Source: Paenibacillus sp. V4I7 (GTDB taxonomy: Bacteria > Bacillota > Bacilli > Paenibacillales > NBRC-103111). From it: a stretch of 64,000 nucleotides of DNA. Position 1 is the stretch's first letter; each line of letters begins with the position of its first letter. Shown in pieces: positions 1 to 64,000 of the stretch. The stretch is taken from the NCBI RefSeq assembly GCF_030817275.1, contig NZ_JAUSZD010000002.1, positions 5,456,001 through 5,520,000 of the forward strand, read 5' to 3'. A program made the translations under genes and the position numbers. The notes below the pieces were generated by a model. That model was not told the origin of the DNA. It was given only the letters and a program-made list of their open reading frames with translations, and ran no database searches.

Positions 1-973
1 GATAGGCCTGAGGCGTTACCATCCGGCCTCTAGGGGTACGCTGCAAGAATCCAATTTGCAGCAAATACGGCTCGTAGACGTCTTCGATCGTCTGACTCTC
101 TTCGCCGATGGTGGCGGCAATCGTTTCGAGCCCTACTGGGCCGCCTTGGAAGCTTTGAATGATGGCGCGCAGCATCTTATGATCAATCTCATCAAGTCCA
201 AGGTCATCGACCTGTATGAGCTTGAGTGACTCTTTGGCGATGTCCAGCGTGATAATGCCATCGCCCTTCACTTGCGCGAAGTCGCGCACCCGCTTCAGCA
301 AGCGGTTCGCGATTCGCGGTGTTCCCCGCGAGCGCATGCCGATCTCGCGCGCGGCTTCACCGACGATGCCGACCTGTAGGATGTCGGCCGTTCGGCTGAC
401 GATGTAGGTGAGCTCCTCCACCGTATAAAACTCCAGCCGACTGACGACCCCAAAACGGTCGCGCAGCGGCGCAGAAAGCAGTCCGACGCGTGTCGTAGCG
501 CCGATCAAGGTAAACGCCGGCAAGTCTAGACGCACCGAGCGTGCGCTGGGCCCCTTGCCGATGATAATATCAAGGGCAAAGTCCTCCATCGCCGGATACA
601 GCACCTCTTCCACCGTACGGTGGAGGCGGTGAATTTCGTCGATGAAAAGCACATCACCCTCCTGCAAATTCGTCAGGATGGCAGCTAAATCGCCCGGCCG
701 CTCAATCGCAGGGCCGGAGGTCGTTCTTATGTTCACGCCAAGCTCGTTGGCGATGATGTTGGACAGCGTTGTTTTGCCGAGGCCAGGCGGCCCATACAGC
801 AGCACATGATCAAGCGCTTCCTTACGCTGCTTGGCAGCTTCAATATAGATCTTGAGGTTCTCCTTCGCCTGCTTCTGGCCGATATATTCGGCCAAATAAC
901 GAGGACGTAGGCTGTACTCAATCGTGTTGTCCTCCATCATTAAATTAGCCGATATAATCCGGTCATTGTCCAT
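1..973 (-). CDS. ruvB: Holliday junction branch-migration ATPase RuvB (3' end outside window)
   Basis: RuvB is the hexameric AAA+ motor that, with RuvA, drives branch migration of Holliday junctions during recombinational repair. Translating the minus strand from an ATG at 973 gives 324 residues with no stop before the left edge. Visible are the Walker A motif GPPGLGKT (residues 61-68), Walker B FIDEIHRL near residue 112, sensor-1 GATTR and the C-terminal winged-helix stretch ([16 protein letters not shown]). Only about the last 10-20 residues should be missing. A strong AGGAGG lies 6 bases before the start and is immediately preceded by hairpin repeat family A. It follows ruvC and ruvA in the same direction, as in other Firmicutes. 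GC content of the gene is visibly higher than that of ruvA and ruvC. Confidence 0.97.
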
Positions 974-987
974 GTTGATCCTCCTAA

Positions 988-1067
988 GAGTTTTGCTAAA
1001 GCAAAACTGACTTCGTAAGCATTCGCTGAGTTTTGCTTTAGCAAAACTGACTTCGTAAGCACTGGCT
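988..1067. repeat. Family A hairpin repeat, two 40-bp units, between ruvA and ruvB
   Basis: Two adjacent 40-bp units (988-1027 and 1028-1067) share an inverted repeat AGTTTTGC-4 nt-GCAAAACT followed by the constant tail CTTCGTAAGC. The loop is TAAA in one unit and TTTA in the other, which are reverse complements. Read along the ruvB mRNA, the hairpin ends one base before the CTTAGGAGG ribosome-binding site. Related units lie at 5757-5876 and 59481-59552. Function unknown; it could be a dispersed hairpin element or a translational or mRNA-stability signal. Confidence 0.85.
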
Positions 1068-1090
1068 AAGTCATGCCCAATCCACTTCCA

Positions 1091-1720
1091 CTACATCGTA
1101 TACAAAGCTTGCAGCGCAAGCTTCATCAACACATCAACAGAATCAGACGGATTCGCTTTTGGCTTCACTTGCAACCAAGCACGATCAGCTTCAGCTTCCG
1201 TGTAGCCAAGCGTCATCAACGCTTCCTTCGCTTCACTCCAGGCATGACCGCCATCGCTCAGCTGCGCTGATCCAACCACGCTTAAAGCTACCGCAGCTTC
1301 CGGACTTGAGAAGCTCACCGAACCCAATTTGTCCTTCAGATCCAATATAATCCGCTGTGCTGTTTTCTTTCCGATGCCAGGGAGCTTTGTCAGGAAAGCT
1401 AGATTCTCCTGGCTAATTGCTAGAATCACAGCCTCTGGTCTTCCGCCCGCAGCAAGAATGCCCAGCGCAACCTTTGGTCCAATACCCGATACATCGAGCA
1501 ATAAGCGGAACAAGGACTGTTCATCCCTTGAAATAAAGCCGAATAGCAAATGAGCATCTTCACGTACATGATAATGAATGAACATCGTGACAGCTTCATC
1601 TTCCTTATGCGGCAGTGCATAGGGATTCGGACAAAACACACGATAACCTACGCCATTTACATCCAGTACCACAAAGTCGCTCTCGCGTGCAGCAACTTTC
1701 CCTCTTAAGAAATCTATCAT
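1091..1720 (-). CDS. ruvA: Holliday junction DNA-binding protein RuvA
   Basis: RuvA is the tetrameric protein that binds the four-way junction and loads RuvB. The 209-residue product has the expected three-part structure: an N-terminal OB fold starting MIDFLRGKV, a middle helix-hairpin-helix region with LSGIGPKVALGILAAG-like and LPGIGKKTAQRIILDLK-like segments (here DVSGIGPKVAL around residue 77 and KLPGIGKKTAQ around residue 112), and a C-terminal three-helix domain (EAKEALMTLGYTEAEADRA) that contacts RuvB. Length is normal. The ATG overlaps the 3' end of ruvC by 4 bp, so translation is probably coupled. The gap to ruvB holds two hairpin repeats. Confidence 0.97.
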   Translation of the reverse strand: MIDFLRGKVAARESDFVVLDVNGVGYRVFCPNPYALPHKEDEAVTMFIHYHVREDAHLLFGFISRDEQSLFRLLLDVSGIGPKVALGILAAGGRPEAVILAISQENLAFLTKLPGIGKKTAQRIILDLKDKLGSVSFSSPEAAVALSVVGSAQLSDGGHAWSEAKEALMTLGYTEAEADRAWLQVKPKANPSDSVDVLMKLALQALYTM

Positions 1721-2220
1721 CTTTTCCTGACCTCATTTATCCTAGATTGCAAAGCAGAAGAATGCGCATGGCAAATAGCAATAGCAAGTGCATCAGCCAC
1801 ATCATCAGGCTTAGGCACTTGGGACAGTTTTAGTAATATTTTGACCATTTCCTGTACTTGGTGTTTCTCAGCTTTCCCGTAGCCAACAACGGATTGTTTG
1901 ACTTGAAGCGGTGTATATTCAGCAATCGACAACCCAGCCTGAACACCTGCAAGAATCATGACGCCCCGCGCTTGTCCTACTGTAAATGCCGTCGTTACAT
2001 TCCGATTAAAGAACAATTTCTCTATCGACATCGCGTCCGGTTTATACTTCTCTATTAATTGCGTCGTAGCATCATAGACATCTTTCAGCCTGATCCCAGG
2101 GTCCGTATGTGCTTCGGTTTGAATTGAACCATACTGCACAGGAATGAGCTTACTTCCGATCTTATCAATAAAGCCAAAACCAACAATCGCGATCCCCGGA
2201 TCAATACCTAGAATACGCAC
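1717..2220 (-). CDS. ruvC: Crossover junction endodeoxyribonuclease RuvC
   Basis: RuvC is the RNase H-fold nuclease that resolves Holliday junctions. The 167-residue product carries the acidic catalytic set: Asp7 in GIDPGIAIVGFG, Glu in SIEKLFF (near residue 68) and the paired aspartates in DDVADALAIA (near 140-143). Start is GTG at 2220, with GGGAGAG 8 bases upstream. B. subtilis uses RecU in this role and lacks ruvC, so ruvC here fits Paenibacillus-type genomes rather than Bacillus proper. A TATAAT-like hexamer lies about 45 bases before the start, directly after the bofC terminator, so ruvCAB may have its own promoter; I could not find a convincing -35. Confidence 0.96.
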   Translation of the reverse strand: MRILGIDPGIAIVGFGFIDKIGSKLIPVQYGSIQTEAHTDPGIRLKDVYDATTQLIEKYKPDAMSIEKLFFNRNVTTAFTVGQARGVMILAGVQAGLSIAEYTPLQVKQSVVGYGKAEKHQVQEMVKILLKLSQVPKPDDVADALAIAICHAHSSALQSRINEVRKR

Positions 2221-2283
2221 TGTAATTTCTCTCCCATCTTAAAAAAAAGCGAACATATGTAGTCATTTCATTATAGCAGATAA

Positions 2284-2326
2284 CAAAAAAAAGAGATAGA
2301 CTCAGGAACCTCCCGATCTACCTCTT
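2284..2326 (-). terminator. Rho-independent terminator after bofC-side transcript, before ruvC
   Basis: On the minus strand AAGAGGTAGA pairs over ten positions (one G-U) with TCTATCTCTT, followed by eight T. It lies 19 bp beyond the bofC stop. Confidence 0.75.
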
Positions 2327-2344
2327 CATTCTACTATCACTTAA

Positions 2345-3025
2345 TTATGGTCTTGTCATAGCCCGTTCAGTCTCTTGGGGCGGCATGGCATAATCGCTGA
2401 AAGTTGATAATACGCTATTATACTCCTCCAAATCAGTGACTCGGATCCCTTCATGGAGCTGCTCCACCGTTTCGCGTGGCAGACTACTTTCTAAATGCTT
2501 AATGTTCAATTGAAAAAATGTTCGAATCACATTATCCTTGGCTGGGGTTCCATTAAATAGGGACAGATTGCTGCTGCCATCGATGCCGAATACCGCCTTT
2601 TCCTTGCATGCCGGCGATAAATCATCGATACTCTCGGTAAAGGTGACATCTCCATTCGCACCTATACTCAGCAACCAATTAGGGTGCTTCATTTGCATTT
2701 TCAATAATTCTTGAGGGGTCTGCAAGCCCAACTGACTGCGCTCCTCGCCACAAACATATGTCTTAAGCAAATAGCTCTCCCTGCTATCCGTTATACTTTT
2801 CAACGTTGTCGTTGCTTCTTGAAGACGTTGATCGTCCACCGGTGTAAGTCCAGCAAAGGTCGATCTAACGACTCCGCTGGGGCTATCACCAGCACTTAGA
2901 AGGCTCCCAGTTGCATATAATATATAGCTAACCACAACGACGGCAAAGAACATTCCTAAGGTCAACCAACTACGTTTCCAACGCAGCTTTCTTTTCAAAT
3001 GCTTCAAAAGTTGTCGTACATTCAC
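2345..3025 (-). CDS. bofC: BofC-like forespore regulator of sigma-K checkpoint
   Basis: In B. subtilis BofC is a forespore-secreted protein that restrains the SpoIVB protease and so delays pro-sigma-K processing. The 226-residue product has a membrane-spanning or uncleaved signal segment (LTLGMFFAVVVVSYILYA, about residues 22-39) and a C-terminal region with the family hallmarks YVCGEE, DLSPACKEKAVFGID and LSTFSDYA. It is longer than the roughly 170-residue B. subtilis protein, mainly in the linker and tail. Start is GTG with AAGGGGA 8 bases upstream. Its position beside the ruv genes matches B. subtilis. The substrate chain that it controls, spoIVFA/spoIVFB, is encoded in this same window at 17.7-19.5 kb. 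Confidence 0.88.
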   Translation of the reverse strand: MNVRQLLKHLKRKLRWKRSWLTLGMFFAVVVVSYILYATGSLLSAGDSPSGVVRSTFAGLTPVDDQRLQEATTTLKSITDSRESYLLKTYVCGEERSQLGLQTPQELLKMQMKHPNWLLSIGANGDVTFTESIDDLSPACKEKAVFGIDGSSNLSLFNGTPAKDNVIRTFFQLNIKHLESSLPRETVEQLHEGIRVTDLEEYNSVLSTFSDYAMPPQETERAMTRP

Positions 3026-3107
3026 CGATATCCCCTTCTATTCTCGTTTTTCCGTATTGTTTCCATTTGCATGAGACACTATACATCATTTACCATAGAG
3101 GGAGAGT

Positions 3108-3359
3108 ATGAAACCAATCAAGACGGACGGTGAAGCCCTTATCATGAACGGTAGAAAACGAATCAAACGTACAACACTCCTAATTATAGGAGTAGTCCTG
3201 TTATGGGGGGCAGTCGCTATTTGGAATGAAGCACAAAAAAATGAATCAGGTGTAACCTCACCGCGGTCAACCTCAGCCTCATATCCATCTCCATCTCAGA
3301 AAAGTCACCAAACATCCATGAATTATGTAACAAATGGATATAAAATGAGCTCTCCCTAG
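3108..3359 (+). CDS. Small single-pass membrane protein of unknown function
   Basis: An 83-residue product not assignable to a family. It has a basic N-terminus (NGRKRIKRTT), one strong hydrophobic segment (LLIIGVVLLWGAVAIW, about residues 25-40) and a short polar Ser/Pro-rich tail (SPSQKSHQTS). The likely topology is N-in, C-out. GAGGGAGAG lies a few bases before the first ATG at 3108; the in-frame ATG at 3144 is an alternative that would give a 71-residue protein starting MNGRKRIK. It is divergent from bofC, with about 80 bp between the starts. No partner or function is indicated. Confidence 0.5.
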   Translation: MKPIKTDGEALIMNGRKRIKRTTLLIIGVVLLWGAVAIWNEAQKNESGVTSPRSTSASYPSPSQKSHQTSMNYVTNGYKMSSP

Positions 3360-3501
3360 CTTTATAATTTGACTGTAGCCACAGAAATGATATAGTCAGA
3401 AGTAGATGAAATATTCTCATACTATCCAGGGAAACCGATATATATTTGAAAAGGCAAATGCAAAGCTTACGATACCAGTTTTCTTGCGAAAACTATAAAC
3501 G

Positions 3502-3705
3502 GAGAGACTTTGAGCAAGCTCAAAGATCCCAAAGCAGAGAGACTTTGAGCAAGCTCAAAGATCCCAAAGCAGAGAGACTTTGAGCAAGCTCAAAGATCCC
3601 AAAGCAGAGAGACTTTGAGCAAGCTCAAAGATCCCAAAGCAGAGAGACTTTGAGCAAGCTCAAAGATCCCAAAGCAGAGAGACTTTGAGCAAGCTCAAAG
3701 ATCCC
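3502..3705 (+). repeat. Family B hairpin array: six identical 35-bp units before the sigma gene
   Basis: Units start at 3502, 3537, 3572, 3607, 3642 and 3677; the last is 29 bp. Each contains GAGAGA, the palindrome CTTTGAGC-AA-GCTCAAAG, then GATCCC and the spacer AAAGCA. All copies are identical, which points to recent tandem expansion. The array runs into TATATTAGGAGGGG, the ribosome-binding site of the ECF sigma gene, so the last hairpin lies within 20 bases of the start codon of that gene. Confidence 0.95.
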
Positions 3706-3725
3706 TATATTAGGAGGGGAACAGC

Positions 3726-4337
3726 ATGAATGTGGCAGAACTTCAATTAATTCAATTATCCAGACGGGGCGACCGCAACGCTTTCGTGGAGCTAGTCGAG
3801 TTATACCGTAACAAAATACAGAAACTTGCTTTTCGTATGCTGCATAACAGGCCTGATTCAGAGGACATTGTTCAAGAAACATTCATTCGTGTTTATTTGA
3901 ACTTAAACCACTTTGATGAAAGCCAGAACTTCTCTACTTGGATTTATCGAATTGGTAAAAATGTCGCCATTGACTTGCTGCGCAAAAAAAGGCCTGTTCA
4001 ATCCTTAGATGCCGAGTTGAACGATTATGACGATGATTACAGCTACTACAGTAAGCTTGCAAGTCAAGATCAGTCTCCTGAGCACGTTGTTCTCCAAACA
4101 GAAGTTCAAGAGCATATGCATACATCCATTAATAAATTAGCTGACAAATATAGAAGTATCATTACGTTATACTATCTGGAAGAGCTCTCCCTTCAGGAAA
4201 TAAGCGATAAACTGAACTTACCGATTACAACAGTGAAAACTCGTTTACATCGCGGACGTGAACTGCTTCGCAAAAAATGGGGTATGAATTTTGTTGTCGG
4301 TTTAATGACCTTTTTCACATTGGGTATGATTGCCTAA
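3726..4337 (+). CDS. ECF-type RNA polymerase sigma factor, SigW-like, with hydrophobic C-terminal tail
   Basis: An extracytoplasmic-function sigma factor directs RNA polymerase to stress or envelope promoters. The 203-residue product has region 2 (FRMLHNRPDSEDIVQETFIR, then STWIYRIGKNVAIDLLRKK, about residues 37-95) and region 4 with a helix-turn-helix (LSLQEISDKLNLPITTVKTR, about residues 157-176). It resembles SigW. Two things differ from the usual picture: no anti-sigma gene follows, and after the normal RELLRKKW end the protein continues with a hydrophobic stretch FVVGLMTFFTLGMIA. The gene is flanked by the six-copy hairpin array upstream and a strong bidirectional terminator downstream, so it appears monocistronic. 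Which promoters it reads cannot be told from here. Confidence 0.9.
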   Translation: MNVAELQLIQLSRRGDRNAFVELVELYRNKIQKLAFRMLHNRPDSEDIVQETFIRVYLNLNHFDESQNFSTWIYRIGKNVAIDLLRKKRPVQSLDAELNDYDDDYSYYSKLASQDQSPEHVVLQTEVQEHMHTSINKLADKYRSIITLYYLEELSLQEISDKLNLPITTVKTRLHRGRELLRKKWGMNFVVGLMTFFTLGMIA

Positions 4338-4357
4338 TCCTTAGCATAACGAAACTA

Positions 4358-4402
4358 AGAAGCCTCCTAATCCACAAATCCTGTGGTTTAGGAGGCTTCT
4401 TC
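4358..4402. terminator. Bidirectional terminator between sigma gene and safA
   Basis: A near-perfect stem of about 19 bp (AGAAGCCTCCTAA...TTAGGAGGCTTCT) with loop AATC sits between two convergent genes and can serve both. Confidence 0.9.
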
Positions 4403-4409
4403 TTCATTT

Positions 4410-5741
4410 TCAGAAATTAATCCAAGGTGCGTTTTGCTTAGCATCCTGCTTTTCAGAAGCCCTCTGCTGCCGTTTCAAGAAAGCATTGAGTGCTCCTGTA
4501 CCTGACAATTTCACTTTTTTTGAAGAACTGTCGCTGCTTGACCGATCTGCCTTTTTATCAGAACGGATGTCAATTTCAACGATTTCTTCTGTATCAGTCT
4601 CTTTCGCAAGCTCATGCGTATGGACTTGCGGCATAAGAGGCGACTCATAAGGAGCTTGGTAATGAGCTCCTGCATAAGGAATACCATAAGGAGCCTGCTG
4701 GTAGTCATATGGATTATGTGCAGTCTGTTGCATGTCATAAGGAGCCTGCTGGTAGTCATACGGATTATGTGCAGTCTGTTGCATGTCATAGGGAGAAGCT
4801 GGTGGATATATCCCAGGAATTGTAGGAAAGCCATGCTGATAACCATCCCACGGACTTTCAACTGTTCCGGTTGGATAACCCGCCGGGAATGTCGTCCACG
4901 GCTGTTCGATCATCGATTGGCCTCCGCAGCCACAACCATCATGACTCATTGGATAGGAGGTTTGCTCTGCATGATGTGGAAATTGTTCATATGGTGACTG
5001 CTGATACGGTGAATAAGCTGGATATGTTGGCACTTCTTGTTGCTCGGAACCTGGATAGGAAAATACCTCAGTCGCTTTAATGTGAAACTGCTGGAAAGGA
5101 TGAACCGCTTGCTGCTCGTAAGGTGCATTGAGACCAATAACCCCAGGCTCAGGTGTAGGAATGACTGGCGCAGATGCCATTGGCGAAGGTACGAACGGTT
5201 GCTCAGCCAACGGCATTGATTCTACATAGGGCGCTGACGGCGCTGATGGCACTGACGGCATTTGACTTATCGGTTCTTCTGCAATAGGCATAAATGGTTG
5301 CTGATATGAATCTGCAACAGCCCATGGCTGAGCTGATGGGACTTGCGCAAATGGCTCTGTTGATGGTTTAGACATCGATAATGGCTTAATTCCTACCTGC
5401 TCATGATGCATCTTGGGCACATATACAATTTCTCCTGTCATAAGTACATTGGGGTTCTTCAGATGTGGATTCGCTTTAATCATCTCTTGAAGGGATACAT
5501 CCCAAGCCTTACCAAGCTTCCATAAGCTATCTCCCTGCTGGACAACATGTTTATAGACGTAATCTGAAGCAGGTGGATCTACTGGCTTCGGTTTGGAAGG
5601 TATTTTCACCTTCATACCGACGTCAAGATGATCCGGTTGTTCAATTTGCGGGTTAAGCGCGATGACTTGGTCCAATGTGGTTTGATATTTTTTTGCAAGC
5701 TCGTACAGGGTATCGCCCTTTTTGACAATGTGGATTTTCAA
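4410..5741 (-). CDS. safA: SafA-like LysM spore morphogenetic protein
   Basis: SafA of B. subtilis is an inner-coat morphogenetic protein that binds cortex peptidoglycan through LysM and recruits coat proteins through SpoVID. The product has two LysM domains (IHIVKKGDTLYELAKKY near the N-terminus and VVQQGDSLWKLGKAW near residue 68), then a long Pro/Gln/Tyr-rich low-complexity region, including DGCGCGG and a duplicated 17-residue unit, and a basic C-terminus. I place the start at TTG 5741, because AAGGAGGT is 7 bases before it and abuts the ATG at 5747, and because the result begins MKIHIVKKGD like known SafA. The long Tyr/Gln-rich tail differs from B. subtilis. A three-unit family A repeat lies directly before the ribosome-binding site. 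A SpoVID homologue, its expected partner, is encoded at 36.0-37.1 kb. Confidence 0.82.
   Translation of the reverse strand: MKIHIVKKGDTLYELAKKYQTTLDQVIALNPQIEQPDHLDVGMKVKIPSKPKPVDPPASDYVYKHVVQQGDSLWKLGKAWDVSLQEMIKANPHLKNPNVLMTGEIVYVPKMHHEQVGIKPLSMSKPSTEPFAQVPSAQPWAVADSYQQPFMPIAEEPISQMPSVPSAPSAPYVESMPLAEQPFVPSPMASAPVIPTPEPGVIGLNAPYEQQAVHPFQQFHIKATEVFSYPGSEQQEVPTYPAYSPYQQSPYEQFPHHAEQTSYPMSHDGCGCGGQSMIEQPWTTFPAGYPTGTVESPWDGYQHGFPTIPGIYPPASPYDMQQTAHNPYDYQQAPYDMQQTAHNPYDYQQAPYGIPYAGAHYQAPYESPLMPQVHTHELAKETDTEEIVEIDIRSDKKADRSSSDSSSKKVKLSGTGALNAFLKRQQRASEKQDAKQNAPWINF
4685..4786. repeat. In-frame 51-bp tandem duplication inside safA
   Basis: Two 51-bp units (4685-4735, 4736-4786) are nearly identical, differing for example in CATATGG versus CATACGG. 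They encode two copies of a 17-residue Tyr/Gln/Asn/Pro-rich unit (AHNPYDYQQAP plus YDMQQT). The nearly intact synonymous sites suggest a recent duplication. Confidence 0.9.
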
Positions 5742-5756
5742 CACCATACCTCCTTA

Positions 5757-5876
5757 GAGTTTTCGTTAGAAAACTTACTTCGTAAGCATAAACTCGAGTT
5801 TTCGTTAGAAATCTTGCCTTTGTAAGCATAATCTCGAGTTCTCGCAAGAAAACTTGCTTCGTAAGCATTCGCTTAG
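5757..5876. repeat. Family A hairpin repeat, three ~40-bp units, upstream of safA
   Basis: Units 5757-5795, 5796-5835 and 5836-5876 each hold an inverted repeat (AGTTTTC...GAAAACT or a close variant) and the tail CTTCGTAAGCAT or CTTTGTAAGCAT. The arms differ from those before ruvB, but pairing is kept in units 1 and 3. The first unit touches the safA ribosome-binding site (CTAAGGAGG). Confidence 0.85.
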
Positions 5877-5929
5877 TCACAATGATATTACAGTTTATGC
5901 AGGTTCCTAGGCTTTTGCCCCTTTTGGAC

Positions 5930-5962
5930 AAAAAAAATCCCTCGCGTAATGAACGCAAGGGA
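5930..5962 (-). terminator. Terminator of the pheB-hom-thrB-pheA operon
   Basis: On the minus strand TCCCTTGCGT pairs with ACGCGAGGGA around a short loop and is followed by eight T, 10 bp after the pheA stop. Confidence 0.88.
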
Positions 5963-5971
5963 AGTATGGTA

Positions 5972-6835
5972 TTAACTTGTGTACGAATAACTCGGATAAC
6001 AACCCAAAATTCGAACCTGACAACCAATCGCTTCAATTTCTTGAATGGCAGATGGCAGGAGAACTGAATCCAGGGAACCAGCAATATCGATATAGAAATA
6101 ATAAGTACCGAGCTTCTTCTTCGTCGGCTTAGATTCAATCTTCGAAAGATTAATTCTGCGCCACGCGAAGGCAGAGAGCACCTGATGCAGGGCACCTGGG
6201 TAATCTTCAGGCAAGGTGACAAGAATGGTTGTTTTCATGTCTTCCGAGGACTTCAGTTCTGACGCTTCGGTACCAACCAGCAAAAACCGGGTCATATTGT
6301 CTTTATGATCCTGAATTTCCCTTTGCAGCATAGGAACTTCGTAGTTTGTAGATGCAATAGCCGTTCCGATAGCAGCCACGGTCGGGTCCTGCAGCGTCGA
6401 TACTATTCGTACTCCCTCTGCCGTGGAGCTTACTTGCTCAAACTCTGCTTCGCTCAAATACTGCTTCATAAATCTACTGCACTGTGCAGGGACGACCTGA
6501 TGAGATAATACCTTACGAATATGTCCATATGGATTCGAAGCTTCCGTTTGTCCGTCAGGATTCGAATACCCAATGAGATTCATATCAATGGGAAAAACCC
6601 ACTCCGCCCGAATGGGCAGATCAACCTCGTGAACGAGCCAGTCGACATGCAAATGAACGGAACCTTCAAGCGTATTTTCAATGGGAATGACACCTAATTC
6701 CGTTTCGCCTGACGCTGTCGCATTGAACACTTCAGAAATTAGCTTGTATGAAACGTAAGTAAAGTCTTCACCCAAAAAATGACGGGTAGCTTCTTCCGAA
6801 AAGGTACTTGGTCCTAGGATGGCAACCCGCTTCAT
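5972..6835 (-). CDS. pheA: Prephenate dehydratase
   Basis: This monofunctional prephenate dehydratase converts prephenate to phenylpyruvate, the last committed step before phenylalanine transamination. The 287-residue product has the two-lobed catalytic domain (start VAILGPSTFSEEA, ELGVIPIENTLEGSV with the conserved Glu-Asn-Thr near residue 78, and NMTRFLLVG, which includes the catalytic Thr-Arg-Phe) and a C-terminal ACT domain (LPEDYPGALHQVLSAFAWR) that binds phenylalanine for feedback inhibition. The ATG overlaps the thrB stop as ATGA, so translation is coupled. It is the last gene of an operon joining phenylalanine and homoserine/threonine synthesis. Confidence 0.96.
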   Translation of the reverse strand: MKRVAILGPSTFSEEATRHFLGEDFTYVSYKLISEVFNATASGETELGVIPIENTLEGSVHLHVDWLVHEVDLPIRAEWVFPIDMNLIGYSNPDGQTEASNPYGHIRKVLSHQVVPAQCSRFMKQYLSEAEFEQVSSTAEGVRIVSTLQDPTVAAIGTAIASTNYEVPMLQREIQDHKDNMTRFLLVGTEASELKSSEDMKTTILVTLPEDYPGALHQVLSAFAWRRINLSKIESKPTKKKLGTYYFYIDIAGSLDSVLLPSAIQEIEAIGCQVRILGCYPSYSYTS

Positions 6836-7809
6836 GCAAGAACCTCCCCTTCAACGAAGGATAACAGATCCCCGTCACCTTCTTGCAGTAGAATTGCCGC
6901 CACGCCTTCTCCACTCGGCTTTAGCCATAGCGTTTGCGCTTCAATACCTTCCTTAGCAAGCGTATCCTTCAGGAATGCCTCCAGCTCCTCTTTCTGGCCG
7001 CTTCGTGCATCCACTAGCGCAAGCATCGTCGGTCCAGCTCCGCTAAGTGCAACCCCTAGCGCACCGTGGTTCTCCGCTTGCTCAAGCAGCGTCTTCATGC
7101 CGGGAATGAGCTCTGCACGGTAAGGCTGATGCAGCGCGTCCTTCATGGCATGGCGGATCATTCCCAAGTTGCAGGTAGCTAGCGCGGCAACAAGCAAGGA
7201 AGAATGGCTGAGGTTGAACACCGCATCCTTCATGGCTACTTGCTTCGGCATGACGCTTCTCGCCTTCTCAGTAGAAAGCTGGAATGCTGGTATCGCCACC
7301 AGCACTTCCAAATTAATGTCTGGCTCTATTCGAATAGATTCGGCTTTCTCACCGTCCCAGAATGCAACCACGATCCCGCCGAACAAGCTAGCCCCGACAT
7401 TGTCTGGGTGCTTCTCCAGGCGGCTCGCGATTTGGAACAGCTCATACTGCGTGAGCTTGTTGCCGATTAGGGCATTGGCGCCGGCAAGCGCACCAACAAT
7501 GGCTGACGCGCTGCTGCCTAGACCGCGTGTGAGTGGAATATCGCTATACATGGTAATGTCCAGCTCAGGGTGAGAAACGTCCGCCTGTTCAAATACCATT
7601 TGCGCGACTTTATAAATTAAATTGGACTTGTCCGTTGGAATTCCGTACATCTGATCACCGATTAAATGAATCGTCGTTTCATCCGAGATCGCCATGTCAA
7701 TCCAGGCATATAAGTTCAAGGCCATCCCCAGTGAGTCAAAGCCAGGACCTAAGTTTGCCGTGCTTGCCGGAACTTTCACTCTTACCTTTTGCACTGCCTT
7801 ATAACTCAT
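6832..7809 (-). CDS. thrB: Homoserine kinase
   Basis: A GHMP-family kinase that phosphorylates homoserine for threonine synthesis. The 325-residue product shows the N-terminal PASTANLGPGFDSLGMAL motif, the ATP-binding PLTRGLGSSASAIVGAL loop (near residue 92) and the C-terminal GALGVALSGAGPTMLAL motif. It lies between hom and pheA and shares a 4-bp overlap with pheA. thrC, which sits between hom and thrB in B. subtilis, is absent from this operon, so threonine synthase must be encoded elsewhere. Confidence 0.97.
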   Translation of the reverse strand: MSYKAVQKVRVKVPASTANLGPGFDSLGMALNLYAWIDMAISDETTIHLIGDQMYGIPTDKSNLIYKVAQMVFEQADVSHPELDITMYSDIPLTRGLGSSASAIVGALAGANALIGNKLTQYELFQIASRLEKHPDNVGASLFGGIVVAFWDGEKAESIRIEPDINLEVLVAIPAFQLSTEKARSVMPKQVAMKDAVFNLSHSSLLVAALATCNLGMIRHAMKDALHQPYRAELIPGMKTLLEQAENHGALGVALSGAGPTMLALVDARSGQKEELEAFLKDTLAKEGIEAQTLWLKPSGEGVAAILLQEGDGDLLSFVEGEVLA

Positions 7810-7836
7810 TTCGAAATTGCGCCTCTTTTCAATAAT

Positions 7837-9123
7837 TTAGCCTTCTACGCGATAAACGCTTTTGATGGCGTGAATAACATCCATAGATTCGAATTGTCTC
7901 AGCACATTTTTCATACTGGCTTGGTTCGCATCATGTGTGATAATAATAATTTCAGCCTTCGGATTGGACTGGTTCGGGTGCTGGAATACAGACTCCAAAC
8001 TAACTTCGTGATGAGCAAAAATTTGTGTAATTTGTGCAAGTACGCCCGCTTTATCTTCAACGTGCAGAAGAATAAAGTTTTTGGAAGCAATCTGTTCGTC
8101 CGTCTTTAGCTTCATTTCTTTGTAAGGTGCCAGTACCGTACGTCCATTCACGCCCAGTCTCAAGTTACGCACAACGGCAACCAAATCCGCTACGACGGAT
8201 GTTGCCGTCGGCAGTTCGCCTGCTCCAGCACCGTAGAACATTGTTTCGCCTACTGCCTCGCCTGTTACATACACAGCATTGAATACACCATTCACGGAAG
8301 CAAGCGGATGCGAGTTTTTCACCATTGTAGGTTGTACACTCACAGAGATATGACCATCATGATTTTCAGCAATTCCAAGCAGCTTCACTTCGTAGCCTAA
8401 TTTTTTGCCATATTGAATATCTTCTTTAGATACTTTCGATATGCCTTTTACTTCTACATCACTCAGAGCAACATTGGCGTGAAAGCCAAGTGTCGATAAA
8501 ATGGTCATCTTACGAGCTGCATCCAACCCCTCAACATCAGATGTTGGGTCTGCTTCTGCGTAGCCAAGATCCTGTGCTTCTTTCAAGACATCGGCATAAG
8601 CAGCGCCTTCTTGACTCATTTTGGTCAAAATGTAATTGGTTGTGCCGTTCACGATGCCCATAATCTTCGTAATACGGTCAGAGGAGAAGCCCTCTACGAG
8701 TGCACGAATGATCGGAATGCCGCCGGCAACACTAGCTTCGTAAAATACGTCGCAGCCGTGTTCAGCAGCTTTTGCCAAAATTTCAGCACCATGCATGGCC
8801 ATAAGATCTTTATTCGCCGTCACGATGTGCTTGCCATTGCCTAGCGCAGTTAAAATATGCTCTTTGGTAGCAGCAATTCCGCCCATAACTTCAACGACAA
8901 CATCAATCTCGCTATCGCCAATAACGTCCCATACTTGTTCAGTCAGTTTGTTTGCATCCACTGAGATGTTGCGAATCTTTGATTTATCTTGTACTAAAAT
9001 TTTTGAAATTTCAATGGATGAGCCTGTTTGACGCTGCAAATCCTCTTGATGACCTTCGATAATGCGGACTACACCTGTTCCTACTGTACCTAATCCGAGT
9101 AAACCAACCTTGATGGGTTTCAT
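7837..9123 (-). CDS. hom: Homoserine dehydrogenase
   Basis: It reduces aspartate semialdehyde to homoserine, the branch point to threonine and methionine. The 428-residue product has an N-terminal Rossmann motif (VGLLGLGTVGTGVVRII), the catalytic domain with GIVNGTTNYILTKM and the segment AEADPTSDVEGLDAARK, and a C-terminal ACT domain (VEDKAGVLAQITQIFAHHEVS), the usual site for threonine feedback. The length is typical of the Gram-positive type. It is second in the operon, 30 bp after pheB. Confidence 0.97.
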   Translation of the reverse strand: MKPIKVGLLGLGTVGTGVVRIIEGHQEDLQRQTGSSIEISKILVQDKSKIRNISVDANKLTEQVWDVIGDSEIDVVVEVMGGIAATKEHILTALGNGKHIVTANKDLMAMHGAEILAKAAEHGCDVFYEASVAGGIPIIRALVEGFSSDRITKIMGIVNGTTNYILTKMSQEGAAYADVLKEAQDLGYAEADPTSDVEGLDAARKMTILSTLGFHANVALSDVEVKGISKVSKEDIQYGKKLGYEVKLLGIAENHDGHISVSVQPTMVKNSHPLASVNGVFNAVYVTGEAVGETMFYGAGAGELPTATSVVADLVAVVRNLRLGVNGRTVLAPYKEMKLKTDEQIASKNFILLHVEDKAGVLAQITQIFAHHEVSLESVFQHPNQSNPKAEIIIITHDANQASMKNVLRQFESMDVIHAIKSVYRVEG

Positions 9124-9153
9124 GTATCTTACCTCCTGAATAGTTTTTCTAAC

Positions 9154-9636
9154 TTAACTGCCCTGACCAATGACCATGGCACGCTTGACCCCTTCTTGCG
9201 CTTGAAGTCGATTAATCATTTGACGGATCTCCTCCCCCATCGAGGAGGTCTCTACGGAAATGACGACATTCGCCATACCCTGTAGAGGAATAGTCTGATG
9301 TATCGTTAATACATTCCCATCCAAATTAGCAATGAGAGCCAGCACACGAGACAGAATCCCGGACCGATGCTCCAAATCCATGGATATTGTGATAATGCGT
9401 TCTCGTTCCAGTTTGCTGAGAGGATGAATTCCATCCTTATACTTATAGAAAGCGCTGCGGCTGAGTCCGACTTGTTCAACGGCATCGTGAATTGTTTTTA
9501 CTTCACCCCGTGCAAGCAATTCCTTAGCTTGAGCTGTCTTGAGTACTCCTTCTGGCAATATATCTTCCCGGACTAAGTAGTACCTCTCAGGACCGGTGTG
9601 CTTGATCGTTTGTAAAAACTCTTTGCTTTCCGGCAC
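9154..9636 (-). CDS. pheB: PheB-type ACT-domain protein with N-terminal helix-turn-helix (UPF0735)
   Basis: The 160-residue product belongs to the family called PheB in Bacillus, whose biochemical role is not settled. I see two parts: an N-terminal half with a helix-turn-helix-like segment (KTIHDAVEQVGLSRSAFYKY, about residues 47-66) and a C-terminal ACT domain (ISMDLEHRSGILSRVLALIA, about residues 85-104). That architecture, a DNA-binding-like domain plus an amino-acid sensor, suggests a regulator. Start is GTG at 9636. It is the first gene of the operon that ends with pheA, and a perfect palindrome lies 33 bp before its start, next to a strong promoter. Autoregulation is inference. Confidence 0.88.
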   Translation of the reverse strand: MPESKEFLQTIKHTGPERYYLVREDILPEGVLKTAQAKELLARGEVKTIHDAVEQVGLSRSAFYKYKDGIHPLSKLERERIITISMDLEHRSGILSRVLALIANLDGNVLTIHQTIPLQGMANVVISVETSSMGEEIRQMINRLQAQEGVKRAMVIGQGS

Positions 9637-9668
9637 TTCACCACCGTCCTCTCTGGAAAGACCAATGT

Positions 9669-9712
9669 TCCTCTATAGAGGACATTATATCGAATCACAC
9701 GGATTGAAGCAA
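9669..9712 (-). promoter_or_regulatory. Promoter of pheB operon with palindromic operator
   Basis: On the minus strand TTGCTT (9707-9712) and TATAAT (9684-9689) are separated by 17 bp, a near-ideal sigma-A promoter. Immediately downstream, across the expected transcription start, is the perfect 14-bp palindrome TCCTCTATAGAGGA (9669-9682), positioned to act as an operator. Confidence 0.8.
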
Positions 9713-9803
9713 TAGGCAATTCACATCTTATTCTTTCATCTTTTGCAGCATCTAACTTCACTATGATAAGCTGATAGTACTAGATTAGAAAGGGATCGCC
9801 TCC

Positions 9804-10313
9804 ATGATTACATTACGCATGATGTCTACGGCTCTCCTATGGAACAGCCAGAACGAATTACTAATGATGAAACGCTCCTTAACGCGTTCGCTATCACCAG
9901 GTTTATGGGCAGCTATTGGCGGTCACCTGGAGCCAAGTGAATTGAATAACCCGCGGGCAGCCTGTTTGCGCGAAGTGTGGGAGGAGACTGGCATTGAGCA
10001 TGATGAAATCCAAGGGCTGCGCATGCAGTATGTCTTACTTCGATTAAATGGACAAGAAGTTCGCCAGCAATTTTTTTATATCGGAACGACGGATGTGAAC
10101 CCGCGAATCGTCACACCCGAAGGGGATCTACATTGGATTCCAAAAGAACATGTGCTGGAACGCCCAATCCCTTTTATTTTTCGATGCTTGCTTGAACATT
10201 ATTTCAGCGTAGGCCTTACTGGGTACCCCTGGGTAGGCTCAGCAGGAATTCAACTGGACACAGGTGAACCTACTATTCACTGGAACCCATTAGTAGATCC
10301 CTTGCAGACTTAA
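9804..10313 (+). CDS. Nudix hydrolase
   Basis: Nudix enzymes hydrolyse nucleoside diphosphates linked to another moiety. The 169-residue product has a recognisable Nudix box around residues 39-65: GGHLEPSE, then REVWEETGI. In the standard motif seven residues separate the first Glu from REU; here nine do (LNNPRAACL), a two-residue insertion in the loop. The metal-binding REVWEE is intact, so it is probably active. Substrate cannot be predicted. It stands alone, divergent from pheB and convergent with the NlpC/P60 gene, with which it shares a terminator. Confidence 0.9.
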   Translation: MITLRMMSTALLWNSQNELLMMKRSLTRSLSPGLWAAIGGHLEPSELNNPRAACLREVWEETGIEHDEIQGLRMQYVLLRLNGQEVRQQFFYIGTTDVNPRIVTPEGDLHWIPKEHVLERPIPFIFRCLLEHYFSVGLTGYPWVGSAGIQLDTGEPTIHWNPLVDPLQT

Positions 10314-10324
10314 TAAGAATAGCA

Positions 10325-10362
10325 AAAAAGGCAGACATCGATTTCTCGAGTTCTGCCTTTTT
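10325..10362. terminator. Bidirectional terminator between Nudix and NlpC/P60 genes
   Basis: AAAAAGGCAGA and TTCTGCCTTTTT flank a short loop between two convergent genes; A and T tracts on both sides fit use in both directions. Confidence 0.88.
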
Positions 10363-10374
10363 GTACGGCTCATA

Positions 10375-11154
10375 TTATAACGCACTGCCTCCAAATAAGA
10401 AACGATACTCCCAGTGGCGATTGTCGATAGAATCTATCCGAACACCACCACTGTCTTTGGAGTATGTCGACAAGATTTGTCCATTTCCTAAGTAAATAGC
10501 CACGTGCGTAATGGTCTGTGTAGACTTATTAATACCGCTGTAATTCGATTGGCTTGTCCCTTTGTAAGACATGAAGAACATGAGATCTCCAGGCTTCAGA
10601 TCCTGCCAATTTGTTTTGGCATGCCCGAGAGATTTCACATAACTCCCTTGACCTCTAGAATCACTTGGCAGCTTCTTTCCAATGCCATCCAAGAAAGCTT
10701 GCCGAACAAAGTCAGAGCAATCAAACGTTCTTGTATTATCACGACTTGATCCATATTCATAGGGCGTGCCTAGATACTTCTTACCCGCAGCAATAATTTT
10801 TTGAACATTTGCACTTGTTGAGCCTCCAGTACCACTGCCGGTGTTGGAATCGCCAGGCGATGTAACACCTGATGCTTGTATGTATTTGGCGCTTGTGCTT
10901 ATGTAGCCCTCACGGCCATCAGAGGCTTTCACTTTGTACCACCAACTGTTCACTTTGGACAGGATGGTAACTTTCTCGCCTTCCTTCAAGTACCGGATAC
11001 GCGTAGAATTCACATCCGCACTTTGGCGAAGACTGACACTGTTAATAATTCGACCAGTTGATGCAGCCGAAGCTTCTTTAGGTAAAGGAATTGTGACAGC
11101 GCCAAAGATAAGTGCTGGTACAAGTACGAGGGTCAGTAGTTGTTTTTTCATCAT
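10375..11154 (-). CDS. Secreted SH3b-NlpC/P60 peptidoglycan endopeptidase
   Basis: The 259-residue product has a signal peptide (KKQLLTLVLVPALIFGAVTI...AASA, about residues 1-31), a bacterial SH3 domain (SVSLRQSADVNSTRIRYL to EGYISTSAKYI, about 38-92) that usually binds cell-wall peptide, a Gly/Ser/Thr linker and a C-terminal NlpC/P60 domain. The catalytic Cys is in TFDCSDFVRQAF (near residue 147) and the His in THVAIYLGNG (near 218). Such enzymes cut D-Glu/meso-Dap bonds in stem peptides. Start lies 5 bases after AGGAGG; a second ATG follows directly. It appears monocistronic. Confidence 0.93.
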   Translation of the reverse strand: MMKKQLLTLVLVPALIFGAVTIPLPKEASAASTGRIINSVSLRQSADVNSTRIRYLKEGEKVTILSKVNSWWYKVKASDGREGYISTSAKYIQASGVTSPGDSNTGSGTGGSTSANVQKIIAAGKKYLGTPYEYGSSRDNTRTFDCSDFVRQAFLDGIGKKLPSDSRGQGSYVKSLGHAKTNWQDLKPGDLMFFMSYKGTSQSNYSGINKSTQTITHVAIYLGNGQILSTYSKDSGGVRIDSIDNRHWEYRFLFGGSAL

Positions 11155-11345
11155 GTTGGCCTCCTAGTATTTTGGTTGCATAACGAGAATCATTAGCATG
11201 AATAACTAGCATCTTCTTCCGTTAAGCCAGACTACCTAGCTCCGAAAGCTGTTATCCTTCATACGTGTTCGTAATACAGGCTTTCTTTTAGTGGGTAGGA
11301 GCACAAATTAGTTGGCAATATACCTCTAATTCACTAGTAGATGGA

Positions 11346-11401
11346 AACAAAAAAAGCCTCCCCTTAGCTGAATTAAATACAGCACACAGGAAAGACCTTT
11401 A
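11346..11401 (-). terminator. Terminator overlapping the end of the TrpD-like gene
   Basis: On the minus strand AAGGTCTTTCCT can pair over twelve positions, several G-U, with AGGGGAGGCTTT, followed by a T run. The upstream arm contains the last bases of the gene. The bases 11155-11345 show no gene. Confidence 0.65.
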
Positions 11402-12472
11402 TCCAATTTTGGCGGAGGAGTCACGTATTTTCGGATGATCCTGAAGCGTAAAGTGGTGACTCTGATCCACCCATCGCTGCATGACTTTTTGGGCTTCTTT
11501 TCTTTGCAGCAGCGAATCTGCTAGTTGAAAGCCTTCTTCATAACTGCCTACTTTATCAAACCAAGTCAATCGAAGTCCTGTATTAAAAATGACATGATCA
11601 CGTTCACGCTTCAATTCCTCTGAATCTTCTCCAGCAATAATGCGCCGCACCATGGCAACCTGATCATCTTTACTTAAAGGCAGCAGGGGCTCACTCAGAA
11701 AACCAAATTTCTGCGGTTCAACCAAGCGCGATTCATCTCCCCAAGGGGTTACGATCCTTATTGTACTGTTCTGGTAGATTGGCAAATCCTCGGATCCTTC
11801 AATTCCATTGACAATATACACATTTTGAAAGCCAGATCGGATCGATATGGGAATCAGAGATTCCATCGCTTTTCGCTGATTGACGCCTATAATCATATTC
11901 ATTGAACGTACGGGATTTATGACTTTCTCAACGGTATTCATCACTGTTCGCAATCCTAACTGCTCGCGAACCTGTTTCAGTTTCCCAAGCGGCGGACAAA
12001 GCTGATCTGTATGAAGAAACCCAATATGCAGGTGAAATAACATCGTTTCCCATGCTTTCACTGACACATCTATCGCGACGCCAAAGCTTTCTAATAGTTC
12101 TTTCATAGCGGTCCCCTGTCTCGGCGGAAGTGAATCACTTCCATGCAGTACCTGGGAGAAACCCACAGAAGCAAGCAAGAGGCTAACTGGCAGCGTGACG
12201 GGAAAATATTGCCGGCCTTCCGTTGGTCCCGCACAATTGAGTGAATCCGCAAAAGTATGGTAATTCAATGAGTAGCTGCGAAAAACATCAATGAATGCCA
12301 TCAACTCTTCGTCAGCTTCCCCTTTCATACATAGGGCCATTAAGAAAGCTGCGCATTGAGCGTCTGTGGAATCTCCTCTAGCCATCTCATGTGCGGCTTC
12401 TACAGCTTCCTCATAAGATAAATCACGTGATCCTTGCATACCTGTTCCTATCGCTTGAATCCATCTTTTCAT
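11399..12472 (-). CDS. Anthranilate phosphoribosyltransferase-like protein (TrpD2 type)
   Basis: The 357-residue product has the TrpD fold: an N-terminal helical domain (SYEEAVEAAHEMARGDSTDA, then AAFLMALCMKGE) and a phosphoribosyltransferase domain. However, the glycine-rich GTGGD motif of true TrpD is replaced by NCAGPTEGRQYF (near residue 82), and the segment where TrpD has its anthranilate/PRPP contacts reads GSDSLPPRQGT. The RTxxNxxxxxxNP signature survives as RTVMNTVEKVINP. This fits the TrpD2/YbiB-like group, several of which bind nucleic acid rather than make tryptophan. No trp genes are nearby. ATG 12472 lies 6 bases after GGAGG. Function is unknown; enzymatic PRT activity is doubtful. 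Confidence 0.75.
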   Translation of the reverse strand: MKRWIQAIGTGMQGSRDLSYEEAVEAAHEMARGDSTDAQCAAFLMALCMKGEADEELMAFIDVFRSYSLNYHTFADSLNCAGPTEGRQYFPVTLPVSLLLASVGFSQVLHGSDSLPPRQGTAMKELLESFGVAIDVSVKAWETMLFHLHIGFLHTDQLCPPLGKLKQVREQLGLRTVMNTVEKVINPVRSMNMIIGVNQRKAMESLIPISIRSGFQNVYIVNGIEGSEDLPIYQNSTIRIVTPWGDESRLVEPQKFGFLSEPLLPLSKDDQVAMVRRIIAGEDSEELKRERDHVIFNTGLRLTWFDKVGSYEEGFQLADSLLQRKEAQKVMQRWVDQSHHFTLQDHPKIRDSSAKIG

Positions 12473-12986
12473 CAAATTCCTCCTTCCTCATGTAGTTGCA
12501 CTTCAATGAGTGTTATATTTACTGACATATTATTGTGTTTATTAGTAAAATCGTAATCCTTTTCTTTTTATGTGTCAAGTTTTATGACATTAATTCGCAT
12601 TCTAACGTAAAAAGGAAGGCTAAGGCCATAAAAAATACAACAATTCCAGCCAAAAACAGCTCTACGGCATGGAAAAGGGCTAAATTGTTGTACAACATAC
12701 AACATCCTGAGCTTTTCAAGAAAGAAATCAATGAAATTGTTGTACACTGTACAACTTGCGTATCTAAATCCCCATTTCTTCCAAGAACCGGAAAACTGAA
12801 GTCAAAACAAAGAAATCAAAACACAGAAAAACTGCACAGAAAAACATAGTCATATTACCGAATCATTATTTTACCGACTCATTAAGCATGTATCCACCAA
12901 TCTCACTCAGCTCAGCAAAATCCATAGCTTACCATGCTAAATAAGGAGTAAGCCCTGACTTGCCCCACAATTTCAACTTCTTAACG
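12473..12986. promoter_or_regulatory. 514-bp gap without a convincing gene; paired palindromes at 12687-12703 and 12739-12755
   Basis: This AT-rich stretch separates the TrpD-like gene from obg. It holds the perfect 17-bp palindrome GTTGTACACTGTACAAC (12739-12755) and an imperfect copy GTTGTACAACATACAAC (12687-12703). Both are preceded by AAATT, and they lie 52 bp apart, close to five helical turns. A half-site-like ACAACAATTCC, in the opposite orientation, is near 12637. This looks like an operator pair for an unidentified regulator of the TrpD-like gene. An ORF on the plus strand (12535-12849) has no ribosome-binding site and atypical composition, so I do not call it. Confidence 0.5.
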
Positions 12987-13019
12987 CAAAAAAAACACTC
13001 ATCCTTAGGATAAGTGTTT
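12987..13019 (-). terminator. Terminator after obg
   Basis: On the minus strand AAACACTTATCC-TAA-GGATGAGTGTTT is followed by a T run, shortly after the obg stop. Confidence 0.9.
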
Positions 13020-13027
13020 CCCTTGTT

Positions 13028-14329
13028 CTAGTGCTTCTCATCAAATTCGAAGTCAAAATCACCAATTTGGATCGTCTGCCCATGGACAGCTCCACGTTTA
13101 CGCAATTCATCATCAATCCCAATATTACGCAAAATACGAGCAAAGCGAGCGATGCCGTCCTGTGTGCTGAAGTTCGTTCGTTTAATCAACTTCTCAATTG
13201 AAGGACTTTCAACAATGAATACATCGTTTTCTCGACGAATCGTGTAATCATTCTCCTCGCGTTTCTCGAAGCGATACACTTTACGCTCTTCTTTATCAGC
13301 TACACCCTCTACTTCAGGAGCATTCGGGATACTTTCTACAATGTCTGAGATCTTGTAGAGAAGCTCCTGTACACCGCCTCGTGTCAAAGCAGAGATCGGA
13401 TAAACCTCAAACTCTTTGCCATCTGCCGCCATCTGCTCCTTGAATAAGGCCAGATTGTCCTCTGATTCCGGCATATCCATCTTGTTGGCAACAACAATTT
13501 GCGGACGCTGCTCCAGCTTGGCATTATATAGCTTAATTTCCTCATTAATCTTGAGGAAATCTTCGTAAGGATCGCGGCCGTCTGCTGCAGACATGTCCAC
13601 GACATGCACAATCACTCGCGTCCGTTCCACGTGACGCAAGAACTCATGACCGAGTCCCACGCCCTCGTGGGCCCCTTCAATAAGACCAGGAAGGTCCGCC
13701 ATGACGAAGCTGCGTCCATCACCAACATCCACAACCCCGAGGTTCGGGGTAAGGGTTGTAAAGTGATACGCCGCAATTTTCGGTTTTGCGGCAGAGACAA
13801 CCGACAATAGCGTGGATTTTCCAACGCTTGGGAAGCCTACTAAGCCGACGTCGGCCATGACCTTCATCTCAAGTACGACCCAACGCTCCACGCCTTCCTC
13901 GCCGTTCTCAGCAATTTCTGGCGCTGTTACGCGTGCTGTTGCGAAGCGTGTGTTGCCCCGGCCGCCGCGACCGCCCTTGGCCACAACAACCTCTTGACCA
14001 TGACGCGTCAAGTCGGCGATAACCTCCCCAGTATCATCATCGATGATGGTTGTGCCCGGCGGGATGCGAACAACCATATCCTCTGCATTAGCGCCATGCA
14101 TCGACTTGTTACGGCCCTTTTCGCCGCGCTCTGCTTTAAAGTGCTTCTGATAGCGGAAATCCATCAGTGTTCGTAGACCCTCGTCTACACGGAAAACAAC
14201 ATCGCCGCCATTTCCCCCGTCGCCACCTGCTGGTCCGCCCTCTGGTACATATTTCTCACGGCGGAAAGCAACTAAACCATCGCCACCGTCGCCACCTTTA
14301 ACAAATATCTTCGCTTTATCAACAAACAT
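13028..14329 (-). CDS. obg: Obg-family ribosome-associated GTPase
   Basis: Obg (CgtA) is an essential GTPase acting in late 50S ribosome assembly and stress and sporulation control. The 433-residue product has the Gly-rich Obg domain ([17 protein letters not shown], residues about 1-158), a G domain with G1 [12 protein letters not shown]3 DLPGLIEG and G4 NKMD, and a C-terminal OCT domain ([16 protein letters not shown] onward) ending in an acidic tail. The length is normal. As in Bacillus it follows spo0B; a single family B hairpin lies in the 52-bp gap, upstream of the GAGGTG ribosome-binding site. Confidence 0.97.
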
Positions 14330-14347
14330 TTCTACACCTCAACTAAG

Positions 14348-14377
14348 GAGAGACTTTGGTCTTGGACCAAAGATCCC
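14348..14377 (+). repeat. Family B hairpin, single copy, between spo0B and obg
   Basis: GAGAGACTTTGGTC-TTG-GACCAAAGATCCC. Relative to the array at 3502, the inner arms changed from GAGC/GCTC to GGTC/GACC, so pairing is kept. The orientation is opposite to the surrounding genes. Confidence 0.85.
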
Positions 14378-14381
14378 TTTA

Positions 14382-15188
14382 TTATGTACGAAACGGTAAC
14401 CGCAATGTGATGACCGCTTCTTCCTCTTGCCAATCATTATGCACCAGTGAATAAGAATTTACTTTCGATAGTAAGGTTTCCTTCACGGCTTTTTCAAGTT
14501 GCTCCCGGTTATAGGGGCCTTGATATACAAAATCAAGCAGTAAGCCATCTTCTTGAACATCAAATTCCAAGCTGAGTGTACCACTTTCACCGTCACTTGC
14601 CGCAGCATGCTCTTGAACGCATTCCACGGTTTGGCGTACCAATCTTTCGATGAGGCCGTCATGCAGAGGAAGTTGTCCAAGATTGATTTCTTGATCTAAT
14701 TCAACTTCCAGCTCCAATGATTTCGACTGGACGCGAAAGAGTAGCAAGAAAGCAATTAACGATGGAACACCTAACTTGGAGAGATTACTTTCCTGCTGCA
14801 TAGTCATTTTTATTTTTTCCATATAAGGCTGTAAATTATCAAACTTCTTTAACTGAATATAACCAAACAAAATTTGGGTATCGTTCATCCAATCGTGACG
14901 TAAGCGATTTATGACCTGAATTAACCTCTGTTGAGCCTGTTGTTCCTGTTGACGGAGCTCTTGGCTCCATTTCTCTTCCAATCTACTCGCTTCCAACTTG
15001 AAGGCGGTATAACCGCAAAAGACTATGATCAGTAGTAAAGCGCCCCTGACAATCCAGGGTTCCACAAACATCATCCCCGTCAGTCCTATGAGCACAAGTG
15101 CTAATAAATAAACTTGCGTACTGCCCGCTCGCTTCATTTCCCGTTCGCTCCGTTCTCCTGCTTTGTAACCGTTCATCCAGTATATCAT
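14382..15188 (-). CDS. spo0B: Spo0B-like sporulation phosphotransferase with N-terminal membrane segments
   Basis: Spo0B relays phosphate from Spo0F to Spo0A in the sporulation phosphorelay. The phosphoacceptor His lies in NRLRHDWMNDTQILFGYIQ (near residue 98), followed by a degenerate kinase-like C-terminal domain (LIERLVRQTVECVQEHAAAS). Unlike B. subtilis Spo0B, this protein carries two predicted membrane spans at its N-terminus (YLLALVLIGLTGMMFV and VRGALLLIIVFCGYTAF, about residues 27-62). The start is uncertain: ATG 15188 has only a weak ribosome-binding site, and ATG 15137 (MKRAGSTQVYLL), with CGGAG 10 bases upstream, is a good alternative that keeps both spans. It is followed by obg, as in other Bacilli. 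The rpmA terminator upstream separates it from the rplU operon. Confidence 0.85.
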   Translation of the reverse strand: MIYWMNGYKAGERSEREMKRAGSTQVYLLALVLIGLTGMMFVEPWIVRGALLLIIVFCGYTAFKLEASRLEEKWSQELRQQEQQAQQRLIQVINRLRHDWMNDTQILFGYIQLKKFDNLQPYMEKIKMTMQQESNLSKLGVPSLIAFLLLFRVQSKSLELEVELDQEINLGQLPLHDGLIERLVRQTVECVQEHAAASDGESGTLSLEFDVQEDGLLLDFVYQGPYNREQLEKAVKETLLSKVNSYSLVHNDWQEEEAVITLRLPFRT

Positions 15189-15263
15189 GATGTACTAGCA
15201 AACTTCACCAAACAAATGAGAAAACCTCTGCCCTTCGAGATGCGTGACCGCGTTTATTTAGAT

Positions 15264-15302
15264 GAGAGACTTTGGTCTCCGACCAAAGATCCCTATATTA
15301 GG
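15264..15302 (+). repeat. Family B hairpin with full tail, between rpmA and spo0B
   Basis: GAGAGACTTTGGTC-TCC-GACCAAAGATCCC followed by TATATTAGG, the same tail that precedes the sigma-gene ribosome-binding site. Here no plus-strand gene follows, so the element exists independently of a start codon. Confidence 0.85.
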
Positions 15303-15316
15303 TTTGTTTCGAATTA

Positions 15317-15356
15317 GAAAAAAATCCCTGGGCGGGCTTATCGCTCGCCAGGGATT
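15317..15356 (-). terminator. Terminator of the rplU-prp-rpmA operon
   Basis: On the minus strand AATCCCTGGCGAGC pairs with GCCCGCCCAGGGATT and is followed by seven T, 5 bp after the rpmA stop. Confidence 0.92.
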
Positions 15357-15360
15357 CATA

Positions 15361-15672
15361 TTACGCTTCTAAAGCTGCAGCCACAGGAGCTACATCAACT
15401 GGGTATACGCTCACTTTTTTGCGATCGCGGCCCAAACGCTCGAATTTCACTACGCCTTGTACCAAAGCGAAAAGTGTATCATCCGAACCGATGCCTACGT
15501 TCGTTCCTGGGTGAATTTTCGTGCCGCGTTGGCGGTAGAGAATGCTTCCCGCAGTAACGGTTTGACCGTCAGCACGTTTAGCGCCAAGGCGCTTAGCGTG
15601 TGAGTCACGTCCGTTCTTTGTGGAACCCACCCCTTTTTTGGAAGCGAAAAACTGGAGATCCAATTTCAACAT
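15361..15672 (-). CDS. rpmA: 50S ribosomal protein L27 (pre-protein with cleaved N-terminus)
   Basis: L27 lies near the peptidyl-transferase centre. The 103-residue product begins [20 protein letters not shown], the Firmicute form with an N-terminal extension that is removed after LQFF by the protease Prp. Mature L27 then starts with the functional Ala-Ser-Lys-Lys. The start at 15672 is supported by AAGGAGG 7 bases upstream, inside the prp stop region, and by the conserved N-terminus; a longer ORF upstream has no such support. The protease gene is directly upstream, 4 bp away. Confidence 0.97.
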
Positions 15673-15676
15673 GGTG

Positions 15677-16030
15677 TTATCCTCCTTTGTGATAGATTGT
15701 TTCAATCGTTATATAGTCACCGTAATTGTCTGCAATGGTTTGTAGCATGACGACCATCGATTCTAGAATCAATTGGACCTTATTCCATGTCTCCGGAACA
15801 GATCGTGTACTTTCTGGTATTGTAACATCCATCAAGCCTCGTTCTATCTCGTGAATGGGAATCACGCCCGTTAGTGATTCAATCGAATTATAAGTACCGA
15901 ACGTTACCGCCGATACTGCAGCGCAGACTAAGTCTTTGCCAGGTACGTCATATTCAGCATGGCCTTCCACTACAAAAGATGAGATCTGAGGTGAATCCGG
16001 TGCAAGACGCTCTATGGTCACATAGATCAT
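15677..16030 (-). CDS. prp: Ribosomal-processing cysteine protease Prp
   Basis: Prp (YsxB) cleaves the N-terminal extension of ribosomal protein L27. The 117-residue product has the catalytic His in [20 protein letters not shown] (near residue 24) and the catalytic Cys in the same block (near residue 36). Length is normal. It lies between rplU and rpmA, as in most Firmicutes, 4 bp before its substrate gene, so the two are surely cotranscribed. The substrate motif LQFF is visible in the neighbouring L27. Confidence 0.95.
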
Positions 16031-16041
16031 AAGGCTGCCTC

Positions 16042-16353
16042 TTACGCTTGAATTTTCTCAACTACTACTCTTGTGTACGGTTGACGATGACCTTGCTTTT
16101 TGTGATAGTTCTTTTTCGGCTTGTACTTATAAACGATGACTTTAGCGCCTTTGCCGTGTTTTTCCACTTTCGCGGAAACTGAAGCACCAGCAACCAACGG
16201 AGCACCTACTACTAAGCCACTCTCTTTGGAAACCAAGAACACACGATCAAAAGAAACAACTTCACCTTCAGCTGCGTTCAATTTTTCGATGTAAAGAACA
16301 TCGCCCTCTTGAACTTTGTACTGTTTACCACCTGTTTCAATAATTGCGTACAT
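16042..16353 (-). CDS. rplU: 50S ribosomal protein L21
   Basis: L21 binds 23S rRNA with L20. The 103-residue product begins [20 protein letters not shown] and ends [22 protein letters not shown], both diagnostic. The start at 16353 is 8 bases after AGGAGG; the ORF extends upstream to 16464, but that region is leader RNA and not coding. It is the first gene of rplU-prp-rpmA. Expression is probably controlled through the leader upstream (16354-16470). Confidence 0.97.
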
Positions 16354-16470
16354 TTTCATTACCTCCTCATGTCTCAGACTCGCCTTGTCCAGGTGACGGT
16401 TAGGATCACATCCAAATCCGTGCTTAGACCCGATTCGTGCGGTTACAGCATGCCTAAACAACACACTCCG
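16354..16470 (-). ncRNA. Probable L21 leader (ribosomal-protein autoregulatory 5' UTR)
   Basis: About 115 nt lie between the rplU promoter and the rplU start. The transcript contains several self-complementary blocks, such as TAACCG near the 5' side with CGGTTA-like sequence on the DNA, and GGATTTGGATGTGATCC. Position and length match the L21 leader family known from Bacilli. I cannot fold it rigorously here. Confidence 0.6.
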
Positions 16471-16473
16471 AGT

Positions 16474-16503
16474 ATTATATCACAGAAACATTTTGTAATG
16501 CAA
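16474..16503 (-). promoter_or_regulatory. Sigma-A promoter of rplU operon
   Basis: TTGCAT (16498-16503) and TATAAT (16474-16479) are spaced by 18 bp on the minus strand, directly after rng. Confidence 0.82.
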
Positions 16504-16506
16504 TTA

Positions 16507-17670
16507 TTATTTCCGCTTTCGCGTCATCTCAAGCAGGCCTAGCTTGGTCCAACCGACAATAATCGTTTTGGAGCGATCCTTACGCACGGCTTGTGTGATG
16601 TTCTCCATCACGGCTGCTCGATTCACTTCCGAACTCATGTCTATAAAATCAACAATAATAATGCCTCTTATATTACGAAGACGCAGAAGCCTTGGAATTT
16701 CACTGGCCGCTTCTCGATTAATATCGGTGACAGTCTGTTCTAAATCAATGGAGCCGGTATACCTTCCTGTATTCACATCAATCACGGTAAGTGCTTCGGT
16801 TTGATCAAATATTAAATATCCGCCGCTAGGCAGCCAAATTTTACGCCTAAAGCTCTGATTCAGCTCTTCCGTAACACCAAACTGATCAAACAACGGTATC
16901 TTGCGGTCATAATAAGCTACGCGTCCCCGCCAACTTGGCTGCTGTTTACGCAGTAACTGTTTCATCTCTTCGTACACTTTAACGTCATTTAGCCAAACTT
17001 CTTGAACGTCATCCGTTATGACATCTCGGGCTAATCTAGGAAGGAGATCAAGATCCTGATATAGCTGTGCTGGCGCATGTGCCTCTTCCATTTTGGACAC
17101 GATGGCATACCATAATTCTCGTAAATTTTGCAAATCATCACGAATAGCTTCTTCGCTTTGACCAATAGCACCCGTTCGTATAATAACACCTTCACCAGGA
17201 AGCAAGCTGCCCTCGGCAAGCTGTTTGAGGCGCTGCCGTTCTGCGTCCAAATCAATTTTACGGGATATAGCAATATAATCGGCGTCTGGCATATAAACAA
17301 TCCAGCGGCCAGGAATAGAAATATGTGTTGTTACTCTTGCACCTTTGGTTCCCTGCGGATCCTTCGTCACCTGCACCATCAGCGTCTGACCGACTTCGGC
17401 GAGCTCCGTTATTGAGGGTTTAATCTTAGGCTGCTTGTCCAAGTGGACGGGTAGGAGGTCGTCTATATATAGAAAGGCATTCTTCGCAAGACCGATATCG
17501 ACGAATGCCGCCTGCATGCCGGTAAGGACGTTGACGATGCGACCCATGTAGATGCTGCCTGCTCTTTGAGAATCAAGCGGATACTGCGTATCATACTCAA
17601 CAAGACGACTTTCTTCAAGCAATGCCGCTTGTGTAAGATCAGGTGCGCAGTGAATTATAAGTTGCTTCAT
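16507..17670 (-). CDS. rng: Ribonuclease G/E family endoribonuclease, short form
   Basis: RNase G/E enzymes process rRNA and degrade mRNA. The 387-residue product has the S1 RNA-binding domain (GSIYMGRIVNVLTGMQAAFV, about residues 38-57), the 5'-sensor/RNase H-like core and the catalytic site with aspartates in VIDVNTG (near residue 296) and IVDFIDM (near 339). It stops at GLLEMTRKRK, just where E. coli RNase G continues into the zinc-link and small domain, so the Cys-X-X-Cys zinc knuckle is missing. The stop is clean, and the next 40 bp hold the rplU promoter, so I read this as a natural short form and not a frameshift. It follows spoIVFB by about 23 bp. Confidence 0.92.
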   Translation of the reverse strand: MKQLIIHCAPDLTQAALLEESRLVEYDTQYPLDSQRAGSIYMGRIVNVLTGMQAAFVDIGLAKNAFLYIDDLLPVHLDKQPKIKPSITELAEVGQTLMVQVTKDPQGTKGARVTTHISIPGRWIVYMPDADYIAISRKIDLDAERQRLKQLAEGSLLPGEGVIIRTGAIGQSEEAIRDDLQNLRELWYAIVSKMEEAHAPAQLYQDLDLLPRLARDVITDDVQEVWLNDVKVYEEMKQLLRKQQPSWRGRVAYYDRKIPLFDQFGVTEELNQSFRRKIWLPSGGYLIFDQTEALTVIDVNTGRYTGSIDLEQTVTDINREAASEIPRLLRLRNIRGIIIVDFIDMSSEVNRAAVMENITQAVRKDRSKTIIVGWTKLGLLEMTRKRK

Positions 17671-17693
17671 ACACGTTCACCTCAACAGTTATT

Positions 17694-18569
17694 TTACATG
17701 AAAAGATCGGAAACTGCACTCCCCGGTTTTTTTCCATCCAAATAACCGCTCACTAATTGCTGTTCCGGCAATACGGCTTGTATGCGCCCCGTTTCTCCTA
17801 CGATATAGATTAAATGATATTTTTCCCGCATAAAAAGCTTCAGTGTTTCCGCCATAGTGCGATGTCTCGTAATGACAATCGGCTGTGCTAATGTCCCACG
17901 GCTCAATAGTTGACTCATACGGTTCCCGCGTCCAATAAGAAAGCGAAAAAAGTGGTAGGGAAGCTGCCGATAAGCATACCAGTTGGATACAAGCAAGAAA
18001 ATACCGATGACTAATATATTGAGCGGGAGGTGTCCGCTGATCAGTTGGATAATGGCTATGACTATAATAGCCAGACTTAAGATCATACTGATCCATGCTG
18101 TATATAAAATCGTATTATGGTAGGACAATAAATACCCTAACAATGACTGCATCACTTTGCCACCATCGAGCGGCATGACGGGAATGAGATTAAATAAGCC
18201 AATCATCAAATTAGCTTCGATGAAGTAATCCCACCAACTGCTTGCGCCCACATCCACCCATTTCATTAAAAGTGCAACGAGAATCATCCATACGTGCTGA
18301 AGCGGCCCAGCTAGAGACACAATCAACTCTTCACGTGTCGGAGCCGTTCCAAGCTCATCAACGACCAAGACGCCTCCAAAAGGCAGAAGCTGTACTTCCC
18401 GCACCCTCCACCCAAAGCCGTTAGCAGCAGCCAAATGACCCATCTCGTGAACCAGTACGATGCCAAATAACGTAACAGCCTCCAGAAAGTAGCCTGTAAT
18501 GGCAGAGCCAATCATAATGAGTGTAAATAAGGGGTGGAATCGATACGTAGTTCCGGCCCATTTAATCAA
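17694..18569 (-). CDS. spoIVFB: SpoIVFB intramembrane metalloprotease
   Basis: SpoIVFB is the site-2-type protease that cleaves pro-sigma-K in the mother cell. The 291-residue product has the zinc motif HEMGH (near residue 41), the second motif in NLIPVMPLDGGKV (near residue 131; the aspartate is the third ligand), about six hydrophobic spans, and a C-terminal CBS-like region (LFMREKYHLIYIVGETGRIQ). Start is TTG at 18569, overlapping the spoIVFA stop, so translation is coupled. It is part of spoIVFA-spoIVFB-rng and lies next to the rplU operon, as in B. subtilis. Confidence 0.95.
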   Translation of the reverse strand: MIKWAGTTYRFHPLFTLIMIGSAITGYFLEAVTLFGIVLVHEMGHLAAANGFGWRVREVQLLPFGGVLVVDELGTAPTREELIVSLAGPLQHVWMILVALLMKWVDVGASSWWDYFIEANLMIGLFNLIPVMPLDGGKVMQSLLGYLLSYHNTILYTAWISMILSLAIIVIAIIQLISGHLPLNILVIGIFLLVSNWYAYRQLPYHFFRFLIGRGNRMSQLLSRGTLAQPIVITRHRTMAETLKLFMREKYHLIYIVGETGRIQAVLPEQQLVSGYLDGKKPGSAVSDLFM

Positions 18570-19455
18570 AGCTGATCACATCCGATGGATTAACGGGATG
18601 CCCATCCTTCGTAACGGCAAAGTACAGCGTTCCCTTCGCAGGATCCTTCTTGGAAGCCTTACCGATGGGTTCACCAACTTTCATCCAGTCTCCTACCTCG
18701 ACATTGGCCTCGCTCAATCCGCCGTACAAAGATTGAAGACCTCCTGGATGGCGTATCACAATCGTTAGGCCCGTTTCTGCAGCTACACCGGAGAAAATGA
18801 CCTGACCTGTATCCAATGCATAAACCGGTGCAAATTCAATGGTATTCAAATGAACTCCCAAGTGGGAAGTTCCATCATATCGCGTAAGAATACTTCCCTT
18901 TGCAGGAGAAAAAAAGGTGCGCTTGGAGGCATTCACTCTTATGGCCTCAGTTCCTTCTCGGTTGAAACTGGGAATGAACGAAGGTGACCCACCAAACTTA
19001 TCGCTATACCAAGCTGACAGTGACGAGAAATCGTACGACTGTGTAAGCGAAGAGGTCACGATTTGCTTCCCTTGATTTGCCCAGGGCTGATTAAGCTGGA
19101 ACATCCCGTACAGCGCTGCAAACAAAACACAGCTGATGAACAGCTTGACCGCAATCTTACTAGGAGAAGGCGGTGCTAACAACCCTCTTTCACCATCCCT
19201 CAGATAATCTCGCCCCACTAATGCTGTGTCATTTAATAATTTTTGCCGCCATGCGTACTCTGGATCCTCCATTCTTCGTTTCCATTCAGAATCCACATAG
19301 AGAGGTACTTCGGAATGATGATGTATGGGCAACGAATTCTCCCTAAATCGAGAGGGTCTCACCGGACTTCCACTCCCGTTAGAAAGATCAGACGTTTCGC
19401 GCAAATTGCGAAGTCGTTCTATCCTACGCTGTTTCACTTTATCTTTGACTTCCAT
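18562..19455 (-). CDS. spoIVFA: SpoIVFA, regulator of SpoIVFB, with M23-like domain
   Basis: SpoIVFA holds SpoIVFB inactive and anchors it with BofA until a forespore signal arrives. The 297-residue product has a charged N-terminal half, one membrane span (IAVKLFISCVLFAALYGMF, about residues 101-119) and a C-terminal LytM/M23 domain (SHLGVHLNTIEFAPVYALDT). The M23 zinc ligands are incomplete, consistent with a binding and not a hydrolytic role. It overlaps spoIVFB by 8 bp. A terminator separates it from rodA upstream. Confidence 0.93.
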   Translation of the reverse strand: MEVKDKVKQRRIERLRNLRETSDLSNGSGSPVRPSRFRENSLPIHHHSEVPLYVDSEWKRRMEDPEYAWRQKLLNDTALVGRDYLRDGERGLLAPPSPSKIAVKLFISCVLFAALYGMFQLNQPWANQGKQIVTSSLTQSYDFSSLSAWYSDKFGGSPSFIPSFNREGTEAIRVNASKRTFFSPAKGSILTRYDGTSHLGVHLNTIEFAPVYALDTGQVIFSGVAAETGLTIVIRHPGGLQSLYGGLSEANVEVGDWMKVGEPIGKASKKDPAKGTLYFAVTKDGHPVNPSDVISFD

Positions 19456-19519
19456 GGAAGCCCCTCCCTATCGTTTACCTTTGTACAGCCTATGAGAAGA
19501 GGGACAAGATTATGTGGAC

Positions 19520-19549
19520 AAAAAAAGCCCCTGACCAAGGTCAGGGGCA
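19520..19549 (-). terminator. Terminator after rodA
   Basis: GCCCCTGAC-CAA-GGTCAGGGGC with a T run on the minus strand lies 18 bp after the rodA stop. Confidence 0.92.
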
Positions 19550-19566
19550 CTGTAATTTATATATGT

Positions 19567-20715
19567 TTAGAAAAATTCAGGTTCACGTTCCTGATGCAGC
19601 TTTACGCTCATCACGAGGCCTAATGAAAGCATGTTAATCAGTAGAGAAGTTCCCCCATAACTGACGAATGGGAGAGTGATTCCCGTTAACGGCATGATAC
19701 CAATCATCATCCCGACATTTTCAAAAATTTGAAAGACGAACATAGAAACCACACCTACCACAATATAAGCTCCACTAAGCTGAGTACTCTGGATCGAGAT
19801 GAGGATCATGCGGTAAATGAGTAAAAAATAGATCAACAATAGAACCGCTGACCCGCGGAAACCGAATTCCTCACCAACAACGACGAAAATCGAATCGGAA
19901 TACGCGAATGGAATGAAATTACTATGAACAGAAGTACCTTTCAGAAAACCTTCGCCTTCCAACCCTCCTGAACCGATCGCCCTTACTGCATTACGGACTT
20001 GATAATTATCATCATCAGACACATCTTGCGGATAAAGGAATGTATCGATACGATCCATCCAATGACTAAAACCATAACCCTTAAGCATATCAAACAAGGA
20101 TTGATGGAAATAATTATATAATGTCAAGAACAAGAATCCAGCGCCTATGAGTACAACGGTGCTAAGTAAGACATGCGAATATTTAATATTACCAATCCAA
20201 ATCATACCCAAAAGAATGATCACAAAAATGATCGCATTCCCTAGATCAGGTTGAATGAGGACCAAGATAAACGGGATCAACACAGCCACACCGACTGGGA
20301 TAATATCATTCTTGATTTGCAGTAAATCGCCTTTACGTCTTGCCAACAGTGCAGTTACAGCCACGATTAGAATTAATTTCACTAACTCCGCTGGTTGAAA
20401 GGTTAAGCCGCCCGGGAGCTCAAACCAGCCACGCGCCCCATGAATTTTCGTCCCAAAAAAGTAGACTGCGACCAAAGAAACGATGCCGATACCATAAAGA
20501 TAGGGAGCGATTCTGATTAGTACTCGATAATCAAATAAACTGCTTGCAACGAACGCTGCTAGACCAACACCATATAAGACGAGTATTTTCGTAATACTAA
20601 CGTTAATTTTAGGATGATCAATAGATGCACTATATACAAGCATCGTACTAATGACCATAAAGGCAAACAAAATGACAACAATAGGAATATCTATGTTTTT
20701 AAGTTTGGCAAGCAT
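19567..20715 (-). CDS. rodA: RodA/FtsW-family peptidoglycan glycosyltransferase
   Basis: SEDS-family proteins polymerise lipid II; RodA works in the elongasome with MreBCD. The 382-residue product has about ten hydrophobic spans. Family motifs include GARGWFELPGGLTFQPAELVK (opening near residue 93), the IQPDLGNAIIF block near residue 159 with the key Asp, and the C-terminal GITLPFVSYGGTSLL. Its place directly after mreBCD-minCD argues for RodA rather than FtsW or SpoVE. It lies 7 bp after minD and ends the operon with a terminator. Confidence 0.93.
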   Translation of the reverse strand: MLAKLKNIDIPIVVILFAFMVISTMLVYSASIDHPKINVSITKILVLYGVGLAAFVASSLFDYRVLIRIAPYLYGIGIVSLVAVYFFGTKIHGARGWFELPGGLTFQPAELVKLILIVAVTALLARRKGDLLQIKNDIIPVGVAVLIPFILVLIQPDLGNAIIFVIILLGMIWIGNIKYSHVLLSTVVLIGAGFLFLTLYNYFHQSLFDMLKGYGFSHWMDRIDTFLYPQDVSDDDNYQVRNAVRAIGSGGLEGEGFLKGTSVHSNFIPFAYSDSIFVVVGEEFGFRGSAVLLLIYFLLIYRMILISIQSTQLSGAYIVVGVVSMFVFQIFENVGMMIGIMPLTGITLPFVSYGGTSLLINMLSLGLVMSVKLHQEREPEFF

Positions 20716-20722
20716 TGGACGA

Positions 20723-21517
20723 TCAACCTATTCCGATAAACTTTTTCATACGTTTGACCCAGCCGCTTTTGTCCTCCAACTGCATGAGAGGGACCGTGTC
20801 ACCCAATATGCGACGAGCAATGTTGCGGTAAGCAATGGCTGCGCGCGAAGACGGATTCATCACGGTAGGTTCCCCTAAGTTGGCTGCTTTGATCACATGC
20901 TCGTCATCTGGAACTATCCCTAACAAATCTATGGCGAGTACCGAGCATATTTCATCAATATCCAGCATCTCGCCTTTCTTCATCATCAATGGACGAATGC
21001 GATTAATAACTAACTTAGGTGAGGAGATTTTCTCATTCTCTAGCAAACCGATAATGCGGTCAGCATCACGTACAGCCGCATTTTCCGGTGTGGTAACAAC
21101 GATCGCTTTGTCTGCTCCGGCTACGGCATTCTTGAAGCCTTGTTCGATGCCTGCTGGACAGTCGATAATGACAAATTCAAAATCTTTTTTGAGCTCCAAA
21201 ATAATATCCCTTACTTGTTCTGGCGATACAGAATGCTTATCCTTCGTTTGAGCAGCTGGCAAAAGATAAAGCTCATCAAAGCGCTTATCCTTAATTAATG
21301 CTTGCGGCAAACGGCAACGGCCTTCTGCAACATCCACAAGGTCGTAAATAATTCGGTTTTCCAGACCCATGACCACATCCAGATTGCGCAGTCCAATGTC
21401 GGTATCTACCATGCAAACTTTTTTCCCTAAAAGCGCTAGTGCCGTTCCAAGATTCGCAGATGTCGTTGTTTTACCAACGCCGCCTTTTCCTGAAGTGACG
21501 ACGATTGCCTCTCCCAT
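20723..21517 (-). CDS. minD: Septum site-determining ATPase MinD
   Basis: MinD is a membrane-bound ATPase that carries MinC to block division at the poles. The 264-residue product has the deviant Walker A SGKGGVGKTTTSANLG at the N-terminus, DTDIGLRNLD, DCPAGIE and a C-terminal amphipathic membrane-targeting helix (WVKRMKKFIGIG). It lies between minC and rodA in the mre-min operon. MinE is not present, as expected for Firmicutes, which use DivIVA/MinJ. Confidence 0.96.
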   Translation of the reverse strand: MGEAIVVTSGKGGVGKTTTSANLGTALALLGKKVCMVDTDIGLRNLDVVMGLENRIIYDLVDVAEGRCRLPQALIKDKRFDELYLLPAAQTKDKHSVSPEQVRDIILELKKDFEFVIIDCPAGIEQGFKNAVAGADKAIVVTTPENAAVRDADRIIGLLENEKISSPKLVINRIRPLMMKKGEMLDIDEICSVLAIDLLGIVPDDEHVIKAANLGEPTVMNPSSRAAIAYRNIARRILGDTVPLMQLEDKSGWVKRMKKFIGIG

Positions 21518-21557
21518 ATTTTCTCACCCCACACGCTATTTTCACACATACAAACGA

Positions 21558-22217
21558 TTATTTTAGATTCGGTTCCGGCCAAATACGATGAAGCTGGTGC
21601 AGCTTGTCGATTTCCATTTTACCTTCTTTTACATAAGCAAATTCCATGAAAGCCTCATCGATTCCCCATTCATCTGGTGGACGGCTAATGATTCCGGCAA
21701 TCCTAAGTTGCGTGGGACGCATATGAGAAGCAGCAATAATCGCATTCTCATCACCGTCAACACCCGCATGAGCCATGCCGCGAAGCGACCCCATTATATA
21801 AATGTTCCCTGTAGATGTAATCGTTCCGCCAGGATTAACATCGCCTAAATATAATAAATCACCCTCGTTGTGTAGGGTTTGTCCCGACCGAATCATTCCT
21901 TTGAGCGTTGTCATAGAAACCGCAGACTCTTCTGCAGCTTCCTCTTTTGACGTCTCACTTTCGATCGATTGGATTAGCAGGTTGCCTTTTTGCCTGATGA
22001 CGGACCGAATCTCTTCCTTCTGTTCTTCAGTCGCTTCTCTGCTGCCTAATTTAACGTGCACATGAATAATCGGTCCAGTCAATATTTGTTGATGCGTTTT
22101 CTCAAGCTTGTGCTGCAGCTCTTTCAGCAAGATTTGCCATTCGCATGCATCATTTAGCAAAAAAACAAGGCCATCCTTGACCCCTTTTATCATCACATGG
22201 TGCTTTGTAACAGACAT
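21558..22217 (-). CDS. minC: Septum site-determining protein MinC
   Basis: MinC inhibits FtsZ polymerisation. The 219-residue product has an N-terminal FtsZ-binding domain (HHVMIKGVKDGLVFLLND) and a C-terminal beta-helix domain (LYLGDVNPGGTITSTGNIYI, then MGSLRGMAHAG). I chose ATG 22217, because the result aligns with known MinC N-termini and GGGAGG lies upstream, though the 12-base spacing is long; the ATG at 22247 has no ribosome-binding site. It precedes minD by 40 bp. Confidence 0.94.
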   Translation of the reverse strand: MSVTKHHVMIKGVKDGLVFLLNDACEWQILLKELQHKLEKTHQQILTGPIIHVHVKLGSREATEEQKEEIRSVIRQKGNLLIQSIESETSKEEAAEESAVSMTTLKGMIRSGQTLHNEGDLLYLGDVNPGGTITSTGNIYIMGSLRGMAHAGVDGDENAIIAASHMRPTQLRIAGIISRPPDEWGIDEAFMEFAYVKEGKMEIDKLHQLHRIWPEPNLK

Positions 22218-22289
22218 AATTGCGATACGACCTCCCAACCTATACATTTCGGTTCATGTCCTGAATTCTCCTGCTTGGAGCCTGGAAAA

Positions 22290-22817
22290 TTAATCTTCGT
22301 TTCCGGACGGCACAATCCGCTTTCCTTCAAGCAGCTTGCGGATGGGAACGTAGCAAATCAAGGCGACAAGCAGATTAAATAGAACACTCGGAAGCATGTA
22401 ATGGGTGAGAGCAAACTTCAAATCAATATCAATGAGTTTGAACAACCGATTGATACCATAGTTAATAAACTCAAACAAGAGCAAACCAACGCCTGTTATG
22501 AGTAAGTTATAAAAAATCAAATTTGGCTGCCTTCGCTGCGCCAGTCCGGCCAAATAGCCAGTAAGCCCCATACCGAAGGAATATACACCTAGCATCGATC
22601 CATAATAGTTAAAGTCATGCAATAGTCCGAACAAAAGCCCATAAATTAAAGCAGTATGACGATGATGAAAAAGTCCGATAAACAAAATGAATACAAGTGT
22701 TAAATGGGGTGTAACATTAACGTTAGATTGCCATGATGAAGGGATCAGCCAAACAAGCAAGGTTCCTTGCAGGATAAACAAACCGAGTAAAATGAGCCAC
22801 AATAGATGTCGAATCAC
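22290..22817 (-). CDS. mreD: Rod-shape-determining protein MreD
   Basis: MreD is the polytopic membrane partner of MreC in the elongasome. The 175-residue product is almost entirely hydrophobic, with five or six spans (for example LLWLILLGLFILQGTLLVWL) and the family segment HRHTALIYGLLFGLLHDFNY. It starts at GTG 22817 with GAGGTGA 8 bases upstream, and lies 13 bp after mreC. Confidence 0.93.
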   Translation of the reverse strand: MIRHLLWLILLGLFILQGTLLVWLIPSSWQSNVNVTPHLTLVFILFIGLFHHRHTALIYGLLFGLLHDFNYYGSMLGVYSFGMGLTGYLAGLAQRRQPNLIFYNLLITGVGLLLFEFINYGINRLFKLIDIDLKFALTHYMLPSVLFNLLVALICYVPIRKLLEGKRIVPSGNED

Positions 22818-22830
22818 TTAACGGCTCACC

Positions 22831-23694
22831 TCATTTCACTTCCGGGACTTCGACAACAAACACTTCACGGATACGATTGAACGAAGCTTTGGGCTTCACC
22901 ATAACCTTGTATGTAATGCCGAATTCCCCTGGACCTATGGAAGAGATTGTCCCTACCTCAATGCCCTTAGGAAATACTTGCCCCATGCCTGATGTAATGA
23001 TGGTTTCTCCGATTTTCATATCGTCAGCATGTTCGACCTTGTTCATCACAAGCTCGCCGGTTTTGGAGTCATAAGACTCAATCATCCCGAAAGGTTGACT
23101 CTCATTCCCCTTCACCGTGACAGCAATCGCCTTAGAGTTATTATCAGTATCATTGGTTTCCGTGAGTAATTGAACATTGGAATGGAAACCAAACACCTTA
23201 CTCACCCTGCCGACCAACCCATCTACGGTCATGACGGCCATATTCTCTTTGATGCCATCTTTATCGCCTAAATTAATGGTAACCGTGCTATTATACGGAT
23301 CCGGATCAATGGTTACAACCTCAGCAATGCGATACGTATACACGTTAGCTTGACGCTGTCTTTCTGTGAAGCCAAGAGCCTCCATTAATCGCTTGTTTTG
23401 TGATTCTAGCTCATTCAAACGCTGTGTATCTCGTGCATACTGCGTAAGAGTTAGTTTCAGCGTCTTATTTTCCTCGTAGATGACTCTTAGTTGACGGATG
23501 TCTTCAAAGAAACCCGCTACGTGCGCAGCGGGCTTGTAGAAGAGTCCTTGCGTCCATGATACCGAGTCTTTGACGAATTTCTCCGGCCACGTCATGGGTG
23601 CCCGGTTCCCGAGTGTCAGTCCCATCAAAATAAAAAAGCAGACTAGACCGAACATCAGAAAAATCAACCTCTTGTTGCCCATAAATTTAAACAA
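22831..23694 (-). CDS. mreC: Rod-shape-determining protein MreC
   Basis: MreC is a bitopic protein that links MreB to the penicillin-binding proteins. The 287-residue product has an N-terminal membrane span (LIFLMFGLVCFFILMGLTLG, about residues 9-28), a coiled-coil stretch (YEENKTLKLTLTQYARDTQR) and the extracellular beta-domain (INLGDKDGIKENMAVMTVDG, then IITSGMGQVFPKGIEVG). It starts at TTG 23694, 5 bases after AAGGTG; the downstream ATG is too far from a ribosome-binding site. It lies 21 bp after mreB. Confidence 0.95.
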   Translation of the reverse strand: MFKFMGNKRLIFLMFGLVCFFILMGLTLGNRAPMTWPEKFVKDSVSWTQGLFYKPAAHVAGFFEDIRQLRVIYEENKTLKLTLTQYARDTQRLNELESQNKRLMEALGFTERQRQANVYTYRIAEVVTIDPDPYNSTVTINLGDKDGIKENMAVMTVDGLVGRVSKVFGFHSNVQLLTETNDTDNNSKAIAVTVKGNESQPFGMIESYDSKTGELVMNKVEHADDMKIGETIITSGMGQVFPKGIEVGTISSIGPGEFGITYKVMVKPKASFNRIREVFVVEVPEVK

Positions 23695-23715
23695 ATTAGC
23701 ACCTTCTAACGAATA

Positions 23716-24750
23716 TTAACGCTTATATCTCGAACTGGACCCTGATCTGTTCTTGAACAAATGGATATTTTCCAAAGCGCGACCCGTTCCAATCGCCACA
23801 CAATCTAGCGGGTTCTCAGCGACGAGTACTGGCATTCCGGTTTCTCTGGCAAGCAGGCGGTCAAGATTACGCAGTAAGCCGCCGCCACCCGTCAGCACTA
23901 TTCCGCGATCCATAATATCCGCTGATAATTCAGGTGGACATTTCTCGAGAGTAACCTTCACAGCCTCAACGATCGCATTTACCGTGTCTGTCAATGATTC
24001 CGTAATTTCATCGGAACTAACACTTAGCGTTTTCGGTAATCCGGAAACAAGATCGCGCCCTCGTATTTCGAGGGACTCTGGCTTGTCCATAGGAAGTGCC
24101 GACCCGATTTCCAGCTTAAGCGTTTCGGATGTACGTTCCCCGATCATCAAATTATACGTACGTTTAATGTATTGAGTGATGGCTTCGTCCATTTCATCGC
24201 CTGCAATTCGGATGGAACGACTCGTTACAATCCCTCCAAGAGAGATGACAGCAACCTCCGTTGTCCCCCCTCCAATGTCGACAACCATGCTTCCTGTTGG
24301 TTCCCACACGGGCAGATCGGCACCGATCGCTGCTGCGAAAGGTTCTTCAATCGTGTAAGCCTCGCGCGCTCCAGCCTGCTTCGTTGCATCTTCAACAGCA
24401 CGCTTCTCAACAGCTGTGATGCCTGAAGGCACACAAACCATCACATTCGGGTGACGCGGGAACAACCAACGCTGCTTCTGTGCTTGTCTTAAGAAGTAGC
24501 GAATCATCGTCGCGGTGGTCTCAAAATCGGCAATAACCCCATCTTTCATCGGACGAATCGCACGAATGTTGCCTGGTGTACGACCGATCATTTTTTTAGC
24601 GGCGTCTCCGACAGCCTCGATTGTTTTTGTATCAGTACGTAGAGCAACCACGGAAGGCTCCCTAACGACAATTCCTCTGCCTTTTACATAAACCAGTGTA
24701 TTCGCTGTACCTAAATCAATTCCTAAATCTTTCGTAAAACCACCGAACAT
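23716..24750 (-). CDS. mreB: Actin-like cell-shape protein MreB
   Basis: MreB forms membrane filaments that guide cell-wall elongation. The 344-residue product shows the actin-superfamily nucleotide signatures: [17 protein letters not shown] (phosphate 1), [19 protein letters not shown] (phosphate 2) and [19 protein letters not shown] (adenosine). Length and start (AAGGAG upstream) are standard. It is preceded by radC and heads mreB-mreC-mreD-minC-minD-rodA. Confidence 0.98.
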
Positions 24751-24786
24751 GGCAGTTGCTCCTTTCCTATTGCGATATCTATTATA

Positions 24787-25476
24787 TTACATAAAGCCTT
24801 GTTCCTTCAAACTTATGAATCTCTGATCACCAATGATAACATGATCTAGCACTTCAATACCAATAATAGTTCCTGCCTCCATTAGCCGATGCGTGAGTTG
24901 AATATCCTCCGGACTTGGAGTTGGATCACCGCTTGGATGATTGTGTACACAGATGATCGAAGCACTGCTGCGTTTGATTGCCGCGCGAAACACTTCACGA
25001 GGATGAACAATGGAAGCGTTCAGGCTGCCCATCGATAATGTTTCCTGCGCAAGCAAATGGTTCTTCGTATTGAGAAATAAGCAGACGAAATGTTCTTTCT
25101 GCAAATAGCGAAGATCCTCACTCACTAAATCTGCGATATCCTTGGGAGAACGAATCGTAACTCGCTCTGCAAATGCACTCTTAGCCAGTCTGCGTCCGAG
25201 CTCAATCCCGGCTTGAATTTGTAAAGCCTTCGCATCACCAATTCCCTTGATTTGGGTAAGCTGATCTTTGCTCATGTCAACAAGGCTGCGCAGCCCGCCG
25301 CTTTCGCTTAATATACGACCTGCTAGACGCAGCGCTGACTCCGACACAGTTCCTGTTCGAAGTAAAATGGCCAGCAATTCTTCGTGACTTAATGCCCCTG
25401 CTCCGTATTGGAGCATGCGCTCTCTTGGTCTTTCCTCCTGCGGTACTTCTCGTAACATCAAGCTTGTGACTTCCAT
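24787..25476 (-). CDS. radC: RadC-family JAMM-domain protein
   Basis: The 229-residue product has an N-terminal helix-hairpin-helix (LTQIKGIGDAKALQIQAGIE) and a C-terminal JAMM metalloprotease-like domain with HNHPSGDPTPSPED (near residue 178). The name comes from an old repair mutant, and the true function is not settled. It lies directly upstream of mreB, as in B. subtilis. ATG 25476 follows GAGGGG. Confidence 0.95.
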   Translation of the reverse strand: MEVTSLMLREVPQEERPRERMLQYGAGALSHEELLAILLRTGTVSESALRLAGRILSESGGLRSLVDMSKDQLTQIKGIGDAKALQIQAGIELGRRLAKSAFAERVTIRSPKDIADLVSEDLRYLQKEHFVCLFLNTKNHLLAQETLSMGSLNASIVHPREVFRAAIKRSSASIICVHNHPSGDPTPSPEDIQLTHRLMEAGTIIGIEVLDHVIIGDQRFISLKEQGFM

Positions 25477-25555
25477 GAATTCCCCTCTTTCATTATGTAG
25501 GTTGTGTTACTTAAACGCATCCCATTCATACGGATAAGTGCTCATAAAACAAAAT

Positions 25556-25590
25556 AAAGCCCGCGGATTTGTAAGATCCGAGGGCTTCTA
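25556..25590 (-). terminator. Terminator after the Rrf2-family gene
   Basis: On the minus strand AGAAGCCCTCGGAT pairs with ATCCGCGGGCTTT; the first arm overlaps the stop codon. The T run is short. Confidence 0.8.
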
Positions 25591-26037
25591 GGACAATTGC
25601 TCTTTATTCGATTGTGGACATTCTAACGCTCTGATTTGTTCCAGCATACTGCCGATGGTATGTCCATCAAAGTATATTTCCATCTGCTTCTCTGCGTCAA
25701 TGAAAACCTTCCCCATCAATAGATCCATTTTGGATGAAATGACGCAGGTCTTATTCTCATCACCAGAGCACCAGCTCGGCTTCAAGGAACCTTGACAAGT
25801 TAAACGGTAAATTTCGCCGAGTGTCACCTCGTCCGGATTGCAGCTAAGTATGAATCCGCCACCGATTCCTTCTTTGGTCGAAACGTAACCTGCTTTTCGT
25901 AGAAAGCCCATAACTTTACGTATACGAGCAGAATGGGTAGATACATTCACAGCAATTTCTTCGCTGGTTGCCATATGATCCGGTAAATGAGCCAGAAATA
26001 CGAGACTGTGGACGGCTATTGTAAATTCGCTGTTCAT
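25588..26037 (-). CDS. Rrf2-family transcriptional regulator
   Basis: Rrf2 proteins are small winged-helix regulators that often sense Fe-S clusters, redox state or sulfur. The 149-residue product has an N-terminal wHTH (MATSEEIAVNVSTHSARIRK, about residues 22-41, and the wing KEGIGGGFILS) and three cysteines in the sensor region (TCQGSLKPSWCSGDENKTCV, about residues 80-99), plus one near the C-terminus. The cysteine spacing is wider than in IscR. It appears monocistronic. Its own promoter contains a perfect palindrome, so autoregulation is likely. The signal cannot be inferred. Confidence 0.88.
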   Translation of the reverse strand: MNSEFTIAVHSLVFLAHLPDHMATSEEIAVNVSTHSARIRKVMGFLRKAGYVSTKEGIGGGFILSCNPDEVTLGEIYRLTCQGSLKPSWCSGDENKTCVISSKMDLLMGKVFIDAEKQMEIYFDGHTIGSMLEQIRALECPQSNKEQLS

Positions 26038-26082
26038 GGCAAATACCTCCCTGAAGAATGCGAAGTCATGTCGCTTACTGTC

Positions 26083-26111
26083 ATTGTAACCGTTACAGAT
26101 TACACAGTCAA
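26083..26111 (-). promoter_or_regulatory. Rrf2-gene promoter with embedded palindromic operator
   Basis: TTGACT (26106-26111), a 17-bp spacer and TACAAT (26083-26088) on the minus strand. The palindrome TGTAAC-C-GTTACA (26085-26097) covers the -10 box and the adjacent spacer, so a bound protein would block polymerase. Confidence 0.8.
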
Positions 26112-26157
26112 TGTATGAGTCCTACTTTGGACATATATTCCAGCCTCGATCTGATGA

Positions 26158-26760
26158 TTATAAAACTTGGATTTCAAAACTTAGTAGTAGGTCACTGAGC
26201 AGCGAAAGCGGCAATCCAACAACAGTAAAGTAATCACCTTCAATAGATTCCACGATCGTTGCCCCGATCCCTTGAATCGCATAAGAACCAGCTTTGTCCT
26301 TAGGTTCTCCTGTGGCGATATAACGTAAAATTTGTGCGTCAGACATGGACTTCATCTTCACATGTGTCACACGGTGTGAGACGACCTGCTTACCTGTAGC
26401 CGCGTCTACACAAGCAACTCCACTGTAAACCTGATGCGTACTGCCTTGAAGGGATTTAAGCATCCGGAAAGAATCCTGTTCATCCACCGGTTTACCTAAA
26501 ACTTCATCTTGATAGACAACAACGGTGTCAGAACCGATGATGATTCCTTCTTTTTCACTGGCTTCAAACATGTCTAATACAGTTGAGGCTTTACGCAAAG
26601 AGAGCACTTCTACGAGCTCAGCAGGCGATATTTTTTCTTCGACGGTCTCATCTGCGTCACTAACCCGAATGATATAGGGTAAACCAAGTGATTGAATAAG
26701 TTCCTGCCTCCGCGGCGAAGACGAAGCAAGAATAAGTCTTTGTTTAGGGGAATTACTCAA
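26158..26760 (-). CDS. maf: Maf-family nucleotide pyrophosphatase
   Basis: Maf proteins hydrolyse non-canonical nucleoside triphosphates and affect septum formation. The 200-residue product has the N-terminal LILASSSPRRQELIQSLG motif, the catalytic segment IIIGSDTVVVYQDEVLGKP and the C-terminal YAIQGIGATIVESIEGDYFT. I chose the TTG at 26760, 9 bases after GGAG, rather than the TTG at 26769, which overlaps the ribosome-binding site. Its position before radC-mreB matches B. subtilis. Confidence 0.94.
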   Translation of the reverse strand: MSNSPKQRLILASSSPRRQELIQSLGLPYIIRVSDADETVEEKISPAELVEVLSLRKASTVLDMFEASEKEGIIIGSDTVVVYQDEVLGKPVDEQDSFRMLKSLQGSTHQVYSGVACVDAATGKQVVSHRVTHVKMKSMSDAQILRYIATGEPKDKAGSYAIQGIGATIVESIEGDYFTVVGLPLSLLSDLLLSFEIQVL

Positions 26761-26815
26761 AAGAAACAACTCCTAGCTGATTGTAATATGAATAGGCTTT
26801 CCAAAGGCAATCCAG

Positions 26816-27058
26816 TCACACCTTACGATACAGGAGGTATGCCCCCACTAATCCAAGAATACTGCACAGGTTTAGCTTCACCAAAAGATGGAACTCATAT
26901 TTCACGACTTGTAAATCGGCCTTGGGCTCCCACGAAATTTGGGCCGTTTTGGTCAAAAATGCGAGAGCAGGCACTGCAGCCAGCAGCTGGCCTATGATAA
27001 TCCCGGTAATTAAACCGACGATTAAAAATACGATCAATGTGAAGGTACCTTTTTTCAT
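26816..27058 (-). CDS. DUF4321 small membrane protein
   Basis: An 80-residue product with two hydrophobic segments (FTLIVFLIVGLITGIIIGQL and LNLCSILGLVGAYLLY) joined by a short polar loop (EPKADLQVVKYEFHLL). It matches the DUF4321 family of Firmicutes as I remember it; no function is known. ATG 27058 has GAGAGG 9 bases upstream; the ATG at 27067 would abut that site. It lies just upstream of maf, in the same direction. Confidence 0.8.
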   Translation of the reverse strand: MKKGTFTLIVFLIVGLITGIIIGQLLAAVPALAFLTKTAQISWEPKADLQVVKYEFHLLVKLNLCSILGLVGAYLLYRKV

Positions 27059-27204
27059 TCCTGTCATCCTCTCTTTATGTACAAGCCCTATTATACGGGT
27101 AGACTCTTCTTTTTTCCAAGTAAAAATATGATAGGATGGTGATTCTTACCAGCTTACAACGTAAGCCGATCCTAGTAAGATAGTTAGCGGAGGTATTTCA
27201 ACTT

Positions 27205-28449
27205 ATGACTCTACTTAAAAGACTTATCCTTTTATCCTTATTACTTACATTTGTATTTCCTTATCAAGCATTCGCTTACAAAGTTGTCCTAGATGCCGGA
27301 CATGGGGGAAGTGACCCTGGAGCGATCGGTGTAAACGGTCTCCGTGAAAAAGATGTCAATTGGGACATTACCCAGAAGGTGCGGGACGAGCTAATCGCAA
27401 AAGGTTACGAAGTTGTCTTAACAAGAACAGATGACTCCTATTGGTCGCTCGCACAGCGCGTCGAATTTACAAATACGCTACAAGCGGATTTATTCGTATC
27501 TATCCACGCTAATGCACATCCGAGCGCGAAGGCGAACGGAACCATGGTTCTCTACTACGATAATGATTATCCACAAGAGGATTATCCAGCAAGTGAAGCA
27601 ATGAAACAATTAACTCCGTACAACAAAGACCTCGCACAGCGAGTTTTGGATTCACTAGTCGCTGCTGTCGGTACCAAAAACCTAGGTCTCATTCCAAGTG
27701 CTGTTTATGTAGCCAGAATGGGAACAATTCCGAGTATTCTCGTAGAAACCGCCTTCCTTAGCCAAACAAGTGACGCAGCTTTGCTTGCAAGCGATTCGGT
27801 TCGGTCTAAAATGGCTTCAGGCATTGCAAATGGGATTGCTGCTTATACGCCGCCCCTTTTTACAGATTCACTTGGTCATTGGGCCAGAGATGCGATTTTG
27901 CGGATGAAGAATAAAGGAGTCATTGAAGGTATTGCTAATCGTTATGAACCGGAACGTGCTTTAACAAGAGCAGAATTTCTCACATTAATGGATCGGGTAT
28001 TTACATTCAGCAAGTTGAAAGCTGTCTGTGAGCCGAGCGGAACCGTGACAGCCATCGTTTATGGTTGCCAAGCTCCGGCTGAGCAAAATTACAAAGACTT
28101 GCCGTCTTCCCATTGGGCAAGCCCTGTATTTGCCAAAGCCAAAAACTTAAACCTCCTGCAAGGCTACTCTGATGGAACGATTAGACCCAATCAATCGATT
28201 ACGAGAGGTGAAGTCGCTTTTCTCTTCGATCGTCTTTTGCAAATGTCGTCTACCACGACGAATAACCCGCCTGTTGCAGCATCATCTGCATCTTTCAACG
28301 ATGTACCTGAGACATTATGGAGTGCTAAGGCCATTTATGCGCTAAGAAATAAGGGCATCATTGATGGTATAACGGATACCGCGTTTAAACCTAGTCAAAC
28401 TCTTACCCGTGCAGAGATTGCTGCCTTGCTCAATCGCTATTACAAATAA
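27205..28449 (+). CDS. N-acetylmuramoyl-L-alanine amidase with three SLH domains
   Basis: The 414-residue product has a signal peptide (LLSLLLTFVFPYQAFA), an Amidase_3 catalytic domain (about residues 25-215) with the zinc ligands in LDAGHGGSDPG, a Glu in GLREKDVNWD and a His in SIHANAHP, and the catalytic Glu in SILVETAFLS, followed by three S-layer-homology repeats (FTDSLGHWARDAILRMKNKG, YKDLPSSHWASPVFAKAKNL and FNDVPETLWSAKAIYALRNK). SLH repeats bind pyruvylated secondary wall polymer, so the enzyme is held in the wall. It stands alone on the plus strand between maf and the SPOR gene. Confidence 0.95.
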   Translation: MTLLKRLILLSLLLTFVFPYQAFAYKVVLDAGHGGSDPGAIGVNGLREKDVNWDITQKVRDELIAKGYEVVLTRTDDSYWSLAQRVEFTNTLQADLFVSIHANAHPSAKANGTMVLYYDNDYPQEDYPASEAMKQLTPYNKDLAQRVLDSLVAAVGTKNLGLIPSAVYVARMGTIPSILVETAFLSQTSDAALLASDSVRSKMASGIANGIAAYTPPLFTDSLGHWARDAILRMKNKGVIEGIANRYEPERALTRAEFLTLMDRVFTFSKLKAVCEPSGTVTAIVYGCQAPAEQNYKDLPSSHWASPVFAKAKNLNLLQGYSDGTIRPNQSITRGEVAFLFDRLLQMSSTTTNNPPVAASSASFNDVPETLWSAKAIYALRNKGIIDGITDTAFKPSQTLTRAEIAALLNRYYK

Positions 28450-28497
28450 AAAGCAGTGTGTCCAAACTCTTGAGAGCTTTGGGTACACTGCTTTTTC
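28449..28497. terminator. Bidirectional terminator between the SLH amidase and SPOR genes
   Basis: AAAAAGCAGTGT pairs with ACACTGCTTTTT around a partly paired loop between two convergent stops. Confidence 0.88.
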
Positions 28498-28498
28498 A

Positions 28499-29848
28499 TT
28501 AGGACACGCTTATTTTCTTAAGCAGCTCTCTCTGAGCAATAATATACTGCATCATGGACGATTGTGCTTGCCATAGCATAGCCGCGGAAGGTGTCTTCTT
28601 GTACTCTTCCATGGATTGAACCGCACTGTTGATCGATGTGGTCATTTTTTGCATGAATGGCTTCGTGTCATCACCTACCCCCTCGCTAATAGAGGCCGAC
28701 AATGTCGTAAGGAGCTGATGCGAAGAACGAATCGATTGCAGCGACGTTTCAGCAAGCGGGGTTGGCTTCGTCTCATCCAAATGAACGAGCGCTAATCCAT
28801 TTATCGTATTCACTAGTTTATCACCTTCGGCAATGAAGGTTGGAACCGACTCCGGTTTCGAGCCGCTCCAACGAATGCCTGTGGCCGCAGGGATATCCAT
28901 ATTTTTCATATAAACCTCAATGGTTTTATCCGTTGTTTGCACTTGTTCTCTTAATGCGAGAGCGTCATCTCGGTTTTTGGCAAATCCGACGAATACAGTT
29001 AGCTTATCTGTGGTGTCAAGCGCAGTGGCTAACCCTTTCTTCTTCAGAGTATCTTGGATAGCCTGGGCTCCCTGTAAGTTACTAAATACACCATTTTGAA
29101 GGAACGTATACGATTTCGCAGGAATTTGAACCGCTGTGACTGCTGAGGCAGCAGCCGGAATAGCAGGTGCTTGATCTGTAGACGTTTTAGTTGCTCCTGT
29201 TGACGCTTTCGATGGGACCGCTGCTTGTACATTAGGCGAAGGAACGGTTATCGTATTTGTAATCGATGCCGTATCTTTAGTCTCACGATCACTTGAAAAC
29301 ATGGAGAGAACAAAGAAGCCAAATGCAATGCCCGTCACTACCGCTCCTGCCACTGATGTTGCAATTCGAATCCAAGGTGTACCCGTTGATTTTGCGTATC
29401 TGGCACCTGTCCCCGGTTCCTTATAAGGTTCCTTAGACGCCCAGGATGACCACTCATCCCGATGTCTGTCCGAAATAGGCTCAGCTCTCTCTGTTGACTG
29501 ATGTCCAACAGCTGGATTCTCACGGGCAGTCTGTGACTCACGAATGATGCGTTCCACTCGCTCTCCTTCCGTTTCAATCTGACTATTCCAGCTTCCAAAG
29601 TCCGTCGTGAACGTATTTAAAGCATGAGGTTCAAATAAATGTTCGACTTGCTCCCTCTCCGCTTGATGATAAGGAGTAACCTCATCCGACGTATGACGGT
29701 CAATCGTAGAATCTATAACCTTAAATTCTTCCTGATAGAGTGGTATCACTTTCTCTTCTTGATCAGGTACTCGCGATGCTCTACGGGTTGATTCCGGGTT
29801 TTCTTGTGGATCGAAACGGTAGGTTATTCTTGCTTTATTCTTGTTCAT
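28499..29848 (-). CDS. SPOR-domain membrane protein, possible SpoIIB counterpart
   Basis: The 449-residue product has a charged cytoplasmic N-terminal half (about 165 residues), one membrane span (IATSVAGAVVTGIAFGFFVL), a Ser/Thr/Ala/Pro linker and an extracellular SPOR domain (YTFLQNGVFSNLQGAQAIQD to IEVYMKN, about residues 250-320), then a helical C-terminal region. SPOR domains bind denuded glycan at septa. In B. subtilis the SPOR protein SpoIIB, needed for septal wall thinning during engulfment, lies between the folC region and maf, the same place as this gene. Equivalence is inferred from position and architecture only, since the overall sequence is not recognisable to me. Confidence 0.8.
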   Translation of the reverse strand: MNKNKARITYRFDPQENPESTRRASRVPDQEEKVIPLYQEEFKVIDSTIDRHTSDEVTPYHQAEREQVEHLFEPHALNTFTTDFGSWNSQIETEGERVERIIRESQTARENPAVGHQSTERAEPISDRHRDEWSSWASKEPYKEPGTGARYAKSTGTPWIRIATSVAGAVVTGIAFGFFVLSMFSSDRETKDTASITNTITVPSPNVQAAVPSKASTGATKTSTDQAPAIPAAASAVTAVQIPAKSYTFLQNGVFSNLQGAQAIQDTLKKKGLATALDTTDKLTVFVGFAKNRDDALALREQVQTTDKTIEVYMKNMDIPAATGIRWSGSKPESVPTFIAEGDKLVNTINGLALVHLDETKPTPLAETSLQSIRSSHQLLTTLSASISEGVGDDTKPFMQKMTTSINSAVQSMEEYKKTPSAAMLWQAQSSMMQYIIAQRELLKKISVS

Positions 29849-29963
29849 CTCTCAATCACTCCTCGTAAAATTTATTTGGAAACGGGCATAACGCCGCGTC
29901 GTCTTGTCCAAATCTTCTGTTACTAGATTATGATTGAGAGAGCCCCATTATGTTTCTTTCAGC

Positions 29964-30004
29964 AAAAAAAGACCGCTTCCAGCCATTTGGCTTGCAGCGA
30001 TCTT
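29964..30004 (-). terminator. Terminator after murC
   Basis: On the minus strand AAAGATCGCT...AGCGGTCTTTTTTT forms a stem with G-U pairs and an inner AGCC-AAAT-GGCT hairpin. Confidence 0.88.
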
Positions 30005-30008
30005 TCTT

Positions 30009-31397
30009 CTAACTAGTTGGTTCGTACTTTTTACGCAGCGATTTCGCTAAACCGTCAGCTGCTTTCCAGATGTCGCCCGCTCCCATGGTTAACACCAAGT
30101 CACCAGGCTGCACATGCTGAATCAAATAGGTGAGTACCTCATCCCGAGTTGCAATATGCTGAACATTCGGGTTGCTGTTACTGCGGATCAATTCAACCAG
30201 TTTGGCTGAATCTATCCCCTCAATCCGCTGCTCGCCGGCAGGTGAGTAAATATCGGTAATAATAACCTCATCAGCTTCATCAAATGAGCGGCTGAACTGT
30301 TCAAATAAATAATAGGTTCGCGTATAGCGTTGTGGTTGAAATACAGCTATGATGCGTTTCCCTGTTGCCTTTGCTGCGGAAATGGTTGCTTGAATCTCCG
30401 TAGGATGATGCGCGTAGTCATCAATGACCAACATGTTCGCAACTTCTCCCAGCACTTGGAACCTACGCTTTGCACCGCGGAATTCCTGAATAGCTTCTGC
30501 AATTTTCTCGAAAGCAAGCCCTGCTTCCAGACAGGTGATAAGCGTCGCTAGTGCATTATATACGTTGTGTTTACCTGGTACGGACAAGCTAACCTGACCA
30601 AGTGCCGCCCCTTTGAACTGTACAGTAAACGTAACCTTACGGTCGCCTAATGTAATATCTGTTGCGACATAATCAGCCTCAGTATCTATGCCATACGTAA
30701 TAACTTCGCTTTGAATATGCGGAATCATTTCACGTAAGAACTCATCATCATGACAAACAATAGCTCTACCTCCAGGTCTAACTTGACTGAGGAATTGCTT
30801 GTAAGCTTTCTTCAAATTCTCGAAATCACCATTATAATTCTCCAAGTGATCCGCTTCGATATTGTTAACAAGTGCGAGGGTAGGGTGATATTGAAGGAAG
30901 GTTCCATCACTCTCGTCCGCTTCTGCTACGACGAATTCGCCTTTACCAGCTTTGGCGTTGCTACCTACATTCATGATCTCGCCACCGATGATGTAGGTCG
31001 GATCTATTCCACAAATTTCCATGACTAAAGCAATCATTGATGATGTTGTTGTTTTGCCGTGGGCTCCAGCTACGGCGATACCTTTGCGTTCATTCATGAG
31101 CCGAGCAAGCATTTGTGAGCGATGAATAATCGGAATATTCAATTGTTCCGCTGCTTGCATTTCTACATTGTCTTTGGCCAAAGCGGTTGAATATACTACC
31201 AAATCGGCCCCTGACACATTCCTAGCTTCATGTCCGATGAAAACTTGAGCACCCTTCGCTTTCAGCTTTTCTGTAAGCTCTTGCTGCGCCAGATCGGAAC
31301 CAGATATCCGGTATCCCATTTCCAGCATGACTTTGGCAATGGCACTCATGCCGTATCCGCCGATGCCTATAAAATGTACGTGTTCTGCTTGACTCAC
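30009..31397 (-). CDS. murC: UDP-N-acetylmuramate--L-alanine ligase
   Basis: MurC adds L-alanine to UDP-MurNAc, the first amino-acid step in peptidoglycan precursor synthesis. The 462-residue product starts MSQAEHVHFIGIGGYGMSAI, with the Rossmann motif, and has the ATP site AGAHGKTTTSSMIAL (near residue 107) and the Mur-ligase motif DDYAHHPTEIQAT (near residue 333). I chose GTG 31397, since an upstream extension to 31454 overlaps folC and lacks a conserved sequence. It lies 8 bp after folC. Confidence 0.95.
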   Translation of the reverse strand: MSQAEHVHFIGIGGYGMSAIAKVMLEMGYRISGSDLAQQELTEKLKAKGAQVFIGHEARNVSGADLVVYSTALAKDNVEMQAAEQLNIPIIHRSQMLARLMNERKGIAVAGAHGKTTTSSMIALVMEICGIDPTYIIGGEIMNVGSNAKAGKGEFVVAEADESDGTFLQYHPTLALVNNIEADHLENYNGDFENLKKAYKQFLSQVRPGGRAIVCHDDEFLREMIPHIQSEVITYGIDTEADYVATDITLGDRKVTFTVQFKGAALGQVSLSVPGKHNVYNALATLITCLEAGLAFEKIAEAIQEFRGAKRRFQVLGEVANMLVIDDYAHHPTEIQATISAAKATGKRIIAVFQPQRYTRTYYLFEQFSRSFDEADEVIITDIYSPAGEQRIEGIDSAKLVELIRSNSNPNVQHIATRDEVLTYLIQHVQPGDLVLTMGAGDIWKAADGLAKSLRKKYEPTS

Positions 31398-31404
31398 GCC
31401 GTTC

Positions 31405-32781
31405 TCACCATCCTTTTTCAGAATCGGTTTGATAGGTAATCCAAGAACGAACATCAGAGATTAAATACAGCGTGCCGGATACGACCGCCAGATCATCCTG
31501 CTCAGTTCTACTTGTTAGTGTTTCTAAGGCTCGCTTCCAATCTCGCTCGACAATGATATCTACCTCACGGTTCATCTCGCGCAGCAGCCCTCTTGCAATC
31601 TCAGCGAGCATAGAAGCGTCACCTTTTTTATGAAAATCGGGTTCCGTAATAATAAGAGTATCCACCAATGGTAGTATATGCCTTAAGTAGCCTGTATGAT
31701 TCTTCGTCGAGAGCATTCCTACCATCATATGAAGTTTACGGTAAGTATATACACTTTGGAGCGCGGAAGCCAGTGTTGCGGCCCCTTCGGGGTTGTGAGC
31801 GCCATCGAGTAATATACGAGGTTCGCTCGAAACCATCTCAAGCCTGCCCGGCCAACGTGTCTCCTTGAGTCCTTTGAACAGATCCTCATCATCTACGATG
31901 CAGGCATAATATTGACGAAGAACTTCAAGCGTCATTACGGCCACGGCTGCGTTCTTTAATTGGTGCTCTCCGTTTAACGTAATCGGTACACCATTAATAT
32001 TTCGAAACGGCCCGCTAAAATCAAATGTTTGGCTATCTAGCTCACTTGTCACATTCGTGTAATTGAATTGTCCACCAAGTGAGTAGAGTGTTGCTTTTTT
32101 CGCCTTGGCTGTTTGATCGATCACACTCCAAACCTCATGCGGCTCAACAGCTGTAATAACAGGTACACCAGCTTTAATAATACCCGCTTTATCTGCTGCG
32201 ACTAATTCGAGTGTATCCCCCAAGATTTCCATATGGTCATGGCCTACATTCGTAATAATGGTTACGACGGGATTCACAATATTCGTGCTATCCAGCCTTC
32301 CCCCGAGACCTGTTTCCCATACGACGTAATCGGGATATGCCACTTTGCCGAAATGCATGATCGCAAGCGCAGTCGAAATTTCAAACATAGACGGAGGACC
32401 GACTTCAGTCTCTGCGATTTCGTCAACGATTGGCTTCATTTCATTCACCAGTCTGAGCAGCACGTCGTCCGGAATGTCGGCTCCATTCACTTGGATACGA
32501 TTCGTATATTTTTCCAAATAAGGAGACGTGAATGTTCCAACGTCATATCCACAAGCTTGCAAAACAGAAGATAGATAGGCACATGTAGAGCCTTTGCCAT
32601 TCGTCCCAGCCACATGAATGAATTTCAGCCTACGTTCGGGGTGACCCAGTTTCTCCATCAGCAACTGCATTCGTTGAAGCCCCGGTTTCATACCGAGCTT
32701 CTCCATCCGGCCGACAATCCAGGCAATGGCTTCTTGCGCTGTCTGGAATTCAGCCGAAGGGGTGTCTTTGATTTTATCCAT
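31405..32781 (-). CDS. folC: Bifunctional folylpolyglutamate synthase / dihydrofolate synthase
   Basis: FolC adds glutamate to dihydropteroate or folates. The 458-residue product has the ATP loop HVAGTNGKGSTCAYLSSVL (near residue 57), GTFTSPYLEKYTNRIQVNG, ETGLGGRLDSTN and NVGHDHMEILGDTL, all typical. GAGG lies 9 bases before ATG 32781; ATG codons at 32796 and 32790 overlap or crowd that site. It follows valS, as in B. subtilis. Confidence 0.95.
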   Translation of the reverse strand: MDKIKDTPSAEFQTAQEAIAWIVGRMEKLGMKPGLQRMQLLMEKLGHPERRLKFIHVAGTNGKGSTCAYLSSVLQACGYDVGTFTSPYLEKYTNRIQVNGADIPDDVLLRLVNEMKPIVDEIAETEVGPPSMFEISTALAIMHFGKVAYPDYVVWETGLGGRLDSTNIVNPVVTIITNVGHDHMEILGDTLELVAADKAGIIKAGVPVITAVEPHEVWSVIDQTAKAKKATLYSLGGQFNYTNVTSELDSQTFDFSGPFRNINGVPITLNGEHQLKNAAVAVMTLEVLRQYYACIVDDEDLFKGLKETRWPGRLEMVSSEPRILLDGAHNPEGAATLASALQSVYTYRKLHMMVGMLSTKNHTGYLRHILPLVDTLIITEPDFHKKGDASMLAEIARGLLREMNREVDIIVERDWKRALETLTSRTEQDDLAVVSGTLYLISDVRSWITYQTDSEKGW

Positions 32782-32851
32782 CGATTTCATCCTCATTTAC
32801 TATATGAATCAGCTTGTTTTCGTAACTAGGCAATCGTTTGATTTACTGCAA

Positions 32852-35521
32852 TTATCCTTTTAACTCCGCTAATCGCGCAATCACTTTGTCTCGCTTATCG
32901 GCATAATCAGCAAGCTTTGCCTTTTCTTCCTCAATGACCTTAGCTGGCGCCTTGGCAACAAAGCCCTCATTGCCTAGTTTTTTCTCGATACGCTCTACTT
33001 CACCGTGCAAAGATTGTAATTCTTTATCCAAGCGCGTCAGCTCTTGCGCAATGTCGATAAGACCAGCCAGCGGCAAGAAAAGCTCAGCTCCTGTAATGAT
33101 AGCTGTCATAGCTTTCTCTGGTGCTGCCATTTCAGCGTCAATTTGGAGTAGAGAAGTATTACAGAAACGCTTCAGGTATTCCTCATTGCTGCGGAGAATA
33201 CTCAGCGTATCGCTGCTAGCTGGCTTTACAAGCAGTTCAACTTTCTTACTCATAGGCACATTCACTTCGGCCCGAATATTACGAACAGAACGAATAACGT
33301 CCATCAACAGTTCCATCTCGCGAACAGCGTCAGGCGATTCGAAAGCCTCATTCTCTACTGGCCAAGAGGCAAGCGTAATCGTCTCACCCACATGCGGCAG
33401 ATGCTGCCAAATCTCTTCCGAAATGAACGGCATGAATGGATGAATCAAACGTTGCGTATGGTCAAGTACATACGCAAGTACGGACTGAGTTTTACTCTTA
33501 GCAGACGCATCTGTCCCGTATAAGCTTAATTTACTGAACTCAATGTACCAATCACAGAGATCATCCCAGATGAAATTGTACAGCAATCGGCCAGTTTCAC
33601 CGAATTCATAGCTGTCGATGAGACGAGTCACGTCACGAACAGTTTCATTCAGACGGTGCAGAATCCAGCGGTCTGCCGTGCCTAGTTGACCTGTAAGATC
33701 AATATCTGCTGCGGTTACACCTTCGAGATTCATTAAAGCAAAGCGAGATGCATTCCAGATCTTATTCGCAAAATTCCGCGCCTGCTCCACACGTTCCCAA
33801 CGGAAACGTAGATCTTGCCCCGGTGTGCTGCTCGTCGAAATCATATAGCGCATAGCATCAGCGCCGTATTTCTCGATTACTTCAAGCGGATCGACTCCAT
33901 TGCCAAGAGATTTTGACATTTTGCGGCCTTCGGAATCCCGTACGAGACCATGCATCAATACATCTTTAAACGGAATTTGATCCGTAAATTCAAGTGCGGT
34001 GAAGATCATCCTTGCTACCCAGAAATAAATGATGTCATAGCCGGTAACCAGTACATTCGTCGGATAGAAACGCTTCATATCCTCAGTCTCATTCGGCCAG
34101 CCAAGTGTAGAGAACGGCCACAATGCGGAACTAAACCATGTATCAAGCACATCGTTGTCTTGGTTCAAATTCGTGCTTTGGCAGTGCGAGCAAGCCGTAG
34201 CATCCTCACGTGTTACCGTGATTTGGCCACAATCCGCGCAGTGCCAGGCAGGAATGCGATGTCCCCACCACAACTGACGGGAAATACACCAATCACGCAC
34301 GTTTTCAATCCAGTTTAAGTAAATTTTCTCGAAACGATCCGGAACGAAGTTAACACCTTTACCTGTTTTTTGTGCATCAATCGCTTGATCAGCAAGCGGC
34401 TGCATTTTCACAAACCATTGCGTTGATAAATAAGGCTCGATCACTGCGCCGCTGCGCTCGCTATGACCTACTTGATGAACGTGTTCCTCTATTTTGATAA
34501 GAACACCTTGCTCCTTCAAGTCAGCGACAATTTGCTTGCGGCATTCAAAACGATCTTTCCCCTGGTAAGGACCCGCATTCGCGTTCATCGTGCCGGTTTC
34601 GTCCATAACCAGAATTTGCGGTAGGTCGTGACGCTTCCCGACTTCGAAGTCATTCGGATCGTGAGCCGGTGTAATTTTTACGGCGCCGCTTCCGAACTCT
34701 TTTTCAACATAATCATCCGCAATGATCGGAATCTCGCGATTCACGATCGGGAGAAGCAGCGTTTTGCCGATGAGATGCTGGTAGCGCTCATCCTTCGGAT
34801 GAACAGCAACCGCTGTATCGCCAAGCATCGTCTCAGGACGTGTTGTGGCAACAACGATTGAACCTGTTCCGTCGGTTGTTTTGTATTCTAAGTGATAGAG
34901 GGCGCCTTGCACCTCTTTATATTCTACCTCAATGTCAGATAGCGCTGTACGAGCCGCTGGATCCCAGTTAATAATATAATTCCCGCGATAGATGAGGCCT
35001 TTCTCATAAAGACTTACGAATACTTCACGAACAGCTTGTGATAAGCCCTCATCCAAGGTGAATCGCTCACGCGAATAGTCCAACGAGAAGCCCATTTTGG
35101 CCCATTGCTCACGAATTGTATTCGCATATAGCTCTTTCCACTCCCACACCTTCTCCAAGAACTTCTCGCGTCCGAGATCATAACGTGATTGTCCTTGCTC
35201 GCGGAGCTTTTGCTCTACCCTTGTTTGGGTAGCAATACCCGCATGATCAGATCCAGGCAGCCATAGTGCGTCATAACCCTGCATCCTTTTGGTACGAATT
35301 AAAATATCCTGCAGTGTAAAATCAAGCGCATGCCCGATATGCAGCATACCTGTTACGTTCGGAGGCGGAATCACAATGGTGTAGGTTTCTGCATCAGGAC
35401 GGGTGCCCGCTTTGAAAAATTCATTTTTAATCCAGTAATCGTACCACTTGCGCTCAGCTTCTTTTGGATCGTACGTAGTAGGCATTTGCAATTGTTCTTT
35501 GGTCTCATTAGCTTCAGTCAT
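32852..35521 (-). CDS. valS: Valyl-tRNA synthetase
   Basis: The 889-residue class I synthetase charges tRNA-Val. Visible are the HIGH-type motif [13 protein letters not shown] (near residue 50), a zinc-type insertion [20 protein letters not shown], the editing domain ([20 protein letters not shown]), the KMSKS motif [14 protein letters not shown] (near residue 530), the anticodon-binding domain and a C-terminal coiled coil ([20 protein letters not shown]). A T-box leader controls it. ATG 35521 has GGAGG 7 bases upstream. Confidence 0.98.
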
Positions 35522-35602
35522 AAGATTACCTCCATTACTATTATCTCTGTTAAACAGGCTTATAAGGCCTGTAAGTCATCTTACATCGGCGTCCATTCAA
35601 AC

Positions 35603-35880
35603 AAAAAAAGCCCTCCGCCCGCAAAGGACGAAAGGCTTGCTTCCGTGGTACCACCTTCATTCCGCGCAGCTTCAAAAGAAGCGCGTGGCTCTCAAACAGA
35701 TAACGGCTGCGGCCGGCGAATGCTAATGCTGCTCACCGCATAAACGGGCGCATACAATCACACTCACAACTCCAGGGCGACTTCGTTCGGTTGCTTCCTA
35801 TGGAACCTTTCAGCGCTACCAGTTCCACTCTCTGAAGGGCTTACCGCCTACTACTCCCTATCAACGTTTCCAATATTACT
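35603..35880 (-). promoter_or_regulatory. T-box leader riboswitch of valS
   Basis: The conserved antiterminator motif reads AAGGTGGTACCACGG on the minus strand (about 35644-35657), followed by a strong terminator (AAGCCTTTCGTCC...GGGCGGAGGGCTT plus seven T, 35603-35637). Upstream lies a stem-I-like region starting near GATAGGGAGTAGTAGG. The triplet GTC (35779-35781, in GAAGTCGCCCT) is my candidate for the specifier codon, and it encodes valine. Uncharged tRNA-Val should favour read-through. Confidence 0.92.
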
Positions 35881-35898
35881 CAAAATGGTTTATATCAT

Positions 35899-35927
35899 AT
35901 GATATCGAACATTTGAAATAGAGTCAA
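35899..35927 (-). promoter_or_regulatory. Promoter of the valS T-box transcript
   Basis: TTGACT (35922-35927), a 17-bp spacer and TATCAT (35899-35904) on the minus strand, just upstream of the T-box. Confidence 0.72.
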
Positions 35928-35996
35928 TATATCATTCCAGTATTACCTTTTATGCATAAAATATGCTTGCTTCCGAAAGATGTTACGAAAATGAAT

Positions 35997-36033
35997 AAGA
36001 GCCCCCAGCCGCTATAAGCAGCCAAAGGCTCTT
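35997..36033 (-). terminator. Terminator after spoVID
   Basis: AAGAGCCTTTGGCTGC pairs over sixteen positions (with several G-U) with the sequence after the loop TTAT on the minus strand; the T tract is short. Confidence 0.8.
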
Positions 36034-36050
36034 GCCTATGTATCTGTTAT

Positions 36051-37070
36051 TTATCTAGGCAGATAAATAACCTGCCCAACTGAAATTTCCTGATCATTCA
36101 TACGATTCAGAAGTTGAAGCTCACGCGGGTTGAGTTGATACCGTTTGGCAATCGAATCCAACGTATCTTCTTTCTGAACAATGCACATTTTTAGTTTCCT
36201 AAACTCTTGCGTTCCTGTGTTGCTTTGAAGAAATAGCCGCTTCCACTCCACGGCATCTATTCGCGTCTCTTCCGCAAGCGCAGCTTGCGCTTCCGCTTCT
36301 GCATTCCTCTTATCGGTGAGATACGAGCCTGCCTTAGAAAGAAGCGATTTAATACCGTACGGGTTGATGTCCACAGCCTCATCCGCCTTTTTGCCAAAGG
36401 CGACTTTGAGTTCTTTCTTGTCTTCCGTAACCACCGTGCTTTCTTGATGGGGTGTCACCTTTAATTCGGTTTGTTCAATCTCCACTACAACTAGACCATC
36501 GTCAGAACCAGCCTCTTGAATGGGAGCCACATTAGGAAGAGCATCAGAATAAGACGCTACATTTACGGGTTCTCGTATGGTTGGAACTGCCAGTGGTTCC
36601 TGTTCGGGCTGTGGCTGATAGGTCATAGGCGGCTCGAACCTTGGGATGTTAACCTCATGAACGAAAGTAACTTCCTCTTCTTCCTGCCAGCTCTCCAGCG
36701 GAACCGAAACAATTTCGACGCCTTGCAGGGAAAGAACACCTGTAACGTTCAGACTTCTGGCCGATAAAAGATCAATATCAAAATTTTCAATCTCAACCTG
36801 AATATCTTCCACACGATGAATGCGATTTAAAGGTAATGTGATCTCGACTGGAATCAGGTGCTCTAGTGATCTGGGGGTACTTCCTTCTTCACTGAAATAA
36901 TTGCCCGTGAGCAGCAAGTTTCCTTTCAGGATTGCCTGATCATCCAAAGTAATTACCTGAATATGAGGAAGCAATTCTACATCATTTAATTCTTGTATCC
37001 CCGCCAAATCTTCTTGCAAATGAACGCGTTCATAGATATCGAATCTTAAACCTGGTTGTTGTTCAGACAC
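36051..37070 (-). CDS. spoVID: SpoVID-like spore coat assembly protein with LysM
   Basis: SpoVID drives encasement of the forespore by coat proteins and binds SafA. The 339-residue product has the N-terminal SpoVID domain (LRFDIYERVHLQEDLAGIQE, about residues 8-150), an acidic, Pro/Glu-rich middle, and a C-terminal LysM domain (MCIVQKEDTLDSIAKRYQLN to ISVGQVIYLPR). I chose GTG 37070, which lies 8 bases after AAGGGAGG; the longer ORF to 37094 has no ribosome-binding site. Its place in the valS/hemL neighbourhood matches B. subtilis. Confidence 0.88.
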   Translation of the reverse strand: MSEQQPGLRFDIYERVHLQEDLAGIQELNDVELLPHIQVITLDDQAILKGNLLLTGNYFSEEGSTPRSLEHLIPVEITLPLNRIHRVEDIQVEIENFDIDLLSARSLNVTGVLSLQGVEIVSVPLESWQEEEEVTFVHEVNIPRFEPPMTYQPQPEQEPLAVPTIREPVNVASYSDALPNVAPIQEAGSDDGLVVVEIEQTELKVTPHQESTVVTEDKKELKVAFGKKADEAVDINPYGIKSLLSKAGSYLTDKRNAEAEAQAALAEETRIDAVEWKRLFLQSNTGTQEFRKLKMCIVQKEDTLDSIAKRYQLNPRELQLLNRMNDQEISVGQVIYLPR

Positions 37071-37187
37071 CGAATTAATCCTCCCTTCCATCAAATCCAG
37101 ATGCTGGACAGCATTCGGATTGTTTGGCCATTTACTTGTTTGTCTCTAAAAGTATATGGGTGGGAAGGGCTAGGCATGACTACATTT

Positions 37188-38075
37188 TTACAGGACTGAA
37201 ACTTCTTCTAGTAAAAGATTGAAATCTTGCGGTAGAGGAGCATGCACGATGACCTGCTTTTGAGTAACAGGATGATCGAACAAAAGCCTCTCTCCATGCA
37301 GGGCTTGTCGATGAAACAACCGCGATGAACCCCCATAAAGGGAATCCCCTACTAATGGGTGGCCTAAGTGACTAAGATGGACCCTAATTTGATGGGTTCT
37401 CCCTGTTTCTAGTTCCAATTCCACGAAGGCTGCTTTCTTCATTTGCTGTAAAACCCGATAATGCGTTACCGCTTGATCGCCGCTAGGTGAAACTCTCCGC
37501 TTGCCTGAGATATAACGATCTTTACCAATAGGTTCATCTATCGATCCTTGTTTTACTCGGAATACGCCTTCAGCTAGCGCCACATAGCGTCTATCAATCC
37601 GTTTATCGCGCATTGCCTCATCAAGAAGCACATGCGCCCACTCATTTTTGGCATAAAGTACAGCTCCGGTCGTATCTTGATCTAAACGATGTATATGCCG
37701 AACCCCGCAAGCCTGGCCAGTGGATTCAAAATAGAAGGCTACCGCAGAAGCCAATGTACCGCTTTGTCCTGCTTCTGCTGGATGAACAGACATGCCTGCC
37801 GGTTTATTAACAACAAGGCAAAAGTCGTCCTCATACAAAATGCCAAGATCATAAGGCTCAGGTTTGAAAGCAGCCTTCTCTTCAGGAAACGCATGAAGTC
37901 GAATTTTGTCATCCTGAATCCGAATAAGGCCTTGAGAGGCGAGTCGAAGAAAGTACTTTCTAGGAACTGGCAGTTTAGCTGCTAATTCTTCTATTGCCCC
38001 TGGTTTAAGAGGTTTCCATAACGGATTTGGAACGGGGAGTTCCAACCATTCACCGCTGCGCTTCCACTCTGTCAT
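37188..38075 (-). CDS. RluA/RluD-family RNA pseudouridine synthase
   Basis: Enzymes of this family isomerise uridine to pseudouridine in rRNA or tRNA. The 295-residue product has the catalytic motif RHIHRLDQDTTGAVLYAKN (near residue 128, with the catalytic Asp in HRLDQDT), VNKPAGMSVHPAE and the C-terminal RTHQIRVHLSHLGHPLVGD. An S4-like N-terminal domain is present (KYFLRLASQGLIRIQDDKIR). Its ATG overlaps the stop codon of a small upstream ORF as ATGA, so translation is coupled. The target nucleotide cannot be predicted. Confidence 0.93.
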   Translation of the reverse strand: MTEWKRSGEWLELPVPNPLWKPLKPGAIEELAAKLPVPRKYFLRLASQGLIRIQDDKIRLHAFPEEKAAFKPEPYDLGILYEDDFCLVVNKPAGMSVHPAEAGQSGTLASAVAFYFESTGQACGVRHIHRLDQDTTGAVLYAKNEWAHVLLDEAMRDKRIDRRYVALAEGVFRVKQGSIDEPIGKDRYISGKRRVSPSGDQAVTHYRVLQQMKKAAFVELELETGRTHQIRVHLSHLGHPLVGDSLYGGSSRLFHRQALHGERLLFDHPVTQKQVIVHAPLPQDFNLLLEEVSVL

Positions 38076-38194
38076 GTAAGTGTTCCTTTACGAAAAGATA
38101 AATAGATGACGAGCAAAAATAGTAGAAACACAAAAACAACTGCCATTAGATCTATTGGAAAATCAAAAAAGTAATATCGTTTCATAGAATTCAT
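38072..38194 (-). CDS. Very small membrane peptide (37-40 residues) coupled to the pseudouridine synthase
   Basis: An ORF of 40 codons from ATG 38194, or 37 from ATG 38185, with AAGGAG upstream. The product begins MKRYYFFDFPIDLMAVVFVF and ends IYLSFRKGTLT: one strong membrane span flanked by basic residues, with no recognisable family. The stop codon TGA overlaps the ATG of the pseudouridine synthase (ATGA), the usual sign of translational coupling. About 160 bp upstream are AT-rich and hold the divergent promoter region for the plus-strand gene. It is too short for most gene finders, and whether the peptide has a function or only serves coupling is open. Confidence 0.6.
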   Translation of the reverse strand: MNSMKRYYFFDFPIDLMAVVFVFLLFLLVIYLSFRKGTLT

Positions 38195-38356
38195 TACTCC
38201 TTAAGAAAATAGGGATTATGTACACTTTATTTTAACAATTACCATTAACAATTGCATACAAAAATATGATAATATAAATCTTGTATTGTTTTTTTTCGAC
38301 ATTACTTATTAAATATTAAATTCCAAATAGATTAATAGAGCAGGAGAGGAACAACC

Positions 38357-39865
38357 TTGGGTAGTTCAATATTAGAGCATTTTCGGAGTTATAGTTGGCT
38401 GAAACGCACTTTTCTCGTTATTGCTGTTTGTACTTTTCTTAGTTCAAGCTTCTTATTTCTAACCACACCTGGAGAATATATACGCGAATATTTGGCTAAA
38501 ACCGTTATTACGACGCAGCATCGTGATTGGGCTTGGATTTTCGTTGGTGCAGAGCGTAGAGATCAGATGGTTCTCGAGGTGCAAAATTTGACCGAAATCA
38601 ACTCTGTTGAAAAACAAGATTTGCGAGCGGTTCAATTCAACAAAAATCGTTCCACAGAAAGTCTCGTGAAAGTCGAAGATATTTCTGGTCAGTTTTGGAA
38701 AGGCAAAAAAATGTATGTCTATGACCCACGAACAATTCGTGTAATAGTACCCGCTAAGCAAGGTGAAGGGGAAAGAATCACAGCCATGGTAGAGCGCACT
38801 GGCGCTGTCGCGGGCGTAAATGGTGGAGGCTTCAACGATCCAGACGGACTTGGAAACGGATTTGCGCCAATTGGTGTTATTATGTCCGGCGGAGAAATTC
38901 TTTATACAGACCAAGAAGGCAGCATTCCTCAACAGATTGTTGGATTCACCAAAGAAGGCACACTCATTATCGGGAAATATGCGATTGACGACTTGCTTAA
39001 ACTTGGTGTCACTGACGCCGTATCCTTCTATCCGCGTGTTATTGCTAACGGAAAACCGCTTATTACTAGCGGTGACGGAGGCTGGGGACGCGCACCTCGT
39101 ACAGCTGTGGGACAAAAAGCCGACGGAACGGTTATCTTCATCGTGATCGACGGCCGACAAACGCACAGTGTAGGCGCGACGCTTAAAGAAGTTCAGGATC
39201 TTTTTCTCGCAGATGGCGTCATTAATGCAGGCTTCTTGGATGGCGGAGCTTCCTCCGAGATGGTATACAACGATGAGCTGATTACGAAACCCTCAAGTCG
39301 TTATGGGGAGCGTCGCTTACCTTCTGCTTTTCTAGTATTTGATCATCCTGACCAAGTAAAGGTGGAAAATGTTTGGGAAGGACTTAAGACAATCGATCCA
39401 GGCGGAGCCTATGACCACCCTGATTTCCTGAAGGAACAAGCAACTAAAAAGGCGAATCCGCCTAAAGCAACAACTACACCAAAATCAACTGCAACTCCAA
39501 CAACGTCAACCAAACCTGAATCCAGCAATGAAACTGGTAAGAATGGTACGTCTAATCCACCTTCAGGATCAGGTACTGGTACTGTCAAACCAAGTCCGTC
39601 AGTGAAGCCTGAAACTTCACCGACACCTTCTACGATGCCAAGTCCTTCTCCTAGTACAGGCACTGGCTCTGGAACAGGTACAGGCACTGGCAATACCGGC
39701 ACAGGTTCTGGCACAGGCACAGGAGGCTCCTCACCAGGAGCTTCCACATCATCAAAGCCGAGCCCGACGCCTACACCAAGTACAAGCCCTAACCAAGGGC
39801 AAACAAACAATGGGAATAGTGCACTGCCATCTCCAACCGTTGCTCCAACCACAAAAACAAACTAA
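38357..39865 (+). CDS. Phosphodiester glycosidase (NAGPA-like) domain protein with low-complexity tail
   Basis: The 502-residue product has an N-terminal membrane anchor (TFLVIAVCTFLSSSFLFLTT), a phosphodiester-glycosidase-type domain (VNGGGFNDPDGLGNGFAPIG near residue 155, RAPRTAVGQKADGTVIFIVID near 248 and FLDGGASSEMVYN near 294) and a C-terminal tail of about 130 residues made of Pro, Ser, Thr and Gly. The domain family includes the lysosomal uncovering enzyme and bacterial proteins of uncertain role, some affecting exopolysaccharide or wall polymers. The tail probably spans the wall. It starts with TTG 38357, with AGGAGAGGA upstream. Confidence 0.88.
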   Translation: MGSSILEHFRSYSWLKRTFLVIAVCTFLSSSFLFLTTPGEYIREYLAKTVITTQHRDWAWIFVGAERRDQMVLEVQNLTEINSVEKQDLRAVQFNKNRSTESLVKVEDISGQFWKGKKMYVYDPRTIRVIVPAKQGEGERITAMVERTGAVAGVNGGGFNDPDGLGNGFAPIGVIMSGGEILYTDQEGSIPQQIVGFTKEGTLIIGKYAIDDLLKLGVTDAVSFYPRVIANGKPLITSGDGGWGRAPRTAVGQKADGTVIFIVIDGRQTHSVGATLKEVQDLFLADGVINAGFLDGGASSEMVYNDELITKPSSRYGERRLPSAFLVFDHPDQVKVENVWEGLKTIDPGGAYDHPDFLKEQATKKANPPKATTTPKSTATPTTSTKPESSNETGKNGTSNPPSGSGTGTVKPSPSVKPETSPTPSTMPSPSPSTGTGSGTGTGTGNTGTGSGTGTGGSSPGASTSSKPSPTPTPSTSPNQGQTNNGNSALPSPTVAPTTKTN

Positions 39866-39885
39866 ATCTTCTACATAAATAAGCA

Positions 39886-39914
39886 AAAGACCTGGCCGCG
39901 TTGGCCAGGTCTTT
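39886..39914. terminator. Bidirectional terminator between the glycosidase gene and hemL
   Basis: AAAGACCTGGCC-GCGTT-GGCCAGGTCTTT between convergent genes. Confidence 0.92.
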
Positions 39915-39928
39915 GTATGTTCGCAAAC

Positions 39929-41227
39929 TTATAATTGCTTCAACGCTTCCCGATGTGCATCGATTGTGGCAGCGATATCTTCATCGGAATGAACCGTAGA
40001 TACAAACATCCCTTCGAATTGCGAAGGTGCAACCGAAACTCCCAAATCGAGCATATGGCCGAAATAAGCGTTAAACTTAGCTAGATCAGACGTTTTGGCT
40101 GTTTCGTAATTCGTAACAGCCTTCTCGGTGAAGAATGGACATATCATAGATCCTACTCGGTTAATTGTGCTTGCAACACCAAATTCAGCAGCATTCTCAG
40201 CGAATCCAGCTTCCAGCTTCGCGGACTTGCGTTCCAGTTCCTCATAGACATTGGGCTCACCCAATAAGGATAACGTTGCGAAGCCTGCAGCCATCGCTAG
40301 TGGATTGCCGGATAATGTACCTGCCTGATAGATTGGACCTGCAGGAGCAATCTGCTCCATGATGTCCAGTCGGCCTCCATAAGCGCCAACAGGAAGTCCT
40401 CCGCCAATAACCTTACCTAGACATGTTAAATCAGGTGTAACGCCGTACAAGCCCTGAGCGCAGTGTTTATGCACACGAAAGCCAGTCATCACTTCATCGA
40501 AGATTAGCAGAGTTCCATATTGTTGAGTAATGGAACGTAATCCTTGTAAAAACCCTTCAGCTGGAGGCACTACTCCCATATTACCTGCAATCGGCTCAAC
40601 GATTAAAGCCGCGATTTCTTCCCCAAACTTTTCAAACACTAATTTAACGGATGCCAAATCATTGTAAGGCACGGTGATCGTATTCGAGGCCACGCTATTC
40701 GGGACTCCTGGACTGTCTGGAAGGCCAAGTGTGGCTACACCGGAGCCAGCCTTGATCAATAATGCATCCGCATGACCATGGTAGCTTCCTTCGAATTTCA
40801 CGATCTTGTCGCGCTTTGTAAAACCGCGGGCTAACCGTAGGGCGCTCATGGTCGCTTCCGTCCCTGAATTCACCATGCGAACCATGTCAATAGACGGCAC
40901 CCGTTCAATGACCAGCTTTGCCATTTCCGTTTCTAGAAGCGTCGGAGCACCGAAGCTTGTCCCTTTTTCCGCCGCACCTTTAATGGCTTCCAGCACAACA
41001 GGGTGAGCATGTCCTACGATTAATGGACCCCAAGATCCTACATAATCGATAAAGGTATTGCCGTCAATATCCGTTACGCGAGAACCTGAGCCTTTCTCCA
41101 TGAACAAAGGTGTTAAACCAACCGACTTAAAGGCACGAACAGGACTGTTCACTCCACCTGGAATGATCTTCTTTGCTTCTTGAAAGGCGGCCGAAGAGCG
41201 CGTGTCGATTCTACTCGAATTTTCCAT
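39929..41227 (-). CDS. hemL: Glutamate-1-semialdehyde 2,1-aminomutase
   Basis: HemL is the PLP enzyme that makes 5-aminolevulinate in the C5 pathway. The 432-residue product has the class III aminotransferase features: [17 protein letters not shown], the segment [13 protein letters not shown], and the PLP lysine in [20 protein letters not shown] (near residue 270). GGGGGT lies 8 bases before ATG 41227. It belongs to the heme set, but is separated from hemY by an opposite-strand Crp-family gene, so it has its own transcript. Confidence 0.97.
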
Positions 41228-41297
41228 AATTTCATACCCCCAGTAATCTATCTATGATAAAATGAGTTGACTTACTACAAATAAAGGCGGTACCCCT

Positions 41298-41957
41298 ATG
41301 ATCGATATCATCAAAAAAGTACCTTTATTCTCCCAATTGAATGAAGAACAATTCAACGCTCTAGCTCAGATTTGTACAAGACGTTCCTTTACAAGGAGTA
41401 CCGTCCTATTTTCCGAAAAAGAAGTCGGCTCCGTCTTTTATATGGTCCTCAGCGGCTCTGTCAAAATTTTCACAACAAGCAGCTCCGGTGAGGAAAAAAT
41501 ATTGTCCATCTGCAATTCAGGCGAAAGCTTTGGTGAACTTTCATTGATTGATGGCAAGCCGCGCTCTGCTTCGGCTCAAACTTTGGAGGACAGTGTGCTT
41601 CTCACATTAACAGGACAAAATTTCCTTGATCTGCTACGCACTCATTTTGACATTACACTCGGCATTATGCAAGAGCTCAGCAGTCGACTGCGCGATACGA
41701 ATCAACAAGTATTCGACTTGACCTTCCTAGACGCGAAAACGCGTGTCATCAAAAGCTTGATCAAAATGGCCAATAAGCATGGGTTGCGTAATGGAACTAT
41801 GATTACGATTAAGCTCGTGCTTAACTTTGATGAAATATCTCAACTAGCCGGCGTACAAAAGGTGACGCTCATGCAGGTGATTCGTGATCTGGAAGAAAAA
41901 CAAATCTTGACCATTTCATCATCAGATTTCAAATTAGATCTGGCCAAGCTTCGTTAA
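41298..41957 (+). CDS. Crp/Fnr-family transcriptional regulator
   Basis: The 219-residue product has a cyclic-nucleotide-binding-like beta-barrel (FYMVLSGSVKIFTTSSSGEE, then GESFGELSLIDGKPRSASA, about residues 46-95), a long dimer helix (DITLGIMQELSSRLRDTNQQ) and a C-terminal winged helix-turn-helix (FDEISQLAGVQKVTLMQVIR). There is no N-terminal four-Cys Fe-S motif, so it is not a classical FNR. The barrel resembles that of Crp but is probably not a cAMP sensor in a Firmicute. It is divergent from hemL (70 bp between starts) and overlaps hemY tail to tail by 4 bp. A role in heme or respiratory control is inferred from location only. Confidence 0.9.
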   Translation: MIDIIKKVPLFSQLNEEQFNALAQICTRRSFTRSTVLFSEKEVGSVFYMVLSGSVKIFTTSSSGEEKILSICNSGESFGELSLIDGKPRSASAQTLEDSVLLTLTGQNFLDLLRTHFDITLGIMQELSSRLRDTNQQVFDLTFLDAKTRVIKSLIKMANKHGLRNGTMITIKLVLNFDEISQLAGVQKVTLMQVIRDLEEKQILTISSSDFKLDLAKLR

Positions 41958-43420
41958 ATCGAACTGGCTGTTTCTACGGCTTCCTGTGACTGGTTATGGA
42001 TCAGGTCCGCAAGCTGCCACGCAGCCTCTTTACCTTGCCTTATACAGTCAGGGAGACCTACTCCATGAAACCCGGCACCTACAATTAGAACATGAGGCAT
42101 AGCTGCAGCAAGCTTCTCACGGAACTGCGCAACCTGCTCCAGATGACCCACTGGATATTGCGGCATGGAATGCATGAGGCGAGTTACATCCGTAAAGAGC
42201 GGCTCCGCCTTTAGTCCTAACAATTCCCTCAAATCATGACGAGCTTTGCTAATCAGTTGTTCATCCGACCACTCCGGCCACTCTTGCTCACCTGCACGAC
42301 CGATATAACAGCGCAGAAGCACCTTCCCGTCTGGGGCTGTATGCAGCCATTTAGCAGATGTTAAGGTACACGCAGTTATCGTCCTGCCCTCGGTTTTTGG
42401 CACTAGAAAGCCCGAGGCATCCAGTTCAAAAGGGATGTCTTTGCGATCGAAAGCCATAATAACATTCGCCACGGAAATATAGTCAATCTTCTTAAGCTGC
42501 TCTGCTGCAGGCAAATCTGCTAACAACTGGGCTGCCTGATAAGTAGGCGTAGTTAAGATAACACCATCTACTATTTCACTATGCCCATCCTCAAAGATAA
42601 CCTCGGCTTGCTGCTGCCCCATTTTACGAACGGATAGAACCCCAACGCCATTTCGTAGATCCACAGTCTTCAAGGCGTCTTCTAAGCCCGAAACCAACGT
42701 CTGAAGCCCCTTCTTAAACGTCACAAAAAGCGAGTTACGAACCGCAGATGGTAAGTGAGCACTTTCTTCACTCACATTTTTGCGGCTGGCCATCATCCCT
42801 AGAATTAAACTTCGATGCTTCTGCTCCATCGCTCGAAACTGCGGGAACGTTGCTTTCAAACTAAGCTTAAACGTATCACCTGCATAAATCCCCGCTAGAA
42901 GCGGTTCCACGATACGCTGAAGAACTTCTTTCCCTAAACGGCGCTCCAGAAAATGCCCAAGAGATTCATCCGTCGATAATTCACGCTTAGGAAGGATCAA
43001 ATCAAGTGCAGCTCGCATTTTACCTAAAGGAGAAATGAGGCCCGTCTTCATGAACGGTGTCATTTGCGTTGGTATGCCGAGCACTAAGCCAGGCGGCATA
43101 CGGTGCAGCTTGCCTTGTCGCACAATGTAGGTCTTTTTCGCCCCAGGATTCGTTCCTGTAAGCTCATGTTCAAGCCCGAGATCATAAGCCAAATCAATAA
43201 TAGGGCGCTTTCGTGCAAGGAAGGAATCCGGCCCTTTTTCAATAACGAAACCCTCTCGCTCTATGGTATGAATTTTCCCGCCAAATGTCGGGGACTTCTC
43301 CACCACAGAAAGACGATAAGGAGCTCCCGCTGACTCCAACCTTTTCTTTAAGTAAAAAGCTGCGCTAAGCCCCGTAATCCCCCCGCCAACAATCATGTAG
43401 TGAGGAATCCTAGTACTCAT
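41954..43420 (-). CDS. hemY: Coproporphyrinogen III / protoporphyrinogen oxidase HemY (CgoX)
   Basis: HemY is the FAD-dependent oxidase that makes coproporphyrin III in the Gram-positive heme pathway. The 488-residue product has the N-terminal FAD motif MIVGGGITGLSAAFYLKK and the C-terminal FAD segment VLIVGAGFHGVGLPDCIRQG. I chose ATG 43420, because it overlaps the hemH stop as ATGA; the longer form to 43444 has no ribosome-binding site. It ends hemE-hemH-hemY. HemQ, which completes this pathway in Firmicutes, is not in the window. Confidence 0.96.
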   Translation of the reverse strand: MSTRIPHYMIVGGGITGLSAAFYLKKRLESAGAPYRLSVVEKSPTFGGKIHTIEREGFVIEKGPDSFLARKRPIIDLAYDLGLEHELTGTNPGAKKTYIVRQGKLHRMPPGLVLGIPTQMTPFMKTGLISPLGKMRAALDLILPKRELSTDESLGHFLERRLGKEVLQRIVEPLLAGIYAGDTFKLSLKATFPQFRAMEQKHRSLILGMMASRKNVSEESAHLPSAVRNSLFVTFKKGLQTLVSGLEDALKTVDLRNGVGVLSVRKMGQQQAEVIFEDGHSEIVDGVILTTPTYQAAQLLADLPAAEQLKKIDYISVANVIMAFDRKDIPFELDASGFLVPKTEGRTITACTLTSAKWLHTAPDGKVLLRCYIGRAGEQEWPEWSDEQLISKARHDLRELLGLKAEPLFTDVTRLMHSMPQYPVGHLEQVAQFREKLAAAMPHVLIVGAGFHGVGLPDCIRQGKEAAWQLADLIHNQSQEAVETASSI

Positions 43421-44364
43421 GATAAACGGGTGACCTCTTTCCATTTCTTGTATACAACATCACTCAATGTTTCCAGGTACAGAGGGTCTGTATTTAGCGA
43501 TTCTGTTCGTTCCAAATGCAGTCCAAGCTCCTTGGCCAGGGCCTGTGCTTCAATATCAATATCGTAGAGAACCTCCAGATGATCCGAAACAAAGCCGATC
43601 GGACATAGGAGAACATTCTTGACACTTTCCTCTTGATTGATCTTACGTAAAACATCCAAGATATCCGGACCTAGCCACGGCATCGCTGTTTGCCCGGCGC
43701 TTTGCCAACCGAACTGCCAATTCGTCAAACCTACACGTTCAGCAATGACTTTGGAAGTGGCAAGCAATTGATCTGGGTATGGGTCTTTCATTTCAAGTAT
43801 TTTCTCAGGCAAGCTATGCGCAGTAAAGATAACACGTACATCATTTCGATTCACATCGGAGAATTTCGCCAAGGCTTTGTCAACACGTGTGCTAAGGGCA
43901 TCAAGCAGTTTAGGATGAAGATGGTAGTCAAGAACGAAATCAATCTTCAAACCCAGTGACTCTGCCTTATCTTTCGCTCTTTTCACGTACCCGCCAACGC
44001 TCATAGTGGAATAGTGAGGGGCTAGAACGACTCCCACAGCCTCAGTAATACCTTCCTTAACCATTTGTTCCACACCGTCTTCTACATAAGGCTGAGCATG
44101 CTTCAGGCCCTGATAACAGACGAATTCAAGATCTGGGTGTTCTTGACGAAGTGTATTCTCCAGGCCTTTAACCTGCTTGTTCGTATTTTCACGCAGCGGG
44201 AAGAACCCTCCGACAATTGCCTCATAACGAACAGTTAATTCATGCAGCTGCTCAGGAGTTGGAGGATGCCCACGTCTAATATGTGTGTAATAAGCTTCAA
44301 CTTGATCCAAACTTTCCGGAGTACCATAAGACATGACTAGAACACCAATACGCTGATTCGCCAT
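43417..44364 (-). CDS. hemH: Coproporphyrin/protoporphyrin ferrochelatase HemH (CpfC)
   Basis: HemH inserts iron into the porphyrin. The 315-residue product has VLVMSYGTPESLDQVEAYY at the N-terminus, the conserved His in VIFTAHSLPEKIL (near residue 180) and the C-terminal NVLLCPIGFVSDHLEVLYDI with the conserved Glu. The ATG at 44364 follows GAGTGG by 8 bases; the GTG at 44376 has no ribosome-binding site and overlaps hemE. Only 1 bp separates it from hemE, and 4 bp overlap with hemY. Confidence 0.97.
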   Translation of the reverse strand: MANQRIGVLVMSYGTPESLDQVEAYYTHIRRGHPPTPEQLHELTVRYEAIVGGFFPLRENTNKQVKGLENTLRQEHPDLEFVCYQGLKHAQPYVEDGVEQMVKEGITEAVGVVLAPHYSTMSVGGYVKRAKDKAESLGLKIDFVLDYHLHPKLLDALSTRVDKALAKFSDVNRNDVRVIFTAHSLPEKILEMKDPYPDQLLATSKVIAERVGLTNWQFGWQSAGQTAMPWLGPDILDVLRKINQEESVKNVLLCPIGFVSDHLEVLYDIDIEAQALAKELGLHLERTESLNTDPLYLETLSDVVYKKWKEVTRLS

Positions 44365-44365
44365 G

Positions 44366-45430
44366 CTAAACACCACTCTTTTCTGCTTGCTGCATTAATA
44401 CGGAATGTGAGTAAGTATGAATGAATGTAGTCAAATCCTTTAACTTCTCAAGCGATGCCTCTGGGAATAAGCCATGGCCAAGGTTAAAGATATAACCTGG
44501 TTGCTGGATACCCTCATCGATAATGGCTTTCGCCTGTTGCTCAATAACGCTCATCGGAGCTGTTAAAATATAGGGATCCAAGTTTCCTTGCACGGCAAAG
44601 CGCTCGCCAACTCTCCCGCGGCCTACAGAAATTGGAATCCGCCAATCTAGACCAATGACATCCGCTTGGATGTCTTTGAGATAAGGAAGTAACTCCCCTG
44701 AACTCACGCCTGGGAAATAAATCTTTGGCTCCTTCAAGTCCGCAAGTTCTTTGAATATTCGCGTCATTGTCGGCAGCACATACATTTGAAAATCCGCTGG
44801 AGAAAGCGCGCCAACCCAGCTATCAAATACTTGAACAGCCTTGGCACCCGCAGCGATATGCGCTCGCAAGTACGTAATAACCATATCACCAAGCTTCTCC
44901 ATTAAGGCAAACCAGACGATTGGTTCAGAGTACATAAGCTGCTTCGTACGAATATAGCTTTTGGATGGTCTACCTTCAATCAAGTAGCTCGCAATCGTAA
45001 ATGGCGCACCCGCAAAAGAGATGAGGGGAACCTCAAGCTCCTTATCTAAGATTCGGATCGTTTGAATAATATGCGATAAATCTTTCTCCACATCTATAGG
45101 ACGCAGGCGCTCAACATCTTGTGCTGTCCGAACTGGCGTATGAATCACAGGACCCACATCTTTGACAATATCAAAATCGATCCCAAGTGAAGCAACGGGA
45201 TTCATAATGTCCGAATATAAGATGGCCGCATCAACACCCAACTTTTTAATGGGCATCATGGTAACTTCCGCAGCCAGCTCTGGTTGCTGACAAATTTCGA
45301 GCAGTGAGTACTTTTCTTTGATTTTCCGATAATCCGGATCGTAACGTCCAGCTTGACGCATATACCACACGGGCAGCGTATCTACTTGTTCTTTTCGGCA
45401 TGCTTTAATAAAATTATCGTTGTAGGTCAT
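44366..45430 (-). CDS. hemE: Uroporphyrinogen decarboxylase
   Basis: HemE converts uroporphyrinogen III to coproporphyrinogen III. The 354-residue product has the N-terminal signature PVWYMRQAGRYDPDYRK (near residue 21), AILYSDIMNP, and the C-terminal GYIFNLGHGLFPEASLE. ATG 45430 follows AGGAAGG. It heads hemE-hemH-hemY, with a long imperfect hairpin between it and hemB. Confidence 0.97.
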   Translation of the reverse strand: MTYNDNFIKACRKEQVDTLPVWYMRQAGRYDPDYRKIKEKYSLLEICQQPELAAEVTMMPIKKLGVDAAILYSDIMNPVASLGIDFDIVKDVGPVIHTPVRTAQDVERLRPIDVEKDLSHIIQTIRILDKELEVPLISFAGAPFTIASYLIEGRPSKSYIRTKQLMYSEPIVWFALMEKLGDMVITYLRAHIAAGAKAVQVFDSWVGALSPADFQMYVLPTMTRIFKELADLKEPKIYFPGVSSGELLPYLKDIQADVIGLDWRIPISVGRGRVGERFAVQGNLDPYILTAPMSVIEQQAKAIIDEGIQQPGYIFNLGHGLFPEASLEKLKDLTTFIHTYSHSVLMQQAEKSGV

Positions 45431-45549
45431 GAGGCACCTTCCTCTTTTTCCGAAACACTCGGTTTCCATCTATTCTCATTCATTATGCCCTAATTATACC
45501 CCTGTCACAACTGAAGAAAGCTTATGTTTTGCGACAAAAGTATGACAAA

Positions 45550-45628
45550 AGAACCATCCGCACTAAGACTACATGCTGATCGTTTCCTCCGGAAACTGCT
45601 CGCCTCTGCATCTTAGGTGAATGGTTCT
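45550..45628 (-). terminator. Long imperfect hairpin between hemB and hemE (terminator or attenuator)
   Basis: On the minus strand AGAACCAT at the start of the element pairs with ATGGTTCT at its end, followed by TTTTG. Inside are CCTAAGA/TCTTAG pairing and a terminal GTTTCC-GGA-GGAAAC hairpin. It is the only strong structure between the upstream heme genes and hemE. Confidence 0.65.
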
Positions 45629-45641
45629 ATTTGGAAATTAG

Positions 45642-46634
45642 CTATTTTTTCAAATATCGAGCAATATCTTTTGCAAAATAAGTCAAGATGATATCAGCAC
45701 CAGCACGTTTGAAGCTCGTCATTGTTTCCATCACGATAGCCTCTTCATTAACCCAGCCCTGCATGGCCGCAGCCTTAATCATCGAATATTCCGCACTCAC
45801 ATTATAGGCAACAACCGGCAAATCGAAGTTATCCTTCAGCATCCGAATGATGTCCATATAAGCAAGAGCTGGTTTCACCATAAGGAAATCAGCGCCCTCT
45901 GCAACGTCACTTTCCGCTTCACGCAAGGCTTCGCGCCCGTTGGCTGGATCCATTTGATACGTCTTGCGGTCACCGAATTGCGGTGTTGAATCCACAGCAT
46001 CTCGGAATGGACCGTAGTAAGCCGATGCATATTTAACGGAATAGGCCATAATCGGTGTATTCTCGTAGCCAGCTTCATCTAATCCTGAACGAATAGCATG
46101 TACATAACCGTCCATCATGTTGGAAGGAGCAATAATATCAGCACCTGCTTTGGCTTGCGATACAGCCGTACGAACCAACAGCTCCAAGGAAGCATCATTT
46201 GCCACATCCGCCTGTCCAGTAACCGGATGATGGTGAATAACACCACAGTGACCTGTATCCGTAAACTGACAAAGACACGTATCGGCAATAATGAGCAAAT
46301 TCGGGTTCAATTCTTTAATAAAACGAGCCGCTTGCTGCACAATGCCATCATCCATGAAAGCGGAAGTTCCTGTCGCATCTTTATGATCCGGAACACCAAA
46401 CAAAAGAATAGCTTGAATGCCAAGTTTGGTAATTTCTTCGATCTCTTCTTGTACTCTGTCTAAAGAAAAATGATAAACACCTGGCATCGAAGCAATTTCT
46501 GACTTGATGTTCGTACCATGTGTAACAAAGATCGGTTGTACAACATCGTGAACAGTCACTTGATTTTCACGCACCAGATTACGAATAGCTGCATTGCCGC
46601 GTAAGCGGCGATTACGAACGATAGGGAAACTCAT
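45642..46634 (-). CDS. hemB: Porphobilinogen synthase (5-aminolevulinate dehydratase)
   Basis: HemB condenses two 5-aminolevulinates to porphobilinogen. The 330-residue product has the zinc-site cysteines in [17 protein letters not shown] (near residue 117), the Schiff-base lysines in [18 protein letters not shown] and [22 protein letters not shown] lies before ATG 46634; the extra ten codons upstream are not supported. A short hairpin (46665-46687), without a good T run, separates it from the cobA/hemD gene. Confidence 0.97.
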
Positions 46635-46701
46635 GAAGAATTCCGCCTCCTTATTTGCGATCAAATGCAGCTCCTAAGAAGCTGCATCTGTGGCATTTTT
46701 A

Positions 46702-48243
46702 TTATTTAGGTTGAGAAATACTTTGTACTAATGAAGCAACGGTAGCCTCTTCAGCCATATACGTAATTGGCAGTCCACATTGACTTGCCGTCTCTGCAGT
46801 TTTGGGTCCAATACAAGCAATTTCAACCCCTTGCAGCAAGGATAGCGGTTCTTCCACACCCAGCTGGCGCAAGGCTTCAAGTAAATTTGTAACCGTAGAT
46901 GAGCTTGTAAAAGTTATAATATGAATGCTTTGATTTTGCAAAAGATGAATGATTTCATCCCCATCTTCTGTCACGAGTACATTCTCATAAACATCGACCT
47001 CAGTTACTTCAAGACCGAGCTCTTTGAGCTTAACAGGCAAATATTCACGGGCCAGGTCAGCTGTAGGTAATAGCACCTTCTGACCGGCTTTCAAATCTGC
47101 TTGAATAGCTTTCAGGATACCCTCTCCTTGATATTTGGCCGGGAGTACATCCGCAATGATGCCACGCTCAGCTAGCGCCTCGGCTGTCTTCGGGCCAACG
47201 GCTGCAATGCGAGCCTTCCCCATTTTGCGTACATCAATCCCTTTTTCACGCAGCCTGCGGAAAAAATACTCCACACCGTTTACGCTTGTCAGTAACACCC
47301 AGTCAAATTCATGAAGCTTGTCTAGCGCCAGATCCAATGCTTGAATGGCCTCAGGGCGACTTGGCGGTTGTAATCGAATAACAGGGAATTCGACCGCTTC
47401 TCCACCCATGTCATCAATTAAATCCACTAGCTCACTTGCTTGACTTCTAGCTCTAGTGACAAGCACTCGACGCCCGAAGAGCGGTTTCTTCTCTATCCAG
47501 GCCAGCTTCTCACGCAGCTTAACAACTTCTCCAACAATAATAACGGCTGGTGATTTGAAATTAGCTGCTCTTACCTTCTCCGTAATATCGGCCAACGTTC
47601 CCGTAAGCGTTTGTTGATCCGCCCATGTTCCCCACCTGACGAGCGCAACAGGCATTTCTGGCGGTTTGCCGCAGCGAATCAATTCGCGACAAATTTGTTC
47701 AAGATTCGCTACACCCATTAAGAAGACCATGGTGCCAATCGCCTTAGCCAGATTCTCCCAGTCCAAACTGGAATAAGTCTTATTCGGGTATTCATGACCG
47801 GTAATAATCGCAAAGGACGATGTGAAGTCGCGATGGGTGACTGGAATACCCGCATAGGCAGGAACTGCAATCGAGGATGTGATACCTGGAATAATATCGA
47901 AGGTCACATCGTTATCTGCGAGCAGCTCCGCTTCCTCGCCAACTCGACCGAAGATGCTGGGATCGCCGCCTTTAAGTCGAGTCACAACTTTCCCCTGAAG
48001 AGCCAGATCTACGAGCAATTGATTAATTTCTTCTTGCTTTAATATATGTTTGTCCGGAAGCTTGCCGACAAAGATCAACTCTGCTTCCGGTCTACGATGC
48101 TTGAGTAGACGAGGGTTGGCCAGCCGGTCATAAACGATGACATCGGCTTTCTGAATGGCTTCCATACCGCGAACCGAGATGAGTTTAGGATCTCCGGGAC
48201 CTGCACCAACGAGATAGACTCTTCCTTTGTTCACGATGCTCAC
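46702..48243 (-). CDS. Fused uroporphyrinogen-III methyltransferase / uroporphyrinogen-III synthase
   Basis: The 513-residue protein joins two activities. Residues about 7-245 form a SUMT (CobA) domain with [36 protein letters not shown] and [20 protein letters not shown], which makes precorrin-2 for siroheme or cobalamin. Residues about 265-510 form a HemD domain ([35 protein letters not shown] and [13 protein letters not shown]), which cyclises hydroxymethylbilane. Such fusions occur in Paenibacillus and Clostridia, whereas B. subtilis has separate genes. The GTG at 48243 overlaps the hemC stop; a second GTG 12 bp downstream also has a usable ribosome-binding site. Confidence 0.95.
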
Positions 48244-49187
48244 TTCCTTACCTCAGCTAGGATACGTTCAGCGCCTTGCGCAATAAGCTTATCAGCAACA
48301 AGCAAACCAAGCGCTTCCGGATCGCTCCCGGAAGCTGTTTCCTTGAGCATGGTCACGCCGTCCGGCGTACCGACCATGCCCGTTAAAGTGAGCAGCGGCA
48401 ACTCTGATCCGCTGCTGTCTTCGCTTATGCTCGCGTAAGCGCCGAGCGGCACCTGGCAGCCTCCGTTGAGTCTGCCAAGGAAAGCCCGCTCTGCTCGCAC
48501 CGCGAGCGCGGTTGGCTCATGCTGGAACCTGCTCAGCAGGTCCAGCATGAAGGCGTCGCCGCCCCGGCACTCGATGCACAGCGCCCCCTGCCCTACGGCA
48601 GGGAGGCAGATCTCGGGCGGCAAGTACGCGCTGATGCGATCCTGCCAGCCGATCCGGTGTAAACCGGCCGCGGCAAGCAGAATCGCATCGAAGTTCTCAT
48701 CATCGAGCTTGCGCAGCCTCGAATCAATGTTCCCGCGGACCGACTCGATGCGGAGGTCCGGGCGGAGGTGCTGCAGCTGGCTGGCGCGCCGCAGCGAGCT
48801 GGTGCCGACGAGCGCGCCTTGCGGCAGCTCGTCCAGGGAGCGGTGCCCGCGTGTGATCAGCGCATCGCGCGGATCCTCACGCTTCGGCACCGCTCCGACG
48901 ACCAGCCCTTCGGGTAGCTCGAAGGGCATATCTTTCATGCTGTGGACGGCCATGTCGATATCGCCGTCCACGAGTGCCTGTTCGATTTCCTTGACGAACA
49001 GACCCTTACCGCCTACCTTGGACAAGGTGACATCCAAGATGCGGTCGCCCTTCGTGACAATTTTCTTAATTTCAAATTGACAAGCGATCCCATGTTCAGC
49101 TGCCAGCTGTTTTAAGAGCTCCACAACTTGCCCTGTCTGAGTTAGTGCCAACGCGCTTTGCCTAGTTCCTACGATGATTGTTCTCAT
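48240..49187 (-). CDS. hemC: Hydroxymethylbilane synthase (porphobilinogen deaminase)
   Basis: HemC polymerises four porphobilinogens. The 315-residue product begins [20 protein letters not shown], has [14 protein letters not shown] and the cofactor-binding Cys in [15 protein letters not shown] (near residue 246). I chose ATG 49187, which lies 9 bases after GGAGG. The middle and 3' part of the gene (about 48400-49000) is far richer in GC than its neighbours, by eye about 65-70 percent against 45-50. The product is intact. Confidence 0.96.
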
Positions 49188-49267
49188 CTCTACCCGCCTC
49201 CCTATACTTGCTGCCCGATATCCTTGATAGCTGACCAAGCAGATAGATCCGTACCTCTATCTCCAAC

Positions 49268-49939
49268 TTACCCCTGCATCCAAGGTTCTTTCTCTAAGGT
49301 TATGTAGAGCTTCTCTTTCCAACTCTCAAACGTACCCTCGCGTATTTTGGCGAGAACGTCCCATTCGAGCATCTCTTTAAACATACTTTGTCTAGCTTGT
49401 TTATCGGCCACCCTACTCTGAATCAATAGCCGCAAATCACTAAGGAAATCGAGGTAAGTTTCATACTCCTCGCCATAAACGTTGTCTAATTCTTGAGCAA
49501 TTTTACGGGCAGCCGAAGGGCTAGCTCCACCTGTTGAAACCGCAATAACTAACTTCCCTCTTCGAACAACAGAAGGCACGATGAAGGAGCTCAATTGAGG
49601 TTGATCGACAACGTTGACTAGCTTCCCCTGTCGGGATGCTACCTCATGAACGAGAGCATTAACGTACGCAACATTCGTTGCAGCTACAACCAAGGTGTAC
49701 GGCACAAGATCTGCGCTTTCATCGATCATGATCGATGGATCAAACGGTTGCCTATACAGAACCACTTCAGCTTGGTTCTCCATCTCCATAAGTCCCTTAG
49801 TAAATTCTGCGCTTACAATCGTTACATAGGCACCTGCTTGCAGCAGTGATTTCACCTTTCGTTCAGCCACAGCCCCGCCGCCGACAACTAAACATCGGCG
49901 TCCAGACAGATTCATCATAATTGGATAGGGATGATTCAT
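49268..49939 (-). CDS. Precorrin-2 dehydrogenase / sirohydrochlorin ferrochelatase-type protein
   Basis: The 223-residue product has the N-terminal NAD-binding motif RRCLVVGGGAVAERKVKSLL and the family segments TLVVAATN, VNVVDQPQLSSFIVPSVVRR and VSTGGASPSAARKIAQEL. It corresponds to the dehydrogenase part of CysG or yeast Met8, which oxidises precorrin-2 to sirohydrochlorin; B. subtilis YlnF is similar. With the SUMT domain encoded two genes away, it gives this cluster a siroheme branch. The start at 49939 has GGAG 9 bases upstream; the ATG at 49954 overlaps hemX and has a weak site. Confidence 0.9.
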   Translation of the reverse strand: MNHPYPIMMNLSGRRCLVVGGGAVAERKVKSLLQAGAYVTIVSAEFTKGLMEMENQAEVVLYRQPFDPSIMIDESADLVPYTLVVAATNVAYVNALVHEVASRQGKLVNVVDQPQLSSFIVPSVVRRGKLVIAVSTGGASPSAARKIAQELDNVYGEEYETYLDFLSDLRLLIQSRVADKQARQSMFKEMLEWDVLAKIREGTFESWKEKLYITLEKEPWMQG

Positions 49940-49944
49940 CGTCG

Positions 49945-50775
49945 TTAACTCCATATCCAGCCATGAAAACCTGAAACCAAATTAGAAACCACGAAATTGA
50001 GAACAACAATCAAGAATGCCGCGAGGTTCCAAGCTGCCAGTTTATTGCCCGAAATTCGCATAGAATGCTGCTGAAATAAATAGAAAGCGTACGCTGCCAG
50101 TACAAAAAATGAATTAATCACCTTAGGATCATAAAGTAAATTACGATCTCCTTCTAGTACAACCCAGACCACACCCAAACTTAAAGCCATAAGAAGCAAG
50201 GGTGCCCCGATAATAACGGAGAGATAGGTGTAATGTTCAATTTTCTCAAGTGAAGGTAATCTCATAACCGTTTGAGAAAATTTCTTCGCCTTCAACATTT
50301 TGTGTAAGAACACATACATGCCTGAGAAAATAGCTGCAATCGAGAAGGCCACGTAGCTGCCAATCGCTAAGGTAATATGGATAAATAATAGCTCATCATT
50401 GATGTCCCAATCGGGCTTAATTGGCGTTACATTCGGATTACTGAATACATTCAAAGCCAAAATGGCAAAACCGAGCACATTCACAAAAAATACAAACAAT
50501 TCAATGCGGAAAAATCGGTTAATCAACAGTGAAATCGTGACAATCAACCACGAAAACATAAAAAGTACGTCCGACCGGGCAAACGCCCATTCCGTTAAAT
50601 GACCATACAAGTTAATTCCTAAGTAAGCGGTTTGTAGAACCCATACAAACAAAAGCAGCCCCGTCCCCATCCGTTTCGCGCTTCGGTTCGCATTAGCGAA
50701 ATCCGAAAAGTAAAACAATAGGCTCAGGGCATACATATAAATCATCGCATCAAACAACCAGCTACGTGTTACCAT
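49945..50775 (-). CDS. hemX: HemX/CcsA-like integral membrane protein
   Basis: The 276-residue product has about eight hydrophobic spans (for example IYMYALSLLFYFSDFANA, AFSIAAIFSGMYVFL and LAAWNLAAFLIVVLNFVVS) and belongs to the cytochrome c assembly family. In B. subtilis HemX lowers the level of HemA protein. Its place directly after hemA is the same here. ATG 50775 follows AGGAGAGG. It carries no complete tryptophan-rich heme-handling motif that I can see. Confidence 0.9.
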   Translation of the reverse strand: MVTRSWLFDAMIYMYALSLLFYFSDFANANRSAKRMGTGLLLFVWVLQTAYLGINLYGHLTEWAFARSDVLFMFSWLIVTISLLINRFFRIELFVFFVNVLGFAILALNVFSNPNVTPIKPDWDINDELLFIHITLAIGSYVAFSIAAIFSGMYVFLHKMLKAKKFSQTVMRLPSLEKIEHYTYLSVIIGAPLLLMALSLGVVWVVLEGDRNLLYDPKVINSFFVLAAYAFYLFQQHSMRISGNKLAAWNLAAFLIVVLNFVVSNLVSGFHGWIWS

Positions 50776-50808
50776 GGCACCTCTCCTAGGCGATTAGCGC
50801 CCTTTTCT

Positions 50809-52212
50809 TCAAGATTGGGCTAGAACATCAGCGTTCTGTAAACTAAGCACGGACAACTTATCATCCAGCATCTGCTTAGCTTCAACTGCTTTATGCCCGG
50901 CTTCTAGTTCCTGTGCTAACTGATTGGCTTGCTCTTGTTGTTCAAGGGTCTCTTCCAGGGCAAACAGTTTCGTGAATAGCTCAAGCGCGTCATCACCATG
51001 ACGCTCACCCGCCATTTCCTTAATGCGAAGGATCGGGTCTCTCAGCACTTGATTCACAATACTTTTCGTCAATTTACGAATAACTTTAATTTCACGTTCA
51101 TCTAGGTCAGGCAGCTTCTTTAACATATTATCCATTGTCTCTTCATGGATCAGGCTCGCTTTTGTCTGAAGAGCGCTAATAACTGGACTTACACCTAGCG
51201 TCTTTGTCCATTGTTCGAAAACACCCATTTCAGACTCAATCATTGTTTCAATCTTTGCTGCTTCTTTCTTTCTCTCTTGCAAATGTTTATCTACGATATT
51301 CTCCAGATCATCGATATCATAAAGAAAAACATTAGGTAAGCCGCTAATTTGTGGATCTAGATCACGTGGGACCGCAATGTCCATCATGAAAAGCGGACGT
51401 GATTTTCTCTTTTGAACATAGGACTGAATATCATTCTTCGTAAGAACATATCCCGGAGCGCCCGTTGAACTTATAATAATATCCACTTCCGCTAAATGCT
51501 CCAGCATGTTATCGATGGTACATGGAGTGCCGTTAAATTTCTCAGCCAATTCTACTGCACGTTCAAACGTTCGGTTAACCACGATAACTTTGTTAGCGCC
51601 ATTTGCATAAAGGTGCTTCACTGTGAGTTCGCTCATTTTACCAGCACCAATAATCATAACCGTCTTGTTCATGTAAGTACCAAATATTCGTTTACCAAGT
51701 TCCACCGCGGCGTAGCTGACGGAAACTGGATTATTGCTAATGCCTGTTTCGGAGTGTGCTTTTTTGGCAAGTGTCACGGATTGCTTAAACAATGTATTGA
51801 AATAAGCCCCGGTTGCTTTCATATTTTGAGATGATAAAAAAGCATCCCGCACTTGTCCTAGAATTTGGGTTTCCCCAATAACCATAGAATCTAAACCGCT
51901 TGTTACGCGGAATAAATGTTCAATCGCTTTTTCATTTTCATACATATATAAATGCTTTTGGAATTGATCCTTACTGACTTGGAACCAACGTTCAATGAAG
52001 TGAGTCAAGTAATGACTGCACATCTGCGGTCGATCCACAACAGCGTAGATTTCCGTGCGATTGCAGGTGGCGACAATTACACACTCCAATATGCTTTTCG
52101 TGTCTTTCAATTCTGCCAATGCCTTAGGTAAATCCTGATCGGAAAAAGCGAACTTTTCCCGAATTTCTACCGGGGCCGTACGATAATTCAAGCCAAGTGC
52201 GATAATATGCAA
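50809..52212 (-). CDS. hemA: Glutamyl-tRNA reductase
   Basis: HemA reduces glutamyl-tRNA to glutamate-1-semialdehyde, the first step of C5-pathway heme synthesis. The 467-residue product has the N-terminal IIALGLNYRTAPVEIREKFA, the catalytic Cys in VIVATCNRTEIYAVVD (near residue 47), GSGLDSMVIGETQILGQV-like sequence (here VTSGLDSMVIGETQI) and the NADPH motif MIIGAGKMSELTVKHL. I prefer TTG 52212, since AGGTGG lies 5 bases before it and family members begin MHI; GTG 52221 is the alternative. A TATAAT (minus strand of 52249-52254) lies about 37 bases before the start. Family B repeats lie further upstream. Confidence 0.96.
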   Translation of the reverse strand: MHIIALGLNYRTAPVEIREKFAFSDQDLPKALAELKDTKSILECVIVATCNRTEIYAVVDRPQMCSHYLTHFIERWFQVSKDQFQKHLYMYENEKAIEHLFRVTSGLDSMVIGETQILGQVRDAFLSSQNMKATGAYFNTLFKQSVTLAKKAHSETGISNNPVSVSYAAVELGKRIFGTYMNKTVMIIGAGKMSELTVKHLYANGANKVIVVNRTFERAVELAEKFNGTPCTIDNMLEHLAEVDIIISSTGAPGYVLTKNDIQSYVQKRKSRPLFMMDIAVPRDLDPQISGLPNVFLYDIDDLENIVDKHLQERKKEAAKIETMIESEMGVFEQWTKTLGVSPVISALQTKASLIHEETMDNMLKKLPDLDEREIKVIRKLTKSIVNQVLRDPILRIKEMAGERHGDDALELFTKLFALEETLEQQEQANQLAQELEAGHKAVEAKQMLDDKLSVLSLQNADVLAQS

Positions 52213-52347
52213 AGGTACCACCTGCCTTTCCGTCTATTTCTATGAACCATTATAGCACAGCAAAACAAGCAATCCGACAAATTTTTTGTATAATTTATGA
52301 ATGCTTCATTCTGCTCGTTAGTTTTAACAGCATTTCGTTTCTATATA

Positions 52348-52430
52348 CCTAATATAGGGATCTTTGAGCGTAGCTCAAAGTCTCTCCGCTTAGGGATCTT
52401 TGGCTCCACTCAAAAAAAGATCCCTATATA
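52348..52430 (-). repeat. Family B hairpin plus a degenerate partner, upstream of hemA
   Basis: 52348-52386 holds a full family B element on the minus strand: GAGAGACTTTGAGC-TAC-GCTCAAAGATCCC then TATATTAGG. Next to it, 52392-52430 holds a degenerate copy whose ends form an 11-bp inverted repeat (TAGGGATCTTT/AAAGATCCCTA). The pair lies between hemA and a hypothetical gene and could also act as a terminator for the latter. Confidence 0.85.
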
Positions 52431-52433
52431 TTC

Positions 52434-52970
52434 TTATTGAAGTCCTTTTTTTCGTATAAAAGAGGTTAAATTTCGATCTAGCTCAGTTAGCTTCGCATTT
52501 TGGGACGAGACAATATCGCCATTCGAAGCCATGAGTTTCTCATACAGTTCGTATAGACTCTTGTACTGAAGCCAAACATCCTTCAAAACCTGGATCTCAT
52601 CTGCCTTTAACGTTCGCTCTCCCCCCACCTGCAGACGCTTCAAGTACTGCGTTAGCTGGGTCATACTGTCCAGTGAAGTCAGATATTCACTTCCTCCCGC
52701 AGCAAGCACCAGGCGTTCATGCGTATAACTTGCCGAGTATAGAGCTTGCCCCACAGCATCCAATCCTTCGGTATCTTTGCTTTGGGCAGCTTCCTCCAGA
52801 TAGCTCTTCAGAAGTTCCATCTGAAACAGAGATACTTGATACAGTAGATGAGTAGCGTCGTGCTCTTCTTTATGAGGACCAAGTATTTGAACGAGCTGAT
52901 AGATAGGCCAGATGATGAGAAAAAGTACAATACTGTAAATCACTGCTTTTCTAACTATTTTCTGTTTCAA
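52434..52970 (-). CDS. Membrane-anchored helical protein of unknown function
   Basis: A 178-residue product that I cannot assign. It has an N-terminal membrane anchor (VIYSIVLFLIIWPIYQLV, about residues 10-27), then an entirely helical, polar extracytoplasmic part (QVSLFQMELLKSYLEEAAQS, LKADEIQVLKDVWLQYKSLY and SLYELYEKLMA) reminiscent of a helical bundle. It has no cysteines and no enzymatic motif. The start is TTG 52970, with GGGGGAA upstream. It lies between speD and hemA, in the same direction as both. The family B element follows its stop codon by only a few bases. Confidence 0.7.
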   Translation of the reverse strand: MKQKIVRKAVIYSIVLFLIIWPIYQLVQILGPHKEEHDATHLLYQVSLFQMELLKSYLEEAAQSKDTEGLDAVGQALYSASYTHERLVLAAGGSEYLTSLDSMTQLTQYLKRLQVGGERTLKADEIQVLKDVWLQYKSLYELYEKLMASNGDIVSSQNAKLTELDRNLTSFIRKKGLQ

Positions 52971-53048
52971 ATCCGTTCCCCCAGTTCATGTTTGCTTCAT
53001 GCTCGGACATGTGTCGCAATAACATTGTATGGGTATCTGGACAAACAA

Positions 53049-53074
53049 ATAACCACGGATTTCTCCGTGGTTAT
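53049..53074 (-). terminator. Terminator after speD
   Basis: ATAACCACGG and CCGTGGTTAT flank a short loop on the minus strand, followed by TTGTTTG, 23 bp after the speD stop. Confidence 0.82.
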
Positions 53075-53096
53075 CGTTATTGTTATGCGCAGATTT

Positions 53097-53504
53097 TTAT
53101 TTAACAAGCTCTGCTTGCTTCATTTCAGGAGTTTCTACTTGCAGTTCACCCATTCCGCGAACTAATTTCTTCGCATAGAATGTTTCTGGTTTCAATACGG
53201 ATACCATAAAGTCAATTGCTAATTGAGGGTCCACTGTCTCACCGCAAGTATAACAGTCAAGCGCGGCAAAACCTCTCTCAGGATAAGTATGAATGGAGAG
53301 ATGACTCTCGGACAACATAACAAGTACAGTTGCTCCTTGTGGTTCAAATTGCTTGGATTGTACAGATAGTACGGTTGCTCCGCATACCTCGGCAGCTTCT
53401 ACCATCTGAGCCTGCAGCCAATCTGCATTGTTCAGAAGTTCGAAATCTACCCCCCAAGTATCTACAGCAACGTGTCTTCCGAAAGTTGAGTATTCTGTTT
53501 CCAT
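53097..53504 (-). CDS. speD: S-adenosylmethionine decarboxylase proenzyme, SpeH type
   Basis: This pyruvoyl enzyme makes decarboxylated SAM for spermidine synthesis. The 135-residue product has the self-cleavage site in LSESHLSIHTYPE (near residue 63), where the Ser becomes the pyruvoyl group, and the catalytic Cys in LDCYTCGETVDP. I chose ATG 53504, which lies 9 bases after AAGGGGG; the upstream 16 codons are not conserved. The length is on the long side for SpeH. It appears monocistronic, and speE is not nearby. Confidence 0.95.
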   Translation of the reverse strand: METEYSTFGRHVAVDTWGVDFELLNNADWLQAQMVEAAEVCGATVLSVQSKQFEPQGATVLVMLSESHLSIHTYPERGFAALDCYTCGETVDPQLAIDFMVSVLKPETFYAKKLVRGMGELQVETPEMKQAELVK

Positions 53505-53707
53505 CTTTCGGTTCCCCCTTCCTAGGAATAAAATGTCTGAAAAAAATTTCATCCGCTAGGACCTACGTCATTCACTTCCCGAGGGTATAATCTCTCGCAA
53601 CATTCAATGTCCTGAGTGAATCCTGGTTCCTATATTGTTTCAACGAGAATAAAAATAACATCTATCGACGAGAAATGCAATAGTTTTTTTTGTCAAATGC
53701 TTTAAAA

Positions 53708-53732
53708 CAAAAAAGACCCTAAAAAGGGTCTA
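53708..53732 (-). terminator. Terminator after the 53758-54345 gene
   Basis: AGACCCT-TTTT-AGGGTCT followed by a T run on the minus strand. Confidence 0.88.
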
Positions 53733-53757
53733 TTGTAATTGTGGGTATATGTGATGG

Positions 53758-54345
53758 TTAAGCCTCCAATATAAACAAACGATGCGTTAGCTCATTGAGG
53801 CGAGTGTCGATCTGTTGATGTTCTTCCTGTTGTTGCAGCATATTACGCAAATCTAGAAGATGGTTAATTTGATCGTAGATCATTTCAATCTCTTGCTCGA
53901 CTTCTCTCTTTTGGAACATTTGCTGCATGAGACCAATGGTGTCTTTGTACTCATAAATAACGGTCAACAATTGCCCTTTGACTTCCTCGATTTTAACGAC
54001 GGTTCCACGTTCATAGTAGTAAACCATTGTATAACTAGGGTAAATTCGGTTTACTGTTGCGCTTCCTTTAAACTCTGATACCGCTTTACGCATCAAATTA
54101 GCAAGTAAGGTGTTACTTAATCTGCAGGATCCTGTGCATTCATATAGGCCCGATTTCTTCTCAAATGAAAGGACGATTTCCTGACCTGCTCCATCTTGAA
54201 AAACAACCTCTTGGTTGCCATTTTCCAAGACTTTCACTTGCAATGTCACTTGATGATCCACAAACATTTGAAAAAACCTGAACATCTCGGCTTCTGTTAA
54301 CTGGAGGCAGGTTTTGACATATTCAGTCGCTAACCTTTGTGCCAT
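53758..54345 (-). CDS. Protein of unknown function conserved-looking beside ysxC
   Basis: A 195-residue soluble product that I cannot assign with confidence. The first 90 or so residues look alpha/beta (RLATEYVKTCLQLTEAEMFR, then VKVLENGNQEVVFQDGAGQE), with two cysteines in YECTGSCRLSNTLL. The middle is strand-rich (NRIYPSYTMVYYYERGTVVK), and the last 60 residues form a charged coiled coil (KREVEQEIEMIYDQINHLLD). There is no signal peptide. ATG 54345 follows GAGGG by 6 bases. It lies between ysxC and speD, with a terminator after it and a gap of about 240 bp before it that holds no recognisable gene. Confidence 0.75.
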   Translation of the reverse strand: MAQRLATEYVKTCLQLTEAEMFRFFQMFVDHQVTLQVKVLENGNQEVVFQDGAGQEIVLSFEKKSGLYECTGSCRLSNTLLANLMRKAVSEFKGSATVNRIYPSYTMVYYYERGTVVKIEEVKGQLLTVIYEYKDTIGLMQQMFQKREVEQEIEMIYDQINHLLDLRNMLQQQEEHQQIDTRLNELTHRLFILEA

Positions 54346-54571
54346 AAAAATCCCTCGATTCTTTGTTTTCAAGCCATTAACTATTACCTTGTTTATTATT
54401 ATACTACATGCGTCTCTAATATTCCTGCGTGCATTTCATTATAATCAGCCAAATATTCTGAAAAAACCAAGGAATTACGGAATGCCAGCAAATTTTCCCC
54501 AGTAAACCTCGCTTTCCCGTGTGCTTCTTCTTGATTTTCTCTGTCTTTTGACGTCCTCCCCATCATTACAC

Positions 54572-54601
54572 AAAAAACCGCCCTATGAATCAGGACGGTT
54601 C
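54572..54601 (-). terminator. Terminator overlapping the ysxC stop
   Basis: GAACCGTCCT-GATTCAT-AGGGCGGTT with six T after it on the minus strand; the loop region contains the ysxC stop codon. Confidence 0.88.
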
Positions 54602-55249
54602 TTGTTCTTTATCTTGTTCTTGCTCAATCACGAGTTCAGCAGCTTCTTCAGGCTCTGGCTCTCCATATGCAATGGCTTGCTCTAGAATCCCCCAAAGCTC
54701 GTCCTTGCCGAGCCCAAGCTCCGAGGAAAACATCAACGGCTGGACACCCTTATCCATCCCCAGTGTCTCTCGAACAATCTTGATATGCTTTGGCCATCTG
54801 CTTTTCGGGATCTTGTCGGCCTTGGTCGCAACGACGATGACTGGCACATCATTATGTCTTAGCCACTCGTACATAGCTTGATCATCTTTGGAAGGAGGAT
54901 GACGTAAATCAACTAATTGCATAACAAGGCGCAGTGTTTCTCGATTCATTAAGTAGCTCTCAATGAACTTCCCCCACTGCTCCCGTTTCGTTTTTGAAAC
55001 TTTGGCGTATCCATAACCTGGAAGATCTACGAAATATAAGTCCTGGTTGATTTTATAATAGTTAAGCGTTTGGGTTTTGCCGGGCTGTGAGCTGGTTCTG
55101 GCCAAATTTTTGCGGGAGATCAAACAGTTAATAAGTGAGGATTTCCCGACATTAGAACGCCCTGCCAGAGCAATCTCTGGCAAGGCATCCTCTGGATATT
55201 GGCTAGGCCCAACCGCACTGATAATAAACTCAGCTTGATTGACTTTCAT
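54590..55249 (-). CDS. ysxC: Ribosome-biogenesis GTPase YsxC/EngB
   Basis: An essential GTPase acting in 50S subunit assembly. The 219-residue product has the G1 motif [12 protein letters not shown] (near residue 30), G3 [12 protein letters not shown] and G4 [12 protein letters not shown] Glu/Gln-rich C-terminal tail ([20 protein letters not shown]) extends beyond the usual end of about 195 residues. It follows lonA by about 23 bp, as in B. subtilis, and ends the operon. Confidence 0.96.
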
Positions 55250-55272
55250 GGATGTTCAACTACTTTCTATCG

Positions 55273-57618
55273 TTATCCGACTTGCACGGGAGGCTTATTT
55301 TTGACAAGCGCATGTTCAAGCACTTGATCCATATGGCTGACTGGAATAAAGGTCATCTCGGCGCGGACACTTTCTGGAATTTCGACGATGTCTTTCTCAT
55401 TATCCTGAGGCAGCAGGATGGTACGGATACCAGCTCGATGTGCAGCGAGTGCCTTTTCTTTGAGCCCTCCGATTGGAAGTACTCTGCCGCGCAACGTAAT
55501 TTCACCTGTCATAGCAACTACTCGAGAAACTGGAATATTCGTCAATGCTGAAATCAATGCCGTAGCCATCGTAATTCCTGCGGATGGACCATCCTTTGGA
55601 ATGGCACCTTCAGGGATGTGAATATGGATATCGTTCTTCTCATGAAAGTCAGGCGCAATGCCTAACACATCAGCCCGTGAGCGTGTATAACTGAAAGCAG
55701 CTTGTGCCGATTCCTTCATCACATCACCAAGTTTACCCGTCAAAGTCAATTTGCCTGTTCCAGGCATTACGGTGACCTCAATGACTAAGGTATCTCCGCC
55801 AACTTCCGTCCAAGCAAGGCCTGTCACAGCACCTATTTGATCTTTCTCTTCGGCTACATTATAGCGGAACTTGCTCGGTCCTAGATAGTCCTTCAAGTTT
55901 TCTTCTGTTACATGTACCGGTGTAGTTGGGTCAGATACGATCTTTTTAGCTGCTTTGCGATTCATACCTGCAACTTGCTGCTCTAAATTACGAACGCCCG
56001 CTTCTCGTGTATATTCACGTACGATTTTCATTAAGGCATCTTCATCCACAACAAGTTGTTCTTCTTCTAAACCATGATCACGCTTCTGCTTAGGGAGCAA
56101 ATACTTTTTCGCAATTTGCAGCTTCTCAATCTCTGTGTAGCCAGGAATGTAGAGAACTTCCATCCGATCCAACAGAGGGCGAGGAATATTGTGAACGGCA
56201 TTCGCCGTTGTCACGAACATGACATTGGACAAGTCAAACGGAACTTCAATGAAATGATCACTAAAAGTGCTATTCTGCTCGGGATCAAGAACTTCAAGCA
56301 ATGCCGAAGCCGGATCTCCGCGGAAATCCATGGCCATTTTATCAATTTCGTCTAGCAAGAAAACAGGATTATTCGTACCAGCGTTCTTCATCCCCTGGAT
56401 TATCCGTCCCGGCATAGCCCCAACATACGTACGACGATGACCACGAATTTCGGCTTCATCTCTGACCCCGCCAAGAGAAATACGAATGAACTGTCTTCCC
56501 ATGGATCTAGCAATCGAACGAGCAATGGAGGTTTTACCAACGCCCGGAGGTCCAACTAAACAAAGGATAGGTCCTTTCAGCTTCTTAACAAGCTTCTGTA
56601 CCGCTAAGTACTCGAGTACGCGCTCCTTTGGCTTCTCAAGTCCGAAGTGATCCTCGTTCAAGATTTCCTCAGCCTTATCTAAATCCAAGTCATCATCCGT
56701 ATTTTTGGACCAAGGCAGTCCTAGCAGCCAGTCAATATAGTTGCGGATGACGCCTCCCTCAGCAGAAGTCGCTGGCATCTTCTCTAGGCGGTCGATTTCC
56801 TTCTCAACCTTCTCGCGGACTTTATCTGGCAATTCAGCTTCCGTCAACTGGTTGCGTAGGTCATCCACTTCGCCAGCACGGCCTTCCTTATCGCCAAGTT
56901 CCTTTTGGATTGCTTTCATCTGTTCGCGAAGGTAGTACTCCTTCTGCGTTTTCTCCATTTGTTTCTTAACACGTTGACTAATTTTACGTTCGAGTTCAAG
57001 CACTTCTCGCTCATTATTCAAGATATTGAGCATTTTCTCGAGACGTTCACGTACATCTACGGTCTCCAAAATCTCTTGTTTATCCTTTATTTTGAGCGAT
57101 AAATGGCTGCATATAACATCTGCTAAACGGCCTGGTTCATCAATGTCCGAAACAGCAGCAAGCGTTTCTGGTGTAACCTTTTTCGATAAATTAATGTAAT
57201 GCTCGAATTGGCTTAGTACACTTCGCATGAGCGCATCGATCTCAGGATCGGTGATTTCTTGCTCCGGTAATTCCTTAGCCGTGACTTCATAATATTCATC
57301 ATTCACAAGGTATTCAACAATTTCAGCACGCAAAACGCCTTCTACCAAGACACGAATCGTACCATTCGGTAGTTTCAGCATTTGCCTTACCTTAGCAATT
57401 GTCCCGATGCGATAAATATCCTCTTTGGCAGGTTCTTCTATGTTGATCTCTGATTGAGAGCAGAGGAGAATCATGCTGTCATCCACCATTGCCCGCTCTA
57501 GTGCTTTAACCGACTTTTCTCGCCCTACATCCAGATGTAGAACCATGCTCGGATAAACCAGCAGTCCCCTTAGAGGCAATAGCGGCAATCTGCGCACCTT
57601 GATTTTTCCGGGTCCCAT
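55273..57618 (-). CDS. lonA: ATP-dependent protease LonA
   Basis: Lon degrades damaged and regulatory proteins. The 781-residue product has the N-terminal substrate domain ([20 protein letters not shown]), a coiled-coil region, the AAA+ domain with [16 protein letters not shown] (near residue 351) and a C-terminal Ser-Lys protease domain ([17 protein letters not shown], with the catalytic Ser near 677, and [15 protein letters not shown] with the Lys). ATG 57618 is 8 bases after GGAGG; the GTG at 57627 overlaps that site. The ribosome-binding site is joined to a fragment of the family B repeat. It lies between lonB and ysxC, the Bacillus order. Confidence 0.97.
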
Positions 57619-57628
57619 CCTCTGCACC

Positions 57629-57650
57629 TCCTAATATATGGATCTTTCAA
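57629..57650 (-). repeat. Family B remnant fused to the lonA ribosome-binding site
   Basis: On the minus strand GAAAGATCCATATATTAGG leads straight into AGG of the lonA Shine-Dalgarno sequence. The same sequence with CCC for CCA ends the sigma-gene array (CAAAGATCCCTATATTAGGAGG). The 5' arm of the hairpin is missing here. Confidence 0.65.
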
Positions 57651-57745
57651 CTGTACCCCTCGTTGCCCTTTACATTTTATCAAAACTGCAAACAAAACAC
57701 CAACTGGCACTCTGACGCATCATGTAAGGTTATCTCAACTCTGAT

Positions 57746-59464
57746 TTAGGAGTCAATTGTATGTTGTGAATTAGCATGTAAAATAGGTAAAGACGAAGCT
57801 GGAATTGTCCTTTCCGAAGCAAAAGGCAAGTGAATCACATTATCATGAAGCTCTAAGCCTAATGCAACTTCCAACACTTCCTCGATCGAGTCAGCAGCGA
57901 GCACCTCTACCCCCGGCAAATTAGCAAACATTTCTTGCCAGTTTTCTTTAGGGATAATGACTTTGGTAGCTCCCGCTTGGAATGCAGCTTCGACCTTTGC
58001 TACAACGCCGCCAACGGGTTTAACTTTACCATGAATACTCATTTCCCCCGTCATTGCCAATTTATTATCCACAGGTATTTTATGTATTGCAGATGCAATA
58101 GCTGTCGCCATGGAAATGCCTGCAGAAGGTCCATCGATAGGCACCCCGCCTGGGAAATTAATATGCAGATCATAATCTGACGTATTAAACCCAAGTTTGC
58201 GAAGGACGGTCAGCACATTTTCCACCGAACCGCGCGCCATACTCTTTCTGCGAATGGTTCGCGAGCCTCCTCCCATTTCCTCTTCATCTACAACACCCGT
58301 AATATTAAATTTGCCAGTACCCGCAGCGGCAATTGGTATTGCGGTCACTTCAATCTCAAGTAGTGTACCCAAATTAGGACCATACACAGCTAATCCATTG
58401 ACGAATCCAATTTGCGGTTGTGCTGGTATTTTCCGCTCTGGTCTAGGTGGAATTTGCGATGAATTGACAACCCACTCAATGTCGGCTGCGGTAATCTCAT
58501 CTCGCTTATCCGTTAAGGCAATACCCGCGGCAAGCTGAATCACATTCACAGCCTCTCTGCCGTTGGTTGCATATTTCGTTACAACTTGAACAGCAGCTTC
58601 ACATTTCTTGAAGCCAATCTTATCAAGTGCTTTACGAGCAATTTCGCCTACCTCACTTGGTAAAAGAGGACGGAAATAAATTTCCAAGCAGCGCGAACGG
58701 ATAGCTGGAGGAATCTCGCTTGGAGTACGTGTTGTAGCCCCTACTAAACGGAAATCAGCGGGTAGACCATTTTGAAATATATCATGAATATAGCCTGGAA
58801 TATTCGCATCTTCAGAACTATAATACGCACTCTCCAGAAATACTTTGCGATCTTCCAGCACCTTTAATAATTTGTTCATTTGTGTGGGGTGTAATTCACC
58901 GATCTCATCGATAAATAGAATCCCGCCATGCGCTTTTGTTACAGCACCTGGTTTAGGTTGTGGAATTCCCGCAACCCCCATTGCACCAGCACCTTGATAA
59001 ATAGGATCATGAACTGATCCGATTAACGGATCGGCAATTCCTCTTTCGTCAAAGCGTGCTGTCGTGGCATCGATTTCTGTAAATTTGGAATCCGGACGGA
59101 AGGGTGACTCCTGATTCTTCTTAGCTTCCTCTAGAACGACACGAGCCGCAGCTGTTTTGCCAACACCAGGCGGACCATAAATTATGACATGCTGCGGATT
59201 GGGACCGCATAGTGCAGCTTTTAAGGCTTTCAATCCTTCAATCTGGCCAACGATATCCTGCATGGAGGACGGTCTTGTTTTCTCCGAGAGTGGTTTTGTT
59301 AGCGAAATGGATCTTAGTTTTCTTAATTTCTCCAATTCTTTCCTGGACTCTCTATCGACAGCAGACCGGTTCGTCTGTTGATTGCGCAGCAAATTCCAGA
59401 AATACAACCCAATCACAACGGCAAAGAAAACTTGAATTACCATAAGAATAATACTTAAACTCAT
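57746..59464 (-). CDS. lonB: Membrane-anchored ATP-dependent protease LonB
   Basis: In B. subtilis LonB is a sporulation-associated Lon paralogue made in the forespore. The 572-residue product has an N-terminal membrane span (IILMVIQVFFAVVIGLYFW, about residues 5-23), an AAA+ domain with [17 protein letters not shown] (near residue 96) and FIDEIGELHPTQMNKLL, and a C-terminal protease domain with PIDGPSAGISMATAIAS and VGGVVAKVEAAFQAGA. The N-terminal substrate domain of LonA is absent, as expected for LonB. ATG 59464 is 8 bases after TAGGAGG, with a family A repeat immediately upstream. Confidence 0.96.
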   Translation of the reverse strand: MSLSIILMVIQVFFAVVIGLYFWNLLRNQQTNRSAVDRESRKELEKLRKLRSISLTKPLSEKTRPSSMQDIVGQIEGLKALKAALCGPNPQHVIIYGPPGVGKTAAARVVLEEAKKNQESPFRPDSKFTEIDATTARFDERGIADPLIGSVHDPIYQGAGAMGVAGIPQPKPGAVTKAHGGILFIDEIGELHPTQMNKLLKVLEDRKVFLESAYYSSEDANIPGYIHDIFQNGLPADFRLVGATTRTPSEIPPAIRSRCLEIYFRPLLPSEVGEIARKALDKIGFKKCEAAVQVVTKYATNGREAVNVIQLAAGIALTDKRDEITAADIEWVVNSSQIPPRPERKIPAQPQIGFVNGLAVYGPNLGTLLEIEVTAIPIAAAGTGKFNITGVVDEEEMGGGSRTIRRKSMARGSVENVLTVLRKLGFNTSDYDLHINFPGGVPIDGPSAGISMATAIASAIHKIPVDNKLAMTGEMSIHGKVKPVGGVVAKVEAAFQAGATKVIIPKENWQEMFANLPGVEVLAADSIEEVLEVALGLELHDNVIHLPFASERTIPASSLPILHANSQHTIDS

Positions 59465-59480
59465 TTGTCATACCTCCTAA

Positions 59481-59552
59481 GAGCTTTGCTTTGGCAAAAC
59501 TGTCATCGTAAGCATATGCTTAGTTTTTGGAAGAAAACTACTTCGCAAGTTA
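59481..59552. repeat. Family A hairpin repeat, two diverged units, upstream of lonB
   Basis: Unit 59481-59521 has GAGCTTTGC-TTTG-GCAAAACT and the tail CATCGTAAGCATATGCT; the second, 59521-59552, has AGTTTTTGGAAGAAAACT and CTTCGCAAG. As before ruvB and safA, the first unit abuts the ribosome-binding site CTTAGGAGG. Confidence 0.8.
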
Positions 59553-59693
59553 TTTGCGGCCTTCGTCAAACAGCTCAACTTTTTTGTCATAACTTCCATT
59601 ATTCCCGTGTAAAAGAAGGTTAATCCAATTCATGCAAACTTTTGCGTGACGTATGATAGCCCCCTTACAGAAGAAGGATAAGCTTAGATATTC

Positions 59694-60389
59694 ATGCAAA
59701 AGGATGTGGTTCGCTTGAAGCAAAGCTTGATGATTTTATTACTTTTCCTTTGCCTTTGTAAGACATCAGATGCGTACGCTTTAGCTAATAATCCCTTGAT
59801 GCCTAATGCTGATATCATTATCGACGTAGGGCATGGGGGCATAGATAGCGGAGCTTTACACGGTAAATATCAAGAAAAAGATATGAATTTAGCCATATCC
59901 AAAAAAACATACAAGCTGCTTAAGAAAAGGGGCTATCGAGTCATCATCAACAGGACGGAGGACTACGCTTTAAGTGAAGATAACAAGTGGTCGTTCGGTG
60001 GAAGACACCGTAAGGATTTAGCGCAGCGTTCCGGAATCGCCAACACCATTAAGCCCAAAATAATGTTAAGCATGCATATTAATTGGTCAAGTAAATCCGA
60101 TCGTAGAGGCCCTCTTGTTATTTATCAAAATCAATCGGACAGCATTTTGCTTGCTCAACTTTTGCAGGATTCCCTAAATCGTCTTTATGGAACGGAAGAA
60201 CTGGCTGTTCTCGGCAAAAAATATTATGTGCTTAAGCACACGAAATGCCCGTCTGTTATCGTTGAATTAGGATTTATTTCGAATAAAGCAGACCGCAAGC
60301 TGCTGAATGACTCTCATCATCAAGCCAAGCTAGCAAAAGCCATTACTCAAGCGGTAGATCAATACTTTGCTATGATCCATCCTAGTTAG
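59694..60389 (+). CDS. N-acetylmuramoyl-L-alanine amidase, CwlD-like
   Basis: The 231-residue product has a signal peptide (SLMILLLFLCLCKTSDAYA) and one Amidase_3 domain with the zinc ligands in IDVGHGGIDSG and YQEKDMNLAIS, a third His in LSMHINWSSK, and the catalytic Glu in SVIVELGFISNK. Length and architecture match CwlD, which with PdaA makes muramic-delta-lactam in spore cortex. The start is uncertain: ATG 59694 is 15 bases from AGAAGGA, while the TTG at 59715 is 10 bases from AAAGGA. It is convergent with the deacetylase gene, overlapping it by 8 bp. Confidence 0.9.
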   Translation: MQKDVVRLKQSLMILLLFLCLCKTSDAYALANNPLMPNADIIIDVGHGGIDSGALHGKYQEKDMNLAISKKTYKLLKKRGYRVIINRTEDYALSEDNKWSFGGRHRKDLAQRSGIANTIKPKIMLSMHINWSSKSDRRGPLVIYQNQSDSILLAQLLQDSLNRLYGTEELAVLGKKYYVLKHTKCPSVIVELGFISNKADRKLLNDSHHQAKLAKAITQAVDQYFAMIHPS

Positions 60390-61200
60390 TATTTAGTTTC
60401 ATTGTTTGTGAAATCGGAACAAAGACAGCTTCCTTTTGAATGATCGGAATGGCCTCTTTAATGACTTGGGCTGTTTTTTTCCCTGGTGGACCCACATGTC
60501 CAATCGCGATGACCAGGTCTCGTTGATTGACTAACTTTTTAAACTTCACCATTTGCTTACTGATGTGACTGTACGTGTAAAGATCATCGAAGAAAAGTTG
60601 ATTCTCAGAATAAGGAACTCCACTTTGGCCCGCTAGCTTGCCGATTAGGCTTTTTGTAGAAGTACGGCTATCTAATAAAATGAGATTTTTTTCTTTGCAG
60701 ATTTCAACGAGAATTTTCATCACTCTCTTATCCGCAGTAGCCTTGGATCCCATATGATTATTAATTCCTATTACATAGGGAATATCTTCGATTGCTGCTA
60801 CGATCCGTTTGTGAATCTCATCATTCGATAAGTCAGTAGTAATGGCTCCTGGACCTAACCAACTCTTCTTGCCTCGCACAGGTTCCATTGGTAGGTGTAG
60901 AATGACTTCATGCCCCTTATCGTGTGCTAATTGCGCATCTTGTTTGGTAGAGGGCAGGAAAGGCATGACAGCGACTGTGAAAGGGATGGGTAGATTCATC
61001 ATCTCATTAGTGCCTTCCATATTATTGCCAAAGTCATCAATGACAATAGCAACCTTCTTGCTCTTAATTTCAGCCACATGTTGTGTTGGCATTGCTACAT
61101 CTGAAGCACCCGTATGCCATGGTAAGAGAAGCAAAAAAATCCCTACGATTACCGTAAGGGTAATGTGACGAACAGTCCTATACTTGTTTTGCAAATTCAT
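60382..61200 (-). CDS. Divergent polysaccharide deacetylase family protein (YibQ type)
   Basis: The 272-residue product has an N-terminal signal or anchor (ITLTVIVGIFLLLLPWHTGA) and a domain with VAIVIDDFGNNMEGTNEMM, EVILHLPMEP, GINNHMGSKATADKRVM and LILLDSRTSTKS, the signature of the divergent polysaccharide deacetylases. The DD and HMG residues probably bind metal. Substrate unknown. It overlaps the CwlD-like gene tail to tail by 8 bp. A fragment of repeat family A lies about 25 bp before its start. Confidence 0.88.
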   Translation of the reverse strand: MNLQNKYRTVRHITLTVIVGIFLLLLPWHTGASDVAMPTQHVAEIKSKKVAIVIDDFGNNMEGTNEMMNLPIPFTVAVMPFLPSTKQDAQLAHDKGHEVILHLPMEPVRGKKSWLGPGAITTDLSNDEIHKRIVAAIEDIPYVIGINNHMGSKATADKRVMKILVEICKEKNLILLDSRTSTKSLIGKLAGQSGVPYSENQLFFDDLYTYSHISKQMVKFKKLVNQRDLVIAIGHVGPPGKKTAQVIKEAIPIIQKEAVFVPISQTMKLNTN

Positions 61201-61225
61201 AGCATTCTCCTTGTTTGCACTTAAT

Positions 61226-61244
61226 CGTTAGAAAAACTTACTTC
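61226..61244. repeat. Family A remnant upstream of the deacetylase gene
   Basis: CGTTAGAAAAACTTACTTC matches the central part of the safA units (CGTTAGAAAACTTACTTC) with one inserted A. The left arm and tail are gone. Confidence 0.55.
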
Positions 61245-61575
61245 AATTGAACAAGCTTTCCAGTTTTACTCATTATGCTTCTCTTGCGTAACAAATATGC
61301 GTAAAAGGAATAAACGGTTTTGGGGGGCTGGTGCGGGAGTTAGTGAGGGAGAGTTGGTCCGGGAAATAATGCAAGTATTGATGTGGATATGGGTGCGGGT
61401 ACGGGAATTAATACAGGAGCCAAATACAGGTGCAGGAAAATAGCGCACCCATGTTCCGCTAATTCAATTTTCTAGCGCATATTTCCAAAATAGCGCACTG
61501 TGGTTCCCTTTACCGGGGTATCAGTTCCAATCCCATATACAATCATAGGCTCTGAATATCCAACAGATAGCACAA
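61245..61575. repeat. Gene-free gap: G-rich low-complexity stretch and TAGCGC repeats
   Basis: 61318-61437 is rich in GGTGCGGG, GGTACGGGA and similar words and could be a decayed Gly-rich coding repeat. 61437-61510 holds two copies of AAAATAGCGCAC (61437 and 61487), each followed by a TGTTCC- or GGTTCC-like word, and a third TAGCGCA at 61473. I see no credible ORF here. Confidence 0.5.
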
Positions 61576-61619
61576 AAAAGCCGTTAAAAGCACCTCACCG
61601 AGGTACCTTTAACGGCTTA
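61572..61619 (-). terminator. Terminator after ispG
   Basis: AAGCCGTTAAA pairs with TTTAACGGCTT, with an inner GGTACCTC-GGT-GAGGTGC hairpin and a T run on the minus strand. Confidence 0.9.
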
Positions 61620-61639
61620 CTTCTTTAACATATATGCGA

Positions 61640-62737
61640 TTAGTGCTTACGTCCTGGAATAACACCAGTTTTTTCATAAGAATCTACGATGATATCAATT
61701 TCTTTCTTTAACTCATTAAGCAGTTCTGCTTCAGGAACCTTGCGAATCATTTCTCCATAACGGAAAAGCATGCCTTCACCACGAGCTCCTGCAATACCGA
61801 TGTCAGCTTCACGCGCTTCCCCAGGACCATTCACTGCACAGCCAAGGACAGATACCTTAATCGGCACTTTGATCTTTGCAATATAGTCCTCGACCTCGTT
61901 AGCGATTGAGAACAAGTCGATATCCAAGCGACCGCAAGTAGGACAAGAAACAAGAGTAGCAGCATTGGTAATCAAGCCAAATGTTTTGAGCAGCTCGCGA
62001 GCTACTTTAATCTCTTCTACTGGGTCCGCGCTAAGCGAAATACGCAGTGTATTACCGAGTCCCATATTGAGCAGTGTTCCGATACCTGCCGCACTCTTCA
62101 CGGCCCCTGTAAAGAGCGTGCCAGCTTCTGTAATCCCGAGGTGAAGTGGGTAGTTGAATGCTTTAGCCGCTTGGGAATAAGCTGCAATCGCCATAGGAAC
62201 ATCGGAAGCTTTGAGTGAAACGATAATATCGTGGAAATCAAGCTCTTCCAGAACGTTAATGTGGAACAAGGCACTTTCAACCATAGCCTCAGGCGTTGGG
62301 TACCCATACTTTTCGAGAAGATGATTCTCTAGTGAGCCAGCATTGACCCCAATACGAATTGGAATACCACGTTCCTTACAAGCTTTAACAACCGCTTCTA
62401 CCTTCTCGCGGCGGCCGATATTACCTGGATTGATACGCACTTTATCGATGCCATTCTCAATAGCAGCAAGCGCTAAGCGATGGTCAAAATGAATATCCGC
62501 AACGAGTGGTATATGAATTTGTTTTTTGATTTCTTTAATGGCCTCAGCGGCTTCCTTGTTGTTCACGGTGACACGAACGATTTGGCATCCAGCTTCTTCC
62601 AGACGAAGGATTTCTGCAACTGTCGCCTTCACATCCGCTGTCTTCGTTGTACACATACTTTGCATGATGACTTCATTACTGCCACCGATCGTCAAATCGC
62701 CTACACGAACGGCCCGCGTATCTTTTCTATGGAACAT
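61640..62737 (-). CDS. ispG: 4-hydroxy-3-methylbut-2-en-1-yl diphosphate synthase
   Basis: IspG (GcpE) is the 4Fe-4S enzyme of the MEP isoprenoid pathway. The 365-residue product has [20 protein letters not shown] at the N-terminus, [13 protein letters not shown], and the cluster cysteines in [13 protein letters not shown] (two) and [17 protein letters not shown] (third). It is the short bacterial form. I chose ATG 62737, with GGGGAGA 9 bases upstream; earlier starts lie in a non-conserved stretch. It follows clpX by about 96 bp; this neighbour is not in the B. subtilis version of the block. Confidence 0.95.
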
Positions 62738-62833
62738 TATGGTTTCTCTCCCCATGACACCAAACATCCTCCGCTCCAATCCCATTAACAGGGGATCGGA
62801 TTGGAGGCTGTGTGTAATTTGTGAAATTATGGG

Positions 62834-64000
62834 TTACGCACTTTCTTCTTTCTTCTTACCAGTCGTCTGCGCACCATCTTTGGTCGTCAAAACAGGAGTG
62901 ATCTTGTTTTGAACTGTTTCCTTAGATACCACACATGTCGTGACGTCTGTTCTCGAAGGGACTTCGAACATCACATCAAGCATAATGCTCTCAATGATGG
63001 CTCTCAGGCCGCGCGCGCCAGTATTACGTTTGATAGCTTCTTTAGCAATGGCATCAAGTGCCTCTGCGTCAAATTCGAGTGAGACGTTATCCATCTCAAG
63101 CATCTTCTGGTATTGCTTCACGAGCGCATTTTTAGGCTCCGAAAGAATACGCACAAGGGCTGGTTCATCCAGCGGCTCTAGTGTAGAGATGACCGGTAAA
63201 CGACCCACGAATTCCGGAATTAAACCGAATCGTAAGAGATCTTCCGGAAGCACCATGGATAAGTACTCGCCTGGTTTCAAATCTACTTTAGCCCCATCTG
63301 TGCTAAAGCCAATTACTTTTTTACCGATTCTGCGTTTGATAATTTGCTCAAGTCCATCAAAAGCTCCGCCGCAAATAAACAGAATGTTGGTTGTATCAAT
63401 TTGAATGAATTCTTGATGCGGATGCTTACGTCCACCTTGAGGAGGAACTGAGGCAACCGTACCTTCAAGAATTTTGAGTAAAGCTTGTTGTACACCTTCA
63501 CCGGAAACGTCTCTTGTAATGGACGGGTTCTCGGATTTACGTGCCACTTTATCGATCTCGTCAATATAGATAATGCCGCGTTCGGCTTTTTCTACATCAT
63601 AATCTGCAGCTTGAATCAGTTTGAGCAAAATATTCTCAACGTCTTCGCCCACATAACCAGCTTCTGTTAATGAAGTGGCATCCGCGATTGCAAAAGGAAC
63701 ATTCAGAATTTTGGCCAGCGTTTGCGCTAGCAACGTTTTACCGCTTCCTGTAGGTCCTAAAAGTACGATGTTACTTTTTTGAAGCTCAACATCTTCCAAT
63801 TTGTTTTGCGAATTAATACGCTTATAGTGGTTATAAACCGCTACAGCCAATGATTTTTTCGCTTGATCCTGCCCGATTACGTACTGATCCAAAATATTGC
63901 GAATTTCTTTTGGTTTCGGAACATCTTTCAGATCAAGCTCTTCTTCATGCCCTAATTCTTCTTCCACAATCTCCGTGCAAAGCTCTATACATTCATCACA
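62834..64000 (-). CDS. clpX: ClpX ATPase subunit of the ClpXP protease (5' end outside window)
   Basis: ClpX unfolds substrates for ClpP. Reading the minus strand in from the right edge gives 388 residues without a start, beginning [17 protein letters not shown], the second half of the N-terminal zinc-binding domain, so roughly the first 30-35 residues are missing. Then come the AAA+ domain with [20 protein letters not shown], Walker [16 protein letters not shown], the [15 protein letters not shown] pore-2 region and the C-terminal sensor-2 [17 protein letters not shown]. The tail ends KKKEESA. A GTG at 63967 is an internal codon, not the start. Confidence 0.97.

Follow-up and report, generated by a model that had tools for sequence, protein, structure and literature searches.

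What six perfect tandem hairpins are doing directly before the ribosome-binding site of an ECF sigma factor gene is the question raised by this locus of Paenibacillus sp. V4I7. A first-pass annotation of the window (the whole stretch of 64,000 nucleotides that was analysed) had proposed that their number could change and so alter the translation or mRNA stability of the sigma factor, as a possible phase-variation switch. The array is instead one expanded member of a lineage-specific, dispersed hairpin family and is not special to the sigma gene.

The array and its sigma factor gene

For positions 3502–3705, Tandem Repeats Finder reported a period of 35, 5.8 copies, 100% matches and zero indels, with GAGAGACTTTGAGCAAGCTCAAAGATCCCAAAGCA as the unit. 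The array consists of five full units and a sixth that lacks the AAAGCA linker and ends at 3705; its six stems, CTTTGAGC-AA-GCTCAAAG, were located by motif search at 3508–3700, with first bases at 3508, 3543, 3578, 3613, 3648 and 3683. Exactly 20 nt (3706–3725, TATATTAGGAGGGGAACAGC) separate the last unit from the ATG at 3726, and the 3' junction TATATTAGGAGG (3706–3717), which is common to many other copies, contains the Shine-Dalgarno (SD) sequence GGAGG at 3713–3717. All these features are on the forward strand. The array is thus real as first described, with perfect 35-bp units of which the last stands 20 nt from the start codon of an ECF sigma factor gene.

This gene (3726–4337, forward strand) is of the SigW type according to the NCBIfam profile PRK09641 (238.6 bits against a cut-off of 209); TIGR02948, which also models SigW, gave 209.3 bits, under its cut-off of 243.1. 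Judged by this gene, the closest named relatives are Paenibacillus sp. Root444D2 and P. alginolyticus. The encoded protein has a C-terminal hydrophobic tail of about 15 residues. No anti-sigma gene lies directly downstream (3726–4410), where the neighbour is a SafA-like gene on the opposite strand. A second hairpin family is represented just 5' of the array by one unit (AGTTTTCTTGCGAAAACT, 3477–3494). This second family (AGTTTTCTNACGAAAACT and CTCTAAGGAGG) forms an array of 2.8 copies of 40 bp before the SafA-like gene (5757–5868, reverse strand), and in relatives without the first family (L016, L018, L019, L192 and L193) it stands in the position ahead of the sigma gene's SD.

Upstream of the array, a promoter scan combined with orthologue comparison pointed to the promoter-like sequence TTGACT-16-TATAGT (3369–3396, forward strand). 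The scan by itself was not above chance (2 sites found vs a shuffle mean of 1.9); the stretch is present in 11 of 11 close orthologues shown (L013–L021, L025 and L026), so the array probably lies within the 5' leader of the sigma gene. This leader (3400–3760) folds better than 100 shuffled versions, with a z of -6.26. When folding was predicted for 1 to 9 units, the mean exposure of the SD stayed at 0.47–0.49 and that of the AUG at 0.45; natural leaders with 2–6 units gave predicted SD exposures of 0.24–0.47, and five leaders without the hairpin family 0.14–0.63. Occlusion of the SD as a function of copy number was accordingly rejected, and with predicted exposure flat, a phase switch is left unsupported. 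The array could alter the stability of the sigma factor mRNA. Its influence on the gene is probably slight, through a structured leader and perhaps mRNA stability, and not that of an on/off switch.

A dispersed hairpin family and its placement

A search of the whole genome for the hairpin core, as the first-pass annotation had suggested, found the exact 18-base palindrome in a single extra place, a seventh copy 2.6 Mb away. A laxer pattern in which the centre was free (AGARACTTTN{4,30}AAAGATCYC), run on the 8.54-Mb genome, gave 96 matches, 63 on one strand and 33 on the other, vs none for the reversed pattern. These 96 copies of the form AGAGACTTTG-NN-loop-NN-CAAAGATCCC, a count that misses decayed copies, make up 66 arrays: 50 of one copy, 8 of two, 4 of three, 3 of four and one of six, the last being that of the sigma gene. 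Of the 30 genus genomes, 28 matched a stricter pattern and two, G009 and G024, did not, copy numbers ranging from 0 to 93 per genome (the reversed control matched once, in G007). The family is restricted to the genus, the 217 other genomes sampled from the order containing it in two cases, with two matches apiece. No Rfam family reached its threshold for the hairpin; the best sub-threshold match, the MIR173 model, had an E-value of 0.00023 and was rejected at 32.4 bits vs a threshold of 70. Among the matches listed in a search of the open-access literature, we saw no description of such a hairpin family in Paenibacillus.

The window holds further copies at 14349–14377 (forward strand, centre GTCTTGGAC), 15265–15293 (forward strand, centre GTCTCCGAC) and 52357–52385 (reverse strand, centre AGCTACGCT, adjoined by a decayed copy). 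A 3' remnant, AAGATCCATATATTAGGAGG, stands without a recognisable hairpin at the SD and start (57627–57646, reverse strand) of a gene that we take to encode a Lon-like protease; the same junction, one mismatch away from AAGATCCCTATATTAGGAGG, is also among the matches in G004, G013, G020 and G027. The interval between the direct copies at 14349 and 15265, considered as a possible autonomous element, contains a 268-aa ORF without the look of a transposase, between a presumably Obg-like and a presumably ribosomal-protein-like gene, and was rejected as such an element.

The outer arms of the hairpin are constant by design of the search and only the centre was free to vary, where three inner base pairs covary. 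Among the 35 distinct 29-base copies in this genome, the share with a standard pair is 94% for 10-20, 89% for 11-19 and 91% for 12-18, levels that none of 2000 shuffles matched for any of the three, in a statistic that ignores the relatedness of copies; the fourth pair, 13-17, is unremarkable (119 of 2000 shuffles as high). In the 56 distinct copies from all sequences gathered, the three inner pairs are standard in 93.5% of cells vs 17–49% when partners are slid by 1–3 bases, kinship being uncorrected. Such covariation fits a hairpin that is recognised in the form of RNA or of single-stranded DNA.

Placement was assessed by asking whether an ORF of 60 or more codons, its start codon accompanied by an SD motif, begins 13–25 nt past the 3' end of an array and on the same strand. 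This was so for 19 of the 66 arrays, vs 2 of 66 in the mirror test and 191 of 20,000 positions drawn at random from the same sequences. The other 47 arrays failed the test, and the SD would thus be one target among several. Directly after the last unit, TATATTAGG follows in 25 of 66 arrays. With at most one mismatch allowed, this genome has 18 instances of the junction AAGATCCCTATATTAGGAGG, which is present in 23 of the 30 genus genomes (reversed control, 0). The base preceding AGAGAC is G in all 66 arrays, the flank being mostly GG, AG or TG, while the left flank otherwise differs from locus to locus. Besides the sigma gene, 18 genes carry the hairpin at their SD. Protein fragments of seven of these genes matched NCBIfam profiles, those for aspS and FloA above cut-off and, with scores under the full-length cut-off, those for thrS, SufB, IMP dehydrogenase, KdpB and CutC; a further gene, which we label znuB-like, had no NCBIfam match at 1e-40. 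Outside protein-coding genes, the scanned 16S–23S spacers of three rRNA operons (L158, L161 and L163) contain copies arranged in inverted pairs with a spacing of about 200 bp, one copy of which stands just before the 5' end of the 23S gene, and in two of these loci copies are found between tRNA genes.

Filled and empty sites and the growth of arrays

For a comparison of orthologous sites, 14 filled genes were sought in eight relatives; two (NspC-like and a sugar ABC permease) were set aside and the sigma gene was added, giving 13 sites. Twelve of these come from the 19 SD-site arrays, the exception being an RsfA-like gene whose start codon is 26 nt away and whose hairpin is at a greater distance from the SD (TATATTATGTTAGGAGG). 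Seven of the 104 site-genome cells were omitted: five weak orthologues of 54–69% identity (kdpB, cutC, araC-type and DUF2953 in G023; cutC in G028), kdpB in G027, which gave no match, and cutC in G004, where the stretch missed the start. The cutC leader of G020 was partly masked. The 97 sites scored in the relatives, all chosen as filled in this genome, comprise 30 empty ones and 67 with 1–11 units.

Several sites can be read as pairs of states. Before the znuB-like gene, the empty site of G028 reads AGTAAGGAGCGGGC and the filled site of this genome AATAAAGAGG-[hairpin]-TATATTAGGAGCGGGC; for IMP dehydrogenase, the empty site of G013 is ATCAAAAGGAGGAAATCG and the filled site of G006 is ATCAAAAGCGG-[two hairpins]-TATATTAGGAGGAAATCG; and at the araC-type gene AACCC-CTATTTAGGAGG in G027 corresponds to AACCC-AAAGAGG-[hairpin]-TATATTAGGAGG in this genome. 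The kdpB site is filled in this genome only, of seven compared. The aspS and rhaD-like sites are occupied in all nine genomes, a pattern that selection for retaining the hairpin could explain as well. We read the filled and empty sites as probably reflecting movement rather than deletion. With regard to the features of MITEs, which have terminal inverted repeats of 15–30 bp and a target-site duplication, there is one short palindrome only, and GG or GGAG flanks both sides at several filled sites, with the SD of the gene retained; because the left flank is variable, we claim no clean target duplication. Beyond the 13 sites, a gene pair that we presume to be of ArsR and SRPBCC type is empty in G006, G022 and G028 and contains a remnant or several units in G013, G020 and G027. 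In this genome (L007, 1490–1560) a copy lies between the two genes, and the start of the second gene is lost relative to relatives.

With one genome taken per species, the sigma site has six units in this genome, four in G027, two in each of G020, G006, G022, G004 and G013, and none in G028 and G023. The loops differ as well: all six units of this genome have AA, the four of G027 have TAC, and the two of G020 and of G022 have AA, then TAC. These observations bear out the proposal that the array was recently expanded or is kept uniform, and the copy-number change foreseen by the first-pass annotation is found to the extent that the array is labile over evolutionary time, the phase switch being the part that found no support. 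Within this family, adjacent units share an identical inner sequence in 22 of 30 cases vs 111 of 4507 pairs of units from different arrays, and linkers are specific to each array, several resembling the array's own 5' flank. Our preferred reading of the perfect array at the sigma gene is that units multiplied there recently and were homogenised, rather than that six insertions took place. Elsewhere growth has gone further, the array before aspS in G027 reaching up to 11 units.

Competing explanations and known repeat systems

We consider it quite likely that the family represents a REP/MIRU-like, non-autonomous mobile hairpin that takes up position at SD sites and grows into arrays on the spot. 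It is scattered, often exactly at ribosome-binding sites, and leaves the site usable, and so has the look of a mobile and gene-friendly element rather than of a switch for a single gene. An element of a hairpin of about 29 bp and a linker of about 7 bp would settle at G-rich sites, often the GG of the SD, in one orientation; leaders would consequently end in TATATTA-GGAGG and the gene would keep its ribosome-binding site. A settled copy would then multiply locally by slippage or unequal exchange, and this multiplication, together with homogenisation of units, would yield a perfect array such as that at the sigma gene. As a more specific and tentative proposal, possible rather than probable in our judgement, the hairpin would be a novel one that homes to the SD, re-creates the ribosome-binding site with its own 3' end (TATATTAGGAGG), uses a mover other than Y1/RAYT and shares its niche in the genus with a second, unrelated family (AGTTTTCTNACGAAAACTCTAAGGAGG).

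A phase-variation switch, in which copy number would set translation or mRNA stability of the sigma factor, could draw on the perfection of the repeats and on the range of 0 to 6 units at the sigma site among nine species. Like arrays precede unrelated genes, however, including aspS with its longer array, and this argues, together with the flat predicted exposure, against a dedicated switch; moreover, the units are not in a coding frame. Since the same element also stands at 18 other SD sites, in rRNA spacers and between tRNA genes, and some relatives have no units at all, we give such a switch for the sigma factor very little chance. A selected cis-acting RNA is a broader alternative: hairpins before the SD would stabilise the mRNA, set translation or serve as binding sites for one shared protein, with the copies marking a regulon. 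Such a role would suit the covarying stems, the fixed place and orientation at 19 genes, the copies within a probable leader and the constant filling of the aspS and rhaD-like sites. Nevertheless we find it unlikely, given that thrS, aspS, IMP dehydrogenase, FloA, KdpB, CutC, a SufB/D-like protein and the sigma factor have no common pathway, that the hairpin is missing at 30 of 97 orthologous sites, that copies also occur as inverted pairs in rRNA spacers and between tRNA genes, and that all Rfam families scored below threshold. Type III antitoxin repeats (ToxI) are 36-nt repeats before a toxin gene, and tandem hairpins of about 35 nt preceding a gene recall them, or else a series of intrinsic terminators or attenuators; with no terminator-like site in 3300–4400 (shuffle mean 0.5), an ECF sigma factor rather than a ToxN-type toxin encoded downstream, and Rfam matches that are all sub-threshold, these readings merit practically no credence.

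There is more to be said for a true REP family mobilised by a RAYT/Y1 transposase, for which size, palindrome, dispersal and tandem clusters match the REPs described in excerpts of PMC3733652. The Y1 profile PF01797 was matched in 5 of 30 genomes of the genus (G004, G006, G013, G028 and G023), and four of these are among the eight genomes with at least 29 copies vs one (G023) among the 22 others, so that Y1 may have acted earlier or may act in trans. Yet the profile found no match in this genome, where the same search gave control matches in 5 of 14 genomes, and Y1 is absent from the three richest genomes (this one, G020 and G027) and from G022; none of the 12 Y1 loci examined has a hairpin copy in the flanks covered, and the flanks of the 66 arrays have no GTAG/CGTC tag as a consensus. 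RAYT/Y1 was therefore set aside as the mover, and we see little chance for this explanation. If the mobile hairpin favoured above is the right reading, settling at ribosome-binding sites, including those of thrS and aspS, with the site left intact would be an unusual form of coexistence between repeat and host. Related species offer natural series, from 0 up to 11 hairpins ahead of a given gene, in which the effects of leader hairpins can be measured, and, with a transposase missing, the mode of movement becomes a testable question.

REPs are palindromes of 20–40 bp with GTAG or CGTC tags, situated predominantly downstream of coding regions, according to the excerpted descriptions in PMC3733652 and PMC2817692. 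The hairpin described here resembles REPs and BIMEs, as far as those excerpts portray them, in its 29 bp, its many extragenic copies (96), its compensated stems and its partly tandem clusters. It differs in having neither the GTAG/CGTC tag nor, in this genome, a Y1/RAYT gene. Whereas REPs, in these descriptions, lie mostly downstream of genes, a place in which little harm is done, 19 of the 66 arrays of the Paenibacillus hairpin stand immediately before a gene, at its SD.

In Streptococcus pneumoniae, BOX elements likewise form a dispersed set of small hairpin repeats, one module of which (boxB) varies in number; the excerpted account in PMC3049150 also gives them boxA and boxC ends, terminal inverted repeats, target duplications and an over-representation between convergent genes. 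When the sequences flanking the first and last units of our arrays were compared, conservation extended over about 6–9 bases, with no longer modules seen.

Mycobacterial interspersed repetitive units (MIRUs), too, form variable tandem arrays. They are short mobile repeats whose insertion at start codons leaves the gene almost unaffected, as stated in the excerpt of PMC12548453. With these, to the extent of that excerpt, the hairpin shares the niche at translation starts and the single orientation (19 arrays vs 2 in the mirror test), its site being the SD rather than the start codon. MIRUs, as there described, carry an ORF coupled to the gene, whereas the hairpin lies in the leader and re-supplies the SD; no forward-strand ORF of at least 80 aa runs across the sigma-gene array. 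By analogy with these partial descriptions, the nearest known system would be the REPs in anatomy and the MIRUs in niche: a REP-like hairpin in what appears to be a MIRU-like niche.
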